The notes: a model not told the origin generated them from the letters alone. A stretch of DNA of 64,000 nt from Cyanosarcina radialis HA8281-LM2 (GCA_019359615.1 JAHHHA010000006.1:186001-250000); one strand, 5' to 3'; shown: positions 1 to 64,000, counted from the stretch's first letter. A program made the numbers and translations.

Positions 1-1
1 T

Positions 2-676
2 GATGTCGGCGGCGGGACGATGCGTTATATCGAGAAAGCCGAGGATGCTGTCAATCAATTTAACTTCATCTTCAACCGGATTCAAGCCGTCGGACTGACC
101 AATGCTTACCTACTGTTTTCTTTGACTCCTAAGATCCGGCTAGCCGAACTCAAACCTGTAGCTCAAGTCGCCCCAGATACGATCGAACTGCCAGTGCAAG
201 AAGAAGGCGATAAATACGTCGTCCGGCTGGGAGATTTGATGAAAGATGTCTCGCGGGTAATTTTGGCTAATCTCTATGTCGGTCAGTTGCCAGAAGGAGA
301 GCAGATAATTACCAGCTTGCAGGTGCGCTACGACGACCCAATGTTGGGTAAAGTGGGTTTACTCTCAGATTCAGTGCCAGTAACAGCGAATTTCGTCCGT
401 TCTTACCAACCAGCACCGAATGCTGAAGTCCAGCAGCATATTCTGGCGCTAGCCAAGTATCGGCAAACCCAACTGGCAGAACAGAAATTGCAACAAGGCG
501 ATCGCACGGGGGCAGCGACGATGCTGCAAACTGCGGCTAAGACTGCCTTACAAATGGGCGACAGGGGCGCTGCTACTGTCTTACAAACCAGCGCTACTAG
601 GCTGCAAGCTGGAGAAGAACTATCGGAAGCTGACAAGAAGAAAACCCGCATCGTCTCAAAGACTATTTTGCAGTAA
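2..676 (+). CDS. C-terminal part of a von Willebrand factor A-type protein (5' end outside window)
   Basis: The reading frame is open to the left edge, so the gene begins before the window; an internal ATG at 20 is not a credible start. The 224 visible residues look like the tail of cyanobacterial vWA-domain proteins: a beta-rich stretch with the pattern LPEGEQIITSLQVRYDDP, then a helical, Gln/Ala-rich tail (about residues 145-205) with 'GDRTGAATMLQTAAKTAL' followed by a near-copy, a small internal duplication. The MIDAS motif would lie upstream and is not visible. The gene converges on the kinase gene, with a palindromic repeat between them. Confidence 0.55.
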   Translation, partial: DVGGGTMRYIEKAEDAVNQFNFIFNRIQAVGLTNAYLLFSLTPKIRLAELKPVAQVAPDTIELPVQEEGDKYVVRLGDLMKDVSRVILANLYVGQLPEGEQIITSLQVRYDDPMLGKVGLLSDSVPVTANFVRSYQPAPNAEVQQHILALAKYRQTQLAEQKLQQGDRTGAATMLQTAAKTALQMGDRGAATVLQTSATRLQAGEELSEADKKKTRIVSKTILQ

Positions 677-708
677 CGCGCCATTGGCTCTCCCAGTACG
701 AATTTCCT

Positions 709-736
709 GTAGGGGCGCAAAGCTTTGCGCCCCTAC
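709..736. repeat. 28-bp perfect palindrome, dispersed repeat family (copy A)
   Basis: GTAGGGGCGCAA followed by AGCT and the reverse complement of the first arm. The same arms occur at 24303, 36662 and, split by an insertion, at 47440/47669. The sequence after the right arm (CCCAgGATGTGTTG) is also shared with the 24303 and 36662 copies, so the repeat unit is about 40 bp. Its position between convergent genes would let the hairpin act as a transcription stop; that is inference. Confidence 0.85.
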
Positions 737-784
737 CCAGGATGTGTTGCTCGGTTTTTAATTTCTAATTCCGAATTCTTTGAA

Positions 785-2251
785 TCAATTGCTTTGAACT
801 TGCAAAGATTTAATTATTTTTTCTGCTTCATTTAAAAACCGATCGTATTCCCCTAATTCAGCTTCATAGATAACTGCATAGGCTTTAAAATTCTTCAACG
901 TCCAAATTGCCATTGTTTTTAATTTAACTTCGCCGTCGGATCTCGTATAAATAATTCGGTAAGCCTTGTTTCCTGCTAAAGTATCTTCACCTTCACTTTG
1001 AATTTGCACGTCTTGATTGTTCTGCTGAATTTCTTGTTTGGCAAAACTAGTATATTCTTCTAAAGATTTGGGAGATGGTAGATCTTCAACGGTGACGCTG
1101 ACAGTTTCTAAGAATTTATCTGAGTCGCTGGCTCTAGGTGAAACTAGTGTAACTACTTCTTTAGTAATGATGTTGGCGTTTTCTTGTTTATCCCAATTTT
1201 GAGGATAATTAAGTTTAATTCCATACTGAGTATTTTCGTAAGGAGAAACAGGAATATCTGGTTGAAAAACTAATTTTGTGGCTCCAAAAAGGATGGCGAT
1301 CGCACCACCTAATAGCACTAGAGGCAGAACGATTTTTGGATTCCACTTGAGAGAGCGATCCGGTTTCACACCAACAGCAGAAGTGCCTGGAGGCTCAGGA
1401 GCAGCCGTCAAGCTATCGATCGCCTGTAAGACCTCAGCAGCCGAACCATATCGCTTTCTAAAGTCATACAGCACCATTTGGTCTAAAATGTCTGCTAATT
1501 TGGGGTCTACTTGAAGCTGAGTCTCTGACGGCAAACCAGGGCGATCGCGCCAAATGATTTCTAAGGAATTGGGTTCTAAGGGCAGCTTGCTCGGTTCTAC
1601 GCCCGTAAGAGCCTGGATGCAAAGCATTCCTAAAGCGTAAACGTCGCTGCTGAATTGGGGGTTGCCTTGGCGCTGTTCGCTAGGCATATAATTCTGAGTG
1701 CCGATCGCGACCGTGCTGGTGGTGACTAATCCCCCCGTATCGACTATTTGGGTGCTAACTTGTTTCACTGCCCCAAAGTCAATCAGGACGATCTTGCCAT
1801 CCGCTTGGCGGCGAATTAAATTAGAAGGCTTGATATCTCGATGGATGACGCGATTCTGGTGGACGAAAGCTAAGACTTCGGCAATGTCTCGCAACAGAAA
1901 GATGACTTGAGACTCGCTTAGCTGCTTCCCTACGGCGATCTCGTAACTCAGATCGTGTCCGGGAACGAACTCTTCCACTAAAAAGAACTGCTCGTCTTCC
2001 TCAAAATGAGCGAACAGACTGGGGATTCGATCGTGGCTGCCTAACTCGTAAAGAACTTGAGCTTCGCGATCGAACAATTTTTTGGCGGTTTCCAATACTA
2101 AGGGATTATTGGATTGCGGTTTGAGTTGTTTGACTACCCGCTGGGGGCGATCGGGAAGATGCAGATCGACTGCCAAGTAGGTTTCTCCAAACCCACCTTT
2201 GCCCAAACTTTTGACGATCCGATAGTGCCCGCCGAGAAGTTGTCCGATCAT
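785..2251 (-). CDS. Serine/threonine protein kinase with C-terminal PsbP/Mog1-like domain
   Basis: Hanks-type kinase of 488 residues. The glycine loop LGKGGFGETYLA is at 16-27, the lysine at 41 (VVKQLK), the catalytic loop HRDIKPSN at 137-144 and DFG at 158-160, so all catalytic residues are present. A Pro-rich linker leads to one hydrophobic membrane segment near 308-328, then an extracytoplasmic domain (about 340-485) beginning YENTQYGIKLNYPQNW, typical of PsbP/Mog1-fold domains attached to cyanobacterial kinases. The likely role is a membrane sensor kinase with an external ligand- or protein-binding module; its signal and substrates cannot be read. Monocistronic, with its start next to a repeat-rich spacer. 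Confidence 0.9.
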   Translation of the reverse strand: MIGQLLGGHYRIVKSLGKGGFGETYLAVDLHLPDRPQRVVKQLKPQSNNPLVLETAKKLFDREAQVLYELGSHDRIPSLFAHFEEDEQFFLVEEFVPGHDLSYEIAVGKQLSESQVIFLLRDIAEVLAFVHQNRVIHRDIKPSNLIRRQADGKIVLIDFGAVKQVSTQIVDTGGLVTTSTVAIGTQNYMPSEQRQGNPQFSSDVYALGMLCIQALTGVEPSKLPLEPNSLEIIWRDRPGLPSETQLQVDPKLADILDQMVLYDFRKRYGSAAEVLQAIDSLTAAPEPPGTSAVGVKPDRSLKWNPKIVLPLVLLGGAIAILFGATKLVFQPDIPVSPYENTQYGIKLNYPQNWDKQENANIITKEVVTLVSPRASDSDKFLETVSVTVEDLPSPKSLEEYTSFAKQEIQQNNQDVQIQSEGEDTLAGNKAYRIIYTRSDGEVKLKTMAIWTLKNFKAYAVIYEAELGEYDRFLNEAEKIIKSLQVQSN

Positions 2252-2340
2252 GGTGCTGAATGCAGAATTTTAAACTCCAGCAATTCTATCGATTGTGGCA
2301 CACCGTAGCTAAATGTGACTGAAAACTTTCCGATCGAGTT

Positions 2341-2379
2341 TGGGCATGGGGCATGGGGCATAGGGCATAGGGCATAGGG
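2341..2379. repeat. Heptameric tandem repeats (STRR-like) in the spacer 2252-2602
   Basis: Five tandem heptamers of GGGCATG / GGGCATA. This is the reverse complement of the CCCTATG/CCCCATG series at 28930-28982, so one heptamer family occurs twice in the window in opposite orientation. The rest of the spacer, between divergent kinase and coiled-coil genes, must hold both promoters, but no clear promoter motif stood out. A 92-codon frame on the minus strand here is just repeat translation. Confidence 0.8.
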
Positions 2380-2602
2380 GCGGACACTACTATAATATGG
2401 GGTTGCTGCGTCAGTCCTGTTGGAGAACCCGCTGTTAGAGATCTGGTTGCTCGACACCAGCCGATGGGGAGTGCTGCTGGCTGTTAAAAAAATTAACAGG
2501 AAATTTTGGTAATTTTCGATCGCCATGTAGATCTGCCGCTAATATTTGGGCAAACTGCTCGTAAGGCAATTGCTAATATCACTTTTCAGATTTGTTCTAC
2601 TT

Positions 2603-4045
2603 ATGGCAGCAAAGCTCGCTCGTCTTGAGTGCGGCACTATTACTCTTCTTCCTAGCCTCGGTAGGCTAGCCACGATTATTGCTGTTGCTTTGAGCATGAC
2701 AGCGCTGAAAAATTGGGATAACTACCACCAATACTGGAACCGGACAATTTTTGCCGCTCAGACGGTGGATTTTAATCTCTTAAGTCATACCCTACCCGCT
2801 AAACTTTCTTCTAGCTTGATTCAGAGAGACTTTGAGGAGTTACAGCATACCCTAAATAGCAATTACGGACTCTTTGGATTAGTTGTCACCAATTGTCAAA
2901 CTGAGGCGATAGGCTGCCTGAATCAGCAGATTCTCTACATTTCTCAATCGTCTTCCAGAAAGAAAGTGCAATTCACTCTGGCAGATTTATCCCCGTATCC
3001 TTACGATTTGCTGCGAGATCCGCCCCCTATCCTAGCCGAACAAAAATATGCTAGCCCTTATAGCTCCAAGCCGACCGCCACTGGTAAAACTAATCGGGGC
3101 AAAATTATCGGGCGGGTATACTACATCCGCCGGATGCCACCAACTTTTGTCGAAGATACTGGTGCTTGGCTGGGGAACCTGTTTAAGCTTAGGGGTTCGG
3201 GAAGAGTGTATTCTCTTACAGCAGCTTTGTTTCTCACGGGTGGTTTTGCTAGTTGGATAATTATTGAGCTAGTTTTTTGCGGCCAGCGCCAACAACGAGA
3301 ACGATTGCAGCAAAACGCTCGCAAACTCAAGCAACAATTAGAAGAGAAAAACCAGCAGATTTCGTTACTGATCGCTCAAAGAGAGCAATCGCGAACTGAA
3401 TTAGAAAGCTATCAAACCCAGCAGCAGCAATATGCGCAAGAATTAGAAGAAGCGATCGCTTTTTATTCGAGTCAACTAACTGCTCTGCAACATAGCTCAG
3501 AAAACACGCCAACTTTTCAACCCCTGCAAGAGCGATTGGCTGAAATATCCGAAATCCCCACCTTAACGCCAAAGCTAGCTTTATTAGGAAAGAAAGATGT
3601 TGACTCTTTAGGGCAACACCTGCAAAACCGAGAACAAGATCGACAGCAAATCGTTCAGATTTTAGAGTTGTTGCAGCAAGATTTGAGCGATACCCAGGAG
3701 CGAGTTGCCGAAGCTGGTAGCGAGATTGAAAAGCTCGACTTGACTATAAATAAATTGCAGGCAGAGCGCGATCGCACTCAACAGAAAATTCGTAAGCTCA
3801 AGCAGCAATTAGCCAAATCTTCTGCTATAAAACAACTGGAAACTGCCTTAGATAACGCTCAAAAAGCAGAAAGTTTAGCTTTTGAAGAAATCAAACAATT
3901 AGAGGCAGAAAACCAGAAATTGGAAAATGAGAAATGGAAACTGATCGGCGATTTAGAATATGCTAAACAACGAATTAGCTATTTAGAGCAGCAAAGAAAT
4001 GGCAATCGATCGACTGAGAAGAATCTGGTAACTAATGACAATTAA
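2603..4045 (+). CDS. Membrane protein with extracytoplasmic domain and long C-terminal coiled coil
   Basis: Not assigned to a named family. A first hydrophobic segment is near residues 20-35 (ATIIAVALSMTAL), followed by about 150 residues that would face outside and include a Cys pair (VTNCQTEAIGCLNQQ). A second membrane segment (SLTAALFLTGGFASWIIIELVF) is followed by about 230 residues of Gln/Glu/Leu-rich coiled coil running to the end (ERLQQNARKLKQQLEEK and similar). The topology resembles a two-TM sensor or scaffold without an output enzyme. The frame is open to a TTG at 2546, adding 19 hydrophobic residues; neither start has a good ribosome site. The 3' end overlaps the next gene by 11 bp, so the two are probably translated together. 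Confidence 0.6.
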   Translation: MAAKLARLECGTITLLPSLGRLATIIAVALSMTALKNWDNYHQYWNRTIFAAQTVDFNLLSHTLPAKLSSSLIQRDFEELQHTLNSNYGLFGLVVTNCQTEAIGCLNQQILYISQSSSRKKVQFTLADLSPYPYDLLRDPPPILAEQKYASPYSSKPTATGKTNRGKIIGRVYYIRRMPPTFVEDTGAWLGNLFKLRGSGRVYSLTAALFLTGGFASWIIIELVFCGQRQQRERLQQNARKLKQQLEEKNQQISLLIAQREQSRTELESYQTQQQQYAQELEEAIAFYSSQLTALQHSSENTPTFQPLQERLAEISEIPTLTPKLALLGKKDVDSLGQHLQNREQDRQQIVQILELLQQDLSDTQERVAEAGSEIEKLDLTINKLQAERDRTQQKIRKLKQQLAKSSAIKQLETALDNAQKAESLAFEEIKQLEAENQKLENEKWKLIGDLEYAKQRISYLEQQRNGNRSTEKNLVTNDN

Positions 4046-4835
4046 TCTGCTGTTAATTATTACTATATTACTGCATTTTGTCGATCGACCTGCCGCAGCA
4101 GTTACGGTTCCTGAAAGCTTTGAGGAAATTCTTAGCGATCGCGGAGTGCAAGTATACAAAAAAAATTCGGCATCTAGTAAATCAGATTATGTGACAGTGG
4201 TTAATTTGCAGCAAGGAATGCTTCGCAACTTAACAGGCACTCTTACTGACGTACCCAATGGCAAAATCGAGCGCAAATCTACGAACGACTTTTGGAATGA
4301 TGCTGTCAGACAGAACACCTCGACTCGCAAAGCTAGGGTAGTAGTTAACGGTACGTTTTTTTCTCAAAAATATAATCCTACGCCGATCGCTTTTGGCTTA
4401 AAAATTGCAGGCACAACTGTTAGTTACGGTTATGGTTTAGATGAATTTCCTAACTTAACTACGACATTTGCTTTTAACTCATCAACTGCAACTGCCAGCA
4501 TTCAACCTTACGATCTAGTAACATTCGATCGCGATTTTCCCGATGTAGTTGGGGCGCTCGATCCAGCGGCTAATAAGTCTGCCGAGAAATATTTACCCCG
4601 CACTTTTGTCGGCATTCTTGACGACGATGGCGATGCTAATACCGAAACAGTAATTTTCTATTCTAGTAACTCCGCTAGACAAATCGATGCTGTCAATACC
4701 TTGAAAAGTTTTGGCACTAGTTCTGAAGCCATGCTAGACGGCGGTAGTAGCACCGGATTAATAATTAACGGTAGAACTTACATTAGAGCCAGTCGGACAA
4801 TACCGCAAGCGATCGCTATCTATGCTCGGAAGTAG
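4035..4835 (+). CDS. Secreted phosphodiester glycosidase-family (NAGPA/DUF2233-like) protein
   Basis: 266 residues with an N-terminal signal peptide (TINLLLIITILLHF, cleavage around AAAVT) and a mature domain whose end carries the family hallmark MLDGGSSTGLIINGRTY. Other matching pieces are VVVNGTFFSQKYNPTPIAFGLKI and RTFVGILDDDG. The family includes the mammalian 'uncovering enzyme' and bacterial exopolysaccharide-associated proteins that cleave phosphodiester-linked sugars; the bacterial substrate is usually unknown. Translationally coupled to the coiled-coil membrane protein upstream, suggesting both act at the cell envelope. Confidence 0.75.
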   Translation: MTINLLLIITILLHFVDRPAAAVTVPESFEEILSDRGVQVYKKNSASSKSDYVTVVNLQQGMLRNLTGTLTDVPNGKIERKSTNDFWNDAVRQNTSTRKARVVVNGTFFSQKYNPTPIAFGLKIAGTTVSYGYGLDEFPNLTTTFAFNSSTATASIQPYDLVTFDRDFPDVVGALDPAANKSAEKYLPRTFVGILDDDGDANTETVIFYSSNSARQIDAVNTLKSFGTSSEAMLDGGSSTGLIINGRTYIRASRTIPQAIAIYARK

Positions 4836-4920
4836 GAGAGCGAAGAGAGGGCGAAGATGGGGGAGCAGGGGAAGCAGGGGAAGACAAAAGAAAGGCTCTT
4901 AAATCCGAATTCCGAATTCC

Positions 4921-4951
4921 GTTGGCGCAGCCTGCGCTCGGCGCATACTCC
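4921..4951. repeat. 31-bp dispersed repeat, copy 1
   Basis: GTTGGCGCAGCCTGCGCTCG followed by GCGCATACTCC. An identical copy is at 51429-51459, also followed by 'gaactc'. A related, diverged start (GTTGGCGCAGCCTG) occurs near 22153. It contains the small inverted repeat GCGCAG/CTGCGC. The surrounding spacer 4836-4966 is otherwise purine-rich simple sequence. Confidence 0.8.
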
Positions 4952-4966
4952 GAACTCTTCTAAAAA

Positions 4967-5800
4967 CTATCTTTTCAATCGCTGCCTGACACCATCAGCA
5001 ATTTTTTGACCCAAATAGTTAGGAATCGAGCTTTCATTCGGTCCTAACAGATAAAAAATTAATCTAATTCTTCCCCGCCAAACGATCGAGTTAGCGTTAA
5101 TTACCAGTAAATCTTCTTGCCAAATAGCCCGCATCACTCTGTAAAACAAAGCCAAGTGATTGTCTGCTTCCACCAAAAGGGTAGGCAAATGAAACACCGG
5201 ATCTACATAGAATTGGGTTTCGACATAATTCCCACCCGGATCTAACAAAGCTCGCGCCCTCAAGATCCGCTCGACATCAAGAGTCCCTGCTATAGCTGCC
5301 TCGATTGTTTGAGAGATTTTTTCAGCCCGCTTCTGGCTCAGAGGCTTGCGATCGCGAGATACTAGCAAAGTAATAAACACTAACATTGGATCGCTAGTTT
5401 GACCGTATAAACTCAAACTATGAATGGTGACTCCATAAATCGCCAACACCCCAAAAATATCGCTCAGCAGAAACGATTGGTTGCGGTAGGCAAAATGCAA
5501 GCAAGTTTTGTCGCCTTCCGGTTTAATCTCAATAGCGGCTTGCTGGGTTTTATATATTTGGTAAGCCAGCTTGAGGTTTTGCAGTTGAGCTTCACTGCTG
5601 ACAAACTGCTCGTAGAATTGAGGAAACGAGCGATTAAATTTCTTCAGTAACTCTCGCGTTGATGATTTTAGATCCATTACTGTAGCTAAAGAATTTAGAT
5701 TTGCGGGCAAAGTAAACAGTTCGTATTTGTTGCCACTATCTGCTTTAGCGATCTTAGGAAGAGGAGGTTTGATTGCAGGGCCGCGATCCGATCGAGCCAT
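4967..5800 (-). CDS. Conserved cyanobacterial protein, possible tandem ACT-like regulatory domains
   Basis: 277 residues, soluble, no signal peptide. Two segments look like ACT or GlnD-type ligand-binding modules: about 95-165 (HFAYRNQSFLLSDIFGVLAIYGVTIHSLSLYGQ) and about 195-275 (LPTLLVEADNHLALFYRVMRAIWQEDLLVINANSIVWRG), each with a 'D/N..gLl..v...l....i.i....i' pattern. No nucleotidyltransferase or HD motif precedes them, so this would be a stand-alone sensor. The ACT assignment is inference from pattern; function unknown. Start chosen at the ATG ending at 5800, close to the palindrome in the divergent promoter region. Confidence 0.55.
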   Translation of the reverse strand: MARSDRGPAIKPPLPKIAKADSGNKYELFTLPANLNSLATVMDLKSSTRELLKKFNRSFPQFYEQFVSSEAQLQNLKLAYQIYKTQQAAIEIKPEGDKTCLHFAYRNQSFLLSDIFGVLAIYGVTIHSLSLYGQTSDPMLVFITLLVSRDRKPLSQKRAEKISQTIEAAIAGTLDVERILRARALLDPGGNYVETQFYVDPVFHLPTLLVEADNHLALFYRVMRAIWQEDLLVINANSIVWRGRIRLIFYLLGPNESSIPNYLGQKIADGVRQRLKR

Positions 5801-5824
5801 CCATACAGTTTAAACTACTAGTCG

Positions 5825-5848
5825 CCAAAACCGCGATCGCGGTTTTGG
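5825..5848. promoter_or_regulatory. 24-bp perfect palindrome around a HIP1 site in a divergent promoter region
   Basis: CCAAAACCGC GATC GCGGTTTTGG, perfect over 24 bp, centred on the octamer GCGATCGC. It lies 25 bp upstream of the minus-strand start at 5800 and 160 bp upstream of the GNAT gene. Because the genes diverge, a terminator role is unlikely; an operator or a repeat insertion are the alternatives. Confidence 0.5.
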
Positions 5849-6007
5849 TGGCAGACCAGACATCAAAGCTGTAGAAGTTGTATAGTTACTTTAAGGAAGA
5901 AACTTTCAGCCTCAAGCCTAGCCTTCTCCAGTTCTCTACTCTCAACCCTTGAGAGAGAACTAAAACCATCCCATATCGGAAAACGTCAATCCTTTCACCA
6001 CACCTGC

Positions 6008-6538
6008 ATGGTCTTTTGGAAAAGTTTGTTTAGCAGTTCTGATACTGCCACTGCCTCGAAGCCAGCACCAGTTCAAGGCGAACTGGTTGACATTCCAGGC
6101 GCTAATCCCGCTCAAAATAATTCTCGCATCTTTTTTAGCTTGGATCGGGATATCGATCTCTACGAGCTAGAGGAACTTTGCGATGCTGTCGGTTGGGCGC
6201 GTCGCCCCCTGCGTAAAGTTAAGAAAGCCATGCAGCACAGTTTCTTAGTGGTTTCGATGTGGCAGGTGCGGGGAGCTAGAAAGCAACTTATCGGTTTTGC
6301 CCGCGCTACTTCAGATCACGCTTTTAACGCCACCATCTGGGATGTAGTGGTACATCCAGATTTTCAAACTCAAGGACTGGGTAAAGCTTTGATGAAGTAT
6401 ACGATTAAAAAACTGCGTAACGAGGATATTAGCAATATCACCCTATTTGCCGACCCTCATGTAGTAGATTTTTACGCTCGACTGGGTTTTATCAGCGATC
6501 CAGAAGGCATTAAAGGGATGTTTTGGTATCCCAACTGA
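6008..6538 (+). CDS. GNAT-family N-acetyltransferase (Ycf52/plastid NSI-like)
   Basis: 176 residues. After a variable 35-residue N-terminus comes a compact GNAT fold: [10 protein letters not shown] (beta strand), [21 protein letters not shown] with the acetyl-CoA pyrophosphate loop Q-x-x-G-L-G-K, then [19 protein letters not shown], the conserved C-terminal Tyr region. The pattern matches the short acetyltransferases conserved in cyanobacteria and red-algal plastids (Ycf52) and related to plant chloroplast acetyltransferases. The substrate is probably a protein N-terminus, lysine or small amine; not determinable here. Start is the ATG at 6008, downstream of a 160-bp leader. Confidence 0.8.
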
Positions 6539-6579
6539 GGTCGATCGGCAAAATTGAGCTATACTAGATAGGCAAACAA

Positions 6580-6653
6580 CGGGATGTAGCGCAGCTTGGT
6601 AGCGCGCCTGCTTTGGGAGCAGGATGCCGCAGGTTCAAATCCTGTCATCCCGA
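6580..6653 (+). tRNA. tRNA-Pro (anticodon UGG)
   Basis: Cloverleaf read by eye. The acceptor arms CGGGATG (6580-6586) and CATCCCG (6646-6652) pair, with discriminator A6653. The D arm contains AGCTTGGTAG. The anticodon stem CCTGC/GCAGG encloses the loop TTTGGGA with anticodon TGG. The T arm is CAGGTTCAAATCCTG. C1-G72 is the bacterial tRNA-Pro signature. CCA is not encoded. A TATACT-like -10 box lies about 20 bp upstream. Its 3' end is 3 bp from the stop codon of the convergent TPR gene. Confidence 0.97.
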
Positions 6654-6656
6654 TCG

Positions 6657-7484
6657 CTAAGACAATTTGAGAAATTTTTCTAAGGCTGTTACCATGTTTG
6701 GCGGCCAGCGGCGAATGTCTCTTACCCAGTTAATATCTTCATAGCGTCGATCGAGTCCTACGGCTGCTACCCAGTTACTTTCGGCTTCTCCTCGTTGTCC
6801 TTGCGCCCATAAAACGGCGGTTAAAGCCGCCCGCATATCGGCAAATTTAGGATATTTGCGAGTCAGGTTTCGCATGGTTTTCAGGGCTTCATCTTCTCGA
6901 CCGATTTGATATAAAGCTAGAGCATAATTAGCGCGAGCCGCGGCAAATTTAGGATCGATTTCACTGGCTTTTTGATAATCTGCGATCGCTCCTTCCCATT
7001 CTCCTAAACCAGCTTTAGCATTGCCACGATTGTTGTAGCCCATGACATCATTAGGAGCGAGTTCGAGGACGCGATTGTCGTCGGCGATCGCTTCGTTCCA
7101 TTTGCCCAATCTTTCCCAAGCGATGCCGCGATTTAAGTAGGAATCGGGAACATCGGGAGCTAGTTCGATCGATTTATTAAAGTCGGCGATCGCTTCTTTT
7201 AATTTATTCTGACTGACTCTAGAATTGCCGCGATTGCTCCAAGTTGCTGGATTGCCGGGGAATAAATCTATTAGTTGCGTCCAATAGCTCTCGGCGCGAT
7301 CGAAATCGCCATTATTAGTAGCCTCAAAAGCCTGTTGAGATAATCGATCGCCTGCCTGCAATTGGGCTTCTATGGGAGCGGGTATTGTCTGTGGAGTTTG
7401 AGCCGCAACTGGTAGAACGTTTGTCAAAATAGTAGACAAAATTATCAGCATTACGCTGAAGCAAGTAAGAAATCGACGACTCAT
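6657..7484 (-). CDS. Secreted or periplasmic TPR-repeat protein
   Basis: Start taken at the ATG ending at 7484 because GAGGAG sits 5 bp before it and it gives a clean signal peptide (SRRFLTCFSVMLIILSTIL, cleavage near AAQT); the longer frame to 7601 adds an unlikely AT-rich leader. About five tetratricopeptide units follow, for example ATWSNRGNSRVSQNKLKEAI, DSYLNRGIAWERLGKWNEAI, MGYNNRGNAKAGLGEWEGAI and AARANYALALYQIGREDEAL, ending in a Trp-rich tail. It probably acts as a protein-interaction scaffold at the envelope or thylakoid lumen. The exact partner is unknown. Confidence 0.85.
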   Translation of the reverse strand: MSRRFLTCFSVMLIILSTILTNVLPVAAQTPQTIPAPIEAQLQAGDRLSQQAFEATNNGDFDRAESYWTQLIDLFPGNPATWSNRGNSRVSQNKLKEAIADFNKSIELAPDVPDSYLNRGIAWERLGKWNEAIADDNRVLELAPNDVMGYNNRGNAKAGLGEWEGAIADYQKASEIDPKFAAARANYALALYQIGREDEALKTMRNLTRKYPKFADMRAALTAVLWAQGQRGEAESNWVAAVGLDRRYEDINWVRDIRRWPPNMVTALEKFLKLS

Positions 7485-7562
7485 AATTCTCCTCGATCGC
7501 TTATAATTAGTTTTTTCTGTTAATAATATACAATAGAAACAAGAAAATAAAATTATTGAGAT

Positions 7563-7796
7563 ATGGTCAAAACTGTAAATATTCAAGAAGCACAAGCTCA
7601 ACTACCAGCATTATTGTTGCTGGCTTTATCTGGGGATGAAGTTTTAATTGTGGAAGGGGAGAAAATATTGGCAAAACTAATGCCTATTAACGCTCCTAGT
7701 CGCTCGCGAGTCCCCGGACTCAACCGAGGCTCAATGACTCCCAGCGCAGATTTCAACGAACCCCTATCTAATGAGTTTTGGATGGGTCTGGAGTGA
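7563..7796 (+). CDS. Phd/YefM-type antitoxin of a type II toxin-antitoxin pair
   Basis: 77 residues beginning MVKTVNIQEAQAQLPALL, the usual N-terminal DNA-binding start of Phd/YefM antitoxins, followed by GDEVLIVEGEKILAKLMPI and a flexible C-terminus ([10 protein letters not shown]) that would neutralise the toxin. The stop codon overlaps the GTG start of the toxin gene by 3 bp (sequence GTGA), the standard coupled arrangement. Autoregulation of the promoter upstream of 7563 is expected from the family. Confidence 0.9.
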   Translation: MVKTVNIQEAQAQLPALLLLALSGDEVLIVEGEKILAKLMPINAPSRSRVPGLNRGSMTPSADFNEPLSNEFWMGLE

Positions 7797-8179
7797 AAGT
7801 GTTACTGGATACGCAAATCTTTATTTGGTGGGATAGCCGACCAGAAAATCTGTCTGTAACAGCACTTGCCACATTAACAGATACCTCTAACATTTTCGTC
7901 CTAAGTGTGGTTAGCATTTGGGAAATGCAGATTAAGAATCAACTGGGTAAGTTAAGTCTTAGCCGTCCGCTGAACGAATTAGTTGAGAGTCAGCAGTTAG
8001 TAAATAGCTTAGAAATTATGCCAATTCAGGCGGCACATATATTTGCTTTAGCCGGATTGCCTACTTACCACAAAGCTCCATTCGATCGCTTATTAATTGC
8101 ACAGGCGATCGCCGAAAACATGGTTTTGATAAGCGCAGATCGCCTATTTTCCTCTTATTCAGTGAATTTGCTGCAATAA
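7793..8179 (+). CDS. VapC-type PIN-domain ribonuclease toxin
   Basis: Start at the GTG overlapping the antitoxin stop; the frame upstream of it is antitoxin sequence. The 128 residues carry the PIN acidic residues: Asp in [10 protein letters not shown], Glu in VSIWEMQIK, Asp in [10 protein letters not shown] and Asp in [14 protein letters not shown] toxins of this group cut tRNA or rRNA when the antitoxin is degraded. The 3' end overlaps the convergent ruvB gene by 21 bp. Confidence 0.9.
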
Positions 8180-9280
8180 ACTCATCCCTGTTTCCAATCC
8201 TAGATGCTGGCGAGCAGCATCGGTAACTATGCGACCTCTTGGTGTCCGTTGCAAGTAGCCAATTTGTAATAAATATGGCTCGTAAACTTCTTCAATGGTT
8301 TGAGCATCTTCGCCAGTGGCAGCGGCTAGGGCTTCTAAACCGACAGGTCCTCCCTGAAACTGTTCGATCGCGACGCTCAATAGCTCTCTATCCGTCCAGT
8401 CTAAGCCTCTAGGATCTACTTGTAAAAGTTCTAAGGCTTCGGCGGCAACTTCCCGGTTAATGGCGCTCGATTTTTTCACATGAGCGTAATCTCGCACTCG
8501 TTTCAGCAGTCGATTGGCGATCCGAGGAGTACCGCGAGCGCGGCGAGCGATTTCTGCTGCGCCATCGTCGGTAATCGCGGTTTGGAAAATTTCGGCAGAA
8601 CGCAAGACGATTTGTGACAGTTCCTCAACTTCGTAAAAGTGCAAGCGTTGAATTAAACCAAATCGATCGCGCAACGGGCCGGTGAGAGAACCGACGCGCG
8701 TGGTCGCTCCGACTAAAGTAAACTTCGAGATCGGCAAGCTGCGAGTGCGAGCCGTTTGACCTTTGCCTATAGTCAAATCCATGCGAAAGTCTTCCATGGC
8801 TGGATATAGGATTTCTTCAGTCATCCGTGGCAGCCGATGGATTTCATCGATAAACAGGATATCTCCTGGATTGAGGTTTGCCAGCAGTCCCAAAATGTCG
8901 CGCGGACGCTCTAAGGCAGGAGCCGCTGTAATTTTGCAATTCACTCCCATTTCCCCTGCCAGAATCAACGACATGGTAGTTTTCCCCAGTCCTGGAGGGC
9001 CGTACAGCAGCAGGTGATCTAACGGTTCTCCTCGACTTTTTGCGGCTTGAATGGCAATTTCTAAGATGTTTTTTAAGTCTTTTTGCCCGATATAAGCATC
9101 TAATCGGTGCGGTCTGAGATTTTCTTCCTGTTTGCTTTCAGTTTCAGCTTCTAGCGTTGGTTGCAGCAGGTTTTCTGATTTGGCAGAGCGAGGAGTGCGT
9201 TCGCGGAGCGTCTCTGAAAGAGAATCGCCCGATGGTTTGGGCGGTTTGGGAGTTGGTTGTTGGGAAGAAACGATCGCCAT
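8159..9280 (-). CDS. ruvB: Holliday junction branch-migration helicase RuvB
   Basis: 373 residues. AAA+ Walker A is GPPGLGKTT (Lys100), Walker B LFIDEIHR (145-148), sensor [18 protein letters not shown], and the C-terminal winged helix ends [19 protein letters not shown]. RuvB hexamers drive branch migration with RuvA during recombination and fork repair. An N-terminal extension of about 50 residues, rich in Pro/Ser/Glu and absent from E. coli RuvB, precedes the conserved [12 protein letters not shown]. ruvA is not adjacent, as is common in cyanobacteria. Confidence 0.97.
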
Positions 9281-9397
9281 TTTGTCTTCGGTGGTCGGTC
9301 ATCAGTCGGGTGTCCGCCGTAGTCTAACACTATTAGACTTGGCTCTATGCCCATAGCTTAACAAAGTAATTGAGAGAGCGAACGATCTGCATTAAAT

Positions 9398-9532
9398 TTA
9401 AAGTCTATATGTTTCACCATTAATAACAATAGTTGTCGATCGCGGTAAATCAAATGTTAATAAAATTGCTCTAATCATTTTTAATGCTTCTTCTATTTCT
9501 ATCTCTCGATAAAATTCAAAATCTATAACGAA
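9398..9532 (-). other. Short ORF remnant in the 378-bp spacer between ruvB and the IS element
   Basis: A 44-codon open frame without a proper start, after an in-frame TAG; it contains EFYREIEIEEALKMIRAI and ends ST-TIVINGETYRL. Codon choice and hydrophobic/charged spacing look like real protein, so this is probably the tail of a gene destroyed earlier. Family not recognised. The rest of 9281-9594 is AT-rich, with no gene seen. Confidence 0.3.
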
Positions 9533-9658
9533 CTAATTACCAAATTTAGAAGTTTAACCAAGCTATTCCAACTAGATGTCGGCAGGGGTCGCCCAACATA
9601 ATCTTTGATTTGTTGGGTGGGGAATGCCGGCCAACAAAAAAATGAGCGCAGCGAATCA

Positions 9659-10069
9659 TTATTTTAAACTTCCTTGCTGCTCGACATACTTTCTTAGCTG
9701 CTCAATTGTCACACCGCCACAGCTAGCCACAAAATACGAACCCGTCCAGAAAACAGGCTTAGTATAGACCTGTTGTAATTCTACTGTAAATTCTTTTCTT
9801 AACAGTCTACTAGAAACAGTTTTGAGATTAGCTATTAGTTTAGAAAGCTGAACTTGTGGAGGAAAATTAACCAGCAAGTGTACATGGTCAGACTCTCCAT
9901 TAAACTCGACTAACAAACAATCCCATTTCTCACAAGTCTCTTTGAATATCTCCTGGCATCTTTGTAGCATGGTCTGCGATATGACTTTGCGTCTGTATTT
10001 GGTGACAAAAACGATATGGACGGTAAGAGTATAAACAGACCTGAATCCGTGCTGATGATATAGTTGCAC
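9659..10069 (-). CDS. tnpA: IS200/IS605 transposase TnpA (Y1 HUH single-strand transposase)
   Basis: 136 residues starting at GTG (codons for MQLYHQHGFRSVYTLTVHIVFVTKYRRK). The HUH metal site is HVHLLV and the single catalytic tyrosine is in the C-terminal helix QLRKYVEQQ. The family excises and inserts single-stranded DNA using subterminal hairpins. Length is normal for Y1 transposases. The start overlaps the longest upstream extension of tnpB on the other strand, so both promoters share about 30 bp. Confidence 0.93.
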   Translation of the reverse strand: MQLYHQHGFRSVYTLTVHIVFVTKYRRKVISQTMLQRCQEIFKETCEKWDCLLVEFNGESDHVHLLVNFPPQVQLSKLIANLKTVSSRLLRKEFTVELQQVYTKPVFWTGSYFVASCGGVTIEQLRKYVEQQGSLK

Positions 10070-10099
10070 CTTGCAGACAGTAAATATATAATAGCAATT

Positions 10100-11368
10100 A
10101 TGATACTGACTTACTGCTACAGAATCAAGCCCAACGCCGAACAGGAAGCTCTAATGTTTCAGACATTGGAGCGATTGCGGCGACACTGGAATTATGCACT
10201 AGGGCAACGTTTAGACTGGCTGCGACGTACTCGCTGCCAAATAGACCGCTGTAGCCTGGTGTCAGAATCGATAGGAGAAATCCCAGCCCCAGTAGACTAC
10301 TACACTCAACAATCGGCTCTTAAAGAAACTAAAATACTTTTTCCTGAATACAAAGACATCTGGGCAGAATCGCAACAAGTTAACTTACAACGACTCAAAA
10401 AAGCTTGGGAACGTTGGTTAATTCCCGACAAGTCAGGTCGTCGAGGTGGCCGTCCGCGATTTAAGAAAGTAGGCGAACTGCGTTCGTTTGTCTATCCACG
10501 AATCAATTGTGCTAAAGCCGGAGCGCATTTAAGCAATGGAGTATTGAAGCTATCAAAGATCGGGGAAATACCAGTAATTCTTCATCGTTCTCTCCCTGAT
10601 GGTTTTACCCTCAAAACTTGTACGATTGTCCGCAAGGCAGACGGTTGGTATGGCTGCATATCAATGCAATCTGTTTCTGTACCGTCGCCGCTAGCAGTTG
10701 ACCAAATTAAATCGGTTACTGCTATTGATGTCGGCTGCGAAAAGTTTCTGACCACAGCCCAAGGAGAAGCTGTAGCCGTACCCCAGTTCTACCGGAAAGC
10801 ACAATCAATTTTAGCCAGAGCGCAACGGCAGCTAGCGCGTCAGGAAAAGGGATCTAAAAATTGGGAAAAGCAGAAAAACCGGATAGCCTTACTACATTTA
10901 AAAGTTGCCAGATGTCGGCAAGAGTTTCATTATCAAGTTGCACATTGGTTGTGTAAAACCTATGACTTAATATCATTTGAAAACCTCAATATCACAGGTC
11001 TAGCCCGTACGAGATTAGCGAAGTCGATACTTGATTGTGCCTGGGGCGCATTTCTGCAAATCCTGCAAGCAGTGGCGGTCAAACGCGGCAAGCAAACCGT
11101 AGAAGTATCAGCCCGTAGTAGTAGTATTGAGTGTTCTAGTTGCGGTACAAGAGTTGAGAAAACTCTCAAAGACAGAGTGCATTCTTGCCCCAGTTGTCAT
11201 TTAACTATTGACAGGGACTGGAATTCAGCACTTGTGTTATTAAAGCGTGGAATTAGGACGGTTGGACTACCGTTCTCTGGCTGCGGAGGACAAGAGGTTA
11301 CTCATCCTGTGAGGCAGCAATTTTCAGTAGCGATATTGGAAGCTCCCGTTATAGCGCCTTGCGCTTAA
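10100..11368 (+). CDS. tnpB: TnpB RNA-guided nuclease of the IS605 element
   Basis: 422 residues from the ATG at 10100; the frame continues to a TTG at 10064, but the family starts with MILTYCYRIKPN. The RuvC triad is present: Asp in VTAIDVGCEKFL, Glu in DLISFENLNITGL, Asp in TIDRDWNSALVLL. A zinc ribbon (CSSCG ... CPSCH) lies between the second and third motifs. TnpB is the ancestor of Cas12 and cleaves DNA next to a short TAM using an RNA made from the right end of its element. Nothing suggests decay. Confidence 0.93.
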   Translation: MILTYCYRIKPNAEQEALMFQTLERLRRHWNYALGQRLDWLRRTRCQIDRCSLVSESIGEIPAPVDYYTQQSALKETKILFPEYKDIWAESQQVNLQRLKKAWERWLIPDKSGRRGGRPRFKKVGELRSFVYPRINCAKAGAHLSNGVLKLSKIGEIPVILHRSLPDGFTLKTCTIVRKADGWYGCISMQSVSVPSPLAVDQIKSVTAIDVGCEKFLTTAQGEAVAVPQFYRKAQSILARAQRQLARQEKGSKNWEKQKNRIALLHLKVARCRQEFHYQVAHWLCKTYDLISFENLNITGLARTRLAKSILDCAWGAFLQILQAVAVKRGKQTVEVSARSSSIECSSCGTRVEKTLKDRVHSCPSCHLTIDRDWNSALVLLKRGIRTVGLPFSGCGGQEVTHPVRQQFSVAILEAPVIAPCA

Positions 11369-11374
11369 CGGGAG
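11343..11374 (+). ncRNA. Right-end hairpin of the IS605 element, likely 3' part of the TnpB guide (omega) RNA
   Basis: A perfect 9-bp stem CTCCCGTTA/TAACGGGAG with a 14-nt loop that itself contains GCGCC/GCGC complementarity. It overlaps the last codons of tnpB and precedes TTGTCAC. In characterised IS605 elements the guide RNA starts inside the tnpB 3' region and ends with guide bases taken from the flanking DNA, here starting after about 11383. RNA production is inferred, not seen. Confidence 0.55.
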
Positions 11375-11433
11375 AGTTGTCACTATCCTGTAACATATAG
11401 CTGTGGTTCTTAGATAGAAAGGAGCGATCGCTA

Positions 11434-12021
11434 TTGCTCGTAGTAATTGACAATTACGATAGCTTTACCTATAACTTGGTGCAATACTTAGGGGAGCTAG
11501 GTATGGAGTTACCAGTAGCTTCAGAGATTCAGGTTTATCGTAATGACCAAATATCTCTAGAAGAAATCGATCGACTTCAGCCAGCAGGAGTAGTGATTTC
11601 CCCCGGTCCCGGACGACCTGAAGATGCGGGCATTTCCTTGGAGTTAATCGAAAAACTCGGCTCTACCCTACCAATATTAGGTGTTTGCCTCGGCCATCAA
11701 AGCATCGGTCAGGTATTTGGCGGTCGGGTGGTTTCAGCCCCCCAACTCATGCACGGTAAGACCTCAGAGGTATATCACACTGGGGTCGGCGTTTTCCAGA
11801 ACTTAGATAATCCTTTTACTGCGACTCGGTATCACAGTCTAGTAATCGATCGCCCAACCTGCCCGGAAGTCTTGGAAATTACCGCTTGGGTGGAAGACGG
11901 CACGATCATGGGAGTTCGACATCGGAACTATCCTCACATCGAGGGAGTCCAATTTCATCCAGAGAGCATTCTGACATCTTCCGGGAAAAAACTGTTACGA
12001 AATTTTTTAGAATCTCTTTAA
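11434..12021 (+). CDS. trpG: Anthranilate/aminodeoxychorismate synthase glutamine amidotransferase subunit
   Basis: 195 residues, class I glutamine amidotransferase. The nucleophile Cys85 is in LGVCLGHQ, and His175/Glu177 in VQFHPES complete the triad. It supplies ammonia to TrpE (tryptophan) and, in many bacteria, also to PabB (folate). Start is TTG at 11434, giving the conserved [19 protein letters not shown], preceded by AAAGGAG 10 bp upstream. No trpE lies next to it, as usual in cyanobacteria where trp genes are scattered. Confidence 0.93.
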
Positions 12022-12106
12022 AAGTTCGTGCTTTATGCTTCATTATTCAATGGGCGCGAACTCACGAACCACGAATGGCGAACCGCAAACAAAAGGACTA
12101 AATTTG

Positions 12107-12880
12107 ATGAAACGGCGACAGTTGATGCGCTATACCAAGGCTGGATTGCTAACAGCGATCGGCACGGGTTTGGCTTCAGGATTTGAAACTTATCAGGCAC
12201 AGTCTAGGAGTTCCCTATCGATCCAATGGTTGGGACATACCTGCTTTTTATTTACTGGAGGAGGCAAGCGCATCCTGGTCAATCCTTTTGAAAAATTGGG
12301 TTGTACTGCCAAGTATCGATCGCCTAAAGTGCCAGCCGATTTAGTCTTGGCTAGTAGTTTGTTGCTCGACGAAGGAGCGATCAAAAATTTACCAGGCAGT
12401 CCTAAGATCGTCTACGAACCCGGAGTTTACCAAGTTGAAGGGTTGCAAATTCAGGGGATTGGGGTTCCTCACGATCGCCTCGGCGGGCGCAGATTCGGCA
12501 CTAATGTCGCTTGGAAATGGAAGCAAGGCGGAATTAATATTTTGCACTTAGGATCGGCTGCGGGGCCGATTGAAATCGAACAAAAAATCCTCATGGGTCG
12601 TCCCGACGTGCTGTTAGTGCCCGTAGGAGGAGGAATTAAAGGTTATAACGCCCAAGAAGCCAAACAAGCAATTCAAGCTCTCAATCCTAAAGTAGTAATT
12701 CCTAGCTCTTATCGGACGCAAGCTGCCGATAGTAGTTGCGACCTAGTGGGTGTAGATGATTTTTTGAATGCAATGAGCGGAGCGCAAATCCGTCGCCTCA
12801 GCAGCGATCGAATTAGCATGAGGCCAGGCGATTTACCCGCAGAAGGCCCAGTAATTCGAGTTTTGAGCTACAACTTTTAA
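12107..12880 (+). CDS. UlaG-like metallo-beta-lactamase-fold protein lacking the metal motif
   Basis: Start is the ATG at 12107, with AAAAGGA upstream and an Arg-Arg hydrophobic leader (MKRRQLMRYTKAGLLTAIG), possibly a Tat or lipoprotein-like export signal. The domain opens SIQWLGHTCFLFTGGGKRIL, as in UlaG-type MBL proteins, but where H-x-H-x-D-H should occur the sequence is VLASSLLLDEGA, so the key histidines are missing. The later blocks VPVGGGIKGYNAQEA and PKVVIPSSYRT remain. This points to a non-catalytic or metal-independent exported member. Fourteen codons downstream of trpG's stop were skipped when choosing the start. Confidence 0.75.
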   Translation: MKRRQLMRYTKAGLLTAIGTGLASGFETYQAQSRSSLSIQWLGHTCFLFTGGGKRILVNPFEKLGCTAKYRSPKVPADLVLASSLLLDEGAIKNLPGSPKIVYEPGVYQVEGLQIQGIGVPHDRLGGRRFGTNVAWKWKQGGINILHLGSAAGPIEIEQKILMGRPDVLLVPVGGGIKGYNAQEAKQAIQALNPKVVIPSSYRTQAADSSCDLVGVDDFLNAMSGAQIRRLSSDRISMRPGDLPAEGPVIRVLSYNF

Positions 12881-12898
12881 AACAGTTAATACCTTACA

Positions 12899-13672
12899 GT
12901 GAGTTTAATCGAACTCGATTTTATCGATTTAGCTTGGGCTTCAGGAATGATGGCGATCGCAATTGCCATCTCGATTTGGCAGAAATTAAAGTTAGAAGGA
13001 CAACTAGCTACCGCCTCGGTGCTAACAGTTGTCAATCTCTTATTCGTAGGACTGATTTTAAAAACAGTCTTTCAATTGAACGATCCTTGGGCAGTGCTAG
13101 CAATTTTAACCGTGATGTTAGCGATCGCTTCTGTTGTTGCTGGCAATCGGATCGGCAAAAAAATTCCTCGGTTGTCGATCGTGGTAGGAGGATCGATTTT
13201 AGCTAGTACGACTTTGACTGTTGGTTATACCAACCTGCTAGTAATTCAACCGCAAACCTGGTATCAGCCTCAGTACATTATTCCCTTAGTTGGAATCGTG
13301 TTGGGAAACGCCATGAATGGAGCAGCTTTAGCTGGCGAACGCTTAGCTAGTGCGATTTCTGCCCACCAGTTAGAGATTGAAACTCACCTGAGTTTGGGCG
13401 CTACACCCCAACAAGCGATCGATCGATACCGTCAAGATGCCATTCGAGCGGCACTGATTCCAACCCTGAACGCGATGATGGTAGTTGGTGTCGTCACTCT
13501 ACCTGGAATCATTACGGGGCAACTTTTAAGCGGTGTCGATCCTCTTAATGCTGCTGCTTACCAGATTTTAATTATGTTTATGCTGGCACTGACTAACCTG
13601 ATAACTGCTTTGCTAGTCGTTCGAGGGCTTTATCAACAGTTCTTTACTAAAAATGCCCAATTAAGACTTTAA
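12899..13672 (+). CDS. fetB: FetB/YbbM-family (UPF0014) membrane permease
   Basis: 257 residues, about seven hydrophobic segments. The family signature is clear: NAMNGAALAGERLASAI, the helical loop with the coupling segment LGATPQQAIDRYRQDAIRAALIP, and MMVVGVVTLPGIITGQLL. E. coli FetB pairs with the ATPase FetA in iron export and oxidative-stress resistance. No ATPase gene is adjacent here. GTG start at 12899, 18 bp after the previous stop, suggesting cotranscription with the MBL-like gene. Confidence 0.85.
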   Translation: MSLIELDFIDLAWASGMMAIAIAISIWQKLKLEGQLATASVLTVVNLLFVGLILKTVFQLNDPWAVLAILTVMLAIASVVAGNRIGKKIPRLSIVVGGSILASTTLTVGYTNLLVIQPQTWYQPQYIIPLVGIVLGNAMNGAALAGERLASAISAHQLEIETHLSLGATPQQAIDRYRQDAIRAALIPTLNAMMVVGVVTLPGIITGQLLSGVDPLNAAAYQILIMFMLALTNLITALLVVRGLYQQFFTKNAQLRL

Positions 13673-13678
13673 GCAGTT

Positions 13679-14023
13679 TTATTGACCAAAGTGACCGTCA
13701 TAGCGATCTGGAATCGAACTGCAACCTCTTCTCAAAAACTCACAAGGCAAATTTCCAGGTTCGGGGTTTTGTTCGGGGCCGCCTCCGTTACAGGGAGAAC
13801 TAGATTGAGTGCCATAGCGGGTTCTTCGACCCGATTGCACTCGCTGGCCGTTGCAAAGGAGCGTGACTTCTCCTACTTCTTCGGTTTTGCTTTCATCGCT
13901 ATAGTAGGTGGTCGTGACTTATTGGGAAGGTAAGGCATGGACGGCAACGGTGATGCCCAACGTTACCACACCGATCGAGGATAGATATCCTAACGCCAGC
14001 AATTTACGGGTTAGACGTTTCAT
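13679..14023 (-). pseudogene. Small secreted Cys-containing protein (DUF6289-like) interrupted by an in-frame TAA
   Basis: Starts at the ATG ending at 14023, with AGGAG 7 bp upstream, and encodes a signal peptide (KRLTRKLLALGYLSSIGVV ... AVHALPSQ). Codon 35 is TAA (13919-13921), exactly after the signal peptide; the same frame then continues VTTTYYSDESKTEEVGEVTL, LCNGQ, and a Cys-rich end to a stop at 13679. 'TTYYSD...VGE....C.G' resembles DUF6289-type small secreted proteins. One substitution (such as CAA to TAA) would explain it. Alternatives are a sequencing error or a real 34-residue product. Confidence 0.65.
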
Positions 14024-14384
14024 ATTCAGATCTCCTAAAAATAAATGTCAAGCGATTATTTCCCTATCGGAACTCACCGAAAGCTGGGAACTCGATCGAA
14101 GGTAGGAAGCTGCTGCAAGTTTCCAGGCAGCCTTCTTGACGGCGCACTTTGCTTGGGGGCAACTTGGCAATCTCCCGAATCAGTACACCAGTAGGTAGGT
14201 TTACCAGATTTCGTACATTCTTTGAAATTACGCTCGTTAATTTACCCAAGTCTAAGCTTGACATCTACGGACTTCGGTATTTTTTAGTAAGTTTTTACAG
14301 TAGTTAAAAAATAACTCTTGTGGGATAGCCCTCTGGGCTGTCCCACTCAAAGGACTATCCCCCAATTAGAAGAGAAGAGGTGAT
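14024..14384. other. Spacer upstream of the broken secreted-protein gene
   Basis: Contains one 66-codon minus-strand frame (14064-14264, start MSSLDLGKLTSVISKNVRNL) that ends 40 bp before the broken gene. It has no convincing ribosome site and no recognised family, so it is not called as a gene. Near 14322 a 'GGGATAGCCCTCTGGGCTGTCCC' inverted repeat is visible, with a counterpart around 35868-35890 (ACAGCCCAGAGGGCTATCCC), a dispersed hairpin. Confidence 0.4.
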
Positions 14385-14855
14385 TTACATTTTGCTGATA
14401 ATTCTTTGCAAAATTTCTACCCCCGTGATTGCTTGCCAGCCAAACAGTCCTAACAAGATAACGTTCAGAGTAATGTGGGTATAACGCGCCCAGTCGTGCC
14501 CTTTTTGCATATATGGAGAAAGAGCCGCTGAAACTGCTACCATACCTGTCATCCCTAAACCTGCCAGCAGGTGAGGGCCGACGAACAGTTTTTGATTGTT
14601 GATGTAAGTCGCACCCATGCCAATTAGCGTCCCGATGACCATCAGCGCTAAAAGTACCGAACCGACTTGGTGATGCCGAATGTTGAACCTACCTTTGATT
14701 AACTCTTTTTTAGTCTCTCCTTGAGCGTTTCTGGTGCTGCGGACTTTCATGCCTAAATACATGGCATAGATGGAAGTACCCAGTAAAATCCACATCCAAA
14801 TCGGGTGAATAAAATTCAACCAGGGTTTAATTTCTGCGGGGATTGCCAAGTTCAT
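14385..14855 (-). CDS. DUF4079 membrane protein
   Basis: 156 residues with four hydrophobic segments (IHPIWMWILLGTSIYAMYL, VGSVLLALMVIGTLIGMG, LLAGLGMTGMVAVSAAL, ITLNVILLGLFGWQAI) and conserved His residues in WLNFIHPIW, NIRHHQVG, GPHLLAG and RYTHITLN. The layout is that of a four-helix, cytochrome b561-like bundle, and the His pairs could ligate heme. It is confined mostly to cyanobacteria and plastid-bearing lineages; function unknown. Length and ends look complete. Confidence 0.85.
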   Translation of the reverse strand: MNLAIPAEIKPWLNFIHPIWMWILLGTSIYAMYLGMKVRSTRNAQGETKKELIKGRFNIRHHQVGSVLLALMVIGTLIGMGATYINNQKLFVGPHLLAGLGMTGMVAVSAALSPYMQKGHDWARYTHITLNVILLGLFGWQAITGVEILQRIISKM

Positions 14856-14944
14856 AGGATCGGGATCGGTGTTCTTTAGGATATTTCATAAAACTTAGCA
14901 TATTGCAATAAACCTAAGATGTTTAATTTATCGGAAAAATCGAT

Positions 14945-15148
14945 AAGTTGCCGCTTAACATCAGAGAGTGGGAGTGTCCTAGCTGTGGGACTATCCACGA
15001 TCGAGATATTAACGCGGCGCATAACATTTTGGCTGCGGGACTCGCAGTATCCGTCTGTGGAGCGAACGTAAGACCCGATAGACAACATGGATCTATTGGG
15101 CAGTTGCGAAAAACCAGTAATGGAAGGAAACAGAAACCCAAGTCGTGA
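14945..15148 (+). pseudogene. C-terminal fragment of an IS200/IS605 TnpB
   Basis: Encodes [20 protein letters not shown] followed by [18 protein letters not shown] and a basic tail. This is the second half of the TnpB zinc ribbon plus the last RuvC Asp ([12 protein letters not shown]). Everything upstream is missing, and no right-end hairpin follows. It ends 2 bp from the tail of the IS1634-type remnant on the other strand, so one element was inserted into or recombined with the other. Confidence 0.85.
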
Positions 15149-15150
15149 CT

Positions 15151-15963
15151 CACAGTACGTTGAGGATTGCCATCATAGAGGCCAGCAATCGACTTGTTGG
15201 CTGTCGCCAACTGACGGCGAACGACAAACTCCATCAGAGTAAAAACTTGCAGGGCAATGGTCAACAAAAACATCAAGCCTCGAAGAGCGCAGCCTCTTTG
15301 CCAGGACGGTCAGCGAGTTTTTTTAAGGCCAGTTCGGCTTTGTGCAGGCGGTCGAAAAGTCCTTGAAGTTGACGGTTTCGCAGAGCATAAGAACAAACCG
15401 CCAACCATCTTTCGGAGCAGCGATGCCACTGCTGTTGTTCGATGTCAAACCACAGACTGCCCAAAGGCACTTCAAATCCGCAACCAATCGGCTCGTCGGT
15501 GGCCTCGGCATCATCAGAGATGATTTCTCTAGCTATGGTTGGTGGACTAACTATCCAATCGGATAAGATTTTCGGGCGAGGTTGATTCATCGCTAGAGGA
15601 AAGCAGTAAATCCCTCCTTCGCGGTCAATCATCGCCCGATTGGCCCAACTGGAAGCTTGACAATCAGCCAGGAACAAAAAGTTTTTATGACCGATAATTG
15701 CTCCCAGATGTCTCCAGGTAGGAAGGTAATGGGATTCGTCCGTGCCAAAACCCGCTAAAGTCGCTCCTTCTAAAGGTAGAGCTAAGGGGTCTAAAGTCGC
15801 CAGCATTTGACGATATTGCACCAAGTCAGGGCGGCGGTGGTAGCTCTTGGTCAATTAATTTTTCGCTCTCCATTTGTTGGAGCCAATGGATAATGATGGG
15901 CAGGTCGTCGGCTCTTTCTGACTCAGTGGGGTTCAATTTCGGGGTCTCTCTAATCTCTTCAAT
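15151..15963 (-). pseudogene. Rearranged IS1634-type transposase remnant (copy 1)
   Basis: Three pieces of one DDE transposase in three frames. About 15841-15963 holds the N-terminal piece (TESERADDLPIIIHWLQQ). 15273-15840 is a long middle piece (VQYRQMLATLDPLALPLEGA ... GGIYCFPLAMNQPRP ... RWLAVCSYALRNRQLQGLFD). About 15151-15276 is a C-terminal piece (MFLLTIALQVFTLMEFVVRR ... LYDGNPQRTV). The region between the first two pieces is deleted. Bases 15464-15838 match 22428-22802 with one mismatch. Confidence 0.85.
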
Positions 15964-16135
15964 CCTTACTCAGCTTACACTTGAGGCGCTTTATCTGCTT
16001 CCTGGAGACCCAATTAAGCGAACGGTGAGATCTGAAATCGTCGATAGGAGAAAAAGCGATCGCGATTTGGAAGATGACTCCATAAAGCTTTAAACTGAAG
16101 GGTGCATTATGGTTTGAAGTATCTTTTAGTTAACC

Positions 16136-16861
16136 GTGCGAAAAATTGTCATTGCTGGTAATTGGAAAATGTACAAAACTCAGGCAGAGGCTTCTGAGTT
16201 TTTACGAGAATTTATGCCTGAGTTAGAAAAAACTCCTGAAGATCGGGAAGTAGTTCTTTGCGTTCCCTTTACGACTTTGGGCATCATGTCTCAAAATTTG
16301 CACGGGAGCCGCGTGCAGCTAGGCGCTCAAAACGTTCATTGGGAGGATGCTGGTGCCTACACTGGCGAAATATCTGGCCCGATGCTGCAAGAAATTGGAG
16401 TGCGTTATGTAATTGTCGGTCACAGCGAGCGACGGCAATACTTTGGCGAAACAGATGCAACTGTCAATCTCCGGTTGAAAGCCGCTCAGCGCTGCGGTTT
16501 TATCCCGATTCTTTGCGTGGGTGAAACCAAGCAGCAACGGGATGCTGGAGAAACCGAGTCTTTAATTGCTTCTCAGTTGTCTAAAGATTTGGTAGATGTA
16601 GACCAAAAACAGTTGGTAGTCGCTTACGAACCGATTTGGGCTATAGGTACTGGAGATACCTGTGAAGCCAGGGAAGCTAATCGGGTAATCGGTTCGATCC
16701 GCAGCCAGCTAAGTAACCCTAACGTTTCAATTCAGTACGGTGGTTCGGTCAAGCCAGACAATATCGATGAAATTATGGCTCAACCAGAAATCGATGGGGT
16801 TTTAGTTGGGGGAGCTAGCTTGGCCCCTCAGAGTTTTGCTCGACTGGCCAATTATCATTAA
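16136..16861 (+). CDS. tpiA: Triosephosphate isomerase
   Basis: 241 residues, complete. Lys11 (GNWKMYK), electrophile His96 (VGHSERR) and base Glu165 ([12 protein letters not shown]) are present, with the phosphate-binding end YGGSVKPDN and VLVGGASL. Interconverts dihydroxyacetone phosphate and glyceraldehyde-3-phosphate in glycolysis and the Calvin cycle. Starts at GTG (16136), the position giving [12 protein letters not shown]. The 170-bp upstream region follows the IS remnant, so the promoter may have been reshaped by that insertion. Confidence 0.97.
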
Positions 16862-16862
16862 C

Positions 16863-16904
16863 GAAGTCAGAAGTCAGAAGTCAGAAGTCAGAAGTCAGAA
16901 GTCA
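16863..16904. repeat. Six tandem copies of heptamer GAAGTCA
   Basis: Exact 6 x 7 bp array starting 1 bp after the tpiA stop. Short tandem heptamers of this kind are widespread in cyanobacterial spacers. The rest of 16905-17199 holds a terminator-like hairpin and an AT-rich stretch before the next gene, with no ORF of note. Confidence 0.95.
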
Positions 16905-17014
16905 AGTTTTTGTAACGGGCATTTATGCCCCGCTCCCAAAACTCTTCCCCTTCCAAGGGCAGGTTTTAGACCCCATTTCTTCGATAATATTTCACCTATC
17001 TGACTTTATTGCAG

Positions 17015-17042
17015 GAGTCGGGCGGAGCGCTCGACTCTTTTT
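17015..17042 (+). terminator. Rho-independent terminator-like hairpin downstream of tpiA
   Basis: GAGTCG (17015-17020) pairs with CGACTC (17032-17037), enclosing a GAGCGCTC segment, and is followed by five T. It sits 155 bp after the tpiA stop, so it could end the tpiA transcript. Confidence 0.6.
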
Positions 17043-17199
17043 CGTCTAGATCTACCCCCATCTGTCAATCGTCACACATTCCTTGTAGAGACCTAGCTAC
17101 ATCTCTATAATTGTAAATTTTTGTAAAAATTCTAATTTTGTAAAATTGGATACAGAATTTTCGTGTTATATTAATTAAAAAGCAACTGAGGTAAATATA

Positions 17200-17400
17200 A
17201 TGTCTACAGAAGAACAAGCTCGCGCTTTAATGATGCGCCACCACCACACGATCAAAAATCGCCAGCAGTCGATGTTGGGTCGCGTTGCCGCTGAAGTGGG
17301 TATGCCTCCCGAAGCATCTGAATATTGGAATCACATTCAAGGCAAACCGCATCCTAGTTTTCGTTCCAGCTACGATCGCAGCCACGCCTCCTTGAGCTAA
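17200..17400 (+). CDS. Small conserved-looking hypothetical protein (66 aa)
   Basis: ATG at 17200, preceded by GAGG 9 bp upstream and a TATATT-like box about 35 bp upstream; a strong terminator follows. The protein is soluble, with a His cluster (MMRHHHTIKNRQQ) and GMPPEASEYWNHIQGKPHPSF. No family recognised. A well-formed translation signal plus its own terminator argue that it is a real, separately expressed gene. Confidence 0.7.
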   Translation: MSTEEQARALMMRHHHTIKNRQQSMLGRVAAEVGMPPEASEYWNHIQGKPHPSFRSSYDRSHASLS

Positions 17401-17436
17401 TCGATGCCCTTAAAGAAAAAATGAAAAAGGTACAGT

Positions 17437-17473
17437 AGGGTGTTCTTCTCCGGAAGACACCCTAAATTTTTTT
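17437..17473 (+). terminator. Terminator after the 66-aa gene
   Basis: AGGGTGT...ACACCCT stem with additional TTCTTC/GGAAGA pairing, then AAATTTTTTT. It lies between the convergent 66-aa gene and mrdA; the T-tract favours function on the plus strand. Confidence 0.8.
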
Positions 17474-17503
17474 GTTCGTACCACAGCGCGATCTGCCTGC
17501 AAT

Positions 17504-19303
17504 TTACTTTTTAGTGCCGATCGATTTCTGGGTGCGAAAATGAGTCTCCAACACCTTTAACACCATAGGTGCGGCAATTTTACCACCCCCGCCGTCTTTG
17601 CCTTCATGTTCCCCAAAGGCTACTACCACGATTTGCGGTTTATCTGCTGGAGCGTAAGCCCCAAACCAGATGTGAGAATAACCTGGTGGAGCTTCGGCCG
17701 TACCGCTTTTCCCCGCTGCTGGCGGGATGGTGGGCACGTTTAAGACTTTCCCAGTTCCGGCATTGACAACCGCTCGCAACCCTTGACGCAGCACGCGAAT
17801 GGTATCTGGTTTGATATTTAACGACTCTCTCCACTTTTTCGATTTCTCGTCATCTAGCAGCAAGTGGGGCTTGACCCGATAACCGCCATTGGCGGGAACG
17901 GCAAACATCATCGCAACTTGCAAGGGAGTCGATTGCAAAAAACCCTGGCCTATAGACATATTTACCGTATCTCCTACCGACCACGGCAGCTTGAGGCGTT
18001 TTTGCTTCCAGCGATCGTCTGCGACTAAACCAGCAGCTTCTTCGGCGACCAATTCAATTCCAGTCAGCGAGCCAAAGCCATATTTGCGAGTCCACTTAAT
18101 TAAAGTCGGTCCGCCAACCCCCCTACCAATTTGATAGAAGAAGGTATCGCTGCTCCATTGCAATCCCCCGACAAATCCTAAAGGGCCGAAGCCAGCATGA
18201 TTCCAATCGCGAAACACCGTACCGCCGATATTAAGAGCGGCATAAGTCTGCAAGATGGTTTGAGGAGAAAATTTTCCCGATTCAATCCCAGCAGTGGTAG
18301 TCACGATTTTAAACGTACTAGCTGGGGGAAAACCCCTGAGAGCGCGATTGACAAAGGGGTGGTCTTTACGATTTAGTTTCCGCCAAGTGTCAGTTGTAAC
18401 TCGCGCAGAGAAGACGTTGGGATCGAAAGTCGGATGGCTGACCATGGCTAAAATTGCGCCATTATTGGGGTCCATGGCCACGATCGCACCTTGGCGATCT
18501 CCCAAGGCAGCTTCGGCGGCTTTCTGCAAGTCGAGATCGATCGTCAAACGAATGTCTTTCCCTGGCTTGGATAGTTTGGGACCCAGAGTTCTAACTGCTT
18601 TACCCGAACCATCGACCTCGATCTGCAAACCACCCCATTCTCCCCGCAGTTGCTTTTCAAACGCCCGTTCTACGCCCATCTGGCCGATGACATCTCCCAA
18701 GCGATATCCTTTTGGACGCAGCTTGGGCAGTTCGGCATCGGTAATTTCGCCCGTGTAACCTAAAAGGTGAGCCGCTACTTCCCCATGAGGATAGTTGCGG
18801 ACGGCTTCGATATCGACCTCGATCCCGTATTTATCCGTACCTAGTTCTGCCAGGGCAGTGATTTGAGCCGGATTCAGGTCGCGAGCGATCGGCACTAGGG
18901 TTTTATAGTTAAATCCGGCTCGATCTAGGCGATTTTGAATTTCTGCTTCGGGAATCTTGAGGATTTGCGATAGTTCTTTGCGAGTCTTGGGCCAGTCTTT
19001 TCTGCCAGCTACCGTCGGCCACAGGAATACGGAACGAGACAAGCGACTGCTAGCTAGCAATCTGCCTTTGCGATCGAAAATATTGCCCCGCACGGGCAGC
19101 TTGGGAATCAATCGAATGCGGTTGTTCTGTGCCATCTGGCGATGGCGTTCCCCTTGACTCAGTTGCAAGTAGGCTAGACGAGAGCCGATTCCTCCCAGCA
19201 TCACCAAAGTAATCAGCAGCATAATGATGAGAGATTGATAGCTTTTGCCTACAGTCCGAGTAACTTTTTGACTGCGAACCGAGGAACGGGGTACTAAGCT
19301 CAT
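17504..19303 (-). CDS. mrdA: Penicillin-binding protein 2, elongation-specific transpeptidase
   Basis: 599 residues. One N-terminal membrane anchor (LIIMLLITLVMLGGIGSRL, 25-43) is followed by the class B dimerisation domain (PVRGNIFDRKGRLLA) and a transpeptidase with S329-T-F-K332, SSD at 384-386 (WSSDTFFY) and K531-S-G-T. It cross-links peptidoglycan during cell elongation together with RodA. No rodA, mreB or mreC gene lies next to it in this window. A small acidic ORF lies 57 bp upstream on the same strand. Confidence 0.96.
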   Translation of the reverse strand: MSLVPRSSVRSQKVTRTVGKSYQSLIIMLLITLVMLGGIGSRLAYLQLSQGERHRQMAQNNRIRLIPKLPVRGNIFDRKGRLLASSRLSRSVFLWPTVAGRKDWPKTRKELSQILKIPEAEIQNRLDRAGFNYKTLVPIARDLNPAQITALAELGTDKYGIEVDIEAVRNYPHGEVAAHLLGYTGEITDAELPKLRPKGYRLGDVIGQMGVERAFEKQLRGEWGGLQIEVDGSGKAVRTLGPKLSKPGKDIRLTIDLDLQKAAEAALGDRQGAIVAMDPNNGAILAMVSHPTFDPNVFSARVTTDTWRKLNRKDHPFVNRALRGFPPASTFKIVTTTAGIESGKFSPQTILQTYAALNIGGTVFRDWNHAGFGPLGFVGGLQWSSDTFFYQIGRGVGGPTLIKWTRKYGFGSLTGIELVAEEAAGLVADDRWKQKRLKLPWSVGDTVNMSIGQGFLQSTPLQVAMMFAVPANGGYRVKPHLLLDDEKSKKWRESLNIKPDTIRVLRQGLRAVVNAGTGKVLNVPTIPPAAGKSGTAEAPPGYSHIWFGAYAPADKPQIVVVAFGEHEGKDGGGGKIAAPMVLKVLETHFRTQKSIGTKK

Positions 19304-19360
19304 AGGAATATTAAACTCCTTGGAGAAATCAAGTCATAAGAGAAATTTTTCAGATGGTAC

Positions 19361-19555
19361 TTACTCTGTTTCGTCTTCAAGATCGCTGCCTTCTAACTGT
19401 TGCGGAAGCGGTCCAATATGCACTCTTTCAAATGTTTGACTTATTTCAAATCTTTCTTTTTGAGACTCATCAAGATCTAACGACTCGGAATTAAACTGTT
19501 CGGTTTCTCTTTCAGGTCTTGGCTCATTCATATTCGTTTGAAGATTGGTTTTCAA
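19361..19555 (-). CDS. Small acidic hypothetical protein (64 aa) upstream of mrdA
   Basis: Starts at TTG with GGGAGA about 8 bp upstream; an ATG nine codons in (ending at 19531) is an alternative. The sequence is very rich in Glu, Asp, Gln and Ser (ETEQFNSESLDLDESQKERF), likely disordered, with no membrane segment. No family recognised. Same strand and 57 bp from mrdA, so possibly cotranscribed. Could be a spurious frame. Confidence 0.4.
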   Translation of the reverse strand: MKTNLQTNMNEPRPERETEQFNSESLDLDESQKERFEISQTFERVHIGPLPQQLEGSDLEDETE

Positions 19556-19849
19556 CGGCTCTCCCGTATCTGGGGTGATAAAAAAATATTATATATCGTA
19601 GGGTGGGTTAGGCGCGGCGATACTTTTGACGAGCAACCAATAACTTTTTATCCGCGCTGTAACCCACCGCCATCAATTTTGTAGCAACATATACATTTTT
19701 TCACGTGATGCCCGGAGAGCCACTTTTCTGCTCTGTAGATGATTTCTGCCAAATTTTTGCACCACTTTGGCATCAAAAACTTTTAGGAGATGGCATCAAA
19801 CACAGTAGTCCTCGCCATTTGCCATAGAGGAGCGATCGCCTGCATTCAA
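19556..19849. other. Spacer with an imperfect long hairpin (19602-19668)
   Basis: GGTGGGTT...GCGG pairs with CCGC...AACCCACC across about 67 bp, the common cyanobacterial 'GTGGGTTA..GTAACCCACC' type of dispersed repeat. No gene is seen in this spacer, which separates two same-strand genes. Confidence 0.5.
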
Positions 19850-21238
19850 TTAAGGCAAAGTCAGATTTAACTCTTGCAAAGGTCGAGCAGATCGATCGAG
19901 TTTAATAGTATCGGGACGAGCAGCTTTACCGTTGATTTGTAACGAATAGATTCCAGATTGCAGCCTTTCTAAATAATAAACACCTGCATCGTTAGTGACG
20001 GAAAACACTTTTTGTCCGGTTGTCGTAGAAATTGCTTCGATTCTCGCGCCGCCGATCGGTTGACCTTTAGAATCAACTACTACCCCAGCGATCGTATAGG
20101 CGGGAATTAGAGGTACTTCGATCGAGGTGTAACTACCTGCCACCACATCGACGGCATAAGCTTCTCCTGTCGCTTGCCAATCGGGAGGAAAACCAGCCGG
20201 ATCTAGATCGAGGCGCACCGTGCCAGGGGGAAGGCGAACCAAAACGCGATCGCCACTAGTATCGCTCTGCAATAACTTCAAAGGGCGGTTGTTGAGGATA
20301 ATCAACAGTTCGGGGTTGTCGAGATAGACAGCTTCGCCCTCTGGTAGCTGTTCTTGAGGGTTGAGAAAGGTCGCATCTCGAATTTCTGGGGGGGCGGTTA
20401 ACTGTCCTTGGGGGTAAAGCAATACCTGGTAGAAACCGCCAAAAGACTGATTTCCTAACTGAAGATTGTCAAATCGAAAGATCCCAGATGAATCGACCAA
20501 AACTTCTGCGATTGGGCGATCGCTCAAACTCTGTACCAGTCTGACTAACGTTCCTGGAGCAGCCCGACCGGAAATCGATCGACTGATTTGGTTAGATTGC
20601 AACCGCCGCCGCACGTCCGTACCGCCATAGAGTTCGGTTGGGGGTTTAAATCCTCGTCTGACAATGGTAGTGAATCCCCAGTAATCGCCATCTGCCAAGC
20701 CTTGCTGGAGCCAAAAGGGAGGCTGAGAACCGACGATGTAATCTTGCCTGTCGGTTTGTCTGATATATGTAGCTTCGGCCAACTGCCAGGTATTGCTCTC
20801 GAAGGTGTTGGGCTGGTTGGCTCGTACAAACCAACTTCCTTGCAACACGGTGCCGATCGCCGTAAAGTCCCCCTTAGTTCTAGTAGAGCCAGTTCCCGAA
20901 TCGGTAGTATTCCACCGTTGAGAGATGGCTGTGACTGTGGTACTGGGGGCGCGGATGCGAGGCAATCCCGTCGAGACTACAGGGGCTTCTGCCGTTTCGC
21001 CGCGATCGAATGGTGCTTCCAACCAAGGTGCGGGTAACTCGATCGCATACTCGTTGAGATTAAATTCGGCCTTGACCTGAAATAAGTCTTCCAGATCTTG
21101 CACGGAGAACACCAACCCCAATTCTGGATCGGTGCGTGACTTAGTTGGATCGATGCGCTTTACTAAACCAGGCGATCGCAGCACGAGTGCGATCGCAACT
21201 GGGGGATCGAATGAGAATTGATTATTCATTATTTTCAT
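19850..21238 (-). CDS. Usher-like outer-membrane protein fragment with carboxypeptidase-regulatory-like domain
   Basis: 462 residues without a signal peptide. The middle contains usher-type blocks: DYIVGSQPPFW, then ISGRAAPGTLVRLVQSLSDR, SSGIFRFDNLQLGNQS and YQVLLYPQGQ, which match the plug/middle-domain pattern of chaperone-usher outer-membrane ushers. The C-terminus (about 375-460) is a CarboxypepD_reg-like beta sandwich (YTIAGVVVDSKGQPIGGARI). Typical ushers are much longer and exported, and an in-frame TGA lies a few codons upstream, so the N-terminus appears lost. The ATG overlaps the start of xisH on the other strand. The usher assignment is by pattern only. Confidence 0.5.
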   Translation of the reverse strand: MKIMNNQFSFDPPVAIALVLRSPGLVKRIDPTKSRTDPELGLVFSVQDLEDLFQVKAEFNLNEYAIELPAPWLEAPFDRGETAEAPVVSTGLPRIRAPSTTVTAISQRWNTTDSGTGSTRTKGDFTAIGTVLQGSWFVRANQPNTFESNTWQLAEATYIRQTDRQDYIVGSQPPFWLQQGLADGDYWGFTTIVRRGFKPPTELYGGTDVRRRLQSNQISRSISGRAAPGTLVRLVQSLSDRPIAEVLVDSSGIFRFDNLQLGNQSFGGFYQVLLYPQGQLTAPPEIRDATFLNPQEQLPEGEAVYLDNPELLIILNNRPLKLLQSDTSGDRVLVRLPPGTVRLDLDPAGFPPDWQATGEAYAVDVVAGSYTSIEVPLIPAYTIAGVVVDSKGQPIGGARIEAISTTTGQKVFSVTNDAGVYYLERLQSGIYSLQINGKAARPDTIKLDRSARPLQELNLTLP

Positions 21239-21653
21239 GACCGCAAAAGATATCTTTCATGAAGCAGTCAGACGTGGATTAGAGAAAGAGCGGTGGACAA
21301 TTACCGACGCTCCATTAGAACTGGAATGGGATGAAGTTAAAGTCAAAATCGATCTGGCAGCCGAGCGTTTGATTGCAGCAGCACGAGGGGAAAAAAAAAT
21401 TGCCGTTGAGATTAAAAGCTTTATTAGCCCTTCAGCGATTAGCGATTTTCACACGGCTTTAGGGCAATTTCTCAATTATAGAATTATGCTAGAAGAGAAT
21501 GAACCAGATCGTCTGCTTTATCTGCCAGTTCCCCTAGAAGCATATGGAACCTTTTTTCAAAGCCGCTTTGCCCAAGTAGCGATCGAACGACATCAACTCA
21601 AACTGATGATTTACGATCCTGTAACTGAGGAGATCGTGCAATGGAGAAACTAG
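21237..21653 (+). CDS. xisH: XisH, fdxN-element excision-controlling factor family
   Basis: 138 residues opening MTAKDIFHEAVRRGLEKERW and containing an endonuclease-like core (EKKIAVEIKSFISPSAISDF, with D/E-x-K) that belongs to the XisH family. In Anabaena XisH and XisI are needed with XisF for excision of the fdxN element, but xisH/xisI pairs are spread through cyanobacteria without any such element, often in accessory regions. The next gene starts 13 bp before its stop. Its ATG coincides with the divergent usher-like gene's ATG (sequence CATG). Confidence 0.92.
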   Translation: MTAKDIFHEAVRRGLEKERWTITDAPLELEWDEVKVKIDLAAERLIAAARGEKKIAVEIKSFISPSAISDFHTALGQFLNYRIMLEENEPDRLLYLPVPLEAYGTFFQSRFAQVAIERHQLKLMIYDPVTEEIVQWRN

Positions 21654-21976
21654 AACGATATCGCTCTTGCATCCAAACTCTTTTGGAAAAACACAGCCAG
21701 TATAAATCGCGCGATCGAGAAGTAGAAAGCGAGCTATTTTTTGACCCAGTGCGCGATCGCTACCAACTGATGCGAGTCGGTTGGAAAGGCTTAAAGCGAA
21801 TATATTACACCGTGCTGCACTTCGATATTAAAGAAGGTAAAATTTGGCTTCAGCAAAACACGACAGACATCGACGTGGGGCAAGAATTGATCGAGATGGG
21901 CGTTTCCAAAGAAGATATCGTCTTGGGATTACATCCCCCATACAAACGCCCTTACACGGGTTATGGAGTTGCTTGA
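21641..21976 (+). CDS. xisI: XisI, fdxN-element excision-controlling factor family
   Basis: 111 residues, complete: MEKLERYRSCIQTLLEKHSQ, then VGWKGLKRIYYTVLHFDIKE, then MGVSKEDIVLGLHPPYKRPYTGYGVA, all characteristic of XisI. Overlap of 13 bp with xisH indicates translational coupling. No recombinase gene (xisF/xisA type) lies nearby. The pair behaves like other two-gene accessory modules; a toxin-antitoxin-like role is sometimes considered, but nothing here tests that. Confidence 0.92.
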   Translation: MEKLERYRSCIQTLLEKHSQYKSRDREVESELFFDPVRDRYQLMRVGWKGLKRIYYTVLHFDIKEGKIWLQQNTTDIDVGQELIEMGVSKEDIVLGLHPPYKRPYTGYGVA

Positions 21977-21992
21977 GTTGACATTCTAGCAG

Positions 21993-22130
21993 ATGATTTG
22001 CCTGAGCGTGCATATTGCCACGGTACGCAAACACCTAGAGAGTATTTTTCCGAAACTAGGGGTGCAAAGTCGAACGGAAGCGATCGCGGTTGCTTTAGAA
22101 AAACTTGGTATTCTCAATTCGCCAGATTGA
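21993..22130 (+). pseudogene. C-terminal remnant of a LuxR-type response regulator
   Basis: The frame encodes LSVHIATVRKHLESIFPKLG followed by VQSRTEAIAVALEKLGIL and a stop at 22130. This is the recognition helix and last helix of a LuxR/NarL helix-turn-helix. The receiver domain and first half of the HTH are absent. An in-frame ATG at 21993 would give only 45 residues. Confidence 0.8.
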
Positions 22131-22241
22131 AGATAGTGAAGGTGTTATGCGTGCGTTGGCGCAGCCTGTTGCGGAGCAACGTATCGATTCTTGGGGAAAT
22201 AGATCGATCGCTTGGCAAAAAATGCCAAAATTGGCAAGTTA

Positions 22242-22391
22242 AGTGGTTTTACTCGGCCCGATTTGATGGATATCCGGCAATATGCCGTTAAATGATTCAC
22301 AAGTTGTCTGGTGTTTTACCGTATAACCGATGACGGGATAGATATCTTACGAGTATTACATGGTTCTAGAGATTTGGAGGCGCTTTTATAA
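22242..22391 (+). pseudogene. RelE/ParE-family toxin remnant with internal deletion
   Basis: First piece: GFTRPDLMDIRQYAVK then a stop at about 22295. Second piece, in another frame, 22308-22391: VFYRITDDGIDILRVLHGSR plus DLEALL and a stop. Together these are the N- and C-terminal signatures of ParE toxins, with about half the protein missing between them. No intact antitoxin gene precedes it. Confidence 0.75.
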
Positions 22392-22427
22392 GAGCCACGA
22401 TTTATAGCAAATTCAATTGAAGCAATT

Positions 22428-22802
22428 AAGGCACTTCAAATCCGCAACCAATCGGCTCGTCGGTGGCCTCGGCATCATCAGAGATGATTTCTCTAGCTAT
22501 GGTTGGTGGACTAACTATCCAATCGGATAAGATTTTCGGGCGAGGTTGATTCATCGCTAGAGGAAAGCAGTAAATCCCTCCTTCGCGGTCAATCATCGCC
22601 CGATTGGCCCAACTGGAAGCTTGACAATCAGCCAGGAACAAAAAGTTTTTATGACCGATAATTGCTCCCAGATGTCTCCAGGTAGGAAGGTAATGGGATT
22701 CGTCCGTGCCAAAACCCGCTAAAGTCGCTCCTCCTAAAGGTAGAGCTAAGGGGTCTAAAGTCGCCAGCATTTGACGATATTGCACCAAGTCAGGGCGGCG
22801 GT
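22428..22802 (-). pseudogene. IS1634-type transposase fragment (copy 2)
   Basis: 375 bp that match 15464-15838 base for base except one C/T difference (22733 versus 15769, giving Gly instead of Glu). It encodes only the middle part of the transposase (YLPTWRHLGAIIGHKNFLFL, GGIYCFPLAMNQPRP). Both edges are abrupt; the right edge abuts an IS605-type terminal hairpin. Confidence 0.9.
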
Positions 22803-22842
22803 CTTGGGAATCACCGTCCTTGCATGGCGGTGAGGATGTCAA
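22803..22842. repeat. Solo terminal hairpin of an IS200/IS605 element
   Basis: CACCG...CGGTG hairpin at 22812-22832 within 'GGAATCACCGTCC' and followed by GAGGATGTCAA, a common form of IS605 right ends in cyanobacteria. No tnpA or tnpB accompanies it, so it is a leftover end. Confidence 0.6.
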
Positions 22843-22905
22843 AGCTAAACTCTTCCCCTGCTACAGCTTAATAGCTACAATGCTAGGCAAAAATTTAGAA
22901 ACCAG

Positions 22906-24291
22906 ATGAATCTCAGTCAAGATGCTTTATTGCTCCGGGCAGCTACGAGCGGAGAACTCAAGCGAGTGCAAGCCTTACTAGCTGAAGGGGCTAATGCGAA
23001 TGCTACCGATGGAGATGGGACGAGTGCTTTAATGTTTGCCGCCCAATGCGGCTACACCGAAATTGCCAAAATATTGCTGGCAGCAGGGGCAAACCCGAAT
23101 TTGGCCCGAATCAAATTTGGTGTTACCGCTTTAATGTTGGCATCTGCTAGCAAGCGCATCGATATCGTGCGGATTTTAATTGCTGGCGGTGCCAACCCGA
23201 ATGCAGTTAATGACGATGGCAGTACGGCCCTGATGGTAGCTGCCATGAAAGGTTATCCAGAGATCGTTCGAGCCTTACTAGGGGCAGATGCCGATCCGAA
23301 CGTCAAAGATCGAGATGGAGATACGGCTTTGAACCTAGCTTTGACGGCCCGATCGATCCCTGCCGTTTCCGCCCAAGTCGTCAAGCAGTTGTTAGCGGCT
23401 GGGGCTGATGCTAATACCAAAACTCAAGACGGTAAAACTGCCCTGATGCAAGCAGCGGGGCAGGGAGATGCAGAAATCGCCCAATTATTATTAGCGGCTG
23501 GGGCTGATGTCAATGCCAAAAATCGAGATGGGGAGACAGCTTTAGCCCTGGCAGCCGAAAAAGGTCATCTCGATCTCGTTCGCATCTTGTTAGACTCTGG
23601 GGCTGATGTCAACGTCAAAAATCCAGAAGGGTGGACGGCACTAATGATGGCCGCTGCCAGCGGGGAAACTGCGATCGCCAACTATTTGCTCGATCGAGGT
23701 GCTAAAATCGATGCCAAAAATCAAGATGATGAAACTGCCCTGCACCTAGCAGCGATCGAAGATCGTCTCCAAGTAGTGGAAGTCCTCCTGCAACGGCGTG
23801 CTAACGTCCAGGCGAGAAACAGATTAGGAGATACCCCCTTAATGGTGGCAGCATTGCACGGTCATACCGATTTGGTGACATTACTACTACAGCACGGTGC
23901 CGATCTGCATTTGAGAAACTTTCAAGAAACAGCCTTGGGATTGGCAATAGCAAACGGGCACAGCGAAACGGTCAAGGCATTGCTAGATAACGGTGCCGAT
24001 CCCAATACCACTTCTGCTGATGGCAAAACGATGTTGATGAAGGCGTGCGATCGCAACGATATCGAAATTATCCAACAGCTACTAGCCAAAGGTGCCGATG
24101 TCAATCTGCGAGATCCGGCCGATGCCACGGCTTTAATGTGGGCAGCCCATCGCGGCCATATCGATGCCGTCAAGATTTTACTGGCTGCTGGTAGCGATCG
24201 CCATCTCAAAAATCGTGGCGGTTACACCGCCTCCATGCTGGCAGAATTTAACAATTACCCCGACGTAGCGGAATCGATCGACTCTTTTTGA
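22906..24291 (+). CDS. Ankyrin-repeat protein
   Basis: 461 residues built almost entirely of about 13 ankyrin repeats of 33 residues, with units such as GTSALMFAAQCGYTEIAKIL, GKTALMQAAGQGDAEIAQLL and GWTALMMAAASGETAIANYL, separated by 'GADVNAKNRD'-type turns. No signal peptide or enzymatic domain. It should act as a cytoplasmic protein-binding solenoid. One unit is irregular (RSIPAVSAQVVKQLLAAGAD has a four-residue insertion). Complete from an ATG at 22906. A 28-bp palindromic repeat follows the stop. Confidence 0.93.
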   Translation: MNLSQDALLLRAATSGELKRVQALLAEGANANATDGDGTSALMFAAQCGYTEIAKILLAAGANPNLARIKFGVTALMLASASKRIDIVRILIAGGANPNAVNDDGSTALMVAAMKGYPEIVRALLGADADPNVKDRDGDTALNLALTARSIPAVSAQVVKQLLAAGADANTKTQDGKTALMQAAGQGDAEIAQLLLAAGADVNAKNRDGETALALAAEKGHLDLVRILLDSGADVNVKNPEGWTALMMAAASGETAIANYLLDRGAKIDAKNQDDETALHLAAIEDRLQVVEVLLQRRANVQARNRLGDTPLMVAALHGHTDLVTLLLQHGADLHLRNFQETALGLAIANGHSETVKALLDNGADPNTTSADGKTMLMKACDRNDIEIIQQLLAKGADVNLRDPADATALMWAAHRGHIDAVKILLAAGSDRHLKNRGGYTASMLAEFNNYPDVAESIDSF

Positions 24292-24302
24292 GAAGTTCAG
24301 TC

Positions 24303-24330
24303 GTAGGGGCGCAATGCATTGCGCCCCTAC
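24303..24330. repeat. 28-bp perfect palindrome, dispersed repeat family (copy B)
   Basis: GTAGGGGCGCAA TGCA TTGCGCCCCTAC, followed by CCAAGATGTGT. It differs from copy A only in the four central bases. This intact form is the uninterrupted version of the palindrome split at 47440/47669. Confidence 0.9.
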
Positions 24331-24357
24331 CCAAGATGTGTCCCCTCATCCTCTATC

Positions 24358-25518
24358 ATGCAAATCTTCGTCCCCGGCCGTCTTTGTCTGTTTGGCGAAC
24401 ACAGCGATTGGGCGGGAGGTTATCGCCGCCTGAATCCAAATTTGGTCAAAGGTTACACGTTGATAGTCGGTACTAACCAGGGTATTTATGCCGAAGTCAA
24501 ACCTCATTCCAAGGAGTTAATTATTACTGCTTCTATGGGCGATCGAAAAAAATCGGTTTCCAGCTTCTCCTTTCCAGGCGAAGCCAATCCAAAATCCATG
24601 GTTCGGCAAGCTCACCAACCAATCCAAAATCCAAAATCGATTGACAGCACTCGTCAAACCCTGACTTTGCCGATGAACCCAGAGGTGCTACTTACTGAAG
24701 CCCAAAAAGGTGGTTTTTTCAGTTATGTGGCAGGCGTTGCCTACCAAATTTTGACTCATTATCGGGTTGATGGGGTAGAAATCGACAATTATCTAACAGA
24801 TTTACCAATCCAAAAAGGTCTGTCGTCAAGCGCCGCTATTTGCGTGCTAGTAGCTCGAACCTTTAATCTTTTGTACGATCTAAAGATGACCGTTAGAGAA
24901 GAAATGGAGTTGGCCTATCGAGGCGAAATTATTACCCCTTCTCGATGCGGGCGAATGGACCAGGCTTGTGCTTATGGAAATCGTCCGGTTTTGATGATTT
25001 TTGATGGCGATCGCCTGGAAATTATCGAGTTAAAAGTTCCGCAAGACTTACTATTCGTCATTGTCGATCTCGGTGCTAGTAAGAATACTACTAAAATCCT
25101 CGCAGATCTCAATCGCTGCTACCCGTTTGCCGCCACTGAAGTCGATCGCCACGTCCAGCATTATCTCGGTGAAATTAACTCTCAAATTACTCAAGCAGCG
25201 GCAGCATCTCTGCAACAAGGAGATGCCGAACGAATTGGCTGTTTAATGACTAAAGCACAGGCTGAGTTCGATCGATCTCTAATTCCTGCTTGTCCTTCAG
25301 AACTAACTGCTCCCATCCTTCACCACATCCTCAACTACAAACCAATACAGCCGTATATTTGGGGAGGCAAAGGTGTCGGTTCTCAAGGAGATGGTGCGGC
25401 GCAATTTGTTGTTAAAGATGAAGCAAGTCAGCAAAAATTAATTGAAGTTATCGCTCGCGATTTTCCCCAAATGCAATGTTTCAAGCTCACGATTTATGGA
25501 GAAAAAACCAGTTCGTAA
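24358..25518 (+). CDS. GHMP-family sugar kinase (galactokinase-like)
   Basis: 386 residues from the ATG at 24358, which gives MQIFVPGRLCLFGEHSDWAG, the galactokinase-type sugar-binding motif. The ATP loop is PIQKGLSSSAAICVLVA and the C-terminal glycine motif YIWGGKGVGSQGDGAAQF. It phosphorylates a sugar at C1 or a related position. About 20 residues near 75-95 (around KSMVRQAHQP) look like a repeat-derived in-frame insertion. Overlaps the following nucleotidyltransferase gene by 23 bp, so the two probably form a kinase plus pyrophosphorylase salvage pair making a UDP- or other NDP-sugar. Confidence 0.85.
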   Translation: MQIFVPGRLCLFGEHSDWAGGYRRLNPNLVKGYTLIVGTNQGIYAEVKPHSKELIITASMGDRKKSVSSFSFPGEANPKSMVRQAHQPIQNPKSIDSTRQTLTLPMNPEVLLTEAQKGGFFSYVAGVAYQILTHYRVDGVEIDNYLTDLPIQKGLSSSAAICVLVARTFNLLYDLKMTVREEMELAYRGEIITPSRCGRMDQACAYGNRPVLMIFDGDRLEIIELKVPQDLLFVIVDLGASKNTTKILADLNRCYPFAATEVDRHVQHYLGEINSQITQAAAASLQQGDAERIGCLMTKAQAEFDRSLIPACPSELTAPILHHILNYKPIQPYIWGGKGVGSQGDGAAQFVVKDEASQQKLIEVIARDFPQMQCFKLTIYGEKTSS

Positions 25519-26383
25519 AGCCGTAATTCCAGCCGCAGGTTTTGGAACTCGACTATTTCCAGCTACCAAAGCCGTCAAAAAAGAACTTTTCCCGATCGTC
25601 GATCGCCACGGCCGAGCTAAACCCGTAATTATGGCGATCGCTGAAGAACTAATTAGTGCTGGCATCGAAGAAATCGGTATAGTCGTTCAACCTGGCGATC
25701 GCTCCTTATTTGCCGATTTTTTTCACGCTCCACCCAAGTCAGAACTTTTTGATAAACTATCTCGTGAAAATCAAATATACAGCCAGTATATTCAAGATTT
25801 AGGCAATAAAATTACGATCTTGACCCAAGATCGACAAGAAGGATACGGTCACGCTGTGTTTTGTGCCAAATCGTGGGTTGGCGACGAACCCTTTTTGTTA
25901 TCTCTAGGAGATCATGTCTATTTATCTGCAACCGAAATTTCTTGCGCGAGACAAATTTTAGATGTTTACGATCGAGTAAACCAAAGCGTAGTTGGTTTAA
26001 CAACTATGCCTGCCGAAATAATTCATAAAGCTGGTTGCGTCGCCGGAATTTGGCAAGAATTTAACTCAATTATTTCGATCGCGCAACTAACTGAAAAGCC
26101 AGATATTGCCTACGCTCAAACCCATCTCAGGGTTGAAGGAATGGCTGAAAATATCTTCCTCTGCGTCTTTGGCTTATACGTCCTTACGCCGAAGATATTC
26201 GATTATTTAGCTGCGAATATTAACAGTAATATTCGCGAAAAAGGTGAATTTCAGCTAACATCCAGCCTCGATCGATTGCGACAAGCAGAGGGCATGACAG
26301 GATACTTGATTCAAGGTCGGTGTTTCGATACCGGATTGCCAGAGACTTATCGGCAGACAATTATTGATTTTTATAAGGATTGA
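25496..26383 (+). CDS. GalU-like UTP-sugar-1-phosphate uridylyltransferase
   Basis: Start at ATG 25496, giving MEKKPVRKAVIPAAGFGTRL with the nucleotide-binding loop and KAVKKELFPIVDR. Other blocks are QEGYGHAVFCAK, LLSLGDHVY (metal-binding Asp) and KGEFQLTSSLDRL. 295 residues. The GalU family makes UDP-glucose, but close relatives use other sugar-1-phosphates. Overlap with the GHMP kinase gene suggests it uses that kinase's product. exoD follows, consistent with polysaccharide metabolism. Confidence 0.88.
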   Translation: MEKKPVRKAVIPAAGFGTRLFPATKAVKKELFPIVDRHGRAKPVIMAIAEELISAGIEEIGIVVQPGDRSLFADFFHAPPKSELFDKLSRENQIYSQYIQDLGNKITILTQDRQEGYGHAVFCAKSWVGDEPFLLSLGDHVYLSATEISCARQILDVYDRVNQSVVGLTTMPAEIIHKAGCVAGIWQEFNSIISIAQLTEKPDIAYAQTHLRVEGMAENIFLCVFGLYVLTPKIFDYLAANINSNIREKGEFQLTSSLDRLRQAEGMTGYLIQGRCFDTGLPETYRQTIIDFYKD

Positions 26384-26511
26384 ACTTTCTCATTTTCCCA
26401 GATGGATTCGATCGGACAGTTAATGGTGAGGCAGGGCGGGTTTGATTTGACATTAATCGTTTTCCCCAAGCAGGCTGGCAAAACCCGCCCCTACAAACCT
26501 TTCCTACTCTC

Positions 26512-26548
26512 TCCCCATCTCCCCATCTCCCCATCTCCCCATCTCCCT
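26512..26548. repeat. Tandem octamer CCCCATCT array directly before exoD
   Basis: About four and a half copies of CCCCATCT end at the exoD start codon, replacing the ribosome site region. The minus-strand frame over it is only repeat translation. The array length could vary between strains and affect exoD translation; that is inference. Confidence 0.85.
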
Positions 26549-27154
26549 ATGCGCCTAAGATTTTCTGAAGATATCAAATCTTTACTAGAACGATTGGCAG
26601 AGAATCCGCTAACTTTAGGCGATATTTTGGCAGAAACGGCGGAAAGGGGCTTTAGTTTGACGATTGGATTGTTGGTGCTGCCATTTTTATTTCCAAACCT
26701 GCCAGGATTGACGGGTTTGCCCGGTTCTGCTTGCCTGCTGTTGGCAGGACAAATGGCGATGGGAAGGAGATCGCCTTGGCTGCCAAAAAAGATAGCGCAA
26801 TTTCGGTTTCCCAACTGGCTAGCCCTGAGACTGCTGAATAATCTTCAACGTTTGACAGGGATTTTAGAAAAAATAGTCCGTCCCAGGATGCGCCGAATTG
26901 CCGAACACCCATATATTTGGAGGTTAAATGGTGTTTGCATTGCCTGGTTAGCGATTTTGTTAATCTTGCCGATTCCTTTCACCAATCCGATCCCGACAGT
27001 GGGGATTTTGCTGCTGGCGATCGCTACCTTAGAAGCCGATGGACTGATGATGTGTGTCGCCTATGGCATGACTTTAGCAATTACTGCTGCCGTTTTAGGA
27101 ATAGCATACGCCCTCTGGCTTTCACCGAATTTAATTCAGAGATTATTTAATTAA
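26549..27154 (+). CDS. exoD: ExoD-family exopolysaccharide synthesis membrane protein
   Basis: 201 residues from the ATG at 26549; the frame runs upstream through the octamer array, but the family starts with the helical MRLRFSEDIKSLLERL. Signature pieces are GDILAETAERGFSLTIGLLVLPFLFP (Gly/Pro-rich first membrane hairpin), LLLAGQMAMGRRSPWLPKKI and NPIPTVGILLLAIATLEADGL. In rhizobia ExoD affects exopolysaccharide production and alkaline tolerance; its biochemical role is unclear. Confidence 0.88.
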   Translation: MRLRFSEDIKSLLERLAENPLTLGDILAETAERGFSLTIGLLVLPFLFPNLPGLTGLPGSACLLLAGQMAMGRRSPWLPKKIAQFRFPNWLALRLLNNLQRLTGILEKIVRPRMRRIAEHPYIWRLNGVCIAWLAILLILPIPFTNPIPTVGILLLAIATLEADGLMMCVAYGMTLAITAAVLGIAYALWLSPNLIQRLFN

Positions 27155-27180
27155 CTGTTGATATAATTGTCTAATTTCGA

Positions 27181-27209
27181 GTAGAGACGTAGCACTGCTA
27201 CGTCTCTAC
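27181..27209. repeat. 29-bp inverted repeat GTAGAGACGTAGC...GCTACGTCTCTAC
   Basis: Perfect 13-bp arms around a 3-bp centre, 27 bp after exoD; a plausible hairpin terminator or repeat. Related arms (GTAGAGAC...GTCTCTAC) occur inside the methyltransferase gene at 45129-45156 and, weaker, near 17085 and 55430. Confidence 0.8.
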
Positions 27210-27271
27210 ATCGGAGAAGGGTAAAAACACTAATAGTTTCAGATTTCATAATTCATAATTCGTAACATTTT

Positions 27272-27940
27272 ATGAAAGTTATTGACACCCCTCCGAGAAC
27301 GTTAGCTCGAAAACGCTCTCGTTATCCCAACAAGTTAATTTTTGCTTCATCGTTACTTTTAGTTCTAGTTGGTGGTGTGCTGCTGTTTCAAGATTCGATC
27401 GTCATCAAGGGTATACCTCTATCTTTAATTTTCAAGGGCTTAGTAGATATACCTACGCTAGAAGCTTATGTATCAGGTGATAAACAGGCGTTGCACGCTC
27501 GTCTGGAAAAACTCGGTTTTGAAGACCAAATTAAGGCATACTACCGACCGAAAATTAGGGATGAAGTCAAGCTCGATCGACACATCCACCAGATTTTCTA
27601 CGAAACTACCGGGTATGTAGGGAAAGCCTACTATGTTAACTCTCAAGGAACCTTAAGCCTGAGAGGCCCTGTCGATACCCAATTTCCGAGGTGGTTCGAC
27701 TTAGCATCGCAAGCGGGTGTAGTCGTAGACCATTTTAAGGAAGGCGATACGATTTATGTAATTAGTCCTGGCGGGGCGATCGCTCCTTACAAAGATATAG
27801 CTAAAGTTTATCCTCCTGCCTTGCTGAATCGATTGATCCAGGTAAAACGCCAGTCGCAGCCAAACCCCAATTCGATAACTACTGACGGCACTGGTAACTC
27901 GCCATCGATCGTTTCTCCATCACCGCTATCTAATCCTTAA
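27272..27940 (+). CDS. Hypothetical membrane-anchored protein
   Basis: 222 residues, family not recognised. A basic N-terminus (ARKRSRYPNK) is followed by one membrane helix (LIFASSLLLVLVGGVLLF), an extracytoplasmic mixed domain (LVDIPTLEAYVSGDKQAL, IFYETTGYVGKAYYVN, ISPGGAIAPYKD) and a Ser/Pro/Thr-rich tail. The methyltransferase gene starts 10 bp after its stop, so they are probably one transcript. Stretch 80-140 is well structured, with conserved-looking Tyr residues. Confidence 0.65.
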   Translation: MKVIDTPPRTLARKRSRYPNKLIFASSLLLVLVGGVLLFQDSIVIKGIPLSLIFKGLVDIPTLEAYVSGDKQALHARLEKLGFEDQIKAYYRPKIRDEVKLDRHIHQIFYETTGYVGKAYYVNSQGTLSLRGPVDTQFPRWFDLASQAGVVVDHFKEGDTIYVISPGGAIAPYKDIAKVYPPALLNRLIQVKRQSQPNPNSITTDGTGNSPSIVSPSPLSNP

Positions 27941-27949
27941 TCGCAAACC

Positions 27950-28897
27950 ATGCCAGAAAAGCTCAAACCAGATTGGGCGGGTGAAGATTGGCTCTCCCGC
28001 AGCGTTAATTTGCTGATTCAAACTAAGCCGATTTACAAAGTGATGAAGCATCAAGCCAGACAGGTGCTAATTCGCACGGCAGAAAAAAAGGGAATTCCTT
28101 GGCGGCAAAACTACCAAGATTTAGAAAGATCGGGGGCAAAAGAGCTATTAGACCAAATTACTAACCCCCAAGTCGTCTACCCCGACTACTATCAAGTGCC
28201 ATTTCACGCTTACGATCGAGGCAATCTCTGCTGGGAAGCAGCTTTTGAAGCCGGATCGGCCACTTACTCGATGGCTTTGAGAGTTTGGCCGCAGGAAAAT
28301 CTGACTTCAGAAGCCGCCCAAGAACGCCTGCGGAGCAGTTTTCATCAAATCCTGGGAAAATACAGCCCACCTGTGGTTAGCGACGTTCTCGACTTGGGTT
28401 GCTCGGTTGGCATCTCGACGGTAGCTTTACATCGCTACTACAGCCAAAGGCAAGATAGTCCGGTGCAGACGGTAGGTTTAGACTTATCTCCTTATATGCT
28501 AGCTGTAGCCAAGATATGCGATCGCCTCGGCGAAATTAGCCGCTGGATACACGCCCAAGCCGAAGATACGGGTTTAGAAAATAATTCTTTTGATATCGTC
28601 ACCTTACAGTTCTCGATCCACGAGTTACCTCGCCCTGCGACTAAAAGCATCTTCCAAGAAGCGCTCAGAATTCTGCGTCCGGGTGGAGTAATAGCGATCG
28701 TCGATAATAATCCTGCCTCTCCAGTAATTCAAAATCTGCCCCCTGCGCTGTTCGTGCTGATGAAGAGTACCGAGCCTTGGAGCGATGATTATTATACTTT
28801 TAATGTAGAAGCTTGCTTGCAGGAGGTAGGTTTCGAGTATCAAACTACAGTGGCTAGCGATCCTCGCCATCGCACTATTGTGGGGAGGAAGCCGTGA
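27950..28897 (+). CDS. Class I SAM-dependent methyltransferase
   Basis: 315 residues. After a 125-residue N-terminal region typical of cyanobacterial members (YPDYYQVPFHAYDRGNLCWE), the Rossmann core has motif I VLDLGCSVGISTVAL, an acidic loop VGLDLSPYML, and motif IV/V blocks NSFDIVTLQFSIHELPR and LRILRPGGVIAIVDNNPAS. Substrate unknown; the core resembles UbiE/lipid-type methyltransferases. In an apparent two-gene unit with the membrane-anchored hypothetical upstream. Confidence 0.85.
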   Translation: MPEKLKPDWAGEDWLSRSVNLLIQTKPIYKVMKHQARQVLIRTAEKKGIPWRQNYQDLERSGAKELLDQITNPQVVYPDYYQVPFHAYDRGNLCWEAAFEAGSATYSMALRVWPQENLTSEAAQERLRSSFHQILGKYSPPVVSDVLDLGCSVGISTVALHRYYSQRQDSPVQTVGLDLSPYMLAVAKICDRLGEISRWIHAQAEDTGLENNSFDIVTLQFSIHELPRPATKSIFQEALRILRPGGVIAIVDNNPASPVIQNLPPALFVLMKSTEPWSDDYYTFNVEACLQEVGFEYQTTVASDPRHRTIVGRKP

Positions 28898-28929
28898 GGG
28901 CGAGAGGGCGAGGAGGGCGAGAATAACCT

Positions 28930-28982
28930 ATGCCCTATGCCCTATGCCCTATGCCCCATGCCCCATGCCCCATGCCCTATGC
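28930..28982. repeat. Seven tandem heptamers CCCTATG/CCCCATG
   Basis: Order of units: three CCCTATG, three CCCCATG, one CCCTATG. The reverse complement of this series is at 2341-2379. It fills most of the spacer upstream of the agmatinase-family gene. Confidence 0.93.
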
Positions 28983-29012
28983 ATTCTGAACTTCTGAACT
29001 CCTAAATTCATC

Positions 29013-29954
29013 ATGACACCATCAACTCTTACTGCTGTAACCTCATTTCTCGGCTCGGAAGTCGCTGCTAATTACGAAGCAGCACAAGTAGTAATCTTGC
29101 CAATTCCTTATGAAGCGACGACTACTTACCGTCAAGGTTGCCAACACGGCCCCGATGCGATTTTAGAGGCATCGCATCAAGTCGAATTTTATGATGAAGA
29201 GCTAGATTGGGAAGTTTGCCTGGATGTAGGAATTAACAGCCAACCTGCGATCGCTGATACTAGAAATAGCCGCGCGGTTTCGGCTGAAGAAATGCTGCAA
29301 GTCACTCAGCAAACTGTTTTTAAATTAATTAATGATGGCAAATTTGCCATTGCTTTAGGTGGCGAACATAGCATTACCGCTGGTGTAGTAGCGGCCTACC
29401 GCCAAGCCTACCCCAACGAACCTTTTACGGTCGTTCAAATCGATGCCCATGGCGATTTGCGCCACGAATATGAAGGCTCGATTTACAATCATGCTTGCGT
29501 CATGCGCCGCGTTGTCGATATGGGTTTGCCCACAGTTCAAATCGGGATTCGGGCAATTTGTAAAGAAGAAGCCGATCTGATTAAAGACAAAAATCTGACG
29601 GTATTTCGAGCTAGGGAAATCGCCGCCCAACCAGATTGGATCGAACGAGCGATCGCTAGCATTCCCACCCAAAAAGTATTTTTAACGATCGATCTAGATG
29701 GCATCGATCCAACCATAATTCCAGGTGTAGGTACGCCAGAACCAGGCGGATTGAATTGGTACTCCTTCACTACTTTCTTGCGGCGAGTATTTGAAACTCA
29801 TGAGGTCATCGGCTGCGATGTCATGGAATTAGCACCGATTGTCGATTCAGTCGTATCGCAGTTTACGGCTGCCAAACTGGTTTACAAACTAATTGGCTAT
29901 TGGGCATCTCAAAAAGCCAGCGCGTCAGATGAACGCCGAACAAGCTCATTTTAA
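29013..29954 (+). CDS. speB: Agmatinase/ureohydrolase-family protein
   Basis: 313 residues. Metal-binding motifs of the arginase/agmatinase fold are all present: GGEHSIT (His), QIDAHGDLRHEY (Asp-x-His-x-Asp) and LTIDLDGIDPTIIPG (Asp-x-Asp). Agmatinase converts agmatine to putrescine and urea. Some cyanobacterial members of this superfamily instead hydrolyse guanidine; those known to me are longer, so agmatinase is the better guess, but substrate is not proven by motif. The last 20 residues (ASQKASASDERRTSS) are a variable tail. Confidence 0.85.
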   Translation: MTPSTLTAVTSFLGSEVAANYEAAQVVILPIPYEATTTYRQGCQHGPDAILEASHQVEFYDEELDWEVCLDVGINSQPAIADTRNSRAVSAEEMLQVTQQTVFKLINDGKFAIALGGEHSITAGVVAAYRQAYPNEPFTVVQIDAHGDLRHEYEGSIYNHACVMRRVVDMGLPTVQIGIRAICKEEADLIKDKNLTVFRAREIAAQPDWIERAIASIPTQKVFLTIDLDGIDPTIIPGVGTPEPGGLNWYSFTTFLRRVFETHEVIGCDVMELAPIVDSVVSQFTAAKLVYKLIGYWASQKASASDERRTSSF

Positions 29955-29991
29955 AACGACGGGAACGCGAGGCAACTGGAGTAAACTATAT

Positions 29992-30456
29992 ATGTTAGTT
30001 AATAGCAAGCAAATTTTGTTAGTGGCTGCTACAGCCAGTATCCTATTAGTGGGAAGTTATATTGTTAGTAGCACCAAGGCTTGTGGTTGTAAACCTCCTA
30101 ATGCCCAAAGTACCTCAGACAATATTAATAAACCCAGCAAACAAACTTGGCAAGGAAGATTAATCTATGAAGAAATTCCTCCAGTCAGGTCTGAGAGAGC
30201 TTACCAAGGCGCTGAGTTTTTCTTGATTCTTAATTCTTCCGATCGAAAGCGGTTAGTATTGCTTCCCTCTACCCAGATTTCATCTGAAAAATTGCGATCT
30301 TTTCGCGATCGCCTAGTTCAAATTGAGGCTGTTTACGTCCCAGGAAGTCGTCCTTCCCCTAGCGAATTCGCTTGCCCTCTTGAAGCAGATGGACAGTGCA
30401 TGAAGCAAGGTGAAGGCTATCAGGTTTTGTCGATAGTGCGATTGAATTCTAACTAG
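29992..30456 (+). CDS. Hypothetical lipoprotein-like or secreted protein
   Basis: Start at ATG 29992 with GGAG 12 bp upstream; an earlier ATG (29929) inside the speB 3' end is possible. The protein has a hydrophobic N-terminus (ILLVAATASILLVGSYIV) and a Cys-x-Cys soon after (TKACGCKPP), so a lipoprotein or disulfide is possible. The mature part is beta-rich (WQGRLIYEEIPP, AEFFLILNSSDRKRLVLLPS) with two further Cys (EFACPLEADGQCMKQG). Family unknown. Confidence 0.65.
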   Translation: MLVNSKQILLVAATASILLVGSYIVSSTKACGCKPPNAQSTSDNINKPSKQTWQGRLIYEEIPPVRSERAYQGAEFFLILNSSDRKRLVLLPSTQISSEKLRSFRDRLVQIEAVYVPGSRPSPSEFACPLEADGQCMKQGEGYQVLSIVRLNSN

Positions 30457-30470
30457 TTAAACCTCTTTTT

Positions 30471-31070
30471 CTAAAGTTTAGCTGCAAGTTCTTTTAATCG
30501 ACTGCCCCCATCTTTGAAAATAGACCAACCATCGCCTACCAGTACGGCTTCTATGCCATTAATTTCAGCCAATCTGCGGACTGAAGCTACAGCTTCCGAT
30601 CGATTTTTGAGCTTTTCGTTCGGTAAGATCCCTAAACTGCCAGCTTGATGCGCTCTCACTAAATCGCCTGTAATTAAAGTAGTTCCCTCTAGCAATAAGG
30701 CTAATTCTCCAGGAGTTTTAGAACCTTGTAATTCCAAAACCTTCAAGCCAGGAACGAATTCTTCCCCATCAGAGAGCCAACGATGGCTAGGAATCGGCAA
30801 AGCGTCTCGTTCGCTTAGAGGGGCGGCAATCTTGGCACCCGTAACGTGAGATATCCCCTGACTAGCGCGGATATGATCGGAATTGGTGATGATAATCCAA
30901 GCAGCACCGCCTAAAGATTGCAAGTGTTCCCAGTCGTGAGGCGATAGTGGCAACGGATCGATCGCAATATTGCCATCGGGACGAGTCCACAAGTAGCTGT
31001 TGAAGTCTACATTTCTGGTAACGTCAAAAGACGACCAAGCATATAAGTCTGGACGATGCAGTGATTTCAT
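30471..31070 (-). CDS. Metallo-beta-lactamase-fold protein with variant metal motif
   Basis: 199 residues with MBL-like order: NFNSYLWTRPDGNIAIDPLP, then IIITNSDHIRASQGI where HxHxDH normally stands (only D-H kept), GELALLLEGTTLITGDLV, and a C-terminal EAVLVGDGWSIFKDGG. This 'TNSDH' variant occurs in a recognisable subgroup whose activity is uncertain. GGGAG lies 6 bp before the ATG. It diverges from an ArsR-type regulator 42 bp away, and is the likely regulated gene. Confidence 0.75.
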   Translation of the reverse strand: MKSLHRPDLYAWSSFDVTRNVDFNSYLWTRPDGNIAIDPLPLSPHDWEHLQSLGGAAWIIITNSDHIRASQGISHVTGAKIAAPLSERDALPIPSHRWLSDGEEFVPGLKVLELQGSKTPGELALLLEGTTLITGDLVRAHQAGSLGILPNEKLKNRSEAVASVRRLAEINGIEAVLVGDGWSIFKDGGSRLKELAAKL

Positions 31071-31094
31071 TAAATGCTCCCTTCTCAGAAAACT

Positions 31095-31114
31095 ATTAAC
31101 TTTTAGCTGTTAAT
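31095..31114. promoter_or_regulatory. Candidate ArsR operator in the divergent promoter
   Basis: Inverted repeat ATTAAC - 8 bp - GTTAAT in the 42-bp space between the MBL gene and arsR, overlapping the arsR start codon. Position and symmetry fit autoregulation and control of the divergent gene by a dimeric ArsR protein; binding is inferred. Confidence 0.45.
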
Positions 31115-31475
31115 GCCATCTCTATCCTCTACCACTCCAGATTTAATTATTTCTGGTTTTCACGCTCTATCCGATCCTATAAGGATTAGGGTAATAGAAC
31201 TACTTAGCGATCGCGAACTTTGCGTCTGCGAACTTTGCGAGGCTTTAGGGGTGACTCAATCTAAGCTGTCTTTTCATCTCAAAACTCTAAAAGAAGCAGC
31301 CTTGGTTTCTTCCCGCCAAGAAGGACGCTGGATCTACTACCGTCTCAATTTGTCTCAATTTCAAGCTTTGGAGCAATACTTAGCCGATTATCGCTGTTGC
31401 AGCCCCATCTTACCCGCTCGTGTCTGCCAACAAGATGGCGAAGAGGCGCAGGGCAAACCCATCTTGTCTGAATAA
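31113..31475 (+). CDS. ArsR/SmtB-family metal(loid)-responsive repressor
   Basis: 120 residues, winged helix. ALSDPIRIRVIELLSDRELCVCELCEAL contains the CVC metal-binding site in helix 3 that defines arsenic-sensing ArsR proteins, and TQSKLSFHLKTLKEAALVSS is the recognition helix. Two further Cys at YRCCSPI near the C-terminus could add a second site. The expected action is derepression on binding As(III)/Sb(III), or another thiophilic metal. No arsB, arsC or acr3 gene is nearby; the divergent MBL-like gene is the only obvious target. Confidence 0.9.
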   Translation: MPSLSSTTPDLIISGFHALSDPIRIRVIELLSDRELCVCELCEALGVTQSKLSFHLKTLKEAALVSSRQEGRWIYYRLNLSQFQALEQYLADYRCCSPILPARVCQQDGEEAQGKPILSE

Positions 31476-31519
31476 AATCTCCAGCAAATATAGCCTTGCT
31501 AAGCGATCGAGCGATCGCT

Positions 31520-32431
31520 CTAAACGCAATTGTCTGGAGAAAAAGGCTGAAATGCTTTTCGTTCTTCTAACTGTTGCACGATAGTTTTAGCTCCTTCAGA
31601 TCGCATGAGCGATCGCAACAAATTCAACCGCGTACCGCTATGATTTTCTGTATCTAACTCGGCAAATATTCTCACTTTTTGCGATCGCGATAAATGCCCT
31701 TTAACTCTTTCAATAGCTGCAACAACGCTTTGCGGACCCATCTGAATCATCTGCAAAAATAGTGCTAAAGTTTGAGCGATCGCATCTTTACTTTGGGCTG
31801 AAATCGACGCGCGATCGAATAAAGTAACTCCAGTGGCGTGATGGCGGGCTTCAGCTTGCAAAAATCCTGTGAATACCTCTTTTAGATCCGAATTCAAGCA
31901 ACCTTGAGCCAGATTTCTATAATGGCTGAGTCCCCATCCTTCCAAGACTATTTGCAATACGAATAACAACACAATCTTATCTTGGGTTTCAACTAAATCT
32001 GCCAGCAATCGCAGGAAAGGATTATCTGTCGCAACGGTTTCCTCGATCGATACAAAGGGAGTAATTTGAGCTAAGTGAGTGGCTTCGTCAGCACTAAAAA
32101 GGGCGTAGAGCATTCGTTCTTCAATGGTTTCGGCTAGCAAAACCATTTTGGCCATGTAACCTACACCAGCCTTCTCAATAAAATAAGCTTCTTCTAACAA
32201 TCCTTGGCTGCATAAACCTAAAATTTGACTTTGTTCCTCTTCAGTTGCATCTTGGAAGATTCGCACGTTTGGCAGATTGAAGTAACTAGCATCCCAATAG
32301 GAAGAGGGAGAGAGGGGAAAAGGGGGAGATATATCTCTACTTTTCAAAGCTGAAGATAATACGCGATCGAGTTTATCTTCTCCATCGAGATGAGGCAAAT
32401 CTAATCCAGCAATATTGGGTTTTGAAATCAT
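31520..32431 (-). CDS. Ferritin-like di-iron domain protein
   Basis: About 303 residues from the ATG ending at 32431 (a TTG at 32455 adds eight). Four-helix metal ligands can be traced: Glu in LEEAYFIEKAG, Glu/His in SADEATHL, Glu in LEGWGLSHY and Glu/His in QAEARHHATG, a carboxylate/histidine di-iron set. No hydrophobic signal. Possible roles are iron storage, or an oxygenase or reductase; no specific family name recognised. Neighbour genes give no clear hint. Confidence 0.7.
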   Translation of the reverse strand: MISKPNIAGLDLPHLDGEDKLDRVLSSALKSRDISPPFPLSPSSYWDASYFNLPNVRIFQDATEEEQSQILGLCSQGLLEEAYFIEKAGVGYMAKMVLLAETIEERMLYALFSADEATHLAQITPFVSIEETVATDNPFLRLLADLVETQDKIVLLFVLQIVLEGWGLSHYRNLAQGCLNSDLKEVFTGFLQAEARHHATGVTLFDRASISAQSKDAIAQTLALFLQMIQMGPQSVVAAIERVKGHLSRSQKVRIFAELDTENHSGTRLNLLRSLMRSEGAKTIVQQLEERKAFQPFSPDNCV

Positions 32432-32472
32432 GGCGAGATCGCTAAGAAGCAACAAAATATCGACCTAAGCAA

Positions 32473-33051
32473 TCAATCTTCTTCTGCCCGTAGAAGTTGC
32501 TTGGCAGTTAATTCTAAGGTAGGAAATATTGGGGGAACGATCGCATCATTCCCCTGATAAATTGTTTGCTCGTACAATCCATCTACCAAAGACAAAACTA
32601 CTACTCGATCGCTTTCTGGATCGACAATCCAATACTCAGCAATTCCGCGTGCTTCATATTGCGATCTCTTGTAACGATAGTCTCGATTTTCGTTTTCTTT
32701 CCCTGGCGAAACTACTTCTACCACCAACACTGGTGGCGGCATATCGCTAGTAATAATACTGCGAGCAGATCCAGATAAAGCGGTAGCTGCTTCCTCCGTC
32801 AACACGAGCAAATCTGGGACGCGCACTGTAGCACGAGAACCGCTGACTGAAACTTCTGTTCCCCGACGCAGCAATCTTCCTGGAGTTAACCGACTAAATG
32901 TTAACAACAAAAAGATAGCGATCGCATTATTCAAGTCGCTTTCTGACGGTATCTCAACTAATTCTCCATTCACCAATTCGTAGCGCTTATCTGTGCCGTC
33001 ATCGTAAGCCAGATACTCTTCCAAGGTGAATATTTTGGTAGTAGCAATCAT
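32473..33051 (-). CDS. Uma2-family (DUF820) PD-(D/E)xK protein
   Basis: 192 residues: KIFTLEEYLAYDDGTDKRYE, then LVNGELVEIPS, VRVPDLLVL, PPVLVVEVVSPGKENENRDY with the E-V-x-S core Glu, and AEYWIVDPESDRVVVL. The fold is a restriction-endonuclease-like core, massively expanded in cyanobacterial genomes; cellular role unknown. Complete. The 284-bp region upstream (33052-33335) holds only an incomplete frame without a proper start. Confidence 0.93.
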   Translation of the reverse strand: MIATTKIFTLEEYLAYDDGTDKRYELVNGELVEIPSESDLNNAIAIFLLLTFSRLTPGRLLRRGTEVSVSGSRATVRVPDLLVLTEEAATALSGSARSIITSDMPPPVLVVEVVSPGKENENRDYRYKRSQYEARGIAEYWIVDPESDRVVVLSLVDGLYEQTIYQGNDAIVPPIFPTLELTAKQLLRAEED

Positions 33052-33335
33052 TTTTGCTCGGTACTGACGATCGAATATACGATCGATTTTAGCGTGGCGA
33101 TCGCATCATCATAGAATTGAGCCAAACCGATGGCAACAGGAGCCTCCCAGCCAGCTACAATCGAAGCCACTGAGTGCCCCTGTGCCCCCAGATTTTAAAA
33201 AGGATCGAACTTCTGGACTAAAACCGTGCCAGCGATCGAACAGTCTTTCTGCTAAGAGTTTTAGACAGGTCAAGAAGAGTCCACGGCTAACCCCAACCAG
33301 AGCAACCGAGAGACTATCTTGCTCTTAGACTTTAG

Positions 33336-34793
33336 TTAAGGAACGATATCCTTGACTAAAATTGTACCAGCCGCAGTTCCATCACTCTTATATAGCTCTA
33401 ATCCAGTAGCCCTGCTGTAAGCAACAAAGTACAGCTTGCCATTAACGTTAGTGAGATCGAAGAGACTGGAACCATCAGCACCAGGATTGATATCCTTGAC
33501 TAAGACCGTACCAGCGGCAGTCCCATTACTTTTGTACAATTCCAATCCGGTAGCCCTATTATAAGCACTAAAGTACAGCGTTCCATTGACATTGGTGAGA
33601 TCGTATATCCCACTATCACAAGCACCAGGACAGATATCCTTAACTAAGACTGTGCCAGTCACCGTGCCATTAGTTTTATACAATTCCAACCCACTTGCTG
33701 GAGTGGCGTTAGTAAAAAACAATGTCCCATTAACATTTGTCAGAGCGGATGGATAGCCGATTATCTTCTCGACCAAGACCGTGCCAGCCGCAGTACCATC
33801 AGTCTTGTATAGATCGGTTGTCCCATCGTCTCGGTAGGAAGTAGTAAAGTATAACGTGCCGTTGATATTGGTAAGGTAATATGGCCCATACCGATAATCC
33901 GTAAAAGGAATAATATCCTTGATGAGAGCAGTGCCTAATTCGGTGCCATTACTTTTGTATAGTTCGTAACCAGTTGCAGGGTTGTAGGCAATAAAGTACA
34001 ATTTCCCATTAACTTTCTTAAAATAATGTGGTCCAGACCCAGCAGCACCACGATTGATATCTTTAACTAAGATGGTGCCAGCAGACGTGCCATCGCTTTT
34101 GTATAGCTCAGTCCCCGTGGATGGCTTGTAGGCGGTGAAGTACAACGTCCCATTGACATTGGCAATCGTTTTGGTGGGGGAATTTTGGGTTAGGCTATCT
34201 GGTCTAGACGAACCAGTGCCAGGATTGAGATCTTTAACTAATACAGTGCCAGCGTTTGTGCCATCGCTCTTGTATAGCTCCCGACCAGTAGCTGGGTGGT
34301 TGGCAGTAAAGTACAACGTCCCATTGACGTTAGTGAGATTACGTGGGAAAGAATTAGCACCGCCAGGATTGATATCCTTGACAAGGACAGTGCCAGCGGC
34401 CGTGCCATCACTCTTGTAGAGTTCCCATCCAGTAGCTGGATTTTTAGCAGTAAAGTACAACTTGCCCTTGACATTGGTTAGCTCGATTGGGGAAAAATCA
34501 AGGGAAGAAGTATCGGGTAAAGAACTATTGGAACCAATATAGATATCCTTGACGAGAACCGTGCCAGCGGCCGTGCCATTGCTCTTGTATAGCTCCCGCC
34601 CAGTAGCTGGATGTTCGGCAGTAAAGTACAACGTCCCATTGACATTGGTCAGATACTTTGGAAAAGAAGAACCTCCGGTCGCTGTTTGAGTTGTTGCTGG
34701 CAGGGGTATCCCCAATATCAAACTAGAAATTAGACTGCCAGCCACTATTTTGCTAGCAGATTTCGCGACTGTTTTGAGCTTGATAAATCTCAT
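33336..34793 (-). CDS. Secreted ELWxxDGT-repeat protein
   Basis: 485 residues with AGGAG before the ATG, an N-terminal signal (SASKIVAGSLISSLILGIPL, cleavage after ATTQT) and about nine repeats of roughly 46 residues, each with LTNVNGTLYFTAEHPATGRE, LYKSNGTAAGTVLVKDI. The canonical ELWKSDGT is here ELYKSDGT/ELYKSNGT. It is probably a beta-propeller-like surface or periplasmic protein. Repeats are so alike that recombination within the gene is likely. Confidence 0.9.
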   Translation of the reverse strand: MRFIKLKTVAKSASKIVAGSLISSLILGIPLPATTQTATGGSSFPKYLTNVNGTLYFTAEHPATGRELYKSNGTAAGTVLVKDIYIGSNSSLPDTSSLDFSPIELTNVKGKLYFTAKNPATGWELYKSDGTAAGTVLVKDINPGGANSFPRNLTNVNGTLYFTANHPATGRELYKSDGTNAGTVLVKDLNPGTGSSRPDSLTQNSPTKTIANVNGTLYFTAYKPSTGTELYKSDGTSAGTILVKDINRGAAGSGPHYFKKVNGKLYFIAYNPATGYELYKSNGTELGTALIKDIIPFTDYRYGPYYLTNINGTLYFTTSYRDDGTTDLYKTDGTAAGTVLVEKIIGYPSALTNVNGTLFFTNATPASGLELYKTNGTVTGTVLVKDICPGACDSGIYDLTNVNGTLYFSAYNRATGLELYKSNGTAAGTVLVKDINPGADGSSLFDLTNVNGKLYFVAYSRATGLELYKSDGTAAGTILVKDIVP

Positions 34794-34831
34794 AAGACTC
34801 CTGGGATAAATTTCACCAAAATCTCTCTGTA

Positions 34832-35836
34832 CTATCTCGCCTTAACTGGTATCCAAGAACGCCAATTTAATGATTTTTCTTGCTCGACGTGCTGAATGAA
34901 TTGTACGATCGCCCGATCTTCTTTAATTGGAGTTCTTAAGTCAAATTTAATAGTCTGAAAAATTTGCGTGTCCCCCTTTGCAAAGTAGTTGCCTACCATT
35001 TGAGTCAGCCATAGCACAACTCGGTTAAAAATCCATCCTCCAAAAGGCGATCGCTTTTTGGTAATCAAAATTGTTTGCCCTTCCGTCTTACCGCCTTCAG
35101 TCATTCGCAAAGCAAACATAATGTGAAAGTGAAAAAAATCGGGGCCGACAGTAACCGTTCCCGTACTGCCGTACCAGTAACACATTTTGTAAGTAACTTC
35201 TTTTTTGTAAAACGGACGAATTAATTTAATAAATAAAGAATTTTCACCTCCGCGAGTAGTATTACTAAACGCGATCGCATTTTCGTTGATTTCTCCATAG
35301 TCAAAAACGATTTTTAACGGCAAGTTATGAACCGTATTAAAATGCTGGGCATCGATCGCATTAATCATCACCACATTAGGATGGCAATTCTTGACAAAGT
35401 GAGAGCCAAAAACTGCGTCGCACTCCTCATTTTCCAACTCTGGGACAAACGGTAGAGGGTGTTTGGGAGCATCCCCAGTCCAAACCCAAACCATGCCGTA
35501 TTTTTCTGCTGTCGGCCAGGTTTGCACCTCAACTGCTAGCGGCTTGCCCAAAGAGGGAACATCGACGCAACTGCCGCAAGCATCAAACTTCCAGTTGTGG
35601 AAGAAGCAGCGAATCGCGTTACCTTCAACCTTGCCTTCGGCGAAATGAGCGCCCATGTGGGGACAATAGGCATCGATCGCATAAGTCTTGCCATCTTCTC
35701 CTCGGTAGAGTGCCAAATCCCTGCCTAAGAGGGTGACGGATTTTACTTGCCTAACCTTGAGTTGCTTGGAGGGAATCGCCCAGTACCATCCCTCGATAAA
35801 TCGCTCTGGATGGTTAAAAGTTTTGTAGTCGCTCAT
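34832..35836 (-). CDS. Rieske-type non-heme iron oxygenase
   Basis: 334 residues. The Rieske [2Fe-2S] ligands are YCPHMGAH and RCFFHNWKF (C-x-H ... C-x2-H), and the mononuclear iron site is NAIDAQHFNTVHNL (D-x2-H-x4-H). Hydrophobic C-terminus (GGWIFNRVVLWLTQMVGNYF) as in membrane-associated pheophorbide/chlorophyllide oxygenase-like proteins. Substrate not determinable; the short length is closer to cholesterol-7-desaturase-like or ring-hydroxylating enzymes than to Pao. Divergent from menG. Confidence 0.88.
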   Translation of the reverse strand: MSDYKTFNHPERFIEGWYWAIPSKQLKVRQVKSVTLLGRDLALYRGEDGKTYAIDAYCPHMGAHFAEGKVEGNAIRCFFHNWKFDACGSCVDVPSLGKPLAVEVQTWPTAEKYGMVWVWTGDAPKHPLPFVPELENEECDAVFGSHFVKNCHPNVVMINAIDAQHFNTVHNLPLKIVFDYGEINENAIAFSNTTRGGENSLFIKLIRPFYKKEVTYKMCYWYGSTGTVTVGPDFFHFHIMFALRMTEGGKTEGQTILITKKRSPFGGWIFNRVVLWLTQMVGNYFAKGDTQIFQTIKFDLRTPIKEDRAIVQFIQHVEQEKSLNWRSWIPVKAR

Positions 35837-35932
35837 GATTCAGTTAAGCTGTCATTAACAGCAGGGACAGCCCAGAGGGCTATCCCACAAGTCTAGACAA
35901 ATGCCAAATGCTATTAGAGGTTTAATGGTTAA

Positions 35933-36634
35933 ATGACTGCAACCACGCGATCGCCTGTACGAGAGATATTCAACCGCATCGCCCCAGTATACGATCGCCT
36001 CAACGATTGGCTGAGCTTAGGCCAGCATCGCATCTGGAAGCAGATGGCAGTAAAGTGGAGCGATGCCCAACCTGGAGATATTTGTTTGGATTTATGCTGC
36101 GGTAGCGGGGATTTAGCGATGCTGCTAGCGCGACAAGTAAGAACTACAGGGAAAGTATTTGGGGCAGATTTTGCCTCAGAACAACTGGCCATCGCCCATC
36201 GCCGTTGCCAAACCTCTTACCCACCTCTAGCTATAGATTGGGTAGAAGCCGATGCCCTCAATTTGCCCTTTGATGACAATTATTTCGATGCTGCCACCAT
36301 AGGATACGGACTGCGTAACATCAGCGATATTCCCCGCTGTCTTGGAGAATTGCACCGCGTCCTCAAACCAGGTTCTAAAGCAGCTATTCTCGACTTTCAT
36401 CGTCCGGGCGATCGACTAGCGCGAACTTTTCAGCAATACTATCTAGAAAATATTGTAGTTCCCGTTGCCCGACACTTTGGCTTAACCGCGGAATATGCTT
36501 ATATTGCTCCCAGTCTCGATCGCTTTCCTACAGGGCAAGAGCAAGTTCGGTTAGCCCGTCAAGCTGGTTTTAGCAATGCCATACATTATCCTATAGCTGG
36601 TGGGATGATGGGAGTTCTAGTTATTACCAAATAA
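35933..36634 (+). CDS. menG: Demethylnaphthoquinone methyltransferase (MenG/UbiE family)
   Basis: 233 residues. REIFNRIAPVYDRLNDWLSL is the signature N-terminus, motif I is CLDLCCGSGDLAML, then IGYGLRNISDIPRCLGELHR and LDFHRPGD. In cyanobacteria this enzyme performs the last step of phylloquinone (vitamin K1) synthesis, methylating 2-phytyl-1,4-naphthoquinone for photosystem I. Complete; the palindromic repeat copy C follows the stop. Confidence 0.93.
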   Translation: MTATTRSPVREIFNRIAPVYDRLNDWLSLGQHRIWKQMAVKWSDAQPGDICLDLCCGSGDLAMLLARQVRTTGKVFGADFASEQLAIAHRRCQTSYPPLAIDWVEADALNLPFDDNYFDAATIGYGLRNISDIPRCLGELHRVLKPGSKAAILDFHRPGDRLARTFQQYYLENIVVPVARHFGLTAEYAYIAPSLDRFPTGQEQVRLARQAGFSNAIHYPIAGGMMGVLVITK

Positions 36635-36661
36635 AGTCAAAGCAATTCGCAATATTTCCGT

Positions 36662-36711
36662 GTAGGGGCGCAAAGCTGTTCCGTAGCTCTGTCGAAGGAT
36701 TGCGCCCCTAC
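36662..36711. repeat. Dispersed palindrome (copy C) with about 22 bp inserted in its centre
   Basis: The arms GTAGGGGCGCAA and TTGCGCCCCTAC are intact, but between them lie about 26 bp including TCCGTAGCTCTGTCGAAGGA. The downstream part CCAAGATcTGTTGCA is shared with copies A and B. It separates menG from the defence-like operon. Confidence 0.85.
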
Positions 36712-36771
36712 CCAAGATCTGTTGCACCTCAAAGGCAAAATGATATAACAGATCTAAATTTGGAATCGGAA

Positions 36772-39700
36772 ATGCCTCGCATATTTGACAATATAGAACT
36801 ACCTTTACTGCTGACCTTACGAGATACGCTAAAAGTTGCTTATCGGGCGGATTTTTGTGTCGGTTATTTCAACCTTAGAGGTTGGCAGAAAATAGACGAT
36901 TTAATCGAGCAGTTGGTAGGTGGAAAAAGTTCTTGTTGTCGTCTGCTGGTGGGGATGCAAAGTTTGCCAAGCGATGAAGTTCGTGCTGCTTTTACTCTAG
37001 GAACTGGCGATGGACGCATCGATAATAGCACTATCTTGCGCTGCAAAAAACAGATGGCTGCTCAATTTAGACAGCAGCTTACTATTGGTGCGCCTACTAA
37101 TCGAGATGAAGCGGGTTTGAGGAGTTTAAGCAAACAGATTAAGGCAGAAAAAGTAACGATTAAATTATTTTTGCGCCATCCCCTACACGCTAAGTTATAT
37201 CTCGTCCACCGTCACGATCCTAATACTCCTATAGTTGGTTTTTTGGGTAGTAGCAATCTGACTTTGCCTGGACTGTCAAAACAGGGGGAATTGAATGTTG
37301 ATGTTTTAGACCACGATGCTTGTAATAAGCTGCAAAAATGGTTCGACGATCGCTGGCAAGATTACGGTTGTATAGACATCTCCCAAGAATTAGCCGCCAT
37401 TATTGATGAGAGTTGGGCGAGAGAGGAATTAATTCCGCCTTACCATATTTACTTGAAGATTGCTTATCATTTATCCCACGAAGCGATCGCAGGACTTTCT
37501 GAATTTCGCATCCCAGCTGAATTTAACAACTTATTTGAGTTTCAAAAAGCCGCCGTGCAACTAGCAGCGCGTCATGTCACCAAACGCGGTGGTGTATTGG
37601 TTGGAGATGTAGTTGGTTTAGGAAAAACATTAGTAGGAACTGCTGTCGCTAAAATTTTACAAGAGGATTGTTTGCTAGAAACATTGATTATTTGCCCCAA
37701 AAATCTGGTAAAAATGTGGCAGGAATATGTAGACAGCTATCGACTATATGCCAAAGTTTTGCCTATTAGCAAGGTTCAAAGTCAGTTACCAGAGTTGCGG
37801 CGATATCGAGTCGTTTTAATTGATGAAAGCCACAATTTGCGGAATCGAGAAGGAAAAAGATACAGGGCGATCGCTGAATATATTGCGGCTAATGAAAGTA
37901 AATGTATCTTACTATCTGCCACTCCTTATAACAAAACTTATCTGGATCTTTCTGCCCAATTGCGGTTATTTGTGGCGGAAGATCGAGATTTGGGATTTCG
38001 GCCGGAAGCTTTACTCAATGAATTGGGTGGAGGTTCGGTAGGAGAATTAGAGTTTATTAGAAAACATCAATGTTCTGTACGTTCCTTAGCGGCGTTTGAA
38101 AAAAGCGATCGTCCCGACGATTGGCGAGAGTTGATGAAACGCTATATGGTAAGGAGAACTCGCTCATTTATCAAAGAAAACTACGCTCAAACGGATGAAA
38201 CAGGTCGCAAGTATTTAGAGTTTCCCGATCGCAGTCGTTCTTATTTTCCCGAACGTCTTCCTCGAACAGTCAAATTTAATTTTGAAACTAGCAATAAAGA
38301 TAATTACTCGCAACTATATTCCGAGCCGTTAGTGGAAGTAATCGACCGACTTAATCTACCTCGCTATGGACTAGGAACGTACATTCTTCCTAAACCAAAA
38401 CAACCTTTGACGGAAACCGAACAGCACCAGCTTAATGCTTTATTTCGGGGCGGACGCAGGTTAATGGGATTTTCCCGCACTAATTTATTCAAACGTTTAG
38501 AAAGTAGCGGTATTGCCTTTCTTCAGTCGATCGAACGCCACATTTTGCGGAACTTTGTTTATTTGTATGCGATCGAACAAGGATTAGATATTCCTATTGG
38601 CGTTCAAGAAGCAGATCTATTAGATTCCCGCAATAACGACGAAGATTCAGATTCCTCTTTCTCTACATTGTTCGATCTAGAAATAGAAGATGAGGCAGGA
38701 CAGCCTGAAAGCCCCACTTTATCAGAGGAGTTGGAGGAATCTAAAAGCCCCCTTTTCCCAGGGGCGCTGGCGGAGTCTAAACTAGAAAATAATTTCCGTC
38801 AATCTGCCAAATCTGTTTATCAAGAATATACTACCAAATATCAACGACGATTTAAGTGGCTATCTGGTACATTTTTCGATCTTAAAAGGCTGAAACACGA
38901 CCTGCTAGCAGATGCTAAATCACTCATTAATATCTTACAAAATTTTGGAGATTGGCACTCTCACGACGATGAAAAACTAGCAGCTTTAATTACACTGCTA
39001 ACTGAAACTCACCCTAACGATAAGGTACTAATTTTTACTCAATTTGCCGATACAGTTCGCTACCTGGCTGACAATTTACAGGCGAGAAATATTACCAAGT
39101 TAGCAGGAGTAACAGGACAATCGAAAGATCCTACAGAATTGGTAACTAGATTTAGTCCTATTAGTAGTGGTAGCCCATTAAAAGTAACGCCCGATCGAGA
39201 AGTGCGAGTTTTAATTGCCACTGATGTTTTGAGTGAAGGTCATAACCTCCAAGACTGTGCCATCATTGTCAATTATGACTTACCTTGGGCAATAATCCGG
39301 TTGATTCAACGAGCCGGACGAGTAGATCGAATCGGACAAAAAGCAGAAAAAATCATTTGTTATTCGTTTCTGCCATCTGAAGGGGTAGAAAGAATTATTA
39401 ACTTGCGATCGCGCCTGCGACAGAGGTTGCAAGAAAATGCCGAAGTAGTAGGAACTGATGAAGCATTTTTTGAAGACGATTCTACTCAAGTAGTTCTCGA
39501 TCTCTACAACGAGAAATCTGGGATTTTGGATGGGGATGAAGATACAGAAGTAGACCTAACTTCGGAAGCATTTCAAATCTGGAAAAAAGCCACCGACAGC
39601 AATCCGGCTTTGAAAAAAACGATTGAAGATCTGCCCAATGTAGTCTATTCTACCCGCGCCCATACTCCCACACCAGGGCAACCAGAAGGCGTACTGCTTT

Positions 39701-40206
39701 ACATGAAAACCAATGAAGGTAACGATTCTCTAGCATGGGTCGATTGTCAGGGTAACAGCGTCACCCAGTCTCAATTGGCAGTTTTACGGATGGCGGCGTG
39801 CGAGGAATCGACTCCAGCAAGATCGAAAGACGAACAGCACCACGAGTTAGTGAAAAAGGGTGCGGAACTGATTGCAGAAGAAGAGAAAAATGCTGGCGGT
39901 CAATTGGGAAGACCTTCGGGTGCAAGGTTTCGTACCTACGAACGACTCAAGAATTATGCTAAAGAAATGAAAGGGACAATATTTGTTTCTGAAGAACTTT
40001 TGAAAGCGATCGAGGAAATTTACCGTTACCCCTTAAGACAGTCGGCGATCGATACTTTAAACCGTCAACTCAGAAGCGGAATTAGCGATCGACAATTGGC
40101 TGAATTAGTAGTTGCTTTGCGGACAGACGATCGCTTGTGCATTGTTAGCGAAGAAGCTGAAAAACGAGAACCGCAAATTATTTGTTCTTTGGGATTATTT
40201 TTATGA
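36772..40206 (+). CDS. PLD-domain SNF2-type DEAD/DEAH helicase
   Basis: 1144 residues from ATG 36772 (MPRIFDNIELPLLLTLRDTL); the frame upstream is repeat sequence. Residues 1-200 form a phospholipase-D-like domain with H139-A-K141 and GSSN at 159-162. SF2 motor: Walker A GDVVGLGKT (about 278-286), DESH from residue 351, LLSATPYNK, then helicase C LIFTQFADTVRYLADNL, DVLSEGHNLQD and QRAGRVDRIG (near 846). A charged linker near 640-670 (EDEAGQPESPTLSEELEESK) looks inserted. The architecture occurs in restriction/defence loci, where it would translocate on or remodel foreign DNA. First gene of a five-gene run; its stop overlaps the next start (ATGA). Confidence 0.88.
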   Translation: MPRIFDNIELPLLLTLRDTLKVAYRADFCVGYFNLRGWQKIDDLIEQLVGGKSSCCRLLVGMQSLPSDEVRAAFTLGTGDGRIDNSTILRCKKQMAAQFRQQLTIGAPTNRDEAGLRSLSKQIKAEKVTIKLFLRHPLHAKLYLVHRHDPNTPIVGFLGSSNLTLPGLSKQGELNVDVLDHDACNKLQKWFDDRWQDYGCIDISQELAAIIDESWAREELIPPYHIYLKIAYHLSHEAIAGLSEFRIPAEFNNLFEFQKAAVQLAARHVTKRGGVLVGDVVGLGKTLVGTAVAKILQEDCLLETLIICPKNLVKMWQEYVDSYRLYAKVLPISKVQSQLPELRRYRVVLIDESHNLRNREGKRYRAIAEYIAANESKCILLSATPYNKTYLDLSAQLRLFVAEDRDLGFRPEALLNELGGGSVGELEFIRKHQCSVRSLAAFEKSDRPDDWRELMKRYMVRRTRSFIKENYAQTDETGRKYLEFPDRSRSYFPERLPRTVKFNFETSNKDNYSQLYSEPLVEVIDRLNLPRYGLGTYILPKPKQPLTETEQHQLNALFRGGRRLMGFSRTNLFKRLESSGIAFLQSIERHILRNFVYLYAIEQGLDIPIGVQEADLLDSRNNDEDSDSSFSTLFDLEIEDEAGQPESPTLSEELEESKSPLFPGALAESKLENNFRQSAKSVYQEYTTKYQRRFKWLSGTFFDLKRLKHDLLADAKSLINILQNFGDWHSHDDEKLAALITLLTETHPNDKVLIFTQFADTVRYLADNLQARNITKLAGVTGQSKDPTELVTRFSPISSGSPLKVTPDREVRVLIATDVLSEGHNLQDCAIIVNYDLPWAIIRLIQRAGRVDRIGQKAEKIICYSFLPSEGVERIINLRSRLRQRLQENAEVVGTDEAFFEDDSTQVVLDLYNEKSGILDGDEDTEVDLTSEAFQIWKKATDSNPALKKTIEDLPNVVYSTRAHTPTPGQPEGVLLYMKTNEGNDSLAWVDCQGNSVTQSQLAVLRMAACEESTPARSKDEQHHELVKKGAELIAEEEKNAGGQLGRPSGARFRTYERLKNYAKEMKGTIFVSEELLKAIEEIYRYPLRQSAIDTLNRQLRSGISDRQLAELVVALRTDDRLCIVSEEAEKREPQIICSLGLFL

Positions 40207-40694
40207 AGATAACAGAGTTACCAACAGAAGTTATTGACGACCTTTGCCAAGAAGATAATTGGCGATTAGACATCGATCCTGGATTTGATGCCAAGCATGA
40301 ATTTTGGATGAAGTGGCAACATTTCCTCGAATTACCAGAAGAAACATTTTCCTATTCAGAAATGAGCGAAGAGGATTTGGCTGATTTTATCGATTTCAAT
40401 GGTTTTGATATCTTGCTACCAGTCAGCCGTTCTCATCATCCCAATATTGAATTAATTCGTTCGATCTCAAGTAGCAATGAAAAGACCATAACACTTTTCT
40501 TGCATGATTCTTTTCATCAAGATTGCTTTACCAGCATACACGATGCCAGATATGGTTTTTTAGCTGTAGCCGATCGCTACGAGAAATTTGGTTGCAGTTT
40601 TTATTTAGCAAGTTACTACCATTTTTGCTATTTACTCAATGATGATTATGAATTTGCCAAGCAAATAATGCAGAGAAAGTTATCCCAAAATTAG
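40203..40694 (+). CDS. Unknown acidic protein coupled to the helicase
   Basis: 163 residues from the ATG at 40203, which overlaps the helicase stop in ATGA, so translation is coupled. The protein is acidic, with Trp- and Phe-rich pieces (DAKHEFWMKWQHFLELPEET, DLADFIDFNGFDILLPVSRS, HDSFHQDCFTSIHDARYGFL) and many aromatics. No family recognised; no catalytic motif obvious. The coupling and spacing suggest a dedicated partner, inhibitor or adaptor of the helicase. Confidence 0.75.
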   Translation: MKITELPTEVIDDLCQEDNWRLDIDPGFDAKHEFWMKWQHFLELPEETFSYSEMSEEDLADFIDFNGFDILLPVSRSHHPNIELIRSISSSNEKTITLFLHDSFHQDCFTSIHDARYGFLAVADRYEKFGCSFYLASYYHFCYLLNDDYEFAKQIMQRKLSQN

Positions 40695-40700
40695 ATATTC

Positions 40701-40753
40701 GTAGGTTGGGTTGTAGGCGTAGCCTTCCCGCAGGGTACGAAGTGAAACCCAAC
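40701..40753. repeat. Dispersed inverted repeat GTAGGTTGGGTT...AACCCAAC inside the operon
   Basis: The arms GGTTGGGTT and GAAACCCAAC surround about 30 bp (GGCGTAGCCTTCCCGCAGGG). Related copies are at 56590-56620 and 57604-57634. It fills the only sizeable gap (99 bp) of the operon and could reduce transcription or processing between the second and third genes. Confidence 0.75.
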
Positions 40754-40793
40754 ACCCCCCGTAAATGTTAGGTTTTTTATTAGGAGTGCGATC

Positions 40794-41810
40794 GTGAGCG
40801 AAATAAACACAGAAAATTATGGCGAACTGCTAGTTGCTGTTAAGCAGCGCATTCTTACTGCTCAGTATGAAGCACTGAAAGCAGTTAACCAAGAACTGAT
40901 TGCTTTATATTGGGATATTGGTAAGTTAATTGTCACTCGTCAACAAGGCGAAACTTGGGGAAAATCGGTAGTAAAGAACCTTTCTCAAGACTTACAAGCT
41001 GAATTTACTGGTATTCATGGTTTTTCTGCCGCCAATCTTTGGCGCATGAAGCTTTTTTATGAAACTTATATCAATAATGAAAAACTCGCACCAATGGTGC
41101 GAGAAATTAGTTGGACGCACAATTTGGTGATTATGGAGAAGTGCAAAGATGATTTAGAGCGAGAATTCTACATCCGTATGACGCGGAAGTTTGGCTGGAC
41201 AAAAAATGTCTTAATTCATCAAATTGAAAATCAAACTTATGAAAAAACTCTGCTAAATCAAACCAATTTTGACACGACTATACCAGAAGAAGCTCTCTCT
41301 CAGGCTAAGTTAGCAGTTAAAGATGAGTACACGTTTGACTTTTTAGAACTGGGAGATCAATACAACGAACGTCAGTTAGAGCAAGCCATCTTAGCTAAAA
41401 TTGAATCATTCTTACGAGAAATGGGTGGAATCTTTGCCTTTGTCGGCAGTCAGTATCGCTTGGAGGTTAGCAATAAAGAATATTTTATCGATTTATTGTT
41501 ATTTCACCGCCGCTTGAAATGTTTGCTAGCGATCGAACTAAAAACTGGTGATTTTTTGCCGGAATATGTAGGGAAAATGCAGTTCTATTTAGCGGTATTA
41601 AATGACAAGGTACGGCTAGATGATGAAAATCCTGCAATGGGTATTATTCTTTGTAAGTCTAAGGATAAAACCATTGTGGAGTATGCACTTAAGGAGTCGA
41701 ATAAACCTATTGGCATAGCAACCTATCGAATAGTTTCTCAATTACCTCAAGAATTGCAGAACGAACTTCCCGCACCCGAACAAATAGCAAAATTATTAGA
41801 GGGACTTTAA
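40794..41810 (+). CDS. DUF1016/YhcG-type PDDEXK nuclease
   Basis: 338 residues, GTG start with AGGAG 7 bp before it. The N-terminal domain (ALKAVNQELIALYWDIGKLI, WGKSVVKNLSQDL, GFSAANLWRMKLFYETY) and C-terminal PDDEXK domain (EYFIDLLLFHRRLKCLLAIE followed by LKTG) are typical of DUF1016. The Asp and E-L-K catalytic residues are present. Such proteins are frequent next to restriction-modification genes. Its stop codon directly abuts the ATG of the methyltransferase gene, so coexpression is nearly certain. Confidence 0.92.
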   Translation: MSEINTENYGELLVAVKQRILTAQYEALKAVNQELIALYWDIGKLIVTRQQGETWGKSVVKNLSQDLQAEFTGIHGFSAANLWRMKLFYETYINNEKLAPMVREISWTHNLVIMEKCKDDLEREFYIRMTRKFGWTKNVLIHQIENQTYEKTLLNQTNFDTTIPEEALSQAKLAVKDEYTFDFLELGDQYNERQLEQAILAKIESFLREMGGIFAFVGSQYRLEVSNKEYFIDLLLFHRRLKCLLAIELKTGDFLPEYVGKMQFYLAVLNDKVRLDDENPAMGIILCKSKDKTIVEYALKESNKPIGIATYRIVSQLPQELQNELPAPEQIAKLLEGL

Positions 41811-44800
41811 ATGACCATTAATTTTCAGCAAAGTCGCAAATTTCTCCAAGATTTTAAATTTAATGACTTATTCGTCCAGCAATTAGGGTGGTCATTTCCC
41901 TCTACAGAAAAAGCGATAACGATCGCCCTCGATAATGCGACTTACTCTAGTCAAGCGATCGCCCAGTTGTCGGGAGTGGTGGTGTTTGAAATTACGTCGG
42001 CTGACGGTCAAATTCCTAATGCGACAGCGAGAAAGTCGATTTATACTAAAATAGCTGAGTTAGTGCGGGAAAATCTCCTAATTTTTATCGATGGCGATCG
42101 CACTCGCTCTTTATGGTATTGGGTAAAGCAAGAAGGTACGAAAATTTATCCCCGCGACCACGCTTACGTGAAGCAAGAACCGTGCGATTTGCTGTTAAGT
42201 AAAATTAGTGCGTTACAAGTAGATTTAGAAGAATTAGAAACCATATCTGTAATTGATATTGCCGATCGCTTGCAACGCGGTTTTGATGTCGAGCGCGTCA
42301 CTAAGAGGTTTTTTGAAGAGTATAAGTTACAGCATACAGCTTTACTCGACTCGCAAGTTGGCATTCAAGGAATTGCTAATGAAGCAGACAGGCGATGGTA
42401 TGCTTCTGTCATTCTCAATCGTCTAATGTTCGTATATTTTCTGCAACGTAAAGGCTTTATAGATAACGAGAAAAGTTTGTATTTACAAGAGAAGTTAAAA
42501 GAGAGTCAGCAACGGGGAACTAACTTATTTTATAGCGAGTTTTTGCCAGCATTGTTCTTTGAAGGCTTTGGCAAACCAGAATATCTGCGATCGAATAACA
42601 CCAAGACGCTAATTGGTGATGTTAAATATTTGAATGGGGGATTATTTTTAAAACACAGAATCGAGCAAGAATATCCTCAAATTACGATTCCCGATGCAGC
42701 TTTTGAAAATATCTTCAAGCTATTTGCTGGTTTCTCTTGGAATTTGGATGACACGCCAGGAGGAAAAGAGAACGAACTCAATCCTGCTGTTTTAGGTTAC
42801 ATTTTTGAGAAATATATTAACCAAAAGGCTTTTGGAGCGTATTATACCCGTCCAGAGATTACAGAATATCTCTGCGAGAGGACGATCGACAAACTCATCC
42901 TCGATCGCATCAACAAACTATTTTTGACTTCGGCGAATGAATTCGCGGCTACACAATCGAAGTCCGCCTGCGCGGACTTGAAGTTTGAAAGCATTACCGA
43001 ACTCTTAACTAGGCTGGATGCTAATCTTTGTCGTCGCTTGTTAGATGAGATTTTACCTCATCTTTCTCTCCTCGATCCTGCTTGCGGTTCTGGTGCTTTT
43101 TTAATCGCGGCGATGCAAAGGCTGATTTATGTCTATTCAGCAGTAATTGCTACTATTGAAGTTAGAATTACAGACCACTACCTCAGAGATAAACTACAAA
43201 AAATTAGAGTAGAACATCCTTCTCTAAACTATTACATTAAAAAGCGGATTATTACCGATAACCTCTACGGTGTAGACATCATGGAGGAAGCGACGGAAAT
43301 TGCCAAATTACGTCTATTTTTAGCGTTGGTTTCTTCGGCTCATGATGTCGATGAATTAGAACCGCTACCAAATATTGACTTTAACATTATGGCGGGTAAT
43401 TCGCTAATTGGTTTGATTCGAGTTGATGAAACGGGCTTTGATATTATAGGCGATTCAGAGAATTTGCAAGGCAACTTGTTACAGCCTTTAGCAGCAGCTA
43501 ACTACAAAGCAATTTTAGCCGATAAGAATCAATCTATTGAGCAGTATAAAAAACACGCCTTTTTGCCTGACGAACAACACGGAACGTCTCAAGAGTCTCG
43601 GTTGCTGATGCTACGCAGCCACATCGAGAACCTCAACCGCGAATCTCAAGAGAAATTGAATTTCTTACTCTTAGATGAGTTTAGTAAGCGTTTAGGGATT
43701 AAATATGAGGAAGTTCAGTTAACTGGTAAATCTAAGAAGCGTCTCTTAAATGTTGATGATATTGCGGTGTTGAAGCCGTTTCACTGGGGATATCACTTCG
43801 ATAAGGTTTTAGAACGCGGCGGGTTTGATGCAATTATCACTAATCCACCTTGGGAAATTTTCAAGCCTTATGCCAGAGAATTTTTTCTTCAGCACAATGA
43901 GTTAGTTAGAAAGAGTAAGATGGATATCAAAGCTTTTGAGAAAGAACAAGAAAAACTCTTAAAAGACTCTCAGATTGCTGCTACTTGGCTAGAGTATCTG
44001 AGTGAATTTCCTCATGTTAGTGCTTATTATCGTTCAGCAGAACAGTATAAAAATCAAATTTCGATCGTCAATGGTAAAAAAGCTGGCACTGATATTAACC
44101 TCTACAAGCTGTTTCTAGAACAATGCTTTAATCTCTTACGTGCTGGTGGGGAGTGTGGGATTATTGTACCTTCTGGTATTTATACCGATCTCGGTACAAA
44201 GCAGTTACGAGAAATGTTATTTTCTCAAACTGAGATTAATTCGCTCTTCGGAATATCAAACGAAAGATTTATTTTTGAAGGTGTAGATCATCGCTTTAAG
44301 TTTTCTCTAATGACTTTTGAAAAAGGAGGAGTAACTGACTCATTTATGGCAGCTTTTCGGATTAATCCGCGAGAAGCGATTAGAGTAAATAGGTTAGATA
44401 TGTTTCTCCATAATAAAGATGAGCAGGTTGAGATTTCTGTACCGCTTGTTCGCCGTTTGTCTCCTGATTCTCTTTCAATAACAGAGTTTAAAAATGAGAT
44501 AGATGTACGCATTGTGGAGAAAATGCTTAAGTTTCCATTGTTAGGAGAAAAGATAGATGGGAAGTGGAATTTGCGATTAACTGCGGAATTTCACATGACC
44601 AATGACAGTCATTTGTTCAAGCAACAGCCTGGTAAAGGGAGATTACCTCTTTATGAAGGTAAGATGATCGAGCAATTTACTCATAAACTTTGTGAACCTC
44701 GTTATTGGATAGAAGAATCAGAGGGAAGAACAGCTTTAATAGGAAAAAAGAAAGATGAAGGACGGACTTTAGACTATCAGACTTACAGGGCTGGATTTCG

Positions 44801-45833
44801 TAAAATAGCAAGCTCAACCAACTCCCGGACTATGGTAGCAACAGTTATTCCGCAGAGCTTTCATGCAGAAAATTTTCAATCAGTGTTGCGCTACTCAGAA
44901 GAAATTAGTAACCCAATAAAGAACCATCATTGTTTATATTTAATATCTATTTGGAATAGTTTTGTACTCGATTATGCACTTCGGTTTCGAGTTTCGGCCA
45001 ACATCAACTTTTTTTATGTCTACCAACTACCAATACCGCGATTAATGGAGGGCGATCGCTTCTTCAACGAAATCGTCCAACGCACCGCCAAACTAATCTG
45101 CACCACTCCAGAATTTGACGAATTAGCTGTAGAGACATTAAATTTAACGTCTCTACAATGTGGCGTTACCGACGAAACAGAACGCGCCCAACTGCGAGCA
45201 GAACTCGACGGCATGGTAGCGCATCTCTACGGCTTAACCGAAGAAGAATTTACCTACATCCTCACAACCTTTCCTCTAGTTTCTGAAACAGTCAAACAGG
45301 CAGCATTAGAAGCTTATCGCGCCCTTGTACCCCAACCAACAGACGCAGAACTTACCGCATTAATACAGCAAGGCGAAAGCGCCGAACTCGACTTCAAAGC
45401 TTCTGCTTGGTGGGATATTCCGCATAACAAAAAGGAGAAATTCAACAAACGCATTCCTGAAACCGTTGCCGCCTTTTTAAATGTCGAAAAAGGAGGAACA
45501 TTACTGATTGGTATCGACGACGATCGCACAGTTGTTGGCATTGAGTACGACTACAACAAAAAGTTTGATAATTGCAAGAACCGCGATGTTTACGAAAATA
45601 ACTTGATGACCAGCTTGCTAAATGCTTGCGGTCGAGATTGCGGCACTTCGATTCAGATTAGCTTCGGTCAAATAGAAGGCAAAGATGTGTGTCGAGTCAC
45701 TATCAAGCCATCTCCGCGACCTGTATATATTAAAGATGGACAAGAAGAGTATTTTTACATTCGTGCAGGTAACTCTACGCGATCGCTCGGTGTCAGAGAA
45801 GCCACCGATTATATCAAGAACCGTTGGAGATAG
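41811..45833 (+). CDS. Eco57I-like N6-adenine DNA methyltransferase fused to an AlbA_2/Schlafen-type domain
   Basis: 1340 residues. The N-terminal region (1-150) resembles the nuclease-like module of large type IIG proteins (LLIFIDGDRTRSLWYWVKQE). Methyltransferase motif I DPACGSGAFLIAAMQ is near 422-436 and the catalytic NPPW at 678-681 (IITNPPWEIFKPY). A specificity-like region fills about 850-1120. The C-terminus (about 1180-1340) is an AlbA_2/Schlafen AAA_4-type domain: GESAELDFKASAWWDI, GGTLLIGIDDDRTVVGIEY, YFYIRAGNSTRSL. The fusion joins modification with a domain known from Schlafen and defence proteins. Two palindromic repeats lie in frame inside the gene. No obvious cleavage domain beyond the uncertain N-terminus. 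Confidence 0.88.
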   Translation: MTINFQQSRKFLQDFKFNDLFVQQLGWSFPSTEKAITIALDNATYSSQAIAQLSGVVVFEITSADGQIPNATARKSIYTKIAELVRENLLIFIDGDRTRSLWYWVKQEGTKIYPRDHAYVKQEPCDLLLSKISALQVDLEELETISVIDIADRLQRGFDVERVTKRFFEEYKLQHTALLDSQVGIQGIANEADRRWYASVILNRLMFVYFLQRKGFIDNEKSLYLQEKLKESQQRGTNLFYSEFLPALFFEGFGKPEYLRSNNTKTLIGDVKYLNGGLFLKHRIEQEYPQITIPDAAFENIFKLFAGFSWNLDDTPGGKENELNPAVLGYIFEKYINQKAFGAYYTRPEITEYLCERTIDKLILDRINKLFLTSANEFAATQSKSACADLKFESITELLTRLDANLCRRLLDEILPHLSLLDPACGSGAFLIAAMQRLIYVYSAVIATIEVRITDHYLRDKLQKIRVEHPSLNYYIKKRIITDNLYGVDIMEEATEIAKLRLFLALVSSAHDVDELEPLPNIDFNIMAGNSLIGLIRVDETGFDIIGDSENLQGNLLQPLAAANYKAILADKNQSIEQYKKHAFLPDEQHGTSQESRLLMLRSHIENLNRESQEKLNFLLLDEFSKRLGIKYEEVQLTGKSKKRLLNVDDIAVLKPFHWGYHFDKVLERGGFDAIITNPPWEIFKPYAREFFLQHNELVRKSKMDIKAFEKEQEKLLKDSQIAATWLEYLSEFPHVSAYYRSAEQYKNQISIVNGKKAGTDINLYKLFLEQCFNLLRAGGECGIIVPSGIYTDLGTKQLREMLFSQTEINSLFGISNERFIFEGVDHRFKFSLMTFEKGGVTDSFMAAFRINPREAIRVNRLDMFLHNKDEQVEISVPLVRRLSPDSLSITEFKNEIDVRIVEKMLKFPLLGEKIDGKWNLRLTAEFHMTNDSHLFKQQPGKGRLPLYEGKMIEQFTHKLCEPRYWIEESEGRTALIGKKKDEGRTLDYQTYRAGFRKIASSTNSRTMVATVIPQSFHAENFQSVLRYSEEISNPIKNHHCLYLISIWNSFVLDYALRFRVSANINFFYVYQLPIPRLMEGDRFFNEIVQRTAKLICTTPEFDELAVETLNLTSLQCGVTDETERAQLRAELDGMVAHLYGLTEEEFTYILTTFPLVSETVKQAALEAYRALVPQPTDAELTALIQQGESAELDFKASAWWDIPHNKKEKFNKRIPETVAAFLNVEKGGTLLIGIDDDRTVVGIEYDYNKKFDNCKNRDVYENNLMTSLLNACGRDCGTSIQISFGQIEGKDVCRVTIKPSPRPVYIKDGQEEYFYIRAGNSTRSLGVREATDYIKNRWR
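42960..42979. repeat. In-frame palindrome inside the methyltransferase gene
   Basis: AAGTCCGCC TG CGCGGACTT, a hairpin encoding the peptide around SKSACADLK (about residues 383-390), preceded by GAATGAATTCGCGGCTACAC. The peptide is out of character with the surrounding sequence, and this hairpin type is a common cyanobacterial spacer repeat, so it was probably inserted in frame. Confidence 0.6.
45129..45156. repeat. Second in-frame palindrome inside the methyltransferase gene
   Basis: GTAGAGAC...GTCTCTAC with AT-rich middle (ATTAAATTTAAC), encoding VETLNLTSLQ. It is a relative of the spacer palindrome at 27181. The frame is kept. Confidence 0.6.
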
Positions 45834-45834
45834 A

Positions 45835-46206
45835 ATGTGTTTGTACTATTCGGATCGAACCAGTTGGAGATTCGCAGCCATGAAACACCTATTTGAACCT
45901 CTGCGATCGCAGCCAGGAGAATTTCGGGTAGCGTTATGCCTCAGCCAACTCGGAGAATCAGCCTTTGAGGTGTTGAAGCTGGCTGAGTCTTTAGGGTTTG
46001 ATTCGCCAAAGTCGATCGGTGATTCAGCGGGTGAGGTTTGGGCAATTGTCCTGCAACAATTTCATGGCTATGAAGCAGATCCACGAGTTGTGGTCGATCC
46101 TTGGGACGAGCGATTATCCGAGATGTGGCAAGCCTGCGAACCAGATGCAGAATTAAAACTTCTCATCAGTCATAATTTTGAAGCTTATCATCTCAATGCT
46201 GTCTAG
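45835..46206 (+). CDS. Small unknown protein at the end of the defence-like operon
   Basis: 123 residues from the ATG at 45835, 1 bp after the methyltransferase stop; an ATG at 45880 (MKHLFEPLRSQPGEF) is an alternative. Contains HLFEPLRSQPGEFRVALCLS and DPWDERLSEMWQACEPDAEL. No family recognised. Its position suggests cotranscription with the methyltransferase gene, though it could be an unrelated tail gene. Confidence 0.6.
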   Translation: MCLYYSDRTSWRFAAMKHLFEPLRSQPGEFRVALCLSQLGESAFEVLKLAESLGFDSPKSIGDSAGEVWAIVLQQFHGYEADPRVVVDPWDERLSEMWQACEPDAELKLLISHNFEAYHLNAV

Positions 46207-46243
46207 AAAGGTTGTTCCCAAACAAACAAGTGGGAATATGCAA

Positions 46244-46330
46244 ATTTAATTCTTAACTTTAAAAAGTCAAATTTTAACCAGCGGATAATTTTTGATTATA
46301 AATCCTTAATTTTCCAGGATTAAACTATCC
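46244..46330 (+). promoter_or_regulatory. Candidate Pho-box region upstream of pstS
   Basis: Several octamers near the cyanobacterial Pho-box pattern (pyTTAAC/T-like): ATTTAATT and CTTAACTT (46244-46259), TTTTAACC (46272-46279), CTTAATTT (46305-46312) and ATTAAACT (46319-46326). The spacing is not the perfect 11-bp period expected for SphR sites, so the call rests on the gene context. Confidence 0.35.
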
Positions 46331-46369
46331 TTTGGCTTGTTTTAGTCAAACATTGAGGGGATAGTTATA

Positions 46370-47398
46370 ATGCTGGGAAGCATGAAATTTCAGCGCCGAA
46401 ATTTGACAGCGATCGCGGCGATTGCTGTCACTGCTGCTACTATTAGTATTTCTGTAACGGCGGTGCGATCGCAAAGTCCAGCTACGATTAAAATTGATGG
46501 TTCTAGCACTGTCTTTCCGATTACTGAAGCCGTAGCCGAAGAGTTTCAGAAGCAGAAAAATGGTCAAATTAGAGTTACAGTTGGAATTTCCGGTACTGGT
46601 GGCGGCCTGAAAAAGTTCTGCGCTGGTGAGATCGATGTTGCCAATGCCTCTAGACCGATTAAGGCTAAAGAAATGGAGGCTTGTAAAGCTGCTGGCATTC
46701 AATATGTAGAATTACCGATCGCTTATGATGCCTTAACAGTTGTGGTTAACAGCCGCAATGACTGGGCAAAAAGTATGACCGTAGAGCAACTAAAAGCTAT
46801 ATGGGAACCAACAGCCCAGGACAAAATCAAAAACTGGAATCAAATTAATTCCGATTGGCCCGACACGGCTTTAAAGCTGTACGGTCCGGGGGCTGATTCT
46901 GGGACTTTTGAATATTTTACTGAAGCAATTGTTGGTAAAGCCAAATCGAGCCGCACCGACTACACTGGTAGCGAAGATGACAACGTTTTGGTACAGGGTG
47001 TCAGTCGAAATCGAGGTGGTTTAGGCTATTTTGGCTATGCTTATTACGAAGCCAATAAGAGCAGATTAAAAGCCGTAGCCATAGACTCTGGTAAGGGGCC
47101 AGTTCTGCCCTCTAAAGAGACAGTAGAAGATGGCAGTTACCAACCTCTATCTCGCCCAATTTTTATCTACGTAAATGCCAAAGCTGCCGAACGGGGAGAG
47201 GTAAAAGAGTTTGTCAATTATTACCTCAACAACGCTCCCAAATATGTAGCAGAAGTCAAGTATGTTCCCCTACCAGCTAAAGCCTACGAACTGGCAAGCA
47301 AACACTTTAAAGATCTTAAAGTAGGTACTGTCTTTGGGGGCGAAGCAGCAGTAGGACTGAGAATTGAAGACCTTCTCAGTCGCGAAGCAAAACTTTAG
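46370..47398 (+). CDS. pstS: Phosphate ABC transporter substrate-binding protein
   Basis: 342 residues. ATG at 46370 with GAGGGG 9 bp upstream; an ATG at 46382 is also possible. A signal peptide ([18 protein letters not shown], cleavage after VRSQ) precedes [20 protein letters not shown], the PstS phosphate-loop start, and [20 protein letters not shown], plus [18 protein letters not shown]. Periplasmic high-affinity phosphate capture. pstC follows after a 305-bp spacer filled by mobile sequence. Confidence 0.95.
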
Positions 47399-47439
47399 AA
47401 TTTGCTCGATCTTAGCAGTTTTCTAGCAACGCATCTTTG

Positions 47440-47685
47440 GTAGGGGCGCAATGCAGTCATACGCGTCAACTTAACGGTTTAGAGCTTCGCCCCGACAGGG
47501 GTTCAAAACCCCTGTCTCAAAGTTAAAGTCCTCTAAAAAGGACTCACTTCCAGTAAACTAGTCCACTTCAGTGGACTAGTGCTATTAGCCAGAGGTTGAA
47601 AACCTCTGGCGGTTGGCGCTAAAGATCGAGATATAGCAATGGCTCTAGCCCTAAGTTGACACCAATGAATGCATTGCGCCCCTAC
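47440..47685. repeat. Dispersed palindrome (copy D) split by an insertion
   Basis: The left arm GTAGGGGCGCAATGCA (47440-47455) and right arm ATGCATTGCGCCCCTAC (47669-47685) together rebuild copy B (24303-24330), with the central ATGCA present on both sides. The 213 bp between them are a separate element. Confidence 0.85.
47456..47668. mobile_element. MITE-like 213-bp element between pstS and pstC
   Basis: Ends carry imperfect terminal inverted repeats: GTCATACGCGTCAACTTA on the left and the complement of TCATTGGTGTCAACTTA on the right, then shared AGAGC. It is flanked by a 5-bp direct repeat ATGCA that is single in the intact palindrome, the mark of transposition. Inside are four hairpins: CAGGGGTT/AACCCCTG, AGTCC/GGACT, ACTAGTCCACT/AGTGGACTAGT and CCAGAGGTT/AACCTCTGG. 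No coding frame, so it would move with a transposase supplied elsewhere. Confidence 0.75.
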
Positions 47686-47703
47686 AGATAATTTATATGT
47701 AAT

Positions 47704-48633
47704 ATGTCAGAAAAATATTTAAAGCTTTCACCAACAATTCATCTAGCCCCTAGAATAATCCGTAATTTACGAGAGCGGATAGTGGAGTTGTTGCTATTGG
47801 GGGCAGCAATTTCTTCGATCGCTACAACTATAGGTATTCTTGGCATCTTAATTTATGAGTCTTTCAGTTTTTTTCAACAAGTATCCATAATCAAATTTCT
47901 CACAGATACAGAATGGTCGCCCTTATTTGAAAATCCGCGTTATGGAGTAGTGCCGCTGGTTTCAGGTACTTTGGTAACGACTGTAGTAGCTTTATCATTG
48001 GCCATTCCTTTGGGAACCATAGCGGCAATTTATTTAAGCGAATTTGCTTCTCCAAAATTGCGAGAAATTGCCAAACCTTGTTTAGAAATCTTAGCAGGAA
48101 TCCCTACGGTAGTTTACGGTTATTTTGCTTACTTATTTGTTACTCCTCTGTTGCAGATACCACTCCCAGATTTACCTGGTTCTAATATGTTAAGTGCGGG
48201 TTTAGTAATGGGAATTATGATTATTCCCTACGTCAGTTCTATTAGCGAAGATGCTATGCGGGCGGTTCCAGTGCATCTGCGAGAAGGTTCGTATGCCATG
48301 GGAGCAACCCGCTTGCAGACGGCGTTGCGAGTAGTTTTTCCGGCGGCAATTTCGGGGATTTCTGCGGCTTATATTTTGGGGATTTCTCGCGCAGTTGGGG
48401 AGACAATGATTGTCGCTATTGCTGCTGGCTTACAACCGATTCTTACTTGGAACCCAATGGAAGAAGCCGCCACCATTACTGCCTACATCGTCGGGGTCAC
48501 TCAAGGAGATTTACCTCATGGCAGCTTGGAATATCAAACAATTTTTGCTGCTGGTTTGGTTTTAGTGTTGATGACGCTGGTTTTCAATATTTTGGGTCAT
48601 TTTCTCACCAAACGCTATCGGGAAGTTTATTAG
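47704..48633 (+). CDS. pstC: Phosphate ABC transporter permease PstC
   Basis: 309 residues with six membrane segments. Family blocks: FFQQVSIIKFLTDTEWSPLF, YGVVPLVSGTLVTTVVALSL, and the coupling region REGSYAMGATRLQTALRVVFP followed by ISRAVGETMIVAIAAG. Forms the channel with PstA. ATG at 47704. Confidence 0.95.
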   Translation: MSEKYLKLSPTIHLAPRIIRNLRERIVELLLLGAAISSIATTIGILGILIYESFSFFQQVSIIKFLTDTEWSPLFENPRYGVVPLVSGTLVTTVVALSLAIPLGTIAAIYLSEFASPKLREIAKPCLEILAGIPTVVYGYFAYLFVTPLLQIPLPDLPGSNMLSAGLVMGIMIIPYVSSISEDAMRAVPVHLREGSYAMGATRLQTALRVVFPAAISGISAAYILGISRAVGETMIVAIAAGLQPILTWNPMEEAATITAYIVGVTQGDLPHGSLEYQTIFAAGLVLVLMTLVFNILGHFLTKRYREVY

Positions 48634-48785
48634 ATCTCTAAAAATTAAGAGCGAGGGCAGGCAGGATGCCTACCCCACAATAATTGTTAGAGATGTCTAT
48701 TAGATATTTAGAAGAAACTCATAACTTATCAATTTTATCTGTGTTCATCTGTGGTTTTTATTAAAACTTCTCTGCTTGGGTGCTT

Positions 48786-49709
48786 ATGACAATAGATAAT
48801 TTACATCAGCTTCATCGATTAATCGCTCGCAATAGGTTTTGGGAGAAAATATTTATTGTTTTCGGGATCTTATCTTTATTGGTAGGAATCATTACCTTGC
48901 TGGCATTACTCATCGATATGACAATTGATGGCTTACCGCGATTGTCATGGCAATTTTTTACGTCATTTCCCAGCCGTAAATATGAAGAAGCAGGTATTCT
49001 CTCAGCTTGGGTAGGAACTTGTTTGGTAATCTTAGTAACGGCGATCGCAGCTATTCCCATTGGCATTGCTTCGGGGATTTATCTAGAAGAATATGCCAAA
49101 AAAAATTGGCTGGGTGACATCATTGAAATCAACGTCACTAACTTAGCAGGAATTCCTTCAATTATCTACGGACTATTAGCATTAGGATTGTTTGTCGAGC
49201 AACTAAAACTGGGCAGAAGCATTCTGACTGCTGGATTAACTTTATCACTCTTAGTTTTACCGATCGTAATTGTTACTACCCGCGAAGCCATTCGCGCTAT
49301 TCCTAATAGTATTCGGGAAGCCGCTTGTGCTTTGGGAGCAAGTAAATGGCAAACAATTTGGGATCACATTTTGCCCTATTCCATTGGCAGCATTCTCACG
49401 GGAATAATTATTGGTTTAGCCAGGGCGGTGGGAGAAACCGCACCTTTGATTACAATTGGCGCTTTAACTTTCATCGCTTTTTTACCAGATTCACCTTTTA
49501 AAAGCGAGTTTCCTTACATTTCTTTTAACTGGTTGCAAGCCGAATTTACGGTGATGCCAATTCAGATGTTTAATTGGGTTTCTCGCCCCGATCCAGAATT
49601 TCAAAGTAATGCTGCGGCTGCTGGTGTTGTCTTAGTTTTTATGACTCTAGCGATGAATGCGATCGCTATTTTTATCCGCTATCGATTGCGCCGAAGAATT
49701 AAATGGTAG
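48786..49709 (+). CDS. pstA: Phosphate ABC transporter permease PstA
   Basis: 307 residues; ATG 48786 preferred to the in-frame GTG at 48780. Six hydrophobic segments, coupling motif [20 protein letters not shown] and [16 protein letters not shown]. The last 7 bp overlap pstB. Between pstC and pstA lie 150 bp with a short hairpin-like CAGGCAGGATGCCTACC segment and no gene. Confidence 0.95.
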
Positions 49710-50485
49710 AAAATCACCCCTCTCAAGCGTCTAAATTTAAATGCGAAGTAAAAAACCTGAACTTTTACTACGGTTCGGTTCGCGTGCTTAAAGATATTAA
49801 CTTATCGGTATTCAGCCATCAGGTAACAGCCCTAATCGGTCCTTCTGGCTGTGGCAAAACTACCTTGTTGCGATGCTTCAACCGGATGCACGACCTTTAT
49901 CCAGGCAATCGTTATACCGGAGAGATCGAGTTAGATAAAATTAATATCTTAGCGCCTTGGATCGATCCGATTGAAGTGCGAATGCGGATTGGTATGGTGT
50001 TCCAAAAGCCCAATCCTTTTCCCAAATCGATTTATGAAAATGTTGCCTATGGGTTGCGAGTGCGAGGGCAATCTCAGCGTAGCGCGATCGATGAAACAGT
50101 AGAGCAAGCATTGCGTAATGCGGCTTTGTGGGATGAAGTTAAAGATCGCTTGTATGACTTAGCTTTTAACCTTTCAGGAGGGCAACAACAGCGATTGTGT
50201 ATTGCTCGCGCCCTAGCTACCAATCCCGAAATGATTTTGTTTGACGAACCAACATCGGCCCTCGATCCAATTGCTACCGCCAGTATTGAAGAATTAATCA
50301 CTCAATTGAAAGAGAAAGTAACAATTTTAATTGTGACTCACAGTATGCAGCAAGCAGCTAGAATTTCCGATCGCACGGCTTTTATGTATCTAGGCGAAAT
50401 AATTGAGTTCGATCGAACTCAAACTATCTTCAGCGATCCGACGCATAGAAAAACTCAGGATTATGTCAACGGACGTTTTGGATAA
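49703..50485 (+). CDS. pstB: Phosphate ABC transporter ATPase PstB
   Basis: 260 residues. Walker [13 protein letters not shown], signature [15 protein letters not shown], Walker [14 protein letters not shown], switch His in [30 protein letters not shown] is the PstB-specific segment. Overlaps pstA by 7 bp; a tonB-like gene begins 5 bp after its stop. Confidence 0.96.
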
Positions 50486-50490
50486 CTGAC

Positions 50491-51378
50491 ATGAATCATT
50501 ATTGGCTGACGGTGCTAATTTCTTTGGGATTGCACGGACTAATACTCGCGATTCCCATGCCATCTGAAGGTGAAAAACCCGAAAAACCTGAAACTCCAGA
50601 AAAGAAAACAGAAAAACCGAAAACGGTTAAACTCTCGCAGTTGCTAGCTAGTTCTTCTCCACCTCCGGCTAAGCCATCTACGCCGCCTGCACCCAAACCA
50701 ATTAGGCGATCGATTCCTACTTTACCTAATTCCCCGCCTACTATCTTCATCCCTCCACCAACACCAAAGCCAACACCAATCCCAACTCCTATTCCAAAAG
50801 CAATTCCCACTCCCACGCCAACACCAATACCAACACCGATCCCCACTCCGACTGTACCGCCAGCCTCGTCTTCAGTACCAACTCCAACGCCAATACCTAC
50901 TCCAACACCAATTCCCACTCCAACACCAATACCTACACCAACCCCACCTCCTACAACAACTCCAACGCCGTCTCCCAGCGTTAATAATGCGGCAGCCCAG
51001 AATATGTTTGCCAACGTTCAAGGGGTGGAAGATGAATTAGTAGATGGCAATTTGTTCGAGCAGCCAGAAGCATTTTTTACTCAGGAAAGCGTAGTTAAAA
51101 TCGACGATCCCGACAGTCAACCGATTAGGCTACCAGGAATTGTGAAAATGGTATGGATCGAACGAAAAAGTCCAGATGAAGTATACGCCGATAGTATCGA
51201 GCCAGGGGTTAAAAGTGACGGGATAGAAATCGCTAATAAAGGACAATATGGTGGCGGAAATCTATATGAGTTGACGAAAGCAGGGCAAACAATTAGTTAT
51301 GTTAATTTAGTTAAAACTGCGGGACTAAGTAAAGGAACTATTATTGTCACCTGGCAACGCGATCCCAATCAGAGGTGA
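50491..51378 (+). CDS. TonB-like proline-rich energy-transducer protein
   Basis: 295 residues: one N-terminal membrane helix with a TonB-type His (LTVLISLGLHGLILAIP), a Lys/Glu then Pro-rich spacer including many PTPIPT units (about 80-160), and a globular C-terminus (about 170-295: QPIRLPGIVKMVWIERKSPD) that is not a classical TonB_C sequence. It should span the periplasm and pass ExbB/ExbD energy to an outer-membrane transporter. It starts 5 bp after pstB and ends 95 bp from convergent exbD, so it links the Pst operon to the TonB machinery. Confidence 0.75.
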   Translation: MNHYWLTVLISLGLHGLILAIPMPSEGEKPEKPETPEKKTEKPKTVKLSQLLASSSPPPAKPSTPPAPKPIRRSIPTLPNSPPTIFIPPPTPKPTPIPTPIPKAIPTPTPTPIPTPIPTPTVPPASSSVPTPTPIPTPTPIPTPTPIPTPTPPPTTTPTPSPSVNNAAAQNMFANVQGVEDELVDGNLFEQPEAFFTQESVVKIDDPDSQPIRLPGIVKMVWIERKSPDEVYADSIEPGVKSDGIEIANKGQYGGGNLYELTKAGQTISYVNLVKTAGLSKGTIIVTWQRDPNQR

Positions 51379-51428
51379 GAAGGTGAGAGGGCGAGTTTAA
51401 ATTCTGACTCCTAAACTTCTAAACTTCT

Positions 51429-51459
51429 GTTGGCGCAGCCTGCGCTCGGCGCATACTCC
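51429..51459. repeat. 31-bp dispersed repeat, copy 2
   Basis: Identical to 4921-4951; lies between the convergent tonB-like and exbD genes. Confidence 0.85.
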
Positions 51460-51472
51460 TGAACTCCTGAGT

Positions 51473-51895
51473 TCATTTTTGGTCGATCGCTAAAGAAACG
51501 CGATCGCCTCCAATTTCTTTCATCTCTCCTAAAATTTCAATCACTTTTTCGTAAGACAATTTGCGATCGGCTTTTAAGATTACTGCTCCCTCTGGCTTGG
51601 CAGTTAAATATAATTGAATTTCTTGAGCCATTTTTTCTTTAGTTACTCTCTGGTTCAAAATTAGGATTTCGCCATCTTTGTTGATGCCAATAAATAATGG
51701 ATCTGGCACGTTTTCTTTGGTAGCTCCTGCTGCCGATTGCGTGGGGGGTAATTCAATATCTAAGCTTCCTTGCTGATTGGTTAGAGTCATAGAAACTATG
51801 ATAAAAAATGTCAGTACCGTCATCAGCACGTCCATCAACGGTACTAGATTTAATTCCGTAATGTGCGAGTCCTTATATTTATTCTTAAACCGCAT
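51473..51895 (-). CDS. exbD: ExbD/TolR-family protein
   Basis: 140 residues. The single membrane helix LNLVPLMDVLMTVLTFFIIV carries the proton-linked Asp typical of ExbD, followed by a periplasmic domain ending DRVSLAIDQ. Lies 12 bp downstream of exbB. Works with ExbB to energise the TonB-like protein encoded convergently. Confidence 0.93.
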   Translation of the reverse strand: MRFKNKYKDSHITELNLVPLMDVLMTVLTFFIIVSMTLTNQQGSLDIELPPTQSAAGATKENVPDPLFIGINKDGEILILNQRVTKEKMAQEIQLYLTAKPEGAVILKADRKLSYEKVIEILGEMKEIGGDRVSLAIDQK

Positions 51896-51907
51896 AAGGT
51901 TCTTGAG

Positions 51908-52609
51908 TTATTTCTCACTGCTTATTGGTAAGCGATCGCTAATATTTGGTAGCCAATCGTTGTTATCTGCTAACTGGTTTGGCTCGTACCAGATTTTGCG
52001 ATAAATTAGTTCTAGTTCGGTGCCGACTTCTGAAAAGTAGTCTATTTGTCGAGCTTGTAATGTGACCATAATTCGGAAAATTACTAGGGCAACAATCGCT
52101 ACAATCATTCCGCCTGCTGTAGTAATTAAAGCCTCACCAATACCGGCCGCTGCCTTAGTAGTATCGGCCGTCGTGCCGCTACCACCAATTTTCAGGTTGT
52201 CAAAGGTGATAATCAGTCCGGTTACTGTTCCCAGCAATCCTAATAATGGAGCAAGAGCGACCACAGATTCTAGGAGTTTGTCGCCTTTTCGCATTTGAAT
52301 AAATTCTTTATCTCCTGCTGCCTCCATTGCCAGACGAAAGGTTTCAGGAGTCGGCTTTTTTAGCTTTAAGGGAGCTAACAAAAATCGCCCGATTGCTAAA
52401 TGTTCTGCTCGTTCGGCGATCGCAGCGGCTTTTTCTAGATCCCGATTGGCTGCCTGTAAGACATCACGAACGATTCGATGCTCTTGACTTAATAGCTGGA
52501 ACCAAAATATTCCTCTTTCTAAACCACAGGCAATGGTACTGACTGACAGCGCCAGCATCGGCCACATGACCGGGCCACCTTGAACCACTAAATCGTAGAA
52601 ACGAGACAT
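51908..52609 (-). CDS. exbB: ExbB/MotA/TolQ-family proton channel protein
   Basis: 233 residues, three membrane helices: VMWPMLALSVSTIACGLERG, LLESVVALAPLLGLLGTVTG and ALITTAGGMIVAIVALVIF. The VALAPLLGLLGTVTGLI motif is diagnostic. First gene of an exbB-exbD operon read towards the tonB-like gene. Confidence 0.93.
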   Translation of the reverse strand: MSRFYDLVVQGGPVMWPMLALSVSTIACGLERGIFWFQLLSQEHRIVRDVLQAANRDLEKAAAIAERAEHLAIGRFLLAPLKLKKPTPETFRLAMEAAGDKEFIQMRKGDKLLESVVALAPLLGLLGTVTGLIITFDNLKIGGSGTTADTTKAAAGIGEALITTAGGMIVAIVALVIFRIMVTLQARQIDYFSEVGTELELIYRKIWYEPNQLADNNDWLPNISDRLPISSEK

Positions 52610-53110
52610 TAGACCTCTTGCTAAATAAAAATTTCAGGATGTCAGTTTGCGGAAAAACTACAATATTTCATAACCTGCATGGTTTCCAGTAGACATATAG
52701 CATTGCTCAGTCTCTACATCTATCTGCTTATTCTCTAAGTTTTTAAGTCGATGTTATTTCTTCACTCTAATTAGAATATCTAAAATGTTTACGATTCTTA
52801 GTTAAGAATGACTTAATAAAACATTGTTTTCAGATTAAAATCACGATTGAATTGTTTTAAATTTGGTATTAAATATCAAGAATTATGATTATTTTTTAAG
52901 AATAAAATCTGAAATCTGAATTGGTACAAGCCTTGCCCTAAGTCAACGAAAAAGAAATTAAGTTTTTCGGACTAATTTCCACTTAAGCCGATCGCATCAG
53001 CAAATTGCTTGGACTCGATCGCATTTGGTTTTAACGGGCTACTTCGCCTATGCTGAAGTTGGGTAAGTTCTACATGGGACTTCTCTCCCCTCTTCCCCTC
53101 TCTTCCCAAC
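52610..53110. other. 501-bp AT-rich intergenic region, divergent promoters of exbBD and the DUF445 gene
   Basis: No ORF of interest. The stretch 52740-52920 is strongly AT-rich, with AATTATGATTATTTTTT and other A/T runs that would suit promoters and possibly a Fur-like site, as expected for TonB-system genes. No exact Fur box could be identified by eye. Confidence 0.4.
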
Positions 53111-54340
53111 TTGGCTCTCCCTCAAATCTGGCTATACATCAGTCCTCCCGTCTTGGGAGCGGTTATTGGCTATTTCACCAACGATATAGCCATCAAAATG
53201 CTGTTTCGTCCCTATCGCCCCCTTTATCTGGGCAAACGCCAACTTCCCTTTACCCCTGGCTTGATTCCTCGCAACCAGGAGCGCCTGGCGAAAAGGGTTT
53301 CCGATACGATCATGGGTTCCTTGCTCACCCCCGAAGAGCTACAGAACCTAGCGCGGCGCTTGCTAGAGATCGATCGCGTTCAAGGAGCAATTCTCTGGCT
53401 GCTGCGGCTGGCTTTAGAGCAAATCCAAGCCGATAAAGAACAAAAAACGGCTAAGATCCTCGCCAATATTCTCCGAGACTTCTTGAGCCAATCTCTAGGG
53501 CGCTTGCTGCAAGTTTTAGCCCGCCGCGAAGACTTCTTAGAAGTGCAACTCAACCAAATTTTCGATCGAGTTTTACTAGAATTCCAATTGAGCGAAGAGC
53601 AAGCCAAAAATCTGGCTGAATGGATTTTACAGGTATTGTTGCCTCCTAACGTCGTCCGTCAGACGATCGCCGACTTCCTGACAGATCGCAACATTCAAAC
53701 GATCGATGAAAGCTTTCGAGAAAAAGCCAGCGGGACTTATTGGGTAGTAGCCAATTTCCTGGGTTTGCGTAACGCCCTGACGCGCTTGCGGACGTTTTGC
53801 CTTGATGAGAGGGAAGCCGCCGATCGGACTATAGCAGATTTGATGTTAGAACTAGGGCTGCAAGAGCGCTTGCAAGAATGGCTGCAAAACCTGTCGCTGC
53901 AAAACTTGCCAGTATCTACCGTGCGGCAATTGCGCAAAACCATGCGCGACACAGTACGCAACTACGTTCGAGAACGAGGAACCGAATTATTAGAGACGCT
54001 CAGCGACTCTGTAGACTGGGAGAACCTAGCCCAGTTAATCGTCAGTCGGTTGCGCAATTCTGTAGCTGTTACGAGTTCGTTAGAAACCATCAGTCAGGAA
54101 TTAGCTTTGGTGCTAGATCGCTACCTAGAGCGCGATTTAGAAAAAATCGTCGCCCAGGCGATCCCGATTCTCTCGATCGATCGAGTAATTATCGATCGCG
54201 TCAAAGCCACCTCCCCAGAAAATCTCGAAGCTGGCATTCAGGGAATTGTCAAGAGCGAACTGCAAGCAATTGTCAACTTAGGGGGAATACTAGGCTTTGT
54301 AGTGGGTTTGTGCCAAACGGGGGTACTTTTATTACAGTAG
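53111..54340 (+). CDS. DUF445 (UPF0754) membrane-anchored protein
   Basis: 409 residues from TTG at 53111, which gives [20 protein letters not shown] followed by [14 protein letters not shown], the family signature. Two hydrophobic ends (7-25 and [16 protein letters not shown]) enclose a long helical, charged middle (about 60-380). Function unknown; found across bacteria. A longer frame to 53050 in another phase is spurious. Confidence 0.9.
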
Positions 54341-54548
54341 GCGATCGAGGTTCTGCGATCGTTTGCAGATTTCCCAACAACAGTGGAATCATCTGCCAAC
54401 CTTAGCTATGGTAGTTAAGGAGACGAGAGTGGAGAGAGCGAAGAGGGCGAGAGGGCGAAGAGAGTGAAGAGGGAGACAAGAGAGACAAAAGAAGCCATTC
54501 TAAACTTCTACACTTCTTACTTCTTAAAATTCTGAACTTCTGAACTCC

Positions 54549-54576
54549 TTCAAGCTGAGCGTAGCCGAAGCTTGAA
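54549..54576. repeat. Inverted repeat TTCAAGCT...AGCTTGAA
   Basis: 8-bp arms around GAGCGTAGCCGA. Lies in the 281-bp spacer 54341-54621, which is otherwise purine-rich simple repeat (GAGAGCGAAGAGGGC-type) and repeated CTTCTGAACTTC units, with no gene. Confidence 0.7.
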
Positions 54577-54621
54577 CTTCTGAACTTCTATTTAATTAGC
54601 GGATTTAATAGAGTATGAAAA

Positions 54622-55401
54622 ATGGAATATTCATTAGTATTACAACAAGTAGTTAATAACCTAGAAAGGCACGAACAAACAACTCGAATCAGAAAAATGC
54701 TGATTTGTGCTTGCAAAGGTGTTTGGGAAAACGATCCAAACAAGCTTAATAGTTTTCCAGTAGCCTCATTATTGAAAGAATTAAAAAGAAAAAATCCTAC
54801 GCCAGAAGAACTAAAAATATCGTTATATAAAATCCTTAATCGAATTAATAAACAGGGGGAATATTTAGTGGTTGCCAAAACAATTTTTGGCGGCATGAAG
54901 CAACTATACGATTTAGATCGAGAACTGACTCAGCCAAAACTGTTAGAGAGCGAACCGAGTTCATCGTCTTCACCTAATCGTCTTTATCCTTATCCTAAGC
55001 CTAGTTTACCTGTTGCTCCAAGCCATAAAAAAAGAATCGATCGCGTATACGATCCGTTCGGCGTGCGCATGGAAATGATGACTTACACTAACCCCTTAAG
55101 AGCTAAAATAATTATTTTTTCTACTATATATAGACCATTTAATTTTAGCAATCAAGACTGGTTGAATTTAAAATTACACGAGCTTGACGATTTAACTCAA
55201 GCATTGATAAATAATTACGAATCTTTGTCTGAAACCGAGCAGAAGTTGAAAGAAGCCGCTCAATGTATTGACGATCCAGAAGAGAACACTCAAACAATAA
55301 ATGCCATCTTGCAAACGATCAAACCTTGTTATCAACATTTAGATGAAACTATAATCGCAGAACCAGATCTAGACCAAACGATCGTAATGGACGAAGATTA
55401 A
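54622..55401 (+). CDS. Hypothetical protein
   Basis: 259 residues, soluble, family not recognised. An N-terminal helical part (LVLQQVVNNLERHEQTTRIR, LLKELKRKNPTPEELKISLY) is followed by a Ser/Pro-rich linker (about 112-140) and a second mixed domain (NPLRAKIIIFSTIYRPFNFS, LDDLTQALINNYESLSETEQ), ending acidic (DLDQTIVMDED). No signal peptide. Alone between spacers; the layout resembles a two-domain regulatory or adaptor protein. Confidence 0.6.
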   Translation: MEYSLVLQQVVNNLERHEQTTRIRKMLICACKGVWENDPNKLNSFPVASLLKELKRKNPTPEELKISLYKILNRINKQGEYLVVAKTIFGGMKQLYDLDRELTQPKLLESEPSSSSSPNRLYPYPKPSLPVAPSHKKRIDRVYDPFGVRMEMMTYTNPLRAKIIIFSTIYRPFNFSNQDWLNLKLHELDDLTQALINNYESLSETEQKLKEAAQCIDDPEENTQTINAILQTIKPCYQHLDETIIAEPDLDQTIVMDED

Positions 55402-55491
55402 TAGGAATATTAAAACCGAACAACTATAGAAACGCGAGATCTCGCGTCTCTAAGTCCTGTATTCTGGTTAAAGGTAGGTAAGCTTGAATTT

Positions 55492-56484
55492 ATGGATGCT
55501 AAGGAACTGATCGATCGCTATAGGTCTGGCCAAAGAGATTTTAGTAATGCTAATCTCTGCGGACTCAACCTTTATGGTGCAGATCTGATGGGGATCGATC
55601 TAACTCAAGCGAATCTGCACGGAACCACCATGATTTTTGCCTACCTAAATCGGGCAAAGCTTTATAAAGCTAACTTAATTGTCACCAAGCTCAGCGGTGC
55701 CTATTTGAGTCAAGCAGATTTGCGGGGAGTCAAGCTGCGGGATGCAGATTTACACGGTGCGGTACTCCAAGGCGCAGATTTGAGAGGTGCCGACTTGACT
55801 TTAGTTAACTTGATGGATGCTAATTTGATGGATGCCGACTTGCGCGGTACCAATCTCAGCGGGGCCAACTTAACAGGTGCTTGTATGCGCGGTGCGAACT
55901 TGCGGGAAGAGAAGAGAGTTTACAGTTCTAGCCTGCGGGGTGCCAAACTGCGTAAAGTCGATCTGCGAGGAGCTAATCTAGCTGGCGCAGATTTATCTAG
56001 AGCCGATCTGAGCGGTGCTTTCCTCACCGATGTCAACCTGAGAGGCGCAAACTTAAATGGTGCATACCTCACTGATGCCAATCTTAGAGGGGCATACATG
56101 AGCGATGCCAATATGAATGAAGTCAGTTTGAGTGGCGCTAACCTGACTAATGCCAGATTAGAGCGGGCCTTGCTTATGAGTGCTGATATGACAGATGTTA
56201 ATATGCGGGCGGCGATCTTACCCGATGCTAATTTGAGTATGGCTAGTTTGAGTAGGGCTAAGTTGAGCGGCGCGAGACTCAATCGGGCTAACCTCAGTCG
56301 AGCCAATCTTAGCGAAGCCGATTTGAGTCATGCCGACTTAGTGGATGCTTACCTCGCTAAAGCCGATCTAGCCGACGCTAATTTAAATAATGCCAACCTG
56401 ATCAGAGCCGAACTCAGTACCGCCAATTTAATTGGGGCTGAGTTTAGCGGTGCAACGATGCCAGATGGCAAAATCAACGACTGA
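55492..56484 (+). CDS. Pentapeptide-repeat protein
   Basis: 330 residues, almost all A(D/N)LxX repeats from about residue 18 to 325 (ADLRGVKLRDADLHGAVLQG, ANLSRANLSEADLSHADLVD), forming a right-handed quadrilateral beta helix of about 60 pentapeptides. One break near residues 135-145 (REEKRVYSS) would bulge the helix. Such proteins are abundant in cyanobacteria; some mimic DNA, most have unknown role. Confidence 0.95.
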   Translation: MDAKELIDRYRSGQRDFSNANLCGLNLYGADLMGIDLTQANLHGTTMIFAYLNRAKLYKANLIVTKLSGAYLSQADLRGVKLRDADLHGAVLQGADLRGADLTLVNLMDANLMDADLRGTNLSGANLTGACMRGANLREEKRVYSSSLRGAKLRKVDLRGANLAGADLSRADLSGAFLTDVNLRGANLNGAYLTDANLRGAYMSDANMNEVSLSGANLTNARLERALLMSADMTDVNMRAAILPDANLSMASLSRAKLSGARLNRANLSRANLSEADLSHADLVDAYLAKADLADANLNNANLIRAELSTANLIGAEFSGATMPDGKIND

Positions 56485-56589
56485 GCCTCGTTGCGAGAGG
56501 GAGAGAGAGAGGGAGAGAGGGAGAGAAAAAACACGCCCACAAGTCTTCATGCCCTATACCCCTAATGAAGATTGAGCCTCTAGTTTGAC

Positions 56590-56620
56590 GTAGGTTGGGT
56601 TTCGCAAGCTCAACCCAACC
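56590..56620. repeat. Inverted repeat GTAGGTTGGGTT...AACCCAACC
   Basis: 10-bp arms GGTTGGGTTT / TCAACCCAACC around CGCAAGC. Same family as 40701-40753 and 57604-57634. Spacer 56485-56727 also has a GAGAGAGGGAGAG simple repeat. Confidence 0.8.
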
Positions 56621-56727
56621 AGGATTCGATCGCCGTCACCAACGATCGAATCCTGGGAAAAACAGCAGGGATGCCCTAGGGAATAGTTAACAGAAACTAC
56701 ACTAAAGGGTTATCGGCATATTCGTCT

Positions 56728-57036
56728 TTAGGGGATTGCTGTTCTAACAGTGACTCGGTCATGGTTGACTACAATGGCATCTGCCCTGCGATTCCCAGTG
56801 ACATCAGCGAAGAATGTTCCCTTTGAACCAAAGTAGGGGTTCTGCGTCCAGGACTGATTGCCACCGAATTTGTTGGCACTAGTTGATTGTGCCATAGCTG
56901 GTGAAATTGCCAGAGGCACAATGGGTGAGGCCACTAGGGGGAAGCTTGCCAAAACTAGCATCTTGCGGATCGTATAAGTTTTCCTTTTTTGGGTGTAAGT
57001 GTGTGAGATTGATTGAATCTTGATAGAAATTGACAT
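56728..57036 (-). CDS. Short secreted VCBS/FG-GAP-like protein, possibly truncated
   Basis: 102 residues from the ATG ending at 57036 (GGAG 7 bp before it). A signal peptide near MLVLASFPLVASPIVPLAIS with cleavage after AMAQ is preceded by a 25-residue basic leader. The mature part, SWTQNPYFGSKGTFFADVTG followed by NRRADAIVVNHDRVTVR, is a single VCBS/FG-GAP-type repeat. Family members I know have several such repeats; here the frame ends after one (TAIP), so a frameshift or deletion probably removed the rest. Confidence 0.6.
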   Translation of the reverse strand: MSISIKIQSISHTYTQKRKTYTIRKMLVLASFPLVASPIVPLAISPAMAQSTSANKFGGNQSWTQNPYFGSKGTFFADVTGNRRADAIVVNHDRVTVRTAIP

Positions 57037-57399
57037 GGTTTTCTCCTTTGTTTTTAGGTGTAAATTTAGGTCAGGAATTACACATTTAAATAGTGCTGAT
57101 AACAACTAATTGCGTAAGTTCTGATAGTATCTAAAGTATTCGCAGGAACATCCCCGAAGCCAACATTAGTCTGCCCAGGCTGAAAGTCCCTGAACATATG
57201 GCGTAGCGACTTCGGGGAAGTAGTTTAACTTCGGGGATTCCCCGAACTTGTTGCGGAAACAGCAACCGCCAGGGTGAAGAGTAATAACTGAAGTTGCTAG
57301 TTATGAGCTTATGCCTTTTAGATCGGGAGCATCCACTTTGGGAAGATATACGGATTTGAGGAGAAGATAAGAGAGACAAAAAAGTGTGGAGTGGCAACG

Positions 57400-57654
57400 A
57401 TGAACCAAGAGCGACAAGAACGGCTCAAAGCCTGCATACAAGAATTGGCGACCTTGTTATATGAAGAAGCCGACCAGAGTAAGCTGACCGACCTCGAAGG
57501 CATAGAAAAAACAGTACGGAGTCAAATCTTAGAACACGTCAGCCCAGAAATCGCCTTTTTTTATCAAACAAACAACTGGAACCCAAGTGCGATCGCAGAT
57601 CTTGTAGGTTGGGTTGAACGGAGTGAAACCCAACAGCAACCAAAGAATTCATAG
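57400..57654 (+). pseudogene. N-terminal fragment of an ISKra4-type transposase
   Basis: MNQERQERLKACIQELATLL followed by LTDLEGIEKTVRSQILEHVSPEIAFF is the conserved opening of ISKra4-family transposases, whose full length is several hundred residues. After about 52 residues the frame runs into the dispersed repeat at 57604-57634 and stops. No catalytic part remains. Confidence 0.75.
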
Positions 57655-57680
57655 ACGAAATAATTATATTTATCGACCCC

Positions 57681-57952
57681 TTGAAATATCGCTGCGATCG
57701 AGTTGAAGGAGGCACGTACACCACAAACATTTTCCCAATAAATCGAGAATTAGCAAAGGGAAACAAGCTATTTGGCAACGGCGATTTTGGGAACATGAAA
57801 TTAAAGACGAGAGCGATTTCACCAAACACGTCGAATACATCCATTTCAATCCAGTCCATCACAAATTAGTTGCAGCGCCCAAAGATTGGGAATATTCCAG
57901 CTTTTTGCGGCACGTGCGTCGAGGTTTGTATCCGCTCGATTGGGGTGTTTAA
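57681..57952 (+). pseudogene. REP-associated tyrosine transposase (RAYT) remnant
   Basis: First piece YRCDRVEGGTYTTNIF is the N-terminus; a second piece in another frame (about 57731-57952) reads ISKGKQAIWQRRFWEHEI, DESDFTKHVEYIHFNPVHHK, then PKDWEYSSFLRHV and LYPLDWGV. These are the two ends of a RAYT; the HUH catalytic middle is deleted. Confidence 0.85.
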
Positions 57953-57978
57953 GCGATCGCTATTTGGAAAAGTTGGTA

Positions 57979-60624
57979 TTACTCACTAACCCCTGATGAA
58001 GATTGAGCTTCTAGTTTTTCCAAGCGACTTTTGAGTTCTTGATTTTCTTGTTTGAGTCGATCGAATTCTTCCCGTAATTGCTTCACGGCTCGATCGCCAC
58101 CTACATTTTTTTGCACTTTTTGAATCGCTTCTTCAGCGATGCGGCGCACTCTACCATCGGGAGTTCGATCGGCCAGCGATCGCAAAATCGAAATGGCTTT
58201 AGCTGTCTCCATTTGTCCCAAGCCGCCTGCAACTGCCACTTGAGTTAAAAAGAAAGTCTCTTTACTCAGTTCGCTAAATTGTTCTAAAATCCAATCGATG
58301 TTATTGGGAGTTTGCCCGGTAGAAATTGCTCCTAAAGCGCGAATAGCTGACAGCCGCAAAGGTTGGGGAATGCCGAGGCGAGTGTATTCCAAAATCAGAT
58401 CTAAGGCAGCAGGGGAAGTTTTAAGCTGGCTCAACCCAACAATTGCACCCGATCGGACGACTTCATTCCAACCTGCTTTAGTTCTCAAAACATGACCGAG
58501 AATTTGCAAAACCTCTTCTTCTTTATCTCTCAGGTTAGCTGAAATTAGGCTACCCAATACTCTAGCGGCGCTAGATTCCACGTAGTAACTAGGATCTCCT
58601 CGATCGACTACTTGTTTTAAGGCGGCATAACTTTCAGGAGTTTTGATCTCGCTCAAAGCTTCTACTGCTGCCCTGCGCACGCGAGGATTTTCATCTTGCA
58701 AACCGACAACTAAACCATCAAAAACCTGGTCGAGTTTAATCGAGGCTAATTGTTTGGTTACTTCTACTCGCACGCCCCAAAATGGCTCTTTTTTCAAAGC
58801 TTCTGACAAAGTTTTGACTGCTTCTAATCCACCTTTCTTGGCCAATGCTTGCCCAGCACAAATTCGAGAAATTGGATCGGGATCGAATTGCAGTTGGGCT
58901 TTCAATTCGGGAACTGGGTATTCTAGAGCTACCGTTTTTAAATAGTTATTCCCAACATCGAAACTGACAAATTTGGGCTTTTCTGCTAGTGGGAAGTAGA
59001 AACTTTGCTCTTTCTCGCTTACCCGCACCGTAAAAATCTTTAAATTCACCAGATTCATTGGTGAATAACTATCCTCTGCTCTGCTCTCCCTCTCTCCCTC
59101 CTCTACATAACCAAAACCGATCGCAATTTTCAAATCGAATAAATCGTTCTGCTTGCCATTTTTGTCAGCTTTAGATTGAGTTTGAGTAACGGTAACTTTT
59201 GCTAGTTTGCTATCGGCATCCCAAGCATAAGCAACTTTAAAATCGGGATGACCGCCGCGATAGACGTAGCTATCGAATAAAAATAGCAGATTGCGTCCGG
59301 TAGCCTTTTCGATCGCCCGCAATAAATCTACAGTTTCTACGGTTTTATGAGCGTTATCTCGAACAAAAGTCTGAATCGCTTTTTCAAACAACTCATCTCC
59401 CAACTCTGCCCGAATCATATGGTAGACGCAGGCTCCCTTTTCGTAGAGATGCCTGTCGTAAAGTTCTATAGCTTCCCGATAGATGTGGGTGACGATCGGA
59501 CGGCGATAGCGAGAACTATCTTCGGCTAAATAGCTGCGGGCCTCGTTTAACAAATAGTAAGCAGCATCATCCTTGCTGTATTCTTGCTCTGTCCATAACA
59601 CCTCAGAATAAGAGGCCATACCTTCTTTAATCCAAGCGTGGGACCAGTGTTTGATGACTACTAAATCGCCAAACCATTGATGAGCGAGTTCGTGGACGAC
59701 TAAGCTTTCAGTATTGCGGTTATCTAAAGCCGCTCGTTCGTCTAGCAAACATCGATCGGTCAGCAAGGTAGTAGAAGTATTCTCCATCCCGCCAAAAATG
59801 AAATCGTCAACGCAAACTTGAGCGTATTTGGGAAAGGGATAGGGATAGCCAAATTTTTGACTGAAAAACTCGATCGCCCGTGGAGTTTTGCCCATACTGC
59901 GCAGGGCATCATCTTCTCGATCTTTTTCGACGTAGTAAGTAACTGGTTTGCCGTTCCATTCATCTTTAATTTCAGCAAAGTCACCCACGGCAAGAGTCAT
60001 CAAGTAAGTAGGATGAACTTGCTGTTGCTGCCAATGATAGATTTTATCCTCTCCCACTTCTTCGATCGCGATTAATTCGCCATTAGAAATCGCTAAAAAC
60101 TGCTTTGGCACTCGCACTCTAATTTCTGAAGTTGCCAATTGCCCCGGATAGTCAAAGCAAGGAAACCAAAAGCGAGAATCTTCATCTTCTCCTTGCGTCC
60201 AGACTTGCGTGGGTTTGTGAGGATAATGTGAATCCGGTGCGATAAAGTAAAGACCCCGCTGGGGCTGTGTCACCGAGTAAGCAATAACAATTTGCAACTG
60301 TTTTCCTACCTGCGTCGGTTCCTGGAGGTAAATCTGTAGCTGTTCCCCGTCGTAATCGAACTTTTGAGGGCTGCCATCCACCCGTACCTCTTGGATATCG
60401 AGATCGACTGCATCTAGAGTTAATTGCCCAATTTCGCTTCTGACAGGAGTTAAAGCGATCGTGCAGCTACCGCTAAAACTTTGGTGGGGAATATCCAAAA
60501 CCAAATCTAAACTGATGCGATCGACTTGTCCGGGGCGATCGGGGTTATAGTGAGGGCGAGCGCCTGGTAGTTCAAAAGATTGGCGATCGTTATTGTTGGC
60601 ATCAAACCAGGAATATAACTGCAT
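57979..60624 (-). CDS. M1-family metallo-aminopeptidase with C-terminal HEAT-type repeats
   Basis: 881 residues from the ATG ending at 60624 (a TTG six bases earlier is possible). Exopeptidase motif GGMEN at 278-282, zinc motif HELAH at 311-315 with the third ligand Glu334 (WIKEGMAS), so the enzyme should be active. Residues about 585-830 are HEAT-like repeats (EALKKEPFWGVRVEVTKQLA, RVRRAAVEALSEIKTPESYA), and the last 40 form a coiled coil (LREEFDRLKQENQELKSRLE). Removes N-terminal residues from peptides. Monocistronic. Confidence 0.95.
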   Translation of the reverse strand: MQLYSWFDANNNDRQSFELPGARPHYNPDRPGQVDRISLDLVLDIPHQSFSGSCTIALTPVRSEIGQLTLDAVDLDIQEVRVDGSPQKFDYDGEQLQIYLQEPTQVGKQLQIVIAYSVTQPQRGLYFIAPDSHYPHKPTQVWTQGEDEDSRFWFPCFDYPGQLATSEIRVRVPKQFLAISNGELIAIEEVGEDKIYHWQQQQVHPTYLMTLAVGDFAEIKDEWNGKPVTYYVEKDREDDALRSMGKTPRAIEFFSQKFGYPYPFPKYAQVCVDDFIFGGMENTSTTLLTDRCLLDERAALDNRNTESLVVHELAHQWFGDLVVIKHWSHAWIKEGMASYSEVLWTEQEYSKDDAAYYLLNEARSYLAEDSSRYRRPIVTHIYREAIELYDRHLYEKGACVYHMIRAELGDELFEKAIQTFVRDNAHKTVETVDLLRAIEKATGRNLLFLFDSYVYRGGHPDFKVAYAWDADSKLAKVTVTQTQSKADKNGKQNDLFDLKIAIGFGYVEEGERESRAEDSYSPMNLVNLKIFTVRVSEKEQSFYFPLAEKPKFVSFDVGNNYLKTVALEYPVPELKAQLQFDPDPISRICAGQALAKKGGLEAVKTLSEALKKEPFWGVRVEVTKQLASIKLDQVFDGLVVGLQDENPRVRRAAVEALSEIKTPESYAALKQVVDRGDPSYYVESSAARVLGSLISANLRDKEEEVLQILGHVLRTKAGWNEVVRSGAIVGLSQLKTSPAALDLILEYTRLGIPQPLRLSAIRALGAISTGQTPNNIDWILEQFSELSKETFFLTQVAVAGGLGQMETAKAISILRSLADRTPDGRVRRIAEEAIQKVQKNVGGDRAVKQLREEFDRLKQENQELKSRLEKLEAQSSSGVSE

Positions 60625-60711
60625 AAGCAAGTCAACAGGATTGTGAAGCGTGAGGTAATTACCATTTTTCCATTGCTGAGATCTAGCTTAACGTTTCTTA
60701 AGCTTTAGCTC

Positions 60712-60911
60712 CTTTGCGGATTTTCTAGATCTGCCCTTGAAGTCTTTTTATTGAAACCGAGGCATTTCGCTCTCATGAAGATAAGAATCCTGTTGGTGAA
60801 AATCCTCCCATAACAATTGCGGCTTTCTAATTCCATCGCTTTTAGCCCCAGTGTTGGTGCTGGGAGTTTTGGCACTTTAGTTTATCGATCGCCACTATAA
60901 GGAAAACAACT
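60712..60911 (+). promoter_or_regulatory. Conserved leader of the first DUF3352-like paralog, with hairpin
   Basis: About 200 bp similar to the leader of the second paralog (62570-62772): shared TTTGCGGATTT, TAGATCT.CCCTTGAAGT, TTGGTGAAAATCCTC and a final AAGGAAAACAAC before the ATG. A hairpin CCCAG/CTGGG (60847-60864) corresponds in position to CCCGGC/GCCGGG in the other leader. Confidence 0.6.
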
Positions 60912-61568
60912 ATGTCTGAAAGAAGACCCAATTTGCTTTCGATCGCCGCTGGTGCTGCTGCTATTGGTGTTATCGGTGGGATAGCTGCCTATTTTTATTT
61001 CCAGGTAATTCCTGTTAGAGAAACTGGGGATGCGGTTGCCAGCGCTAAAGTCATACCCGCTGAAGATTGGATTGTGAGTTTGCTCTCTAGCGATCCTCAA
61101 ACGCGGGCGCAATTAGAAAAGTTTAGAAAATCGCGGGTTAATAATGCATCGAGCGCTCAACTGCCCCTTCGAGAAACCTATTCTGTGGCCGGTATTCCAT
61201 TCTCAAGCGAGTTGCTGTCGATTGGCACGCCCAATCCGCAGCAACGGGAGTCACTACTTGGCACGAATCCGCGCCAACGCCAGTCCCTTAACACGCCCAA
61301 TCCACGCCAACGCGAATCCTTCATTACGACCAGCCCGCACCAACGGGAGTCGCTTGGCACTTCCAATCCGCGTCAACGCCAATCCCTCAATACGCCCAAA
61401 CCGCGCCAAACAATTTCCCAAGGGATGCGGCCGTTAACTCGATCGACTCAACAACAGATGCAGGTACGCCAGTCCCCTGGCACGCCCAAACCGCGTCCGA
61501 GAATTTCTCATGGGATGCAGCAGTTTACTCGATCGACTCAAAGGCAGATAGAGGAATGCAACGTCTAG
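60912..61568 (+). CDS. Decayed DUF3352-type paralog with expanded 11-residue repeats
   Basis: 218 residues. The first 70 closely match the intact paralog at 62773 (MSERRPNLLSIAAGAAAIGV, membrane helix, AKVIPAEDWIVSLLSSDPQ). Then, instead of the DUF3352 core, there is a series of 11-residue repeats (TPNPRQRQSLN type) and a short end IEECNV that matches the paralog's MKECNI, after which it stops. The large C-terminal domain is missing. It is either a pseudogene or a short membrane-anchored protein with a basic repeat tail. Confidence 0.75.
   Translation: MSERRPNLLSIAAGAAAIGVIGGIAAYFYFQVIPVRETGDAVASAKVIPAEDWIVSLLSSDPQTRAQLEKFRKSRVNNASSAQLPLRETYSVAGIPFSSELLSIGTPNPQQRESLLGTNPRQRQSLNTPNPRQRESFITTSPHQRESLGTSNPRQRQSLNTPKPRQTISQGMRPLTRSTQQQMQVRQSPGTPKPRPRISHGMQQFTRSTQRQIEECNV
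61224..61421 (+). repeat. Six 33-bp coding repeats
   Basis: Tandem units of 33 bp (11 codons), for example GTPNPQQRESL, NTPNPRQRESF and GTSNPRQRQSL, inside the preceding gene. The last unit (NTPKPRQTISQ) resembles GTPELRKMISQ of the intact paralog, so the array probably arose by expansion of that segment. Confidence 0.9.
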
Positions 61569-61575
61569 GGTTGAA

Positions 61576-61995
61576 TTAATCTAGCGGTGGATGCCAATTG
61601 TTTTCTATCCATATCGTTCTGGCCTCAACTGCATAATCGTTATTTAGCCGTAAAGCAACAACGGTAGCTCGTCCTGTAGAAGTTAACCCGCTAATGTGAG
61701 TTCCTCCATTAACCCAATTAAAATGCTCTGCCCAAATTTGAGTGCGGGGGTTAAACAGAGGTATTAACATCCCTGTTGCCGGATCGATCGCATGAGTTTT
61801 AGATCCCTTAAATTCATTGCAACGATAGCAAGCGGCTGCCAAATTCGATCGTTCGTCGCTACCGCCAGCTACTTGGGGAAAAATATGCTCCATCACCAAC
61901 GGCATTCCAATTAACCGAGATGAAGTCCGACAATATTCACAGCGATAGTTAGCTTCAGTATAGACTTGCTGGCGCAATTGGTCTGAGATCGACAC
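61576..61995 (-). CDS. HNH endonuclease-family protein
   Basis: 139 residues with zinc-binding CEYC and CYRC pairs and the HNH core PLVMEHIFPQVAGGSDERSN (His-Asn) plus AACYRCNEFKGSKTH. GTG start 2 bp after the stop of the upstream gene, so coupled. The C-terminal part (LFNPRTQIWAEHFNWVNGGT) is common to cyanobacterial HNH proteins. Cellular target unknown; a stand-alone nuclease, possibly part of a small accessory module with the upstream gene. Confidence 0.9.
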   Translation of the reverse strand: MSISDQLRQQVYTEANYRCEYCRTSSRLIGMPLVMEHIFPQVAGGSDERSNLAAACYRCNEFKGSKTHAIDPATGMLIPLFNPRTQIWAEHFNWVNGGTHISGLTSTGRATVVALRLNNDYAVEARTIWIENNWHPPLD

Positions 61996-61997
61996 GG

Positions 61998-62417
61998 CTA
62001 TAAGGGTAACTCGGCTAGAGGTGGTAGGCGATAACCTCGCCAGCGCAAAATTGCCCAGGCATATGCTTTTTGTACCATCAAGCGATCCGCAGCTAACCGT
62101 AAATCGCTCAATTCTTGACGCTCCGATTTAGTAATTGAGTCATTCTGATTCTTTTGCAGCAGTAGTTGATGGCGCTGTTGCTGGCTAATTTCTATCTGGG
62201 AGCGGGCAATGCCAGTCAGTTCTTCAATACTGAGGGTTTGCATCTCCATCAGTTCTGCCTGCATTTCGAGAGGAGCATTTTCGGCTGTTGGTGGTAAGTT
62301 GCTAGCAATACTTTGAGCGGCCAGTGCTTCTAAAGGTTGATGGGTGGCTTGAGAAATTCGCGCTAGTTGTTGAAATATTGCTTCGGGTAGCTCAACTGTG
62401 ACTTTTTGAGTTGTCAT
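61998..62417 (-). CDS. RHH/CopG-like small protein paired with the HNH gene
   Basis: 139 residues. TTQKVTVELPEAIFQQLARI resembles a ribbon-helix-helix DNA-binding N-terminus (beta strand KVTVELP plus helix), followed by a long helical part rich in Gln/Leu/Met (MQAELMEMQTLSIEELTGIA) and a C-terminus YAWAILRWRGYRLPPL. The HNH gene follows immediately. The arrangement recalls antitoxin plus nuclease toxin, but this is not established. Confidence 0.65.
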   Translation of the reverse strand: MTTQKVTVELPEAIFQQLARISQATHQPLEALAAQSIASNLPPTAENAPLEMQAELMEMQTLSIEELTGIARSQIEISQQQRHQLLLQKNQNDSITKSERQELSDLRLAADRLMVQKAYAWAILRWRGYRLPPLAELPL

Positions 62418-62569
62418 TTTTCCACCATCTATGTCTTCGATCGCCGCTATGATTTAGGTTTTGGGGACTACTAGCATATTCTCAGTTTAACAGCCGCTCA
62501 TTCATTCGCTAAGTAAAACTCAGCCCCAGTTTTACTCCTGAATCTCATCTTCCGAACTCCTTTCTTCCT

Positions 62570-62772
62570 ACCTTTGCGGATTTCCTAGATCTCCCCTTGA
62601 AGTATTCTTATTGAGGCTGAGACATTCTGGCCTCAAAAGATGGGAATACTATTGGTGAAAATCCTCAGATCGCCAACACGGCTTTTGACTTCCATCGATC
62701 TCAGCCCCGGCACTCTTGCCGGGAACTTTGGGCATTTTAGTTTATAGGATTGCCACTTTAAGGAAAACAACC
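62570..62772 (+). promoter_or_regulatory. Conserved leader of the second DUF3352 paralog, with hairpin
   Basis: Counterpart of 60712-60911. The hairpin CCCGGC (62706-62711) / GCCGGG (62718-62723) keeps pairing although two pairs differ from the other copy. The rest of the 355-bp spacer 62418-62569 shows no gene. Confidence 0.6.
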
Positions 62773-64000
62773 ATGTCTGAAAGAAGACCAAATTTACTAA
62801 TTCCGATCGCTGCTGGTGCTGCTGCTATTGGTGTTGTCGGTGGGATAGCTGCCTATTTTTATTTCAAGGTAATTCCTGCTAGACAAGCAGGAGATGTGGT
62901 TTCGAGTGCTAAAGTCATCCCCGACGAAGCTTGGATGGCGGGTTTTGTCTCTACCGATCCCAAAGCTTGGGCGCAATTAGAGAAGTTTGGCACCCCCGAA
63001 CTGCGCAAAATGATTTCCCAAGGGATGCAACAGTTGACCCAGGAAACCGAAAAGCAGATGAAGGAGTGCAACATCGATTATCAAAAAGACTTCCAAGAGG
63101 CTGCTGGAAGCGTGATGTTTGCCGCCTTACCCCCAGCCAAAACTGCCGAAGGGGGGACGACGCAACCGAGTTTCTTGGCAGTAGTAGGCATCAAGGACAA
63201 ACTTAAGGCGTTAGATTTGTCTAACAAGCTCAAAGGTTGCAAGGGAGTAACCGCCAAAGAGAGCGACTACAAGGGGCTTAAGATAACTGAGATTGCTGGT
63301 AAAGGTAGCCCCAGCTTTTCAGCAGTGCTAGACAACCATGTAGTATTTTCAGATAACAGAAAAAGCGTAGAACTCTCGATCGACACTTATAAGGGCGACC
63401 CTTCTCTGGCTAGTAACTCCGAGGCCACTAACGCCCTGGCTAAGAGTTTAGACTTGCAAAATCCAGTTGCCGCTTTATACATCCCCGATTATGGCAACTT
63501 AATCGAGCAAACCCTAGCCGCCAACCCCAACTCTACTGCTTTTCCCCCGGAACTGAAATCGACCTTAAAGGGAGTAAAGTCGATCGCCATGGGTATCGGG
63601 ATCGATAATGAGGGTATCCGAGTCAAACAAATCGGCAAGTTCGACCCGGCCATTATCAAATGGGAGTACAAAACCTCTCCTGGCAAGATCGTCTCGCAGT
63701 TCCCAGCAGATACCTTTGCTTTAGTTAGCGGCGAGGGACTCAGCCGTTACTGGTTGTCAGCCGTAGAGCTTTACAAAAATTACCCCCAATTCCAACAAGG
63801 ACTCGAACAAGCTAGAGTGCAACTCAAACAGGCTACAGATCTCGATCTGGATAAAGAGATTTTAGGCTGGATGAATGGCGAATATGCCTTAGCCTTAATT
63901 CCTGCCAACCAAGGCGTACTTTCTTATACGGGGTTTGGCGGGGCGTTGCTGTTCGATACGAGCGATCGCCAAACGGCTGAAACTGCCTTGAAGAAACTAG
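62773..64000 (+). CDS. DUF3352 domain protein (3' end outside window)
   Basis: 409 codons visible, open to the right edge. MSERRPNLLIPIAAGAAAIG and a membrane helix (VVGGIAAYFYFKVIPA) are followed by a large extracytoplasmic domain typical of cyanobacterial DUF3352: GSVMFAALPPAKTAEGGTTQ, FLAVVGIKDKLKALDLSNKL, NPVAALYIPDYGNLIEQTLA and LDKEILGWMNGEYALALIPA. Function unknown. Tandem duplicate of the decayed gene at 60912. Confidence 0.88.
   Translation, partial: MSERRPNLLIPIAAGAAAIGVVGGIAAYFYFKVIPARQAGDVVSSAKVIPDEAWMAGFVSTDPKAWAQLEKFGTPELRKMISQGMQQLTQETEKQMKECNIDYQKDFQEAAGSVMFAALPPAKTAEGGTTQPSFLAVVGIKDKLKALDLSNKLKGCKGVTAKESDYKGLKITEIAGKGSPSFSAVLDNHVVFSDNRKSVELSIDTYKGDPSLASNSEATNALAKSLDLQNPVAALYIPDYGNLIEQTLAANPNSTAFPPELKSTLKGVKSIAMGIGIDNEGIRVKQIGKFDPAIIKWEYKTSPGKIVSQFPADTFALVSGEGLSRYWLSAVELYKNYPQFQQGLEQARVQLKQATDLDLDKEILGWMNGEYALALIPANQGVLSYTGFGGALLFDTSDRQTAETALKKL

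Follow-up and report, generated by a model that had tools for sequence, protein, structure and literature searches.

Among described systems, the closest by their parts to the locus reported here are CglI/NgoAVII and the helicase-methyltransferase pair of DISARM class I, BREX-3 and ARMADA. CglI, NgoAVII and BceSIV bring together a PLD (HxK) nuclease, an SF2 ATPase and a methyltransferase, and act at a short asymmetric site with ATP-driven cleavage. They carry a B3 domain on the nuclease subunit, a Z1 domain in the ATPase and an m5C methyltransferase, and homologues with a fused PLD and ATPase were previously noted in the CglI/NgoAVII study (PMC4267653). The common element of DISARM class I (DrmD with DrmMI), BREX-3 (BrxHII with BrxXI) and ARMADA (ArmA with ArmB) is the combination of a SNF2/RapA-like helicase and a PglX-like methyltransferase (PMC12458937; PMC12839542), and these systems require a YprA/DrmAB, PglZ/BrxC or YprA-Vsr partner.

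Other enzymes share part of this architecture. SauUSI is a single chain with one HKD motif in which a PLD domain is followed by an SF2 motor and a C-terminal recognition domain; it has a dimeric active site and translocates (PMC7913695). Its substrate is methylated DNA, and no methyltransferase is coupled to it. Type ISP enzymes (LlaGI, LlaBIII) hold a motor, an Mrr-type nuclease, an N6-methyltransferase and a specificity region in one chain acting at an asymmetric site, and type IIG/IIL enzymes (MmeI, Eco57I, Ssp6803IV) offer a similar methyltransferase and specificity architecture. Type III systems consist of two genes, a motor-nuclease and a specificity-bearing methyltransferase, the nuclease being of the PD-(D/E)XK kind (PMC4267653).

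The window, a 64,000-nucleotide stretch from Cyanosarcina radialis HA8281-LM2, contains five ORFs which a preliminary description had read as a single defence-like operon. When the ORF coordinates were rechecked, the layout was as described, with all five ORFs on one strand and separated by an ATGA overlap, a 99-bp gap, and 0-bp and 1-bp junctions, and Pfam domains agree that the helicase, the DUF1016 nuclease and the methyltransferase-AlbA_2 protein are restriction or defence-type parts. The features of the locus are as follows.

36772..40206, + strand: core gene 1, PLD-SNF2 helicase, 1144 aa counted from the ATG (Pfam PLDc_2, SNF2-rel_dom, Helicase_C)
40203..40694, + strand: gene 2, acidic orphan, accessory, 163 aa, in ATGA overlap with the helicase
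40695..40793, no strand: dispersed repeat, intergenic between genes 2 and 3, with 27 further matches in the same genome
40794..41810, + strand: gene 3, DUF1016/YhcG PD-(D/E)XK nuclease-family protein, accessory, GTG start (YhcG_C, DUF1016_N)
41811..45350, + strand: core gene 2 (residues 1-1180 of gene 4), PglX/IIG-like N6-adenine DNA methyltransferase (Pfam Eco57I)
45351..45833, + strand: C-terminal SLFN/AlbA_2 extension of gene 4, optional (Pfam SLFN_AlbA_2, 8.7e-18)
45835..46206, + strand: gene 5, orphan ORF of doubtful membership, 123 aa, 1 bp after the methyltransferase

The methyltransferase ORF as a whole spans 41811-45833 (1340 aa) and follows the DUF1016 gene at the 0-bp junction. A TTG lies at 36700, in frame with the helicase ORF and 5' of its ATG, and an in-frame ATG at 45685, upstream of gene 5, is an alternative start for that ORF. 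Most of the 99 bp separating gene 2 from gene 3 belongs to the dispersed repeat, and part of the DNA 5' of the helicase is also repeated in the genome; transcription of genes 1-2 may therefore be separate from that of genes 3-5, and a single transcript over all five genes is not assured. Ordinary genes flank the locus, namely a UbiE-type methyltransferase upstream and phosphate-transport-like genes downstream.

The conserved unit is a two-gene pair, helicase and methyltransferase, and the five ORFs are not one conserved system. Homologous loci were gathered with the helicase alone, so no assumption was made about its neighbours, and a methyltransferase ORF or fragment no more than about 6 kb from the helicase was counted as adjoining. 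By this measure, 85 of the 90 loci in which the helicase ORF is intact have an adjoining methyltransferase, and two of the five loci without one are contig ends. Both genes are full length in 68 loci (62 distinct by helicase), in the order helicase-methyltransferase in 66 and reversed in two; these counts are not independent events, as the set is dominated by cyanobacteria and includes a few loci twice. In two separate searches of 386 cyanobacterial genomes, one with the helicase and one with the N-terminus of the methyltransferase, 37 genomes were found to hold both, seven the helicase only, two the methyltransferase only and 340 neither (Fisher, 4e-42), so that a helicase sequence close to that of the window occurs in 44 of the genomes sampled. 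Nothing separates the two genes, which abut or overlap, in Riflebacteria, Clostridiales, Desulfuromonadales (a Pelobacter plasmid), Actinomycetota (a Rhodococcus plasmid) and Planctomycetota, while in some loci intervening genes push them up to 2.6 kb apart. A more distant sister family (helicase 24-26% identical) also has an adjoining methyltransferase, in Planctomycetota. One or other gene is broken in many relatives, which indicates that the pair is often lost, and phage records gave only distant matches to the helicase.

The pair is thus common in cyanobacteria and reaches several other phyla, yet it is unnamed in the libraries searched (PADLOC, Pfam and NCBIfam), where no model covers it as a system, although the pair may already carry a name elsewhere. 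The interpretation in the preliminary description is partly supported: it holds for the restriction or defence-type parts and for the missing DISARM, BREX and type I cores, but not for a unit of five genes. Open-access main texts yielded no paper on the pair or on slr6050, the probable gene of its Synechocystis methyltransferase, and no report of restriction, ATPase activity or an effect on phage for any member of the pair.

The helicase is predicted to be both motor and restriction nuclease. Its single HKD motif keeps H139 and K141 in 68/68 homologues, the Walker A motif GDVVGLGKT and the DESH motif are conserved in 67-68 of the 68, motif VI is intact, and about 240 residues at the C-terminus have no domain assignment. 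One HKD motif per chain implies that two chains are needed for each active site, for which BfiI, NgoAVII and SauUSI provide the precedent (PMC4267653; PMC7913695). The same domain combination is found in PADLOC C3a139 (HKD+Snf2), PADLOC PLD_Helicase and NCBIfam phospholipD_antiphage, which match the helicase partially and distantly (159 bits, 92 bits, and 157 bits against a cut-off of 1100, respectively).

The residues of motif I (DPACGSGAF) and motif IV (NPPW) are invariant in the methyltransferase. An AlphaFold model, for which rows from the plasmid collection were left out of the prediction input, had a mean pLDDT of 75 and a pTM of 0.68, with the best quality in the N-terminus and catalytic core and poor quality in part of the variable C-terminal specificity region (about residues 760-1120). 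Its fold matches were led by BREX BrxX/PglX, followed by CamA, BsaXI, DrdV, MmeI and LlaBIII. In approximately the first 120 residues, strands and helices are arranged as in a PD-(D/E)XK nuclease, but the ExK catalytic residues are not conserved in the homologue alignment; this is a degenerate restriction fold that has lost its catalytic motif, which leaves the PLD domain of the helicase partner as the most likely nuclease of the system. In Rhodococcus the methyltransferase is MmeI-like, and no nuclease domain is listed at its N-terminus.

The two proteins have evolved together, and unevenly along the methyltransferase. In a mirror-tree comparison, helicase distances correlated with those of the methyltransferase N-terminus at r = 0.90, and with those of the specificity region at 0.65 overall and 0.46-0.49 at residues 941-1060. 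The helicases of Synechocystis 6803 and 7338 are 97% identical, whereas similarity between their methyltransferases is limited to residues 1-361 (61%) and the catalytic core (31%). Plasmid DNA of the two strains matches at 93.5% over 4749 bp, and this match ends some 105 codons inside the methyltransferase gene. The pattern recurs in a second pair of loci (helicase 91.5%, specificity regions mostly unrelated). The occurrence of a near-identical helicase with two methyltransferases whose specificity domains are unrelated indicates that specificity lies in the methyltransferase; most simply, one motor would accept differing methyltransferases through their N-terminus, to which it would dock. Segment correlation was also used to look for a part of the helicase that might recognise DNA and follow specificity, and none was found, as the specificity region co-varied with no helicase segment (partial |r| up to 0.23).

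We propose, with a probability of roughly 0.6, that the pair works as a two-component, ATP-dependent restriction-modification system whose accessory genes can be swapped, and in which restriction itself is a predicted activity. The C-terminal specificity region of the methyltransferase would read a short asymmetric site, where adenine N6 would be methylated on one strand. The PLD-SNF2 protein would form a complex with the methyltransferase, probably by docking onto its dead N-terminal nuclease-fold domain, and so borrow its specificity. At an unmethylated site the SNF2 motor would burn ATP and travel along the DNA until two chains, each with one HKD half-site, meet to form a nuclease active site and cut both strands, presumably in defence against phage. 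The 163-aa orphan, the DUF1016 protein and the AlbA_2 tail would be optional effectors or passengers.

The further claim that this is a distinct type of restriction-modification, in which a PLD-SNF2 protein is interchangeable among PglX-like or MmeI-like methyltransferases docking by a dead PD-(D/E)XK domain, and which has a slot for toxin or nuclease cargo, is tentative and in our estimate falls a little short of even odds. The pair resembles CglI/NgoAVII in its parts, and it would also do so in its predicted short asymmetric site and its predicted ATP-driven cleavage by a PLD active site, the catalytic residues of which are intact. It differs in having PLD and SNF2 in a single chain, no detected B3 domain and an N6-adenine methyltransferase that carries a specificity region itself; of that group's domains the NgoFVII PLD domain alone gives a match, and the methyltransferase is of the Eco57I type rather than m5C, which sets the pair outside that group. 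Type ISP enzymes likewise join motor, nuclease, N6-methyltransferase and specificity region as one unit, but the window pair has two genes and a PLD nuclease instead of a single polypeptide with an Mrr-like nuclease, and lies outside that type. It resembles type III systems in its division into two genes, though with a different nuclease, and it falls outside type I, with no HsdS in the operon or nearby genes.

A different account of the same parts, which we regard as unlikely, is protection of the BREX or ARMADA kind, without site-specific cutting, in which the pair marks self and the motor holds off or removes phage DNA that lacks the mark, the PLD domain playing a minor or conditional part. 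In fold the methyltransferase is nearest to BrxX/PglX, and SNF2 helicases paired with PglX-like methyltransferases are what DISARM class I, BREX-3 and ARMADA have in common (PMC12458937; PMC12839542). However, the extra components of these systems are missing nearby. As the preliminary description had noted for the visible translations, there is no DISARM, BREX or type I core in the operon and its ten nearest flanking genes: DrmA, DrmB and DrmC are missing from this region, as is BrxC, and PglZ and the MZB (YprA-associated) domain are missing from the whole genome, so the locus lies outside DISARM, BREX and ARMADA as they are defined. Matches of DrmA to the helicase reflect general SF2 similarity. 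Unlike in these three systems, a nuclease is fused to the SNF2 motor, and the retention of its HKD motif in 68/68 homologues points to cutting. The pair may nevertheless be a minimal form of the helicase-methyltransferase pair that recurs in them.

Less probable again is that the PLD-SNF2 protein works alone as a type IV enzyme like SauUSI, recognising DNA through a domain of its own, beside a separate epigenetic methyltransferase that is adjacent by chance. The PLD-then-SF2 order of SauUSI, with recognition at the C-terminus (PMC7913695), and the unassigned C-terminal residues of the helicase would suit such an enzyme. An enzyme of this type would act independently of any cognate methyltransferase, and the constant methyltransferase partner found here argues against this assignment, as do the strong co-occurrence and co-evolution of the two proteins and the lack of any helicase segment that follows the specificity region.

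It is very improbable that the 1340-aa protein is a type IIG enzyme that both cuts and methylates, with the helicase as an accessory. PADLOC type IIG model PDLC03628 does match the Synechocystis relative over its full length (2662 bits), and a reference collection appears to file that methyltransferase, encoded on pSYSX, as type IIG. Compared with type IIG/IIL enzymes, however, the window pair has lost the nuclease motif and gained a motor partner, and without a conserved ExK in the methyltransferase chain it falls outside the type IIG definition.

The pSYSX relative is 55% identical to the window locus in the helicase (SGL_RS01585), and 40% (N-terminus) and 34% (core) in the methyltransferase (SGL_RS01600, probably slr6050). 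The plasmid encodes M.Ssp6803IV and M.Ssp6803V (PMC6604393), and the former produces GA(m6A)GGC, with 99.6% of GAAGGC sites modified (PMC7296061). Two DNA methyltransferases are annotated on pSYSX, the relative of the pair and the type I subunit slr6095, and as M.Ssp6803V is slr6095, the relative is left for M.Ssp6803IV by elimination. Hagemann 2018 reportedly assigned M.Ssp6803IV to slr6050. That assignment agrees with the gene count. On the strength of elimination and this reported assignment, the relative is very probably M.Ssp6803IV. The pair would thus supply a likely restriction partner for a methyltransferase whose neighbour genes are undiscussed in the literature found and, since Synechocystis 6803 is genetically tractable and its mark is known, the proposed mechanism is directly testable there.

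An integrated system in which the orphan, DUF1016 protein, AlbA_2 tail and tail gene are all required is the least credible reading, since the tight junctions of the window genome speak for it but the set is repeated in no other of the 68 full pairs, with the orphan in one, DUF1016 in six and AlbA_2 in 11.

The five genes proposed as a unit are thus not kept together in homologous loci, where only helicase and methyltransferase travel together; this is one of the outcomes that the preliminary description had named as refuting its reading. Gene 2 had been described as an unrecognised protein coupled to the helicase. It is indeed without a match in Pfam, PADLOC or NCBIfam and joined by the ATGA overlap, but the coupling is confined to the window locus, and its homologues in other cyanobacteria lie beside unrelated genes in chromosomal or plasmid contexts, for which reason we rejected it as a component. 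Its fold model (pLDDT 84) gave weak, NTF2-like matches, the best at E 0.04. Gene 5 is likewise unsupported as a component; it has no family match in Pfam, PADLOC or NCBIfam, no homologue among 39 related genomes, and a single paralogue at another position in the genome that carries it.

The DUF1016 gene and the AlbA_2 tail are optional. The DUF1016 protein matches YhcG_C (3.7e-61), DUF1016_N (5.6e-46) and the PADLOC candidate PDC-S02 (1.4e-147); its occurrence requires at least five changes on the helicase tree, and its two lineages are only about 43% identical, while that of the AlbA_2 tail requires at least seven changes. In other genomes the slot between the core genes holds VapBC, HEPN with nucleotidyltransferase, BrnT, Uma2 or DUF29 genes, as well as Rpn-like or GIY-YIG-like genes, the last two labels having been assigned by eye.

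The distant PLD-SNF2 helicases at two loci in other genomes, L204 and L205 (24-26% identity), form a sister subfamily, and in both a methyltransferase gene lies shortly 3' of the helicase gene. An exception to the pairing of helicase and methyltransferase was observed at L078 (7883-11109), where the helicase occurs without the methyltransferase and the next genes encode a helicase of the UvrD type and a nuclease of the PDDEXK_1 family.

In a planctomycete (L199, 13701-16394) genes resembling PsyrA and DpdA, the latter relating to DNA 7-deazaguanine modification, lie after the helicase and methyltransferase pair. On the Anabaena cylindrica plasmid pANACY.05 (L115, 7503-9301) the pair precedes ATPase and DUF4276 genes, which together are similar to PADLOC HEC-01. 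On pSYSX, the operon for type I restriction (NC_005232.1, 88430-97901; L217) likewise has toxin-type genes, Fic and HigB, lying between those for its subunits, an arrangement similar to the cargo slot of the core pair.

Gene 2, the acidic accessory gene following the helicase, belongs to a small cyanobacterial family which, in the alignments of its homologues (A2/A4), includes shorter, plasmid-borne forms of ~125 aa; its predicted fold may, tentatively, be NTF2-like.

The following features lie within or near the operon in the window:

32473-33051, minus strand, Uma2 family gene, PADLOC candidate PDC-S03, ~3.7 kb off the operon
33336-34793, minus strand, 485-aa repeat-built protein, units with the motif ELYKSDGTAAGTVLVKDI
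36635-36771, dispersed repeat upstream of the helicase, 27 other genome matches
40695-40793, dispersed repeat between accessory genes 2 and 3, 27 other genome matches

The 485-aa protein matches no family well. In several relatives, Uma2 family members lie between the two core genes.
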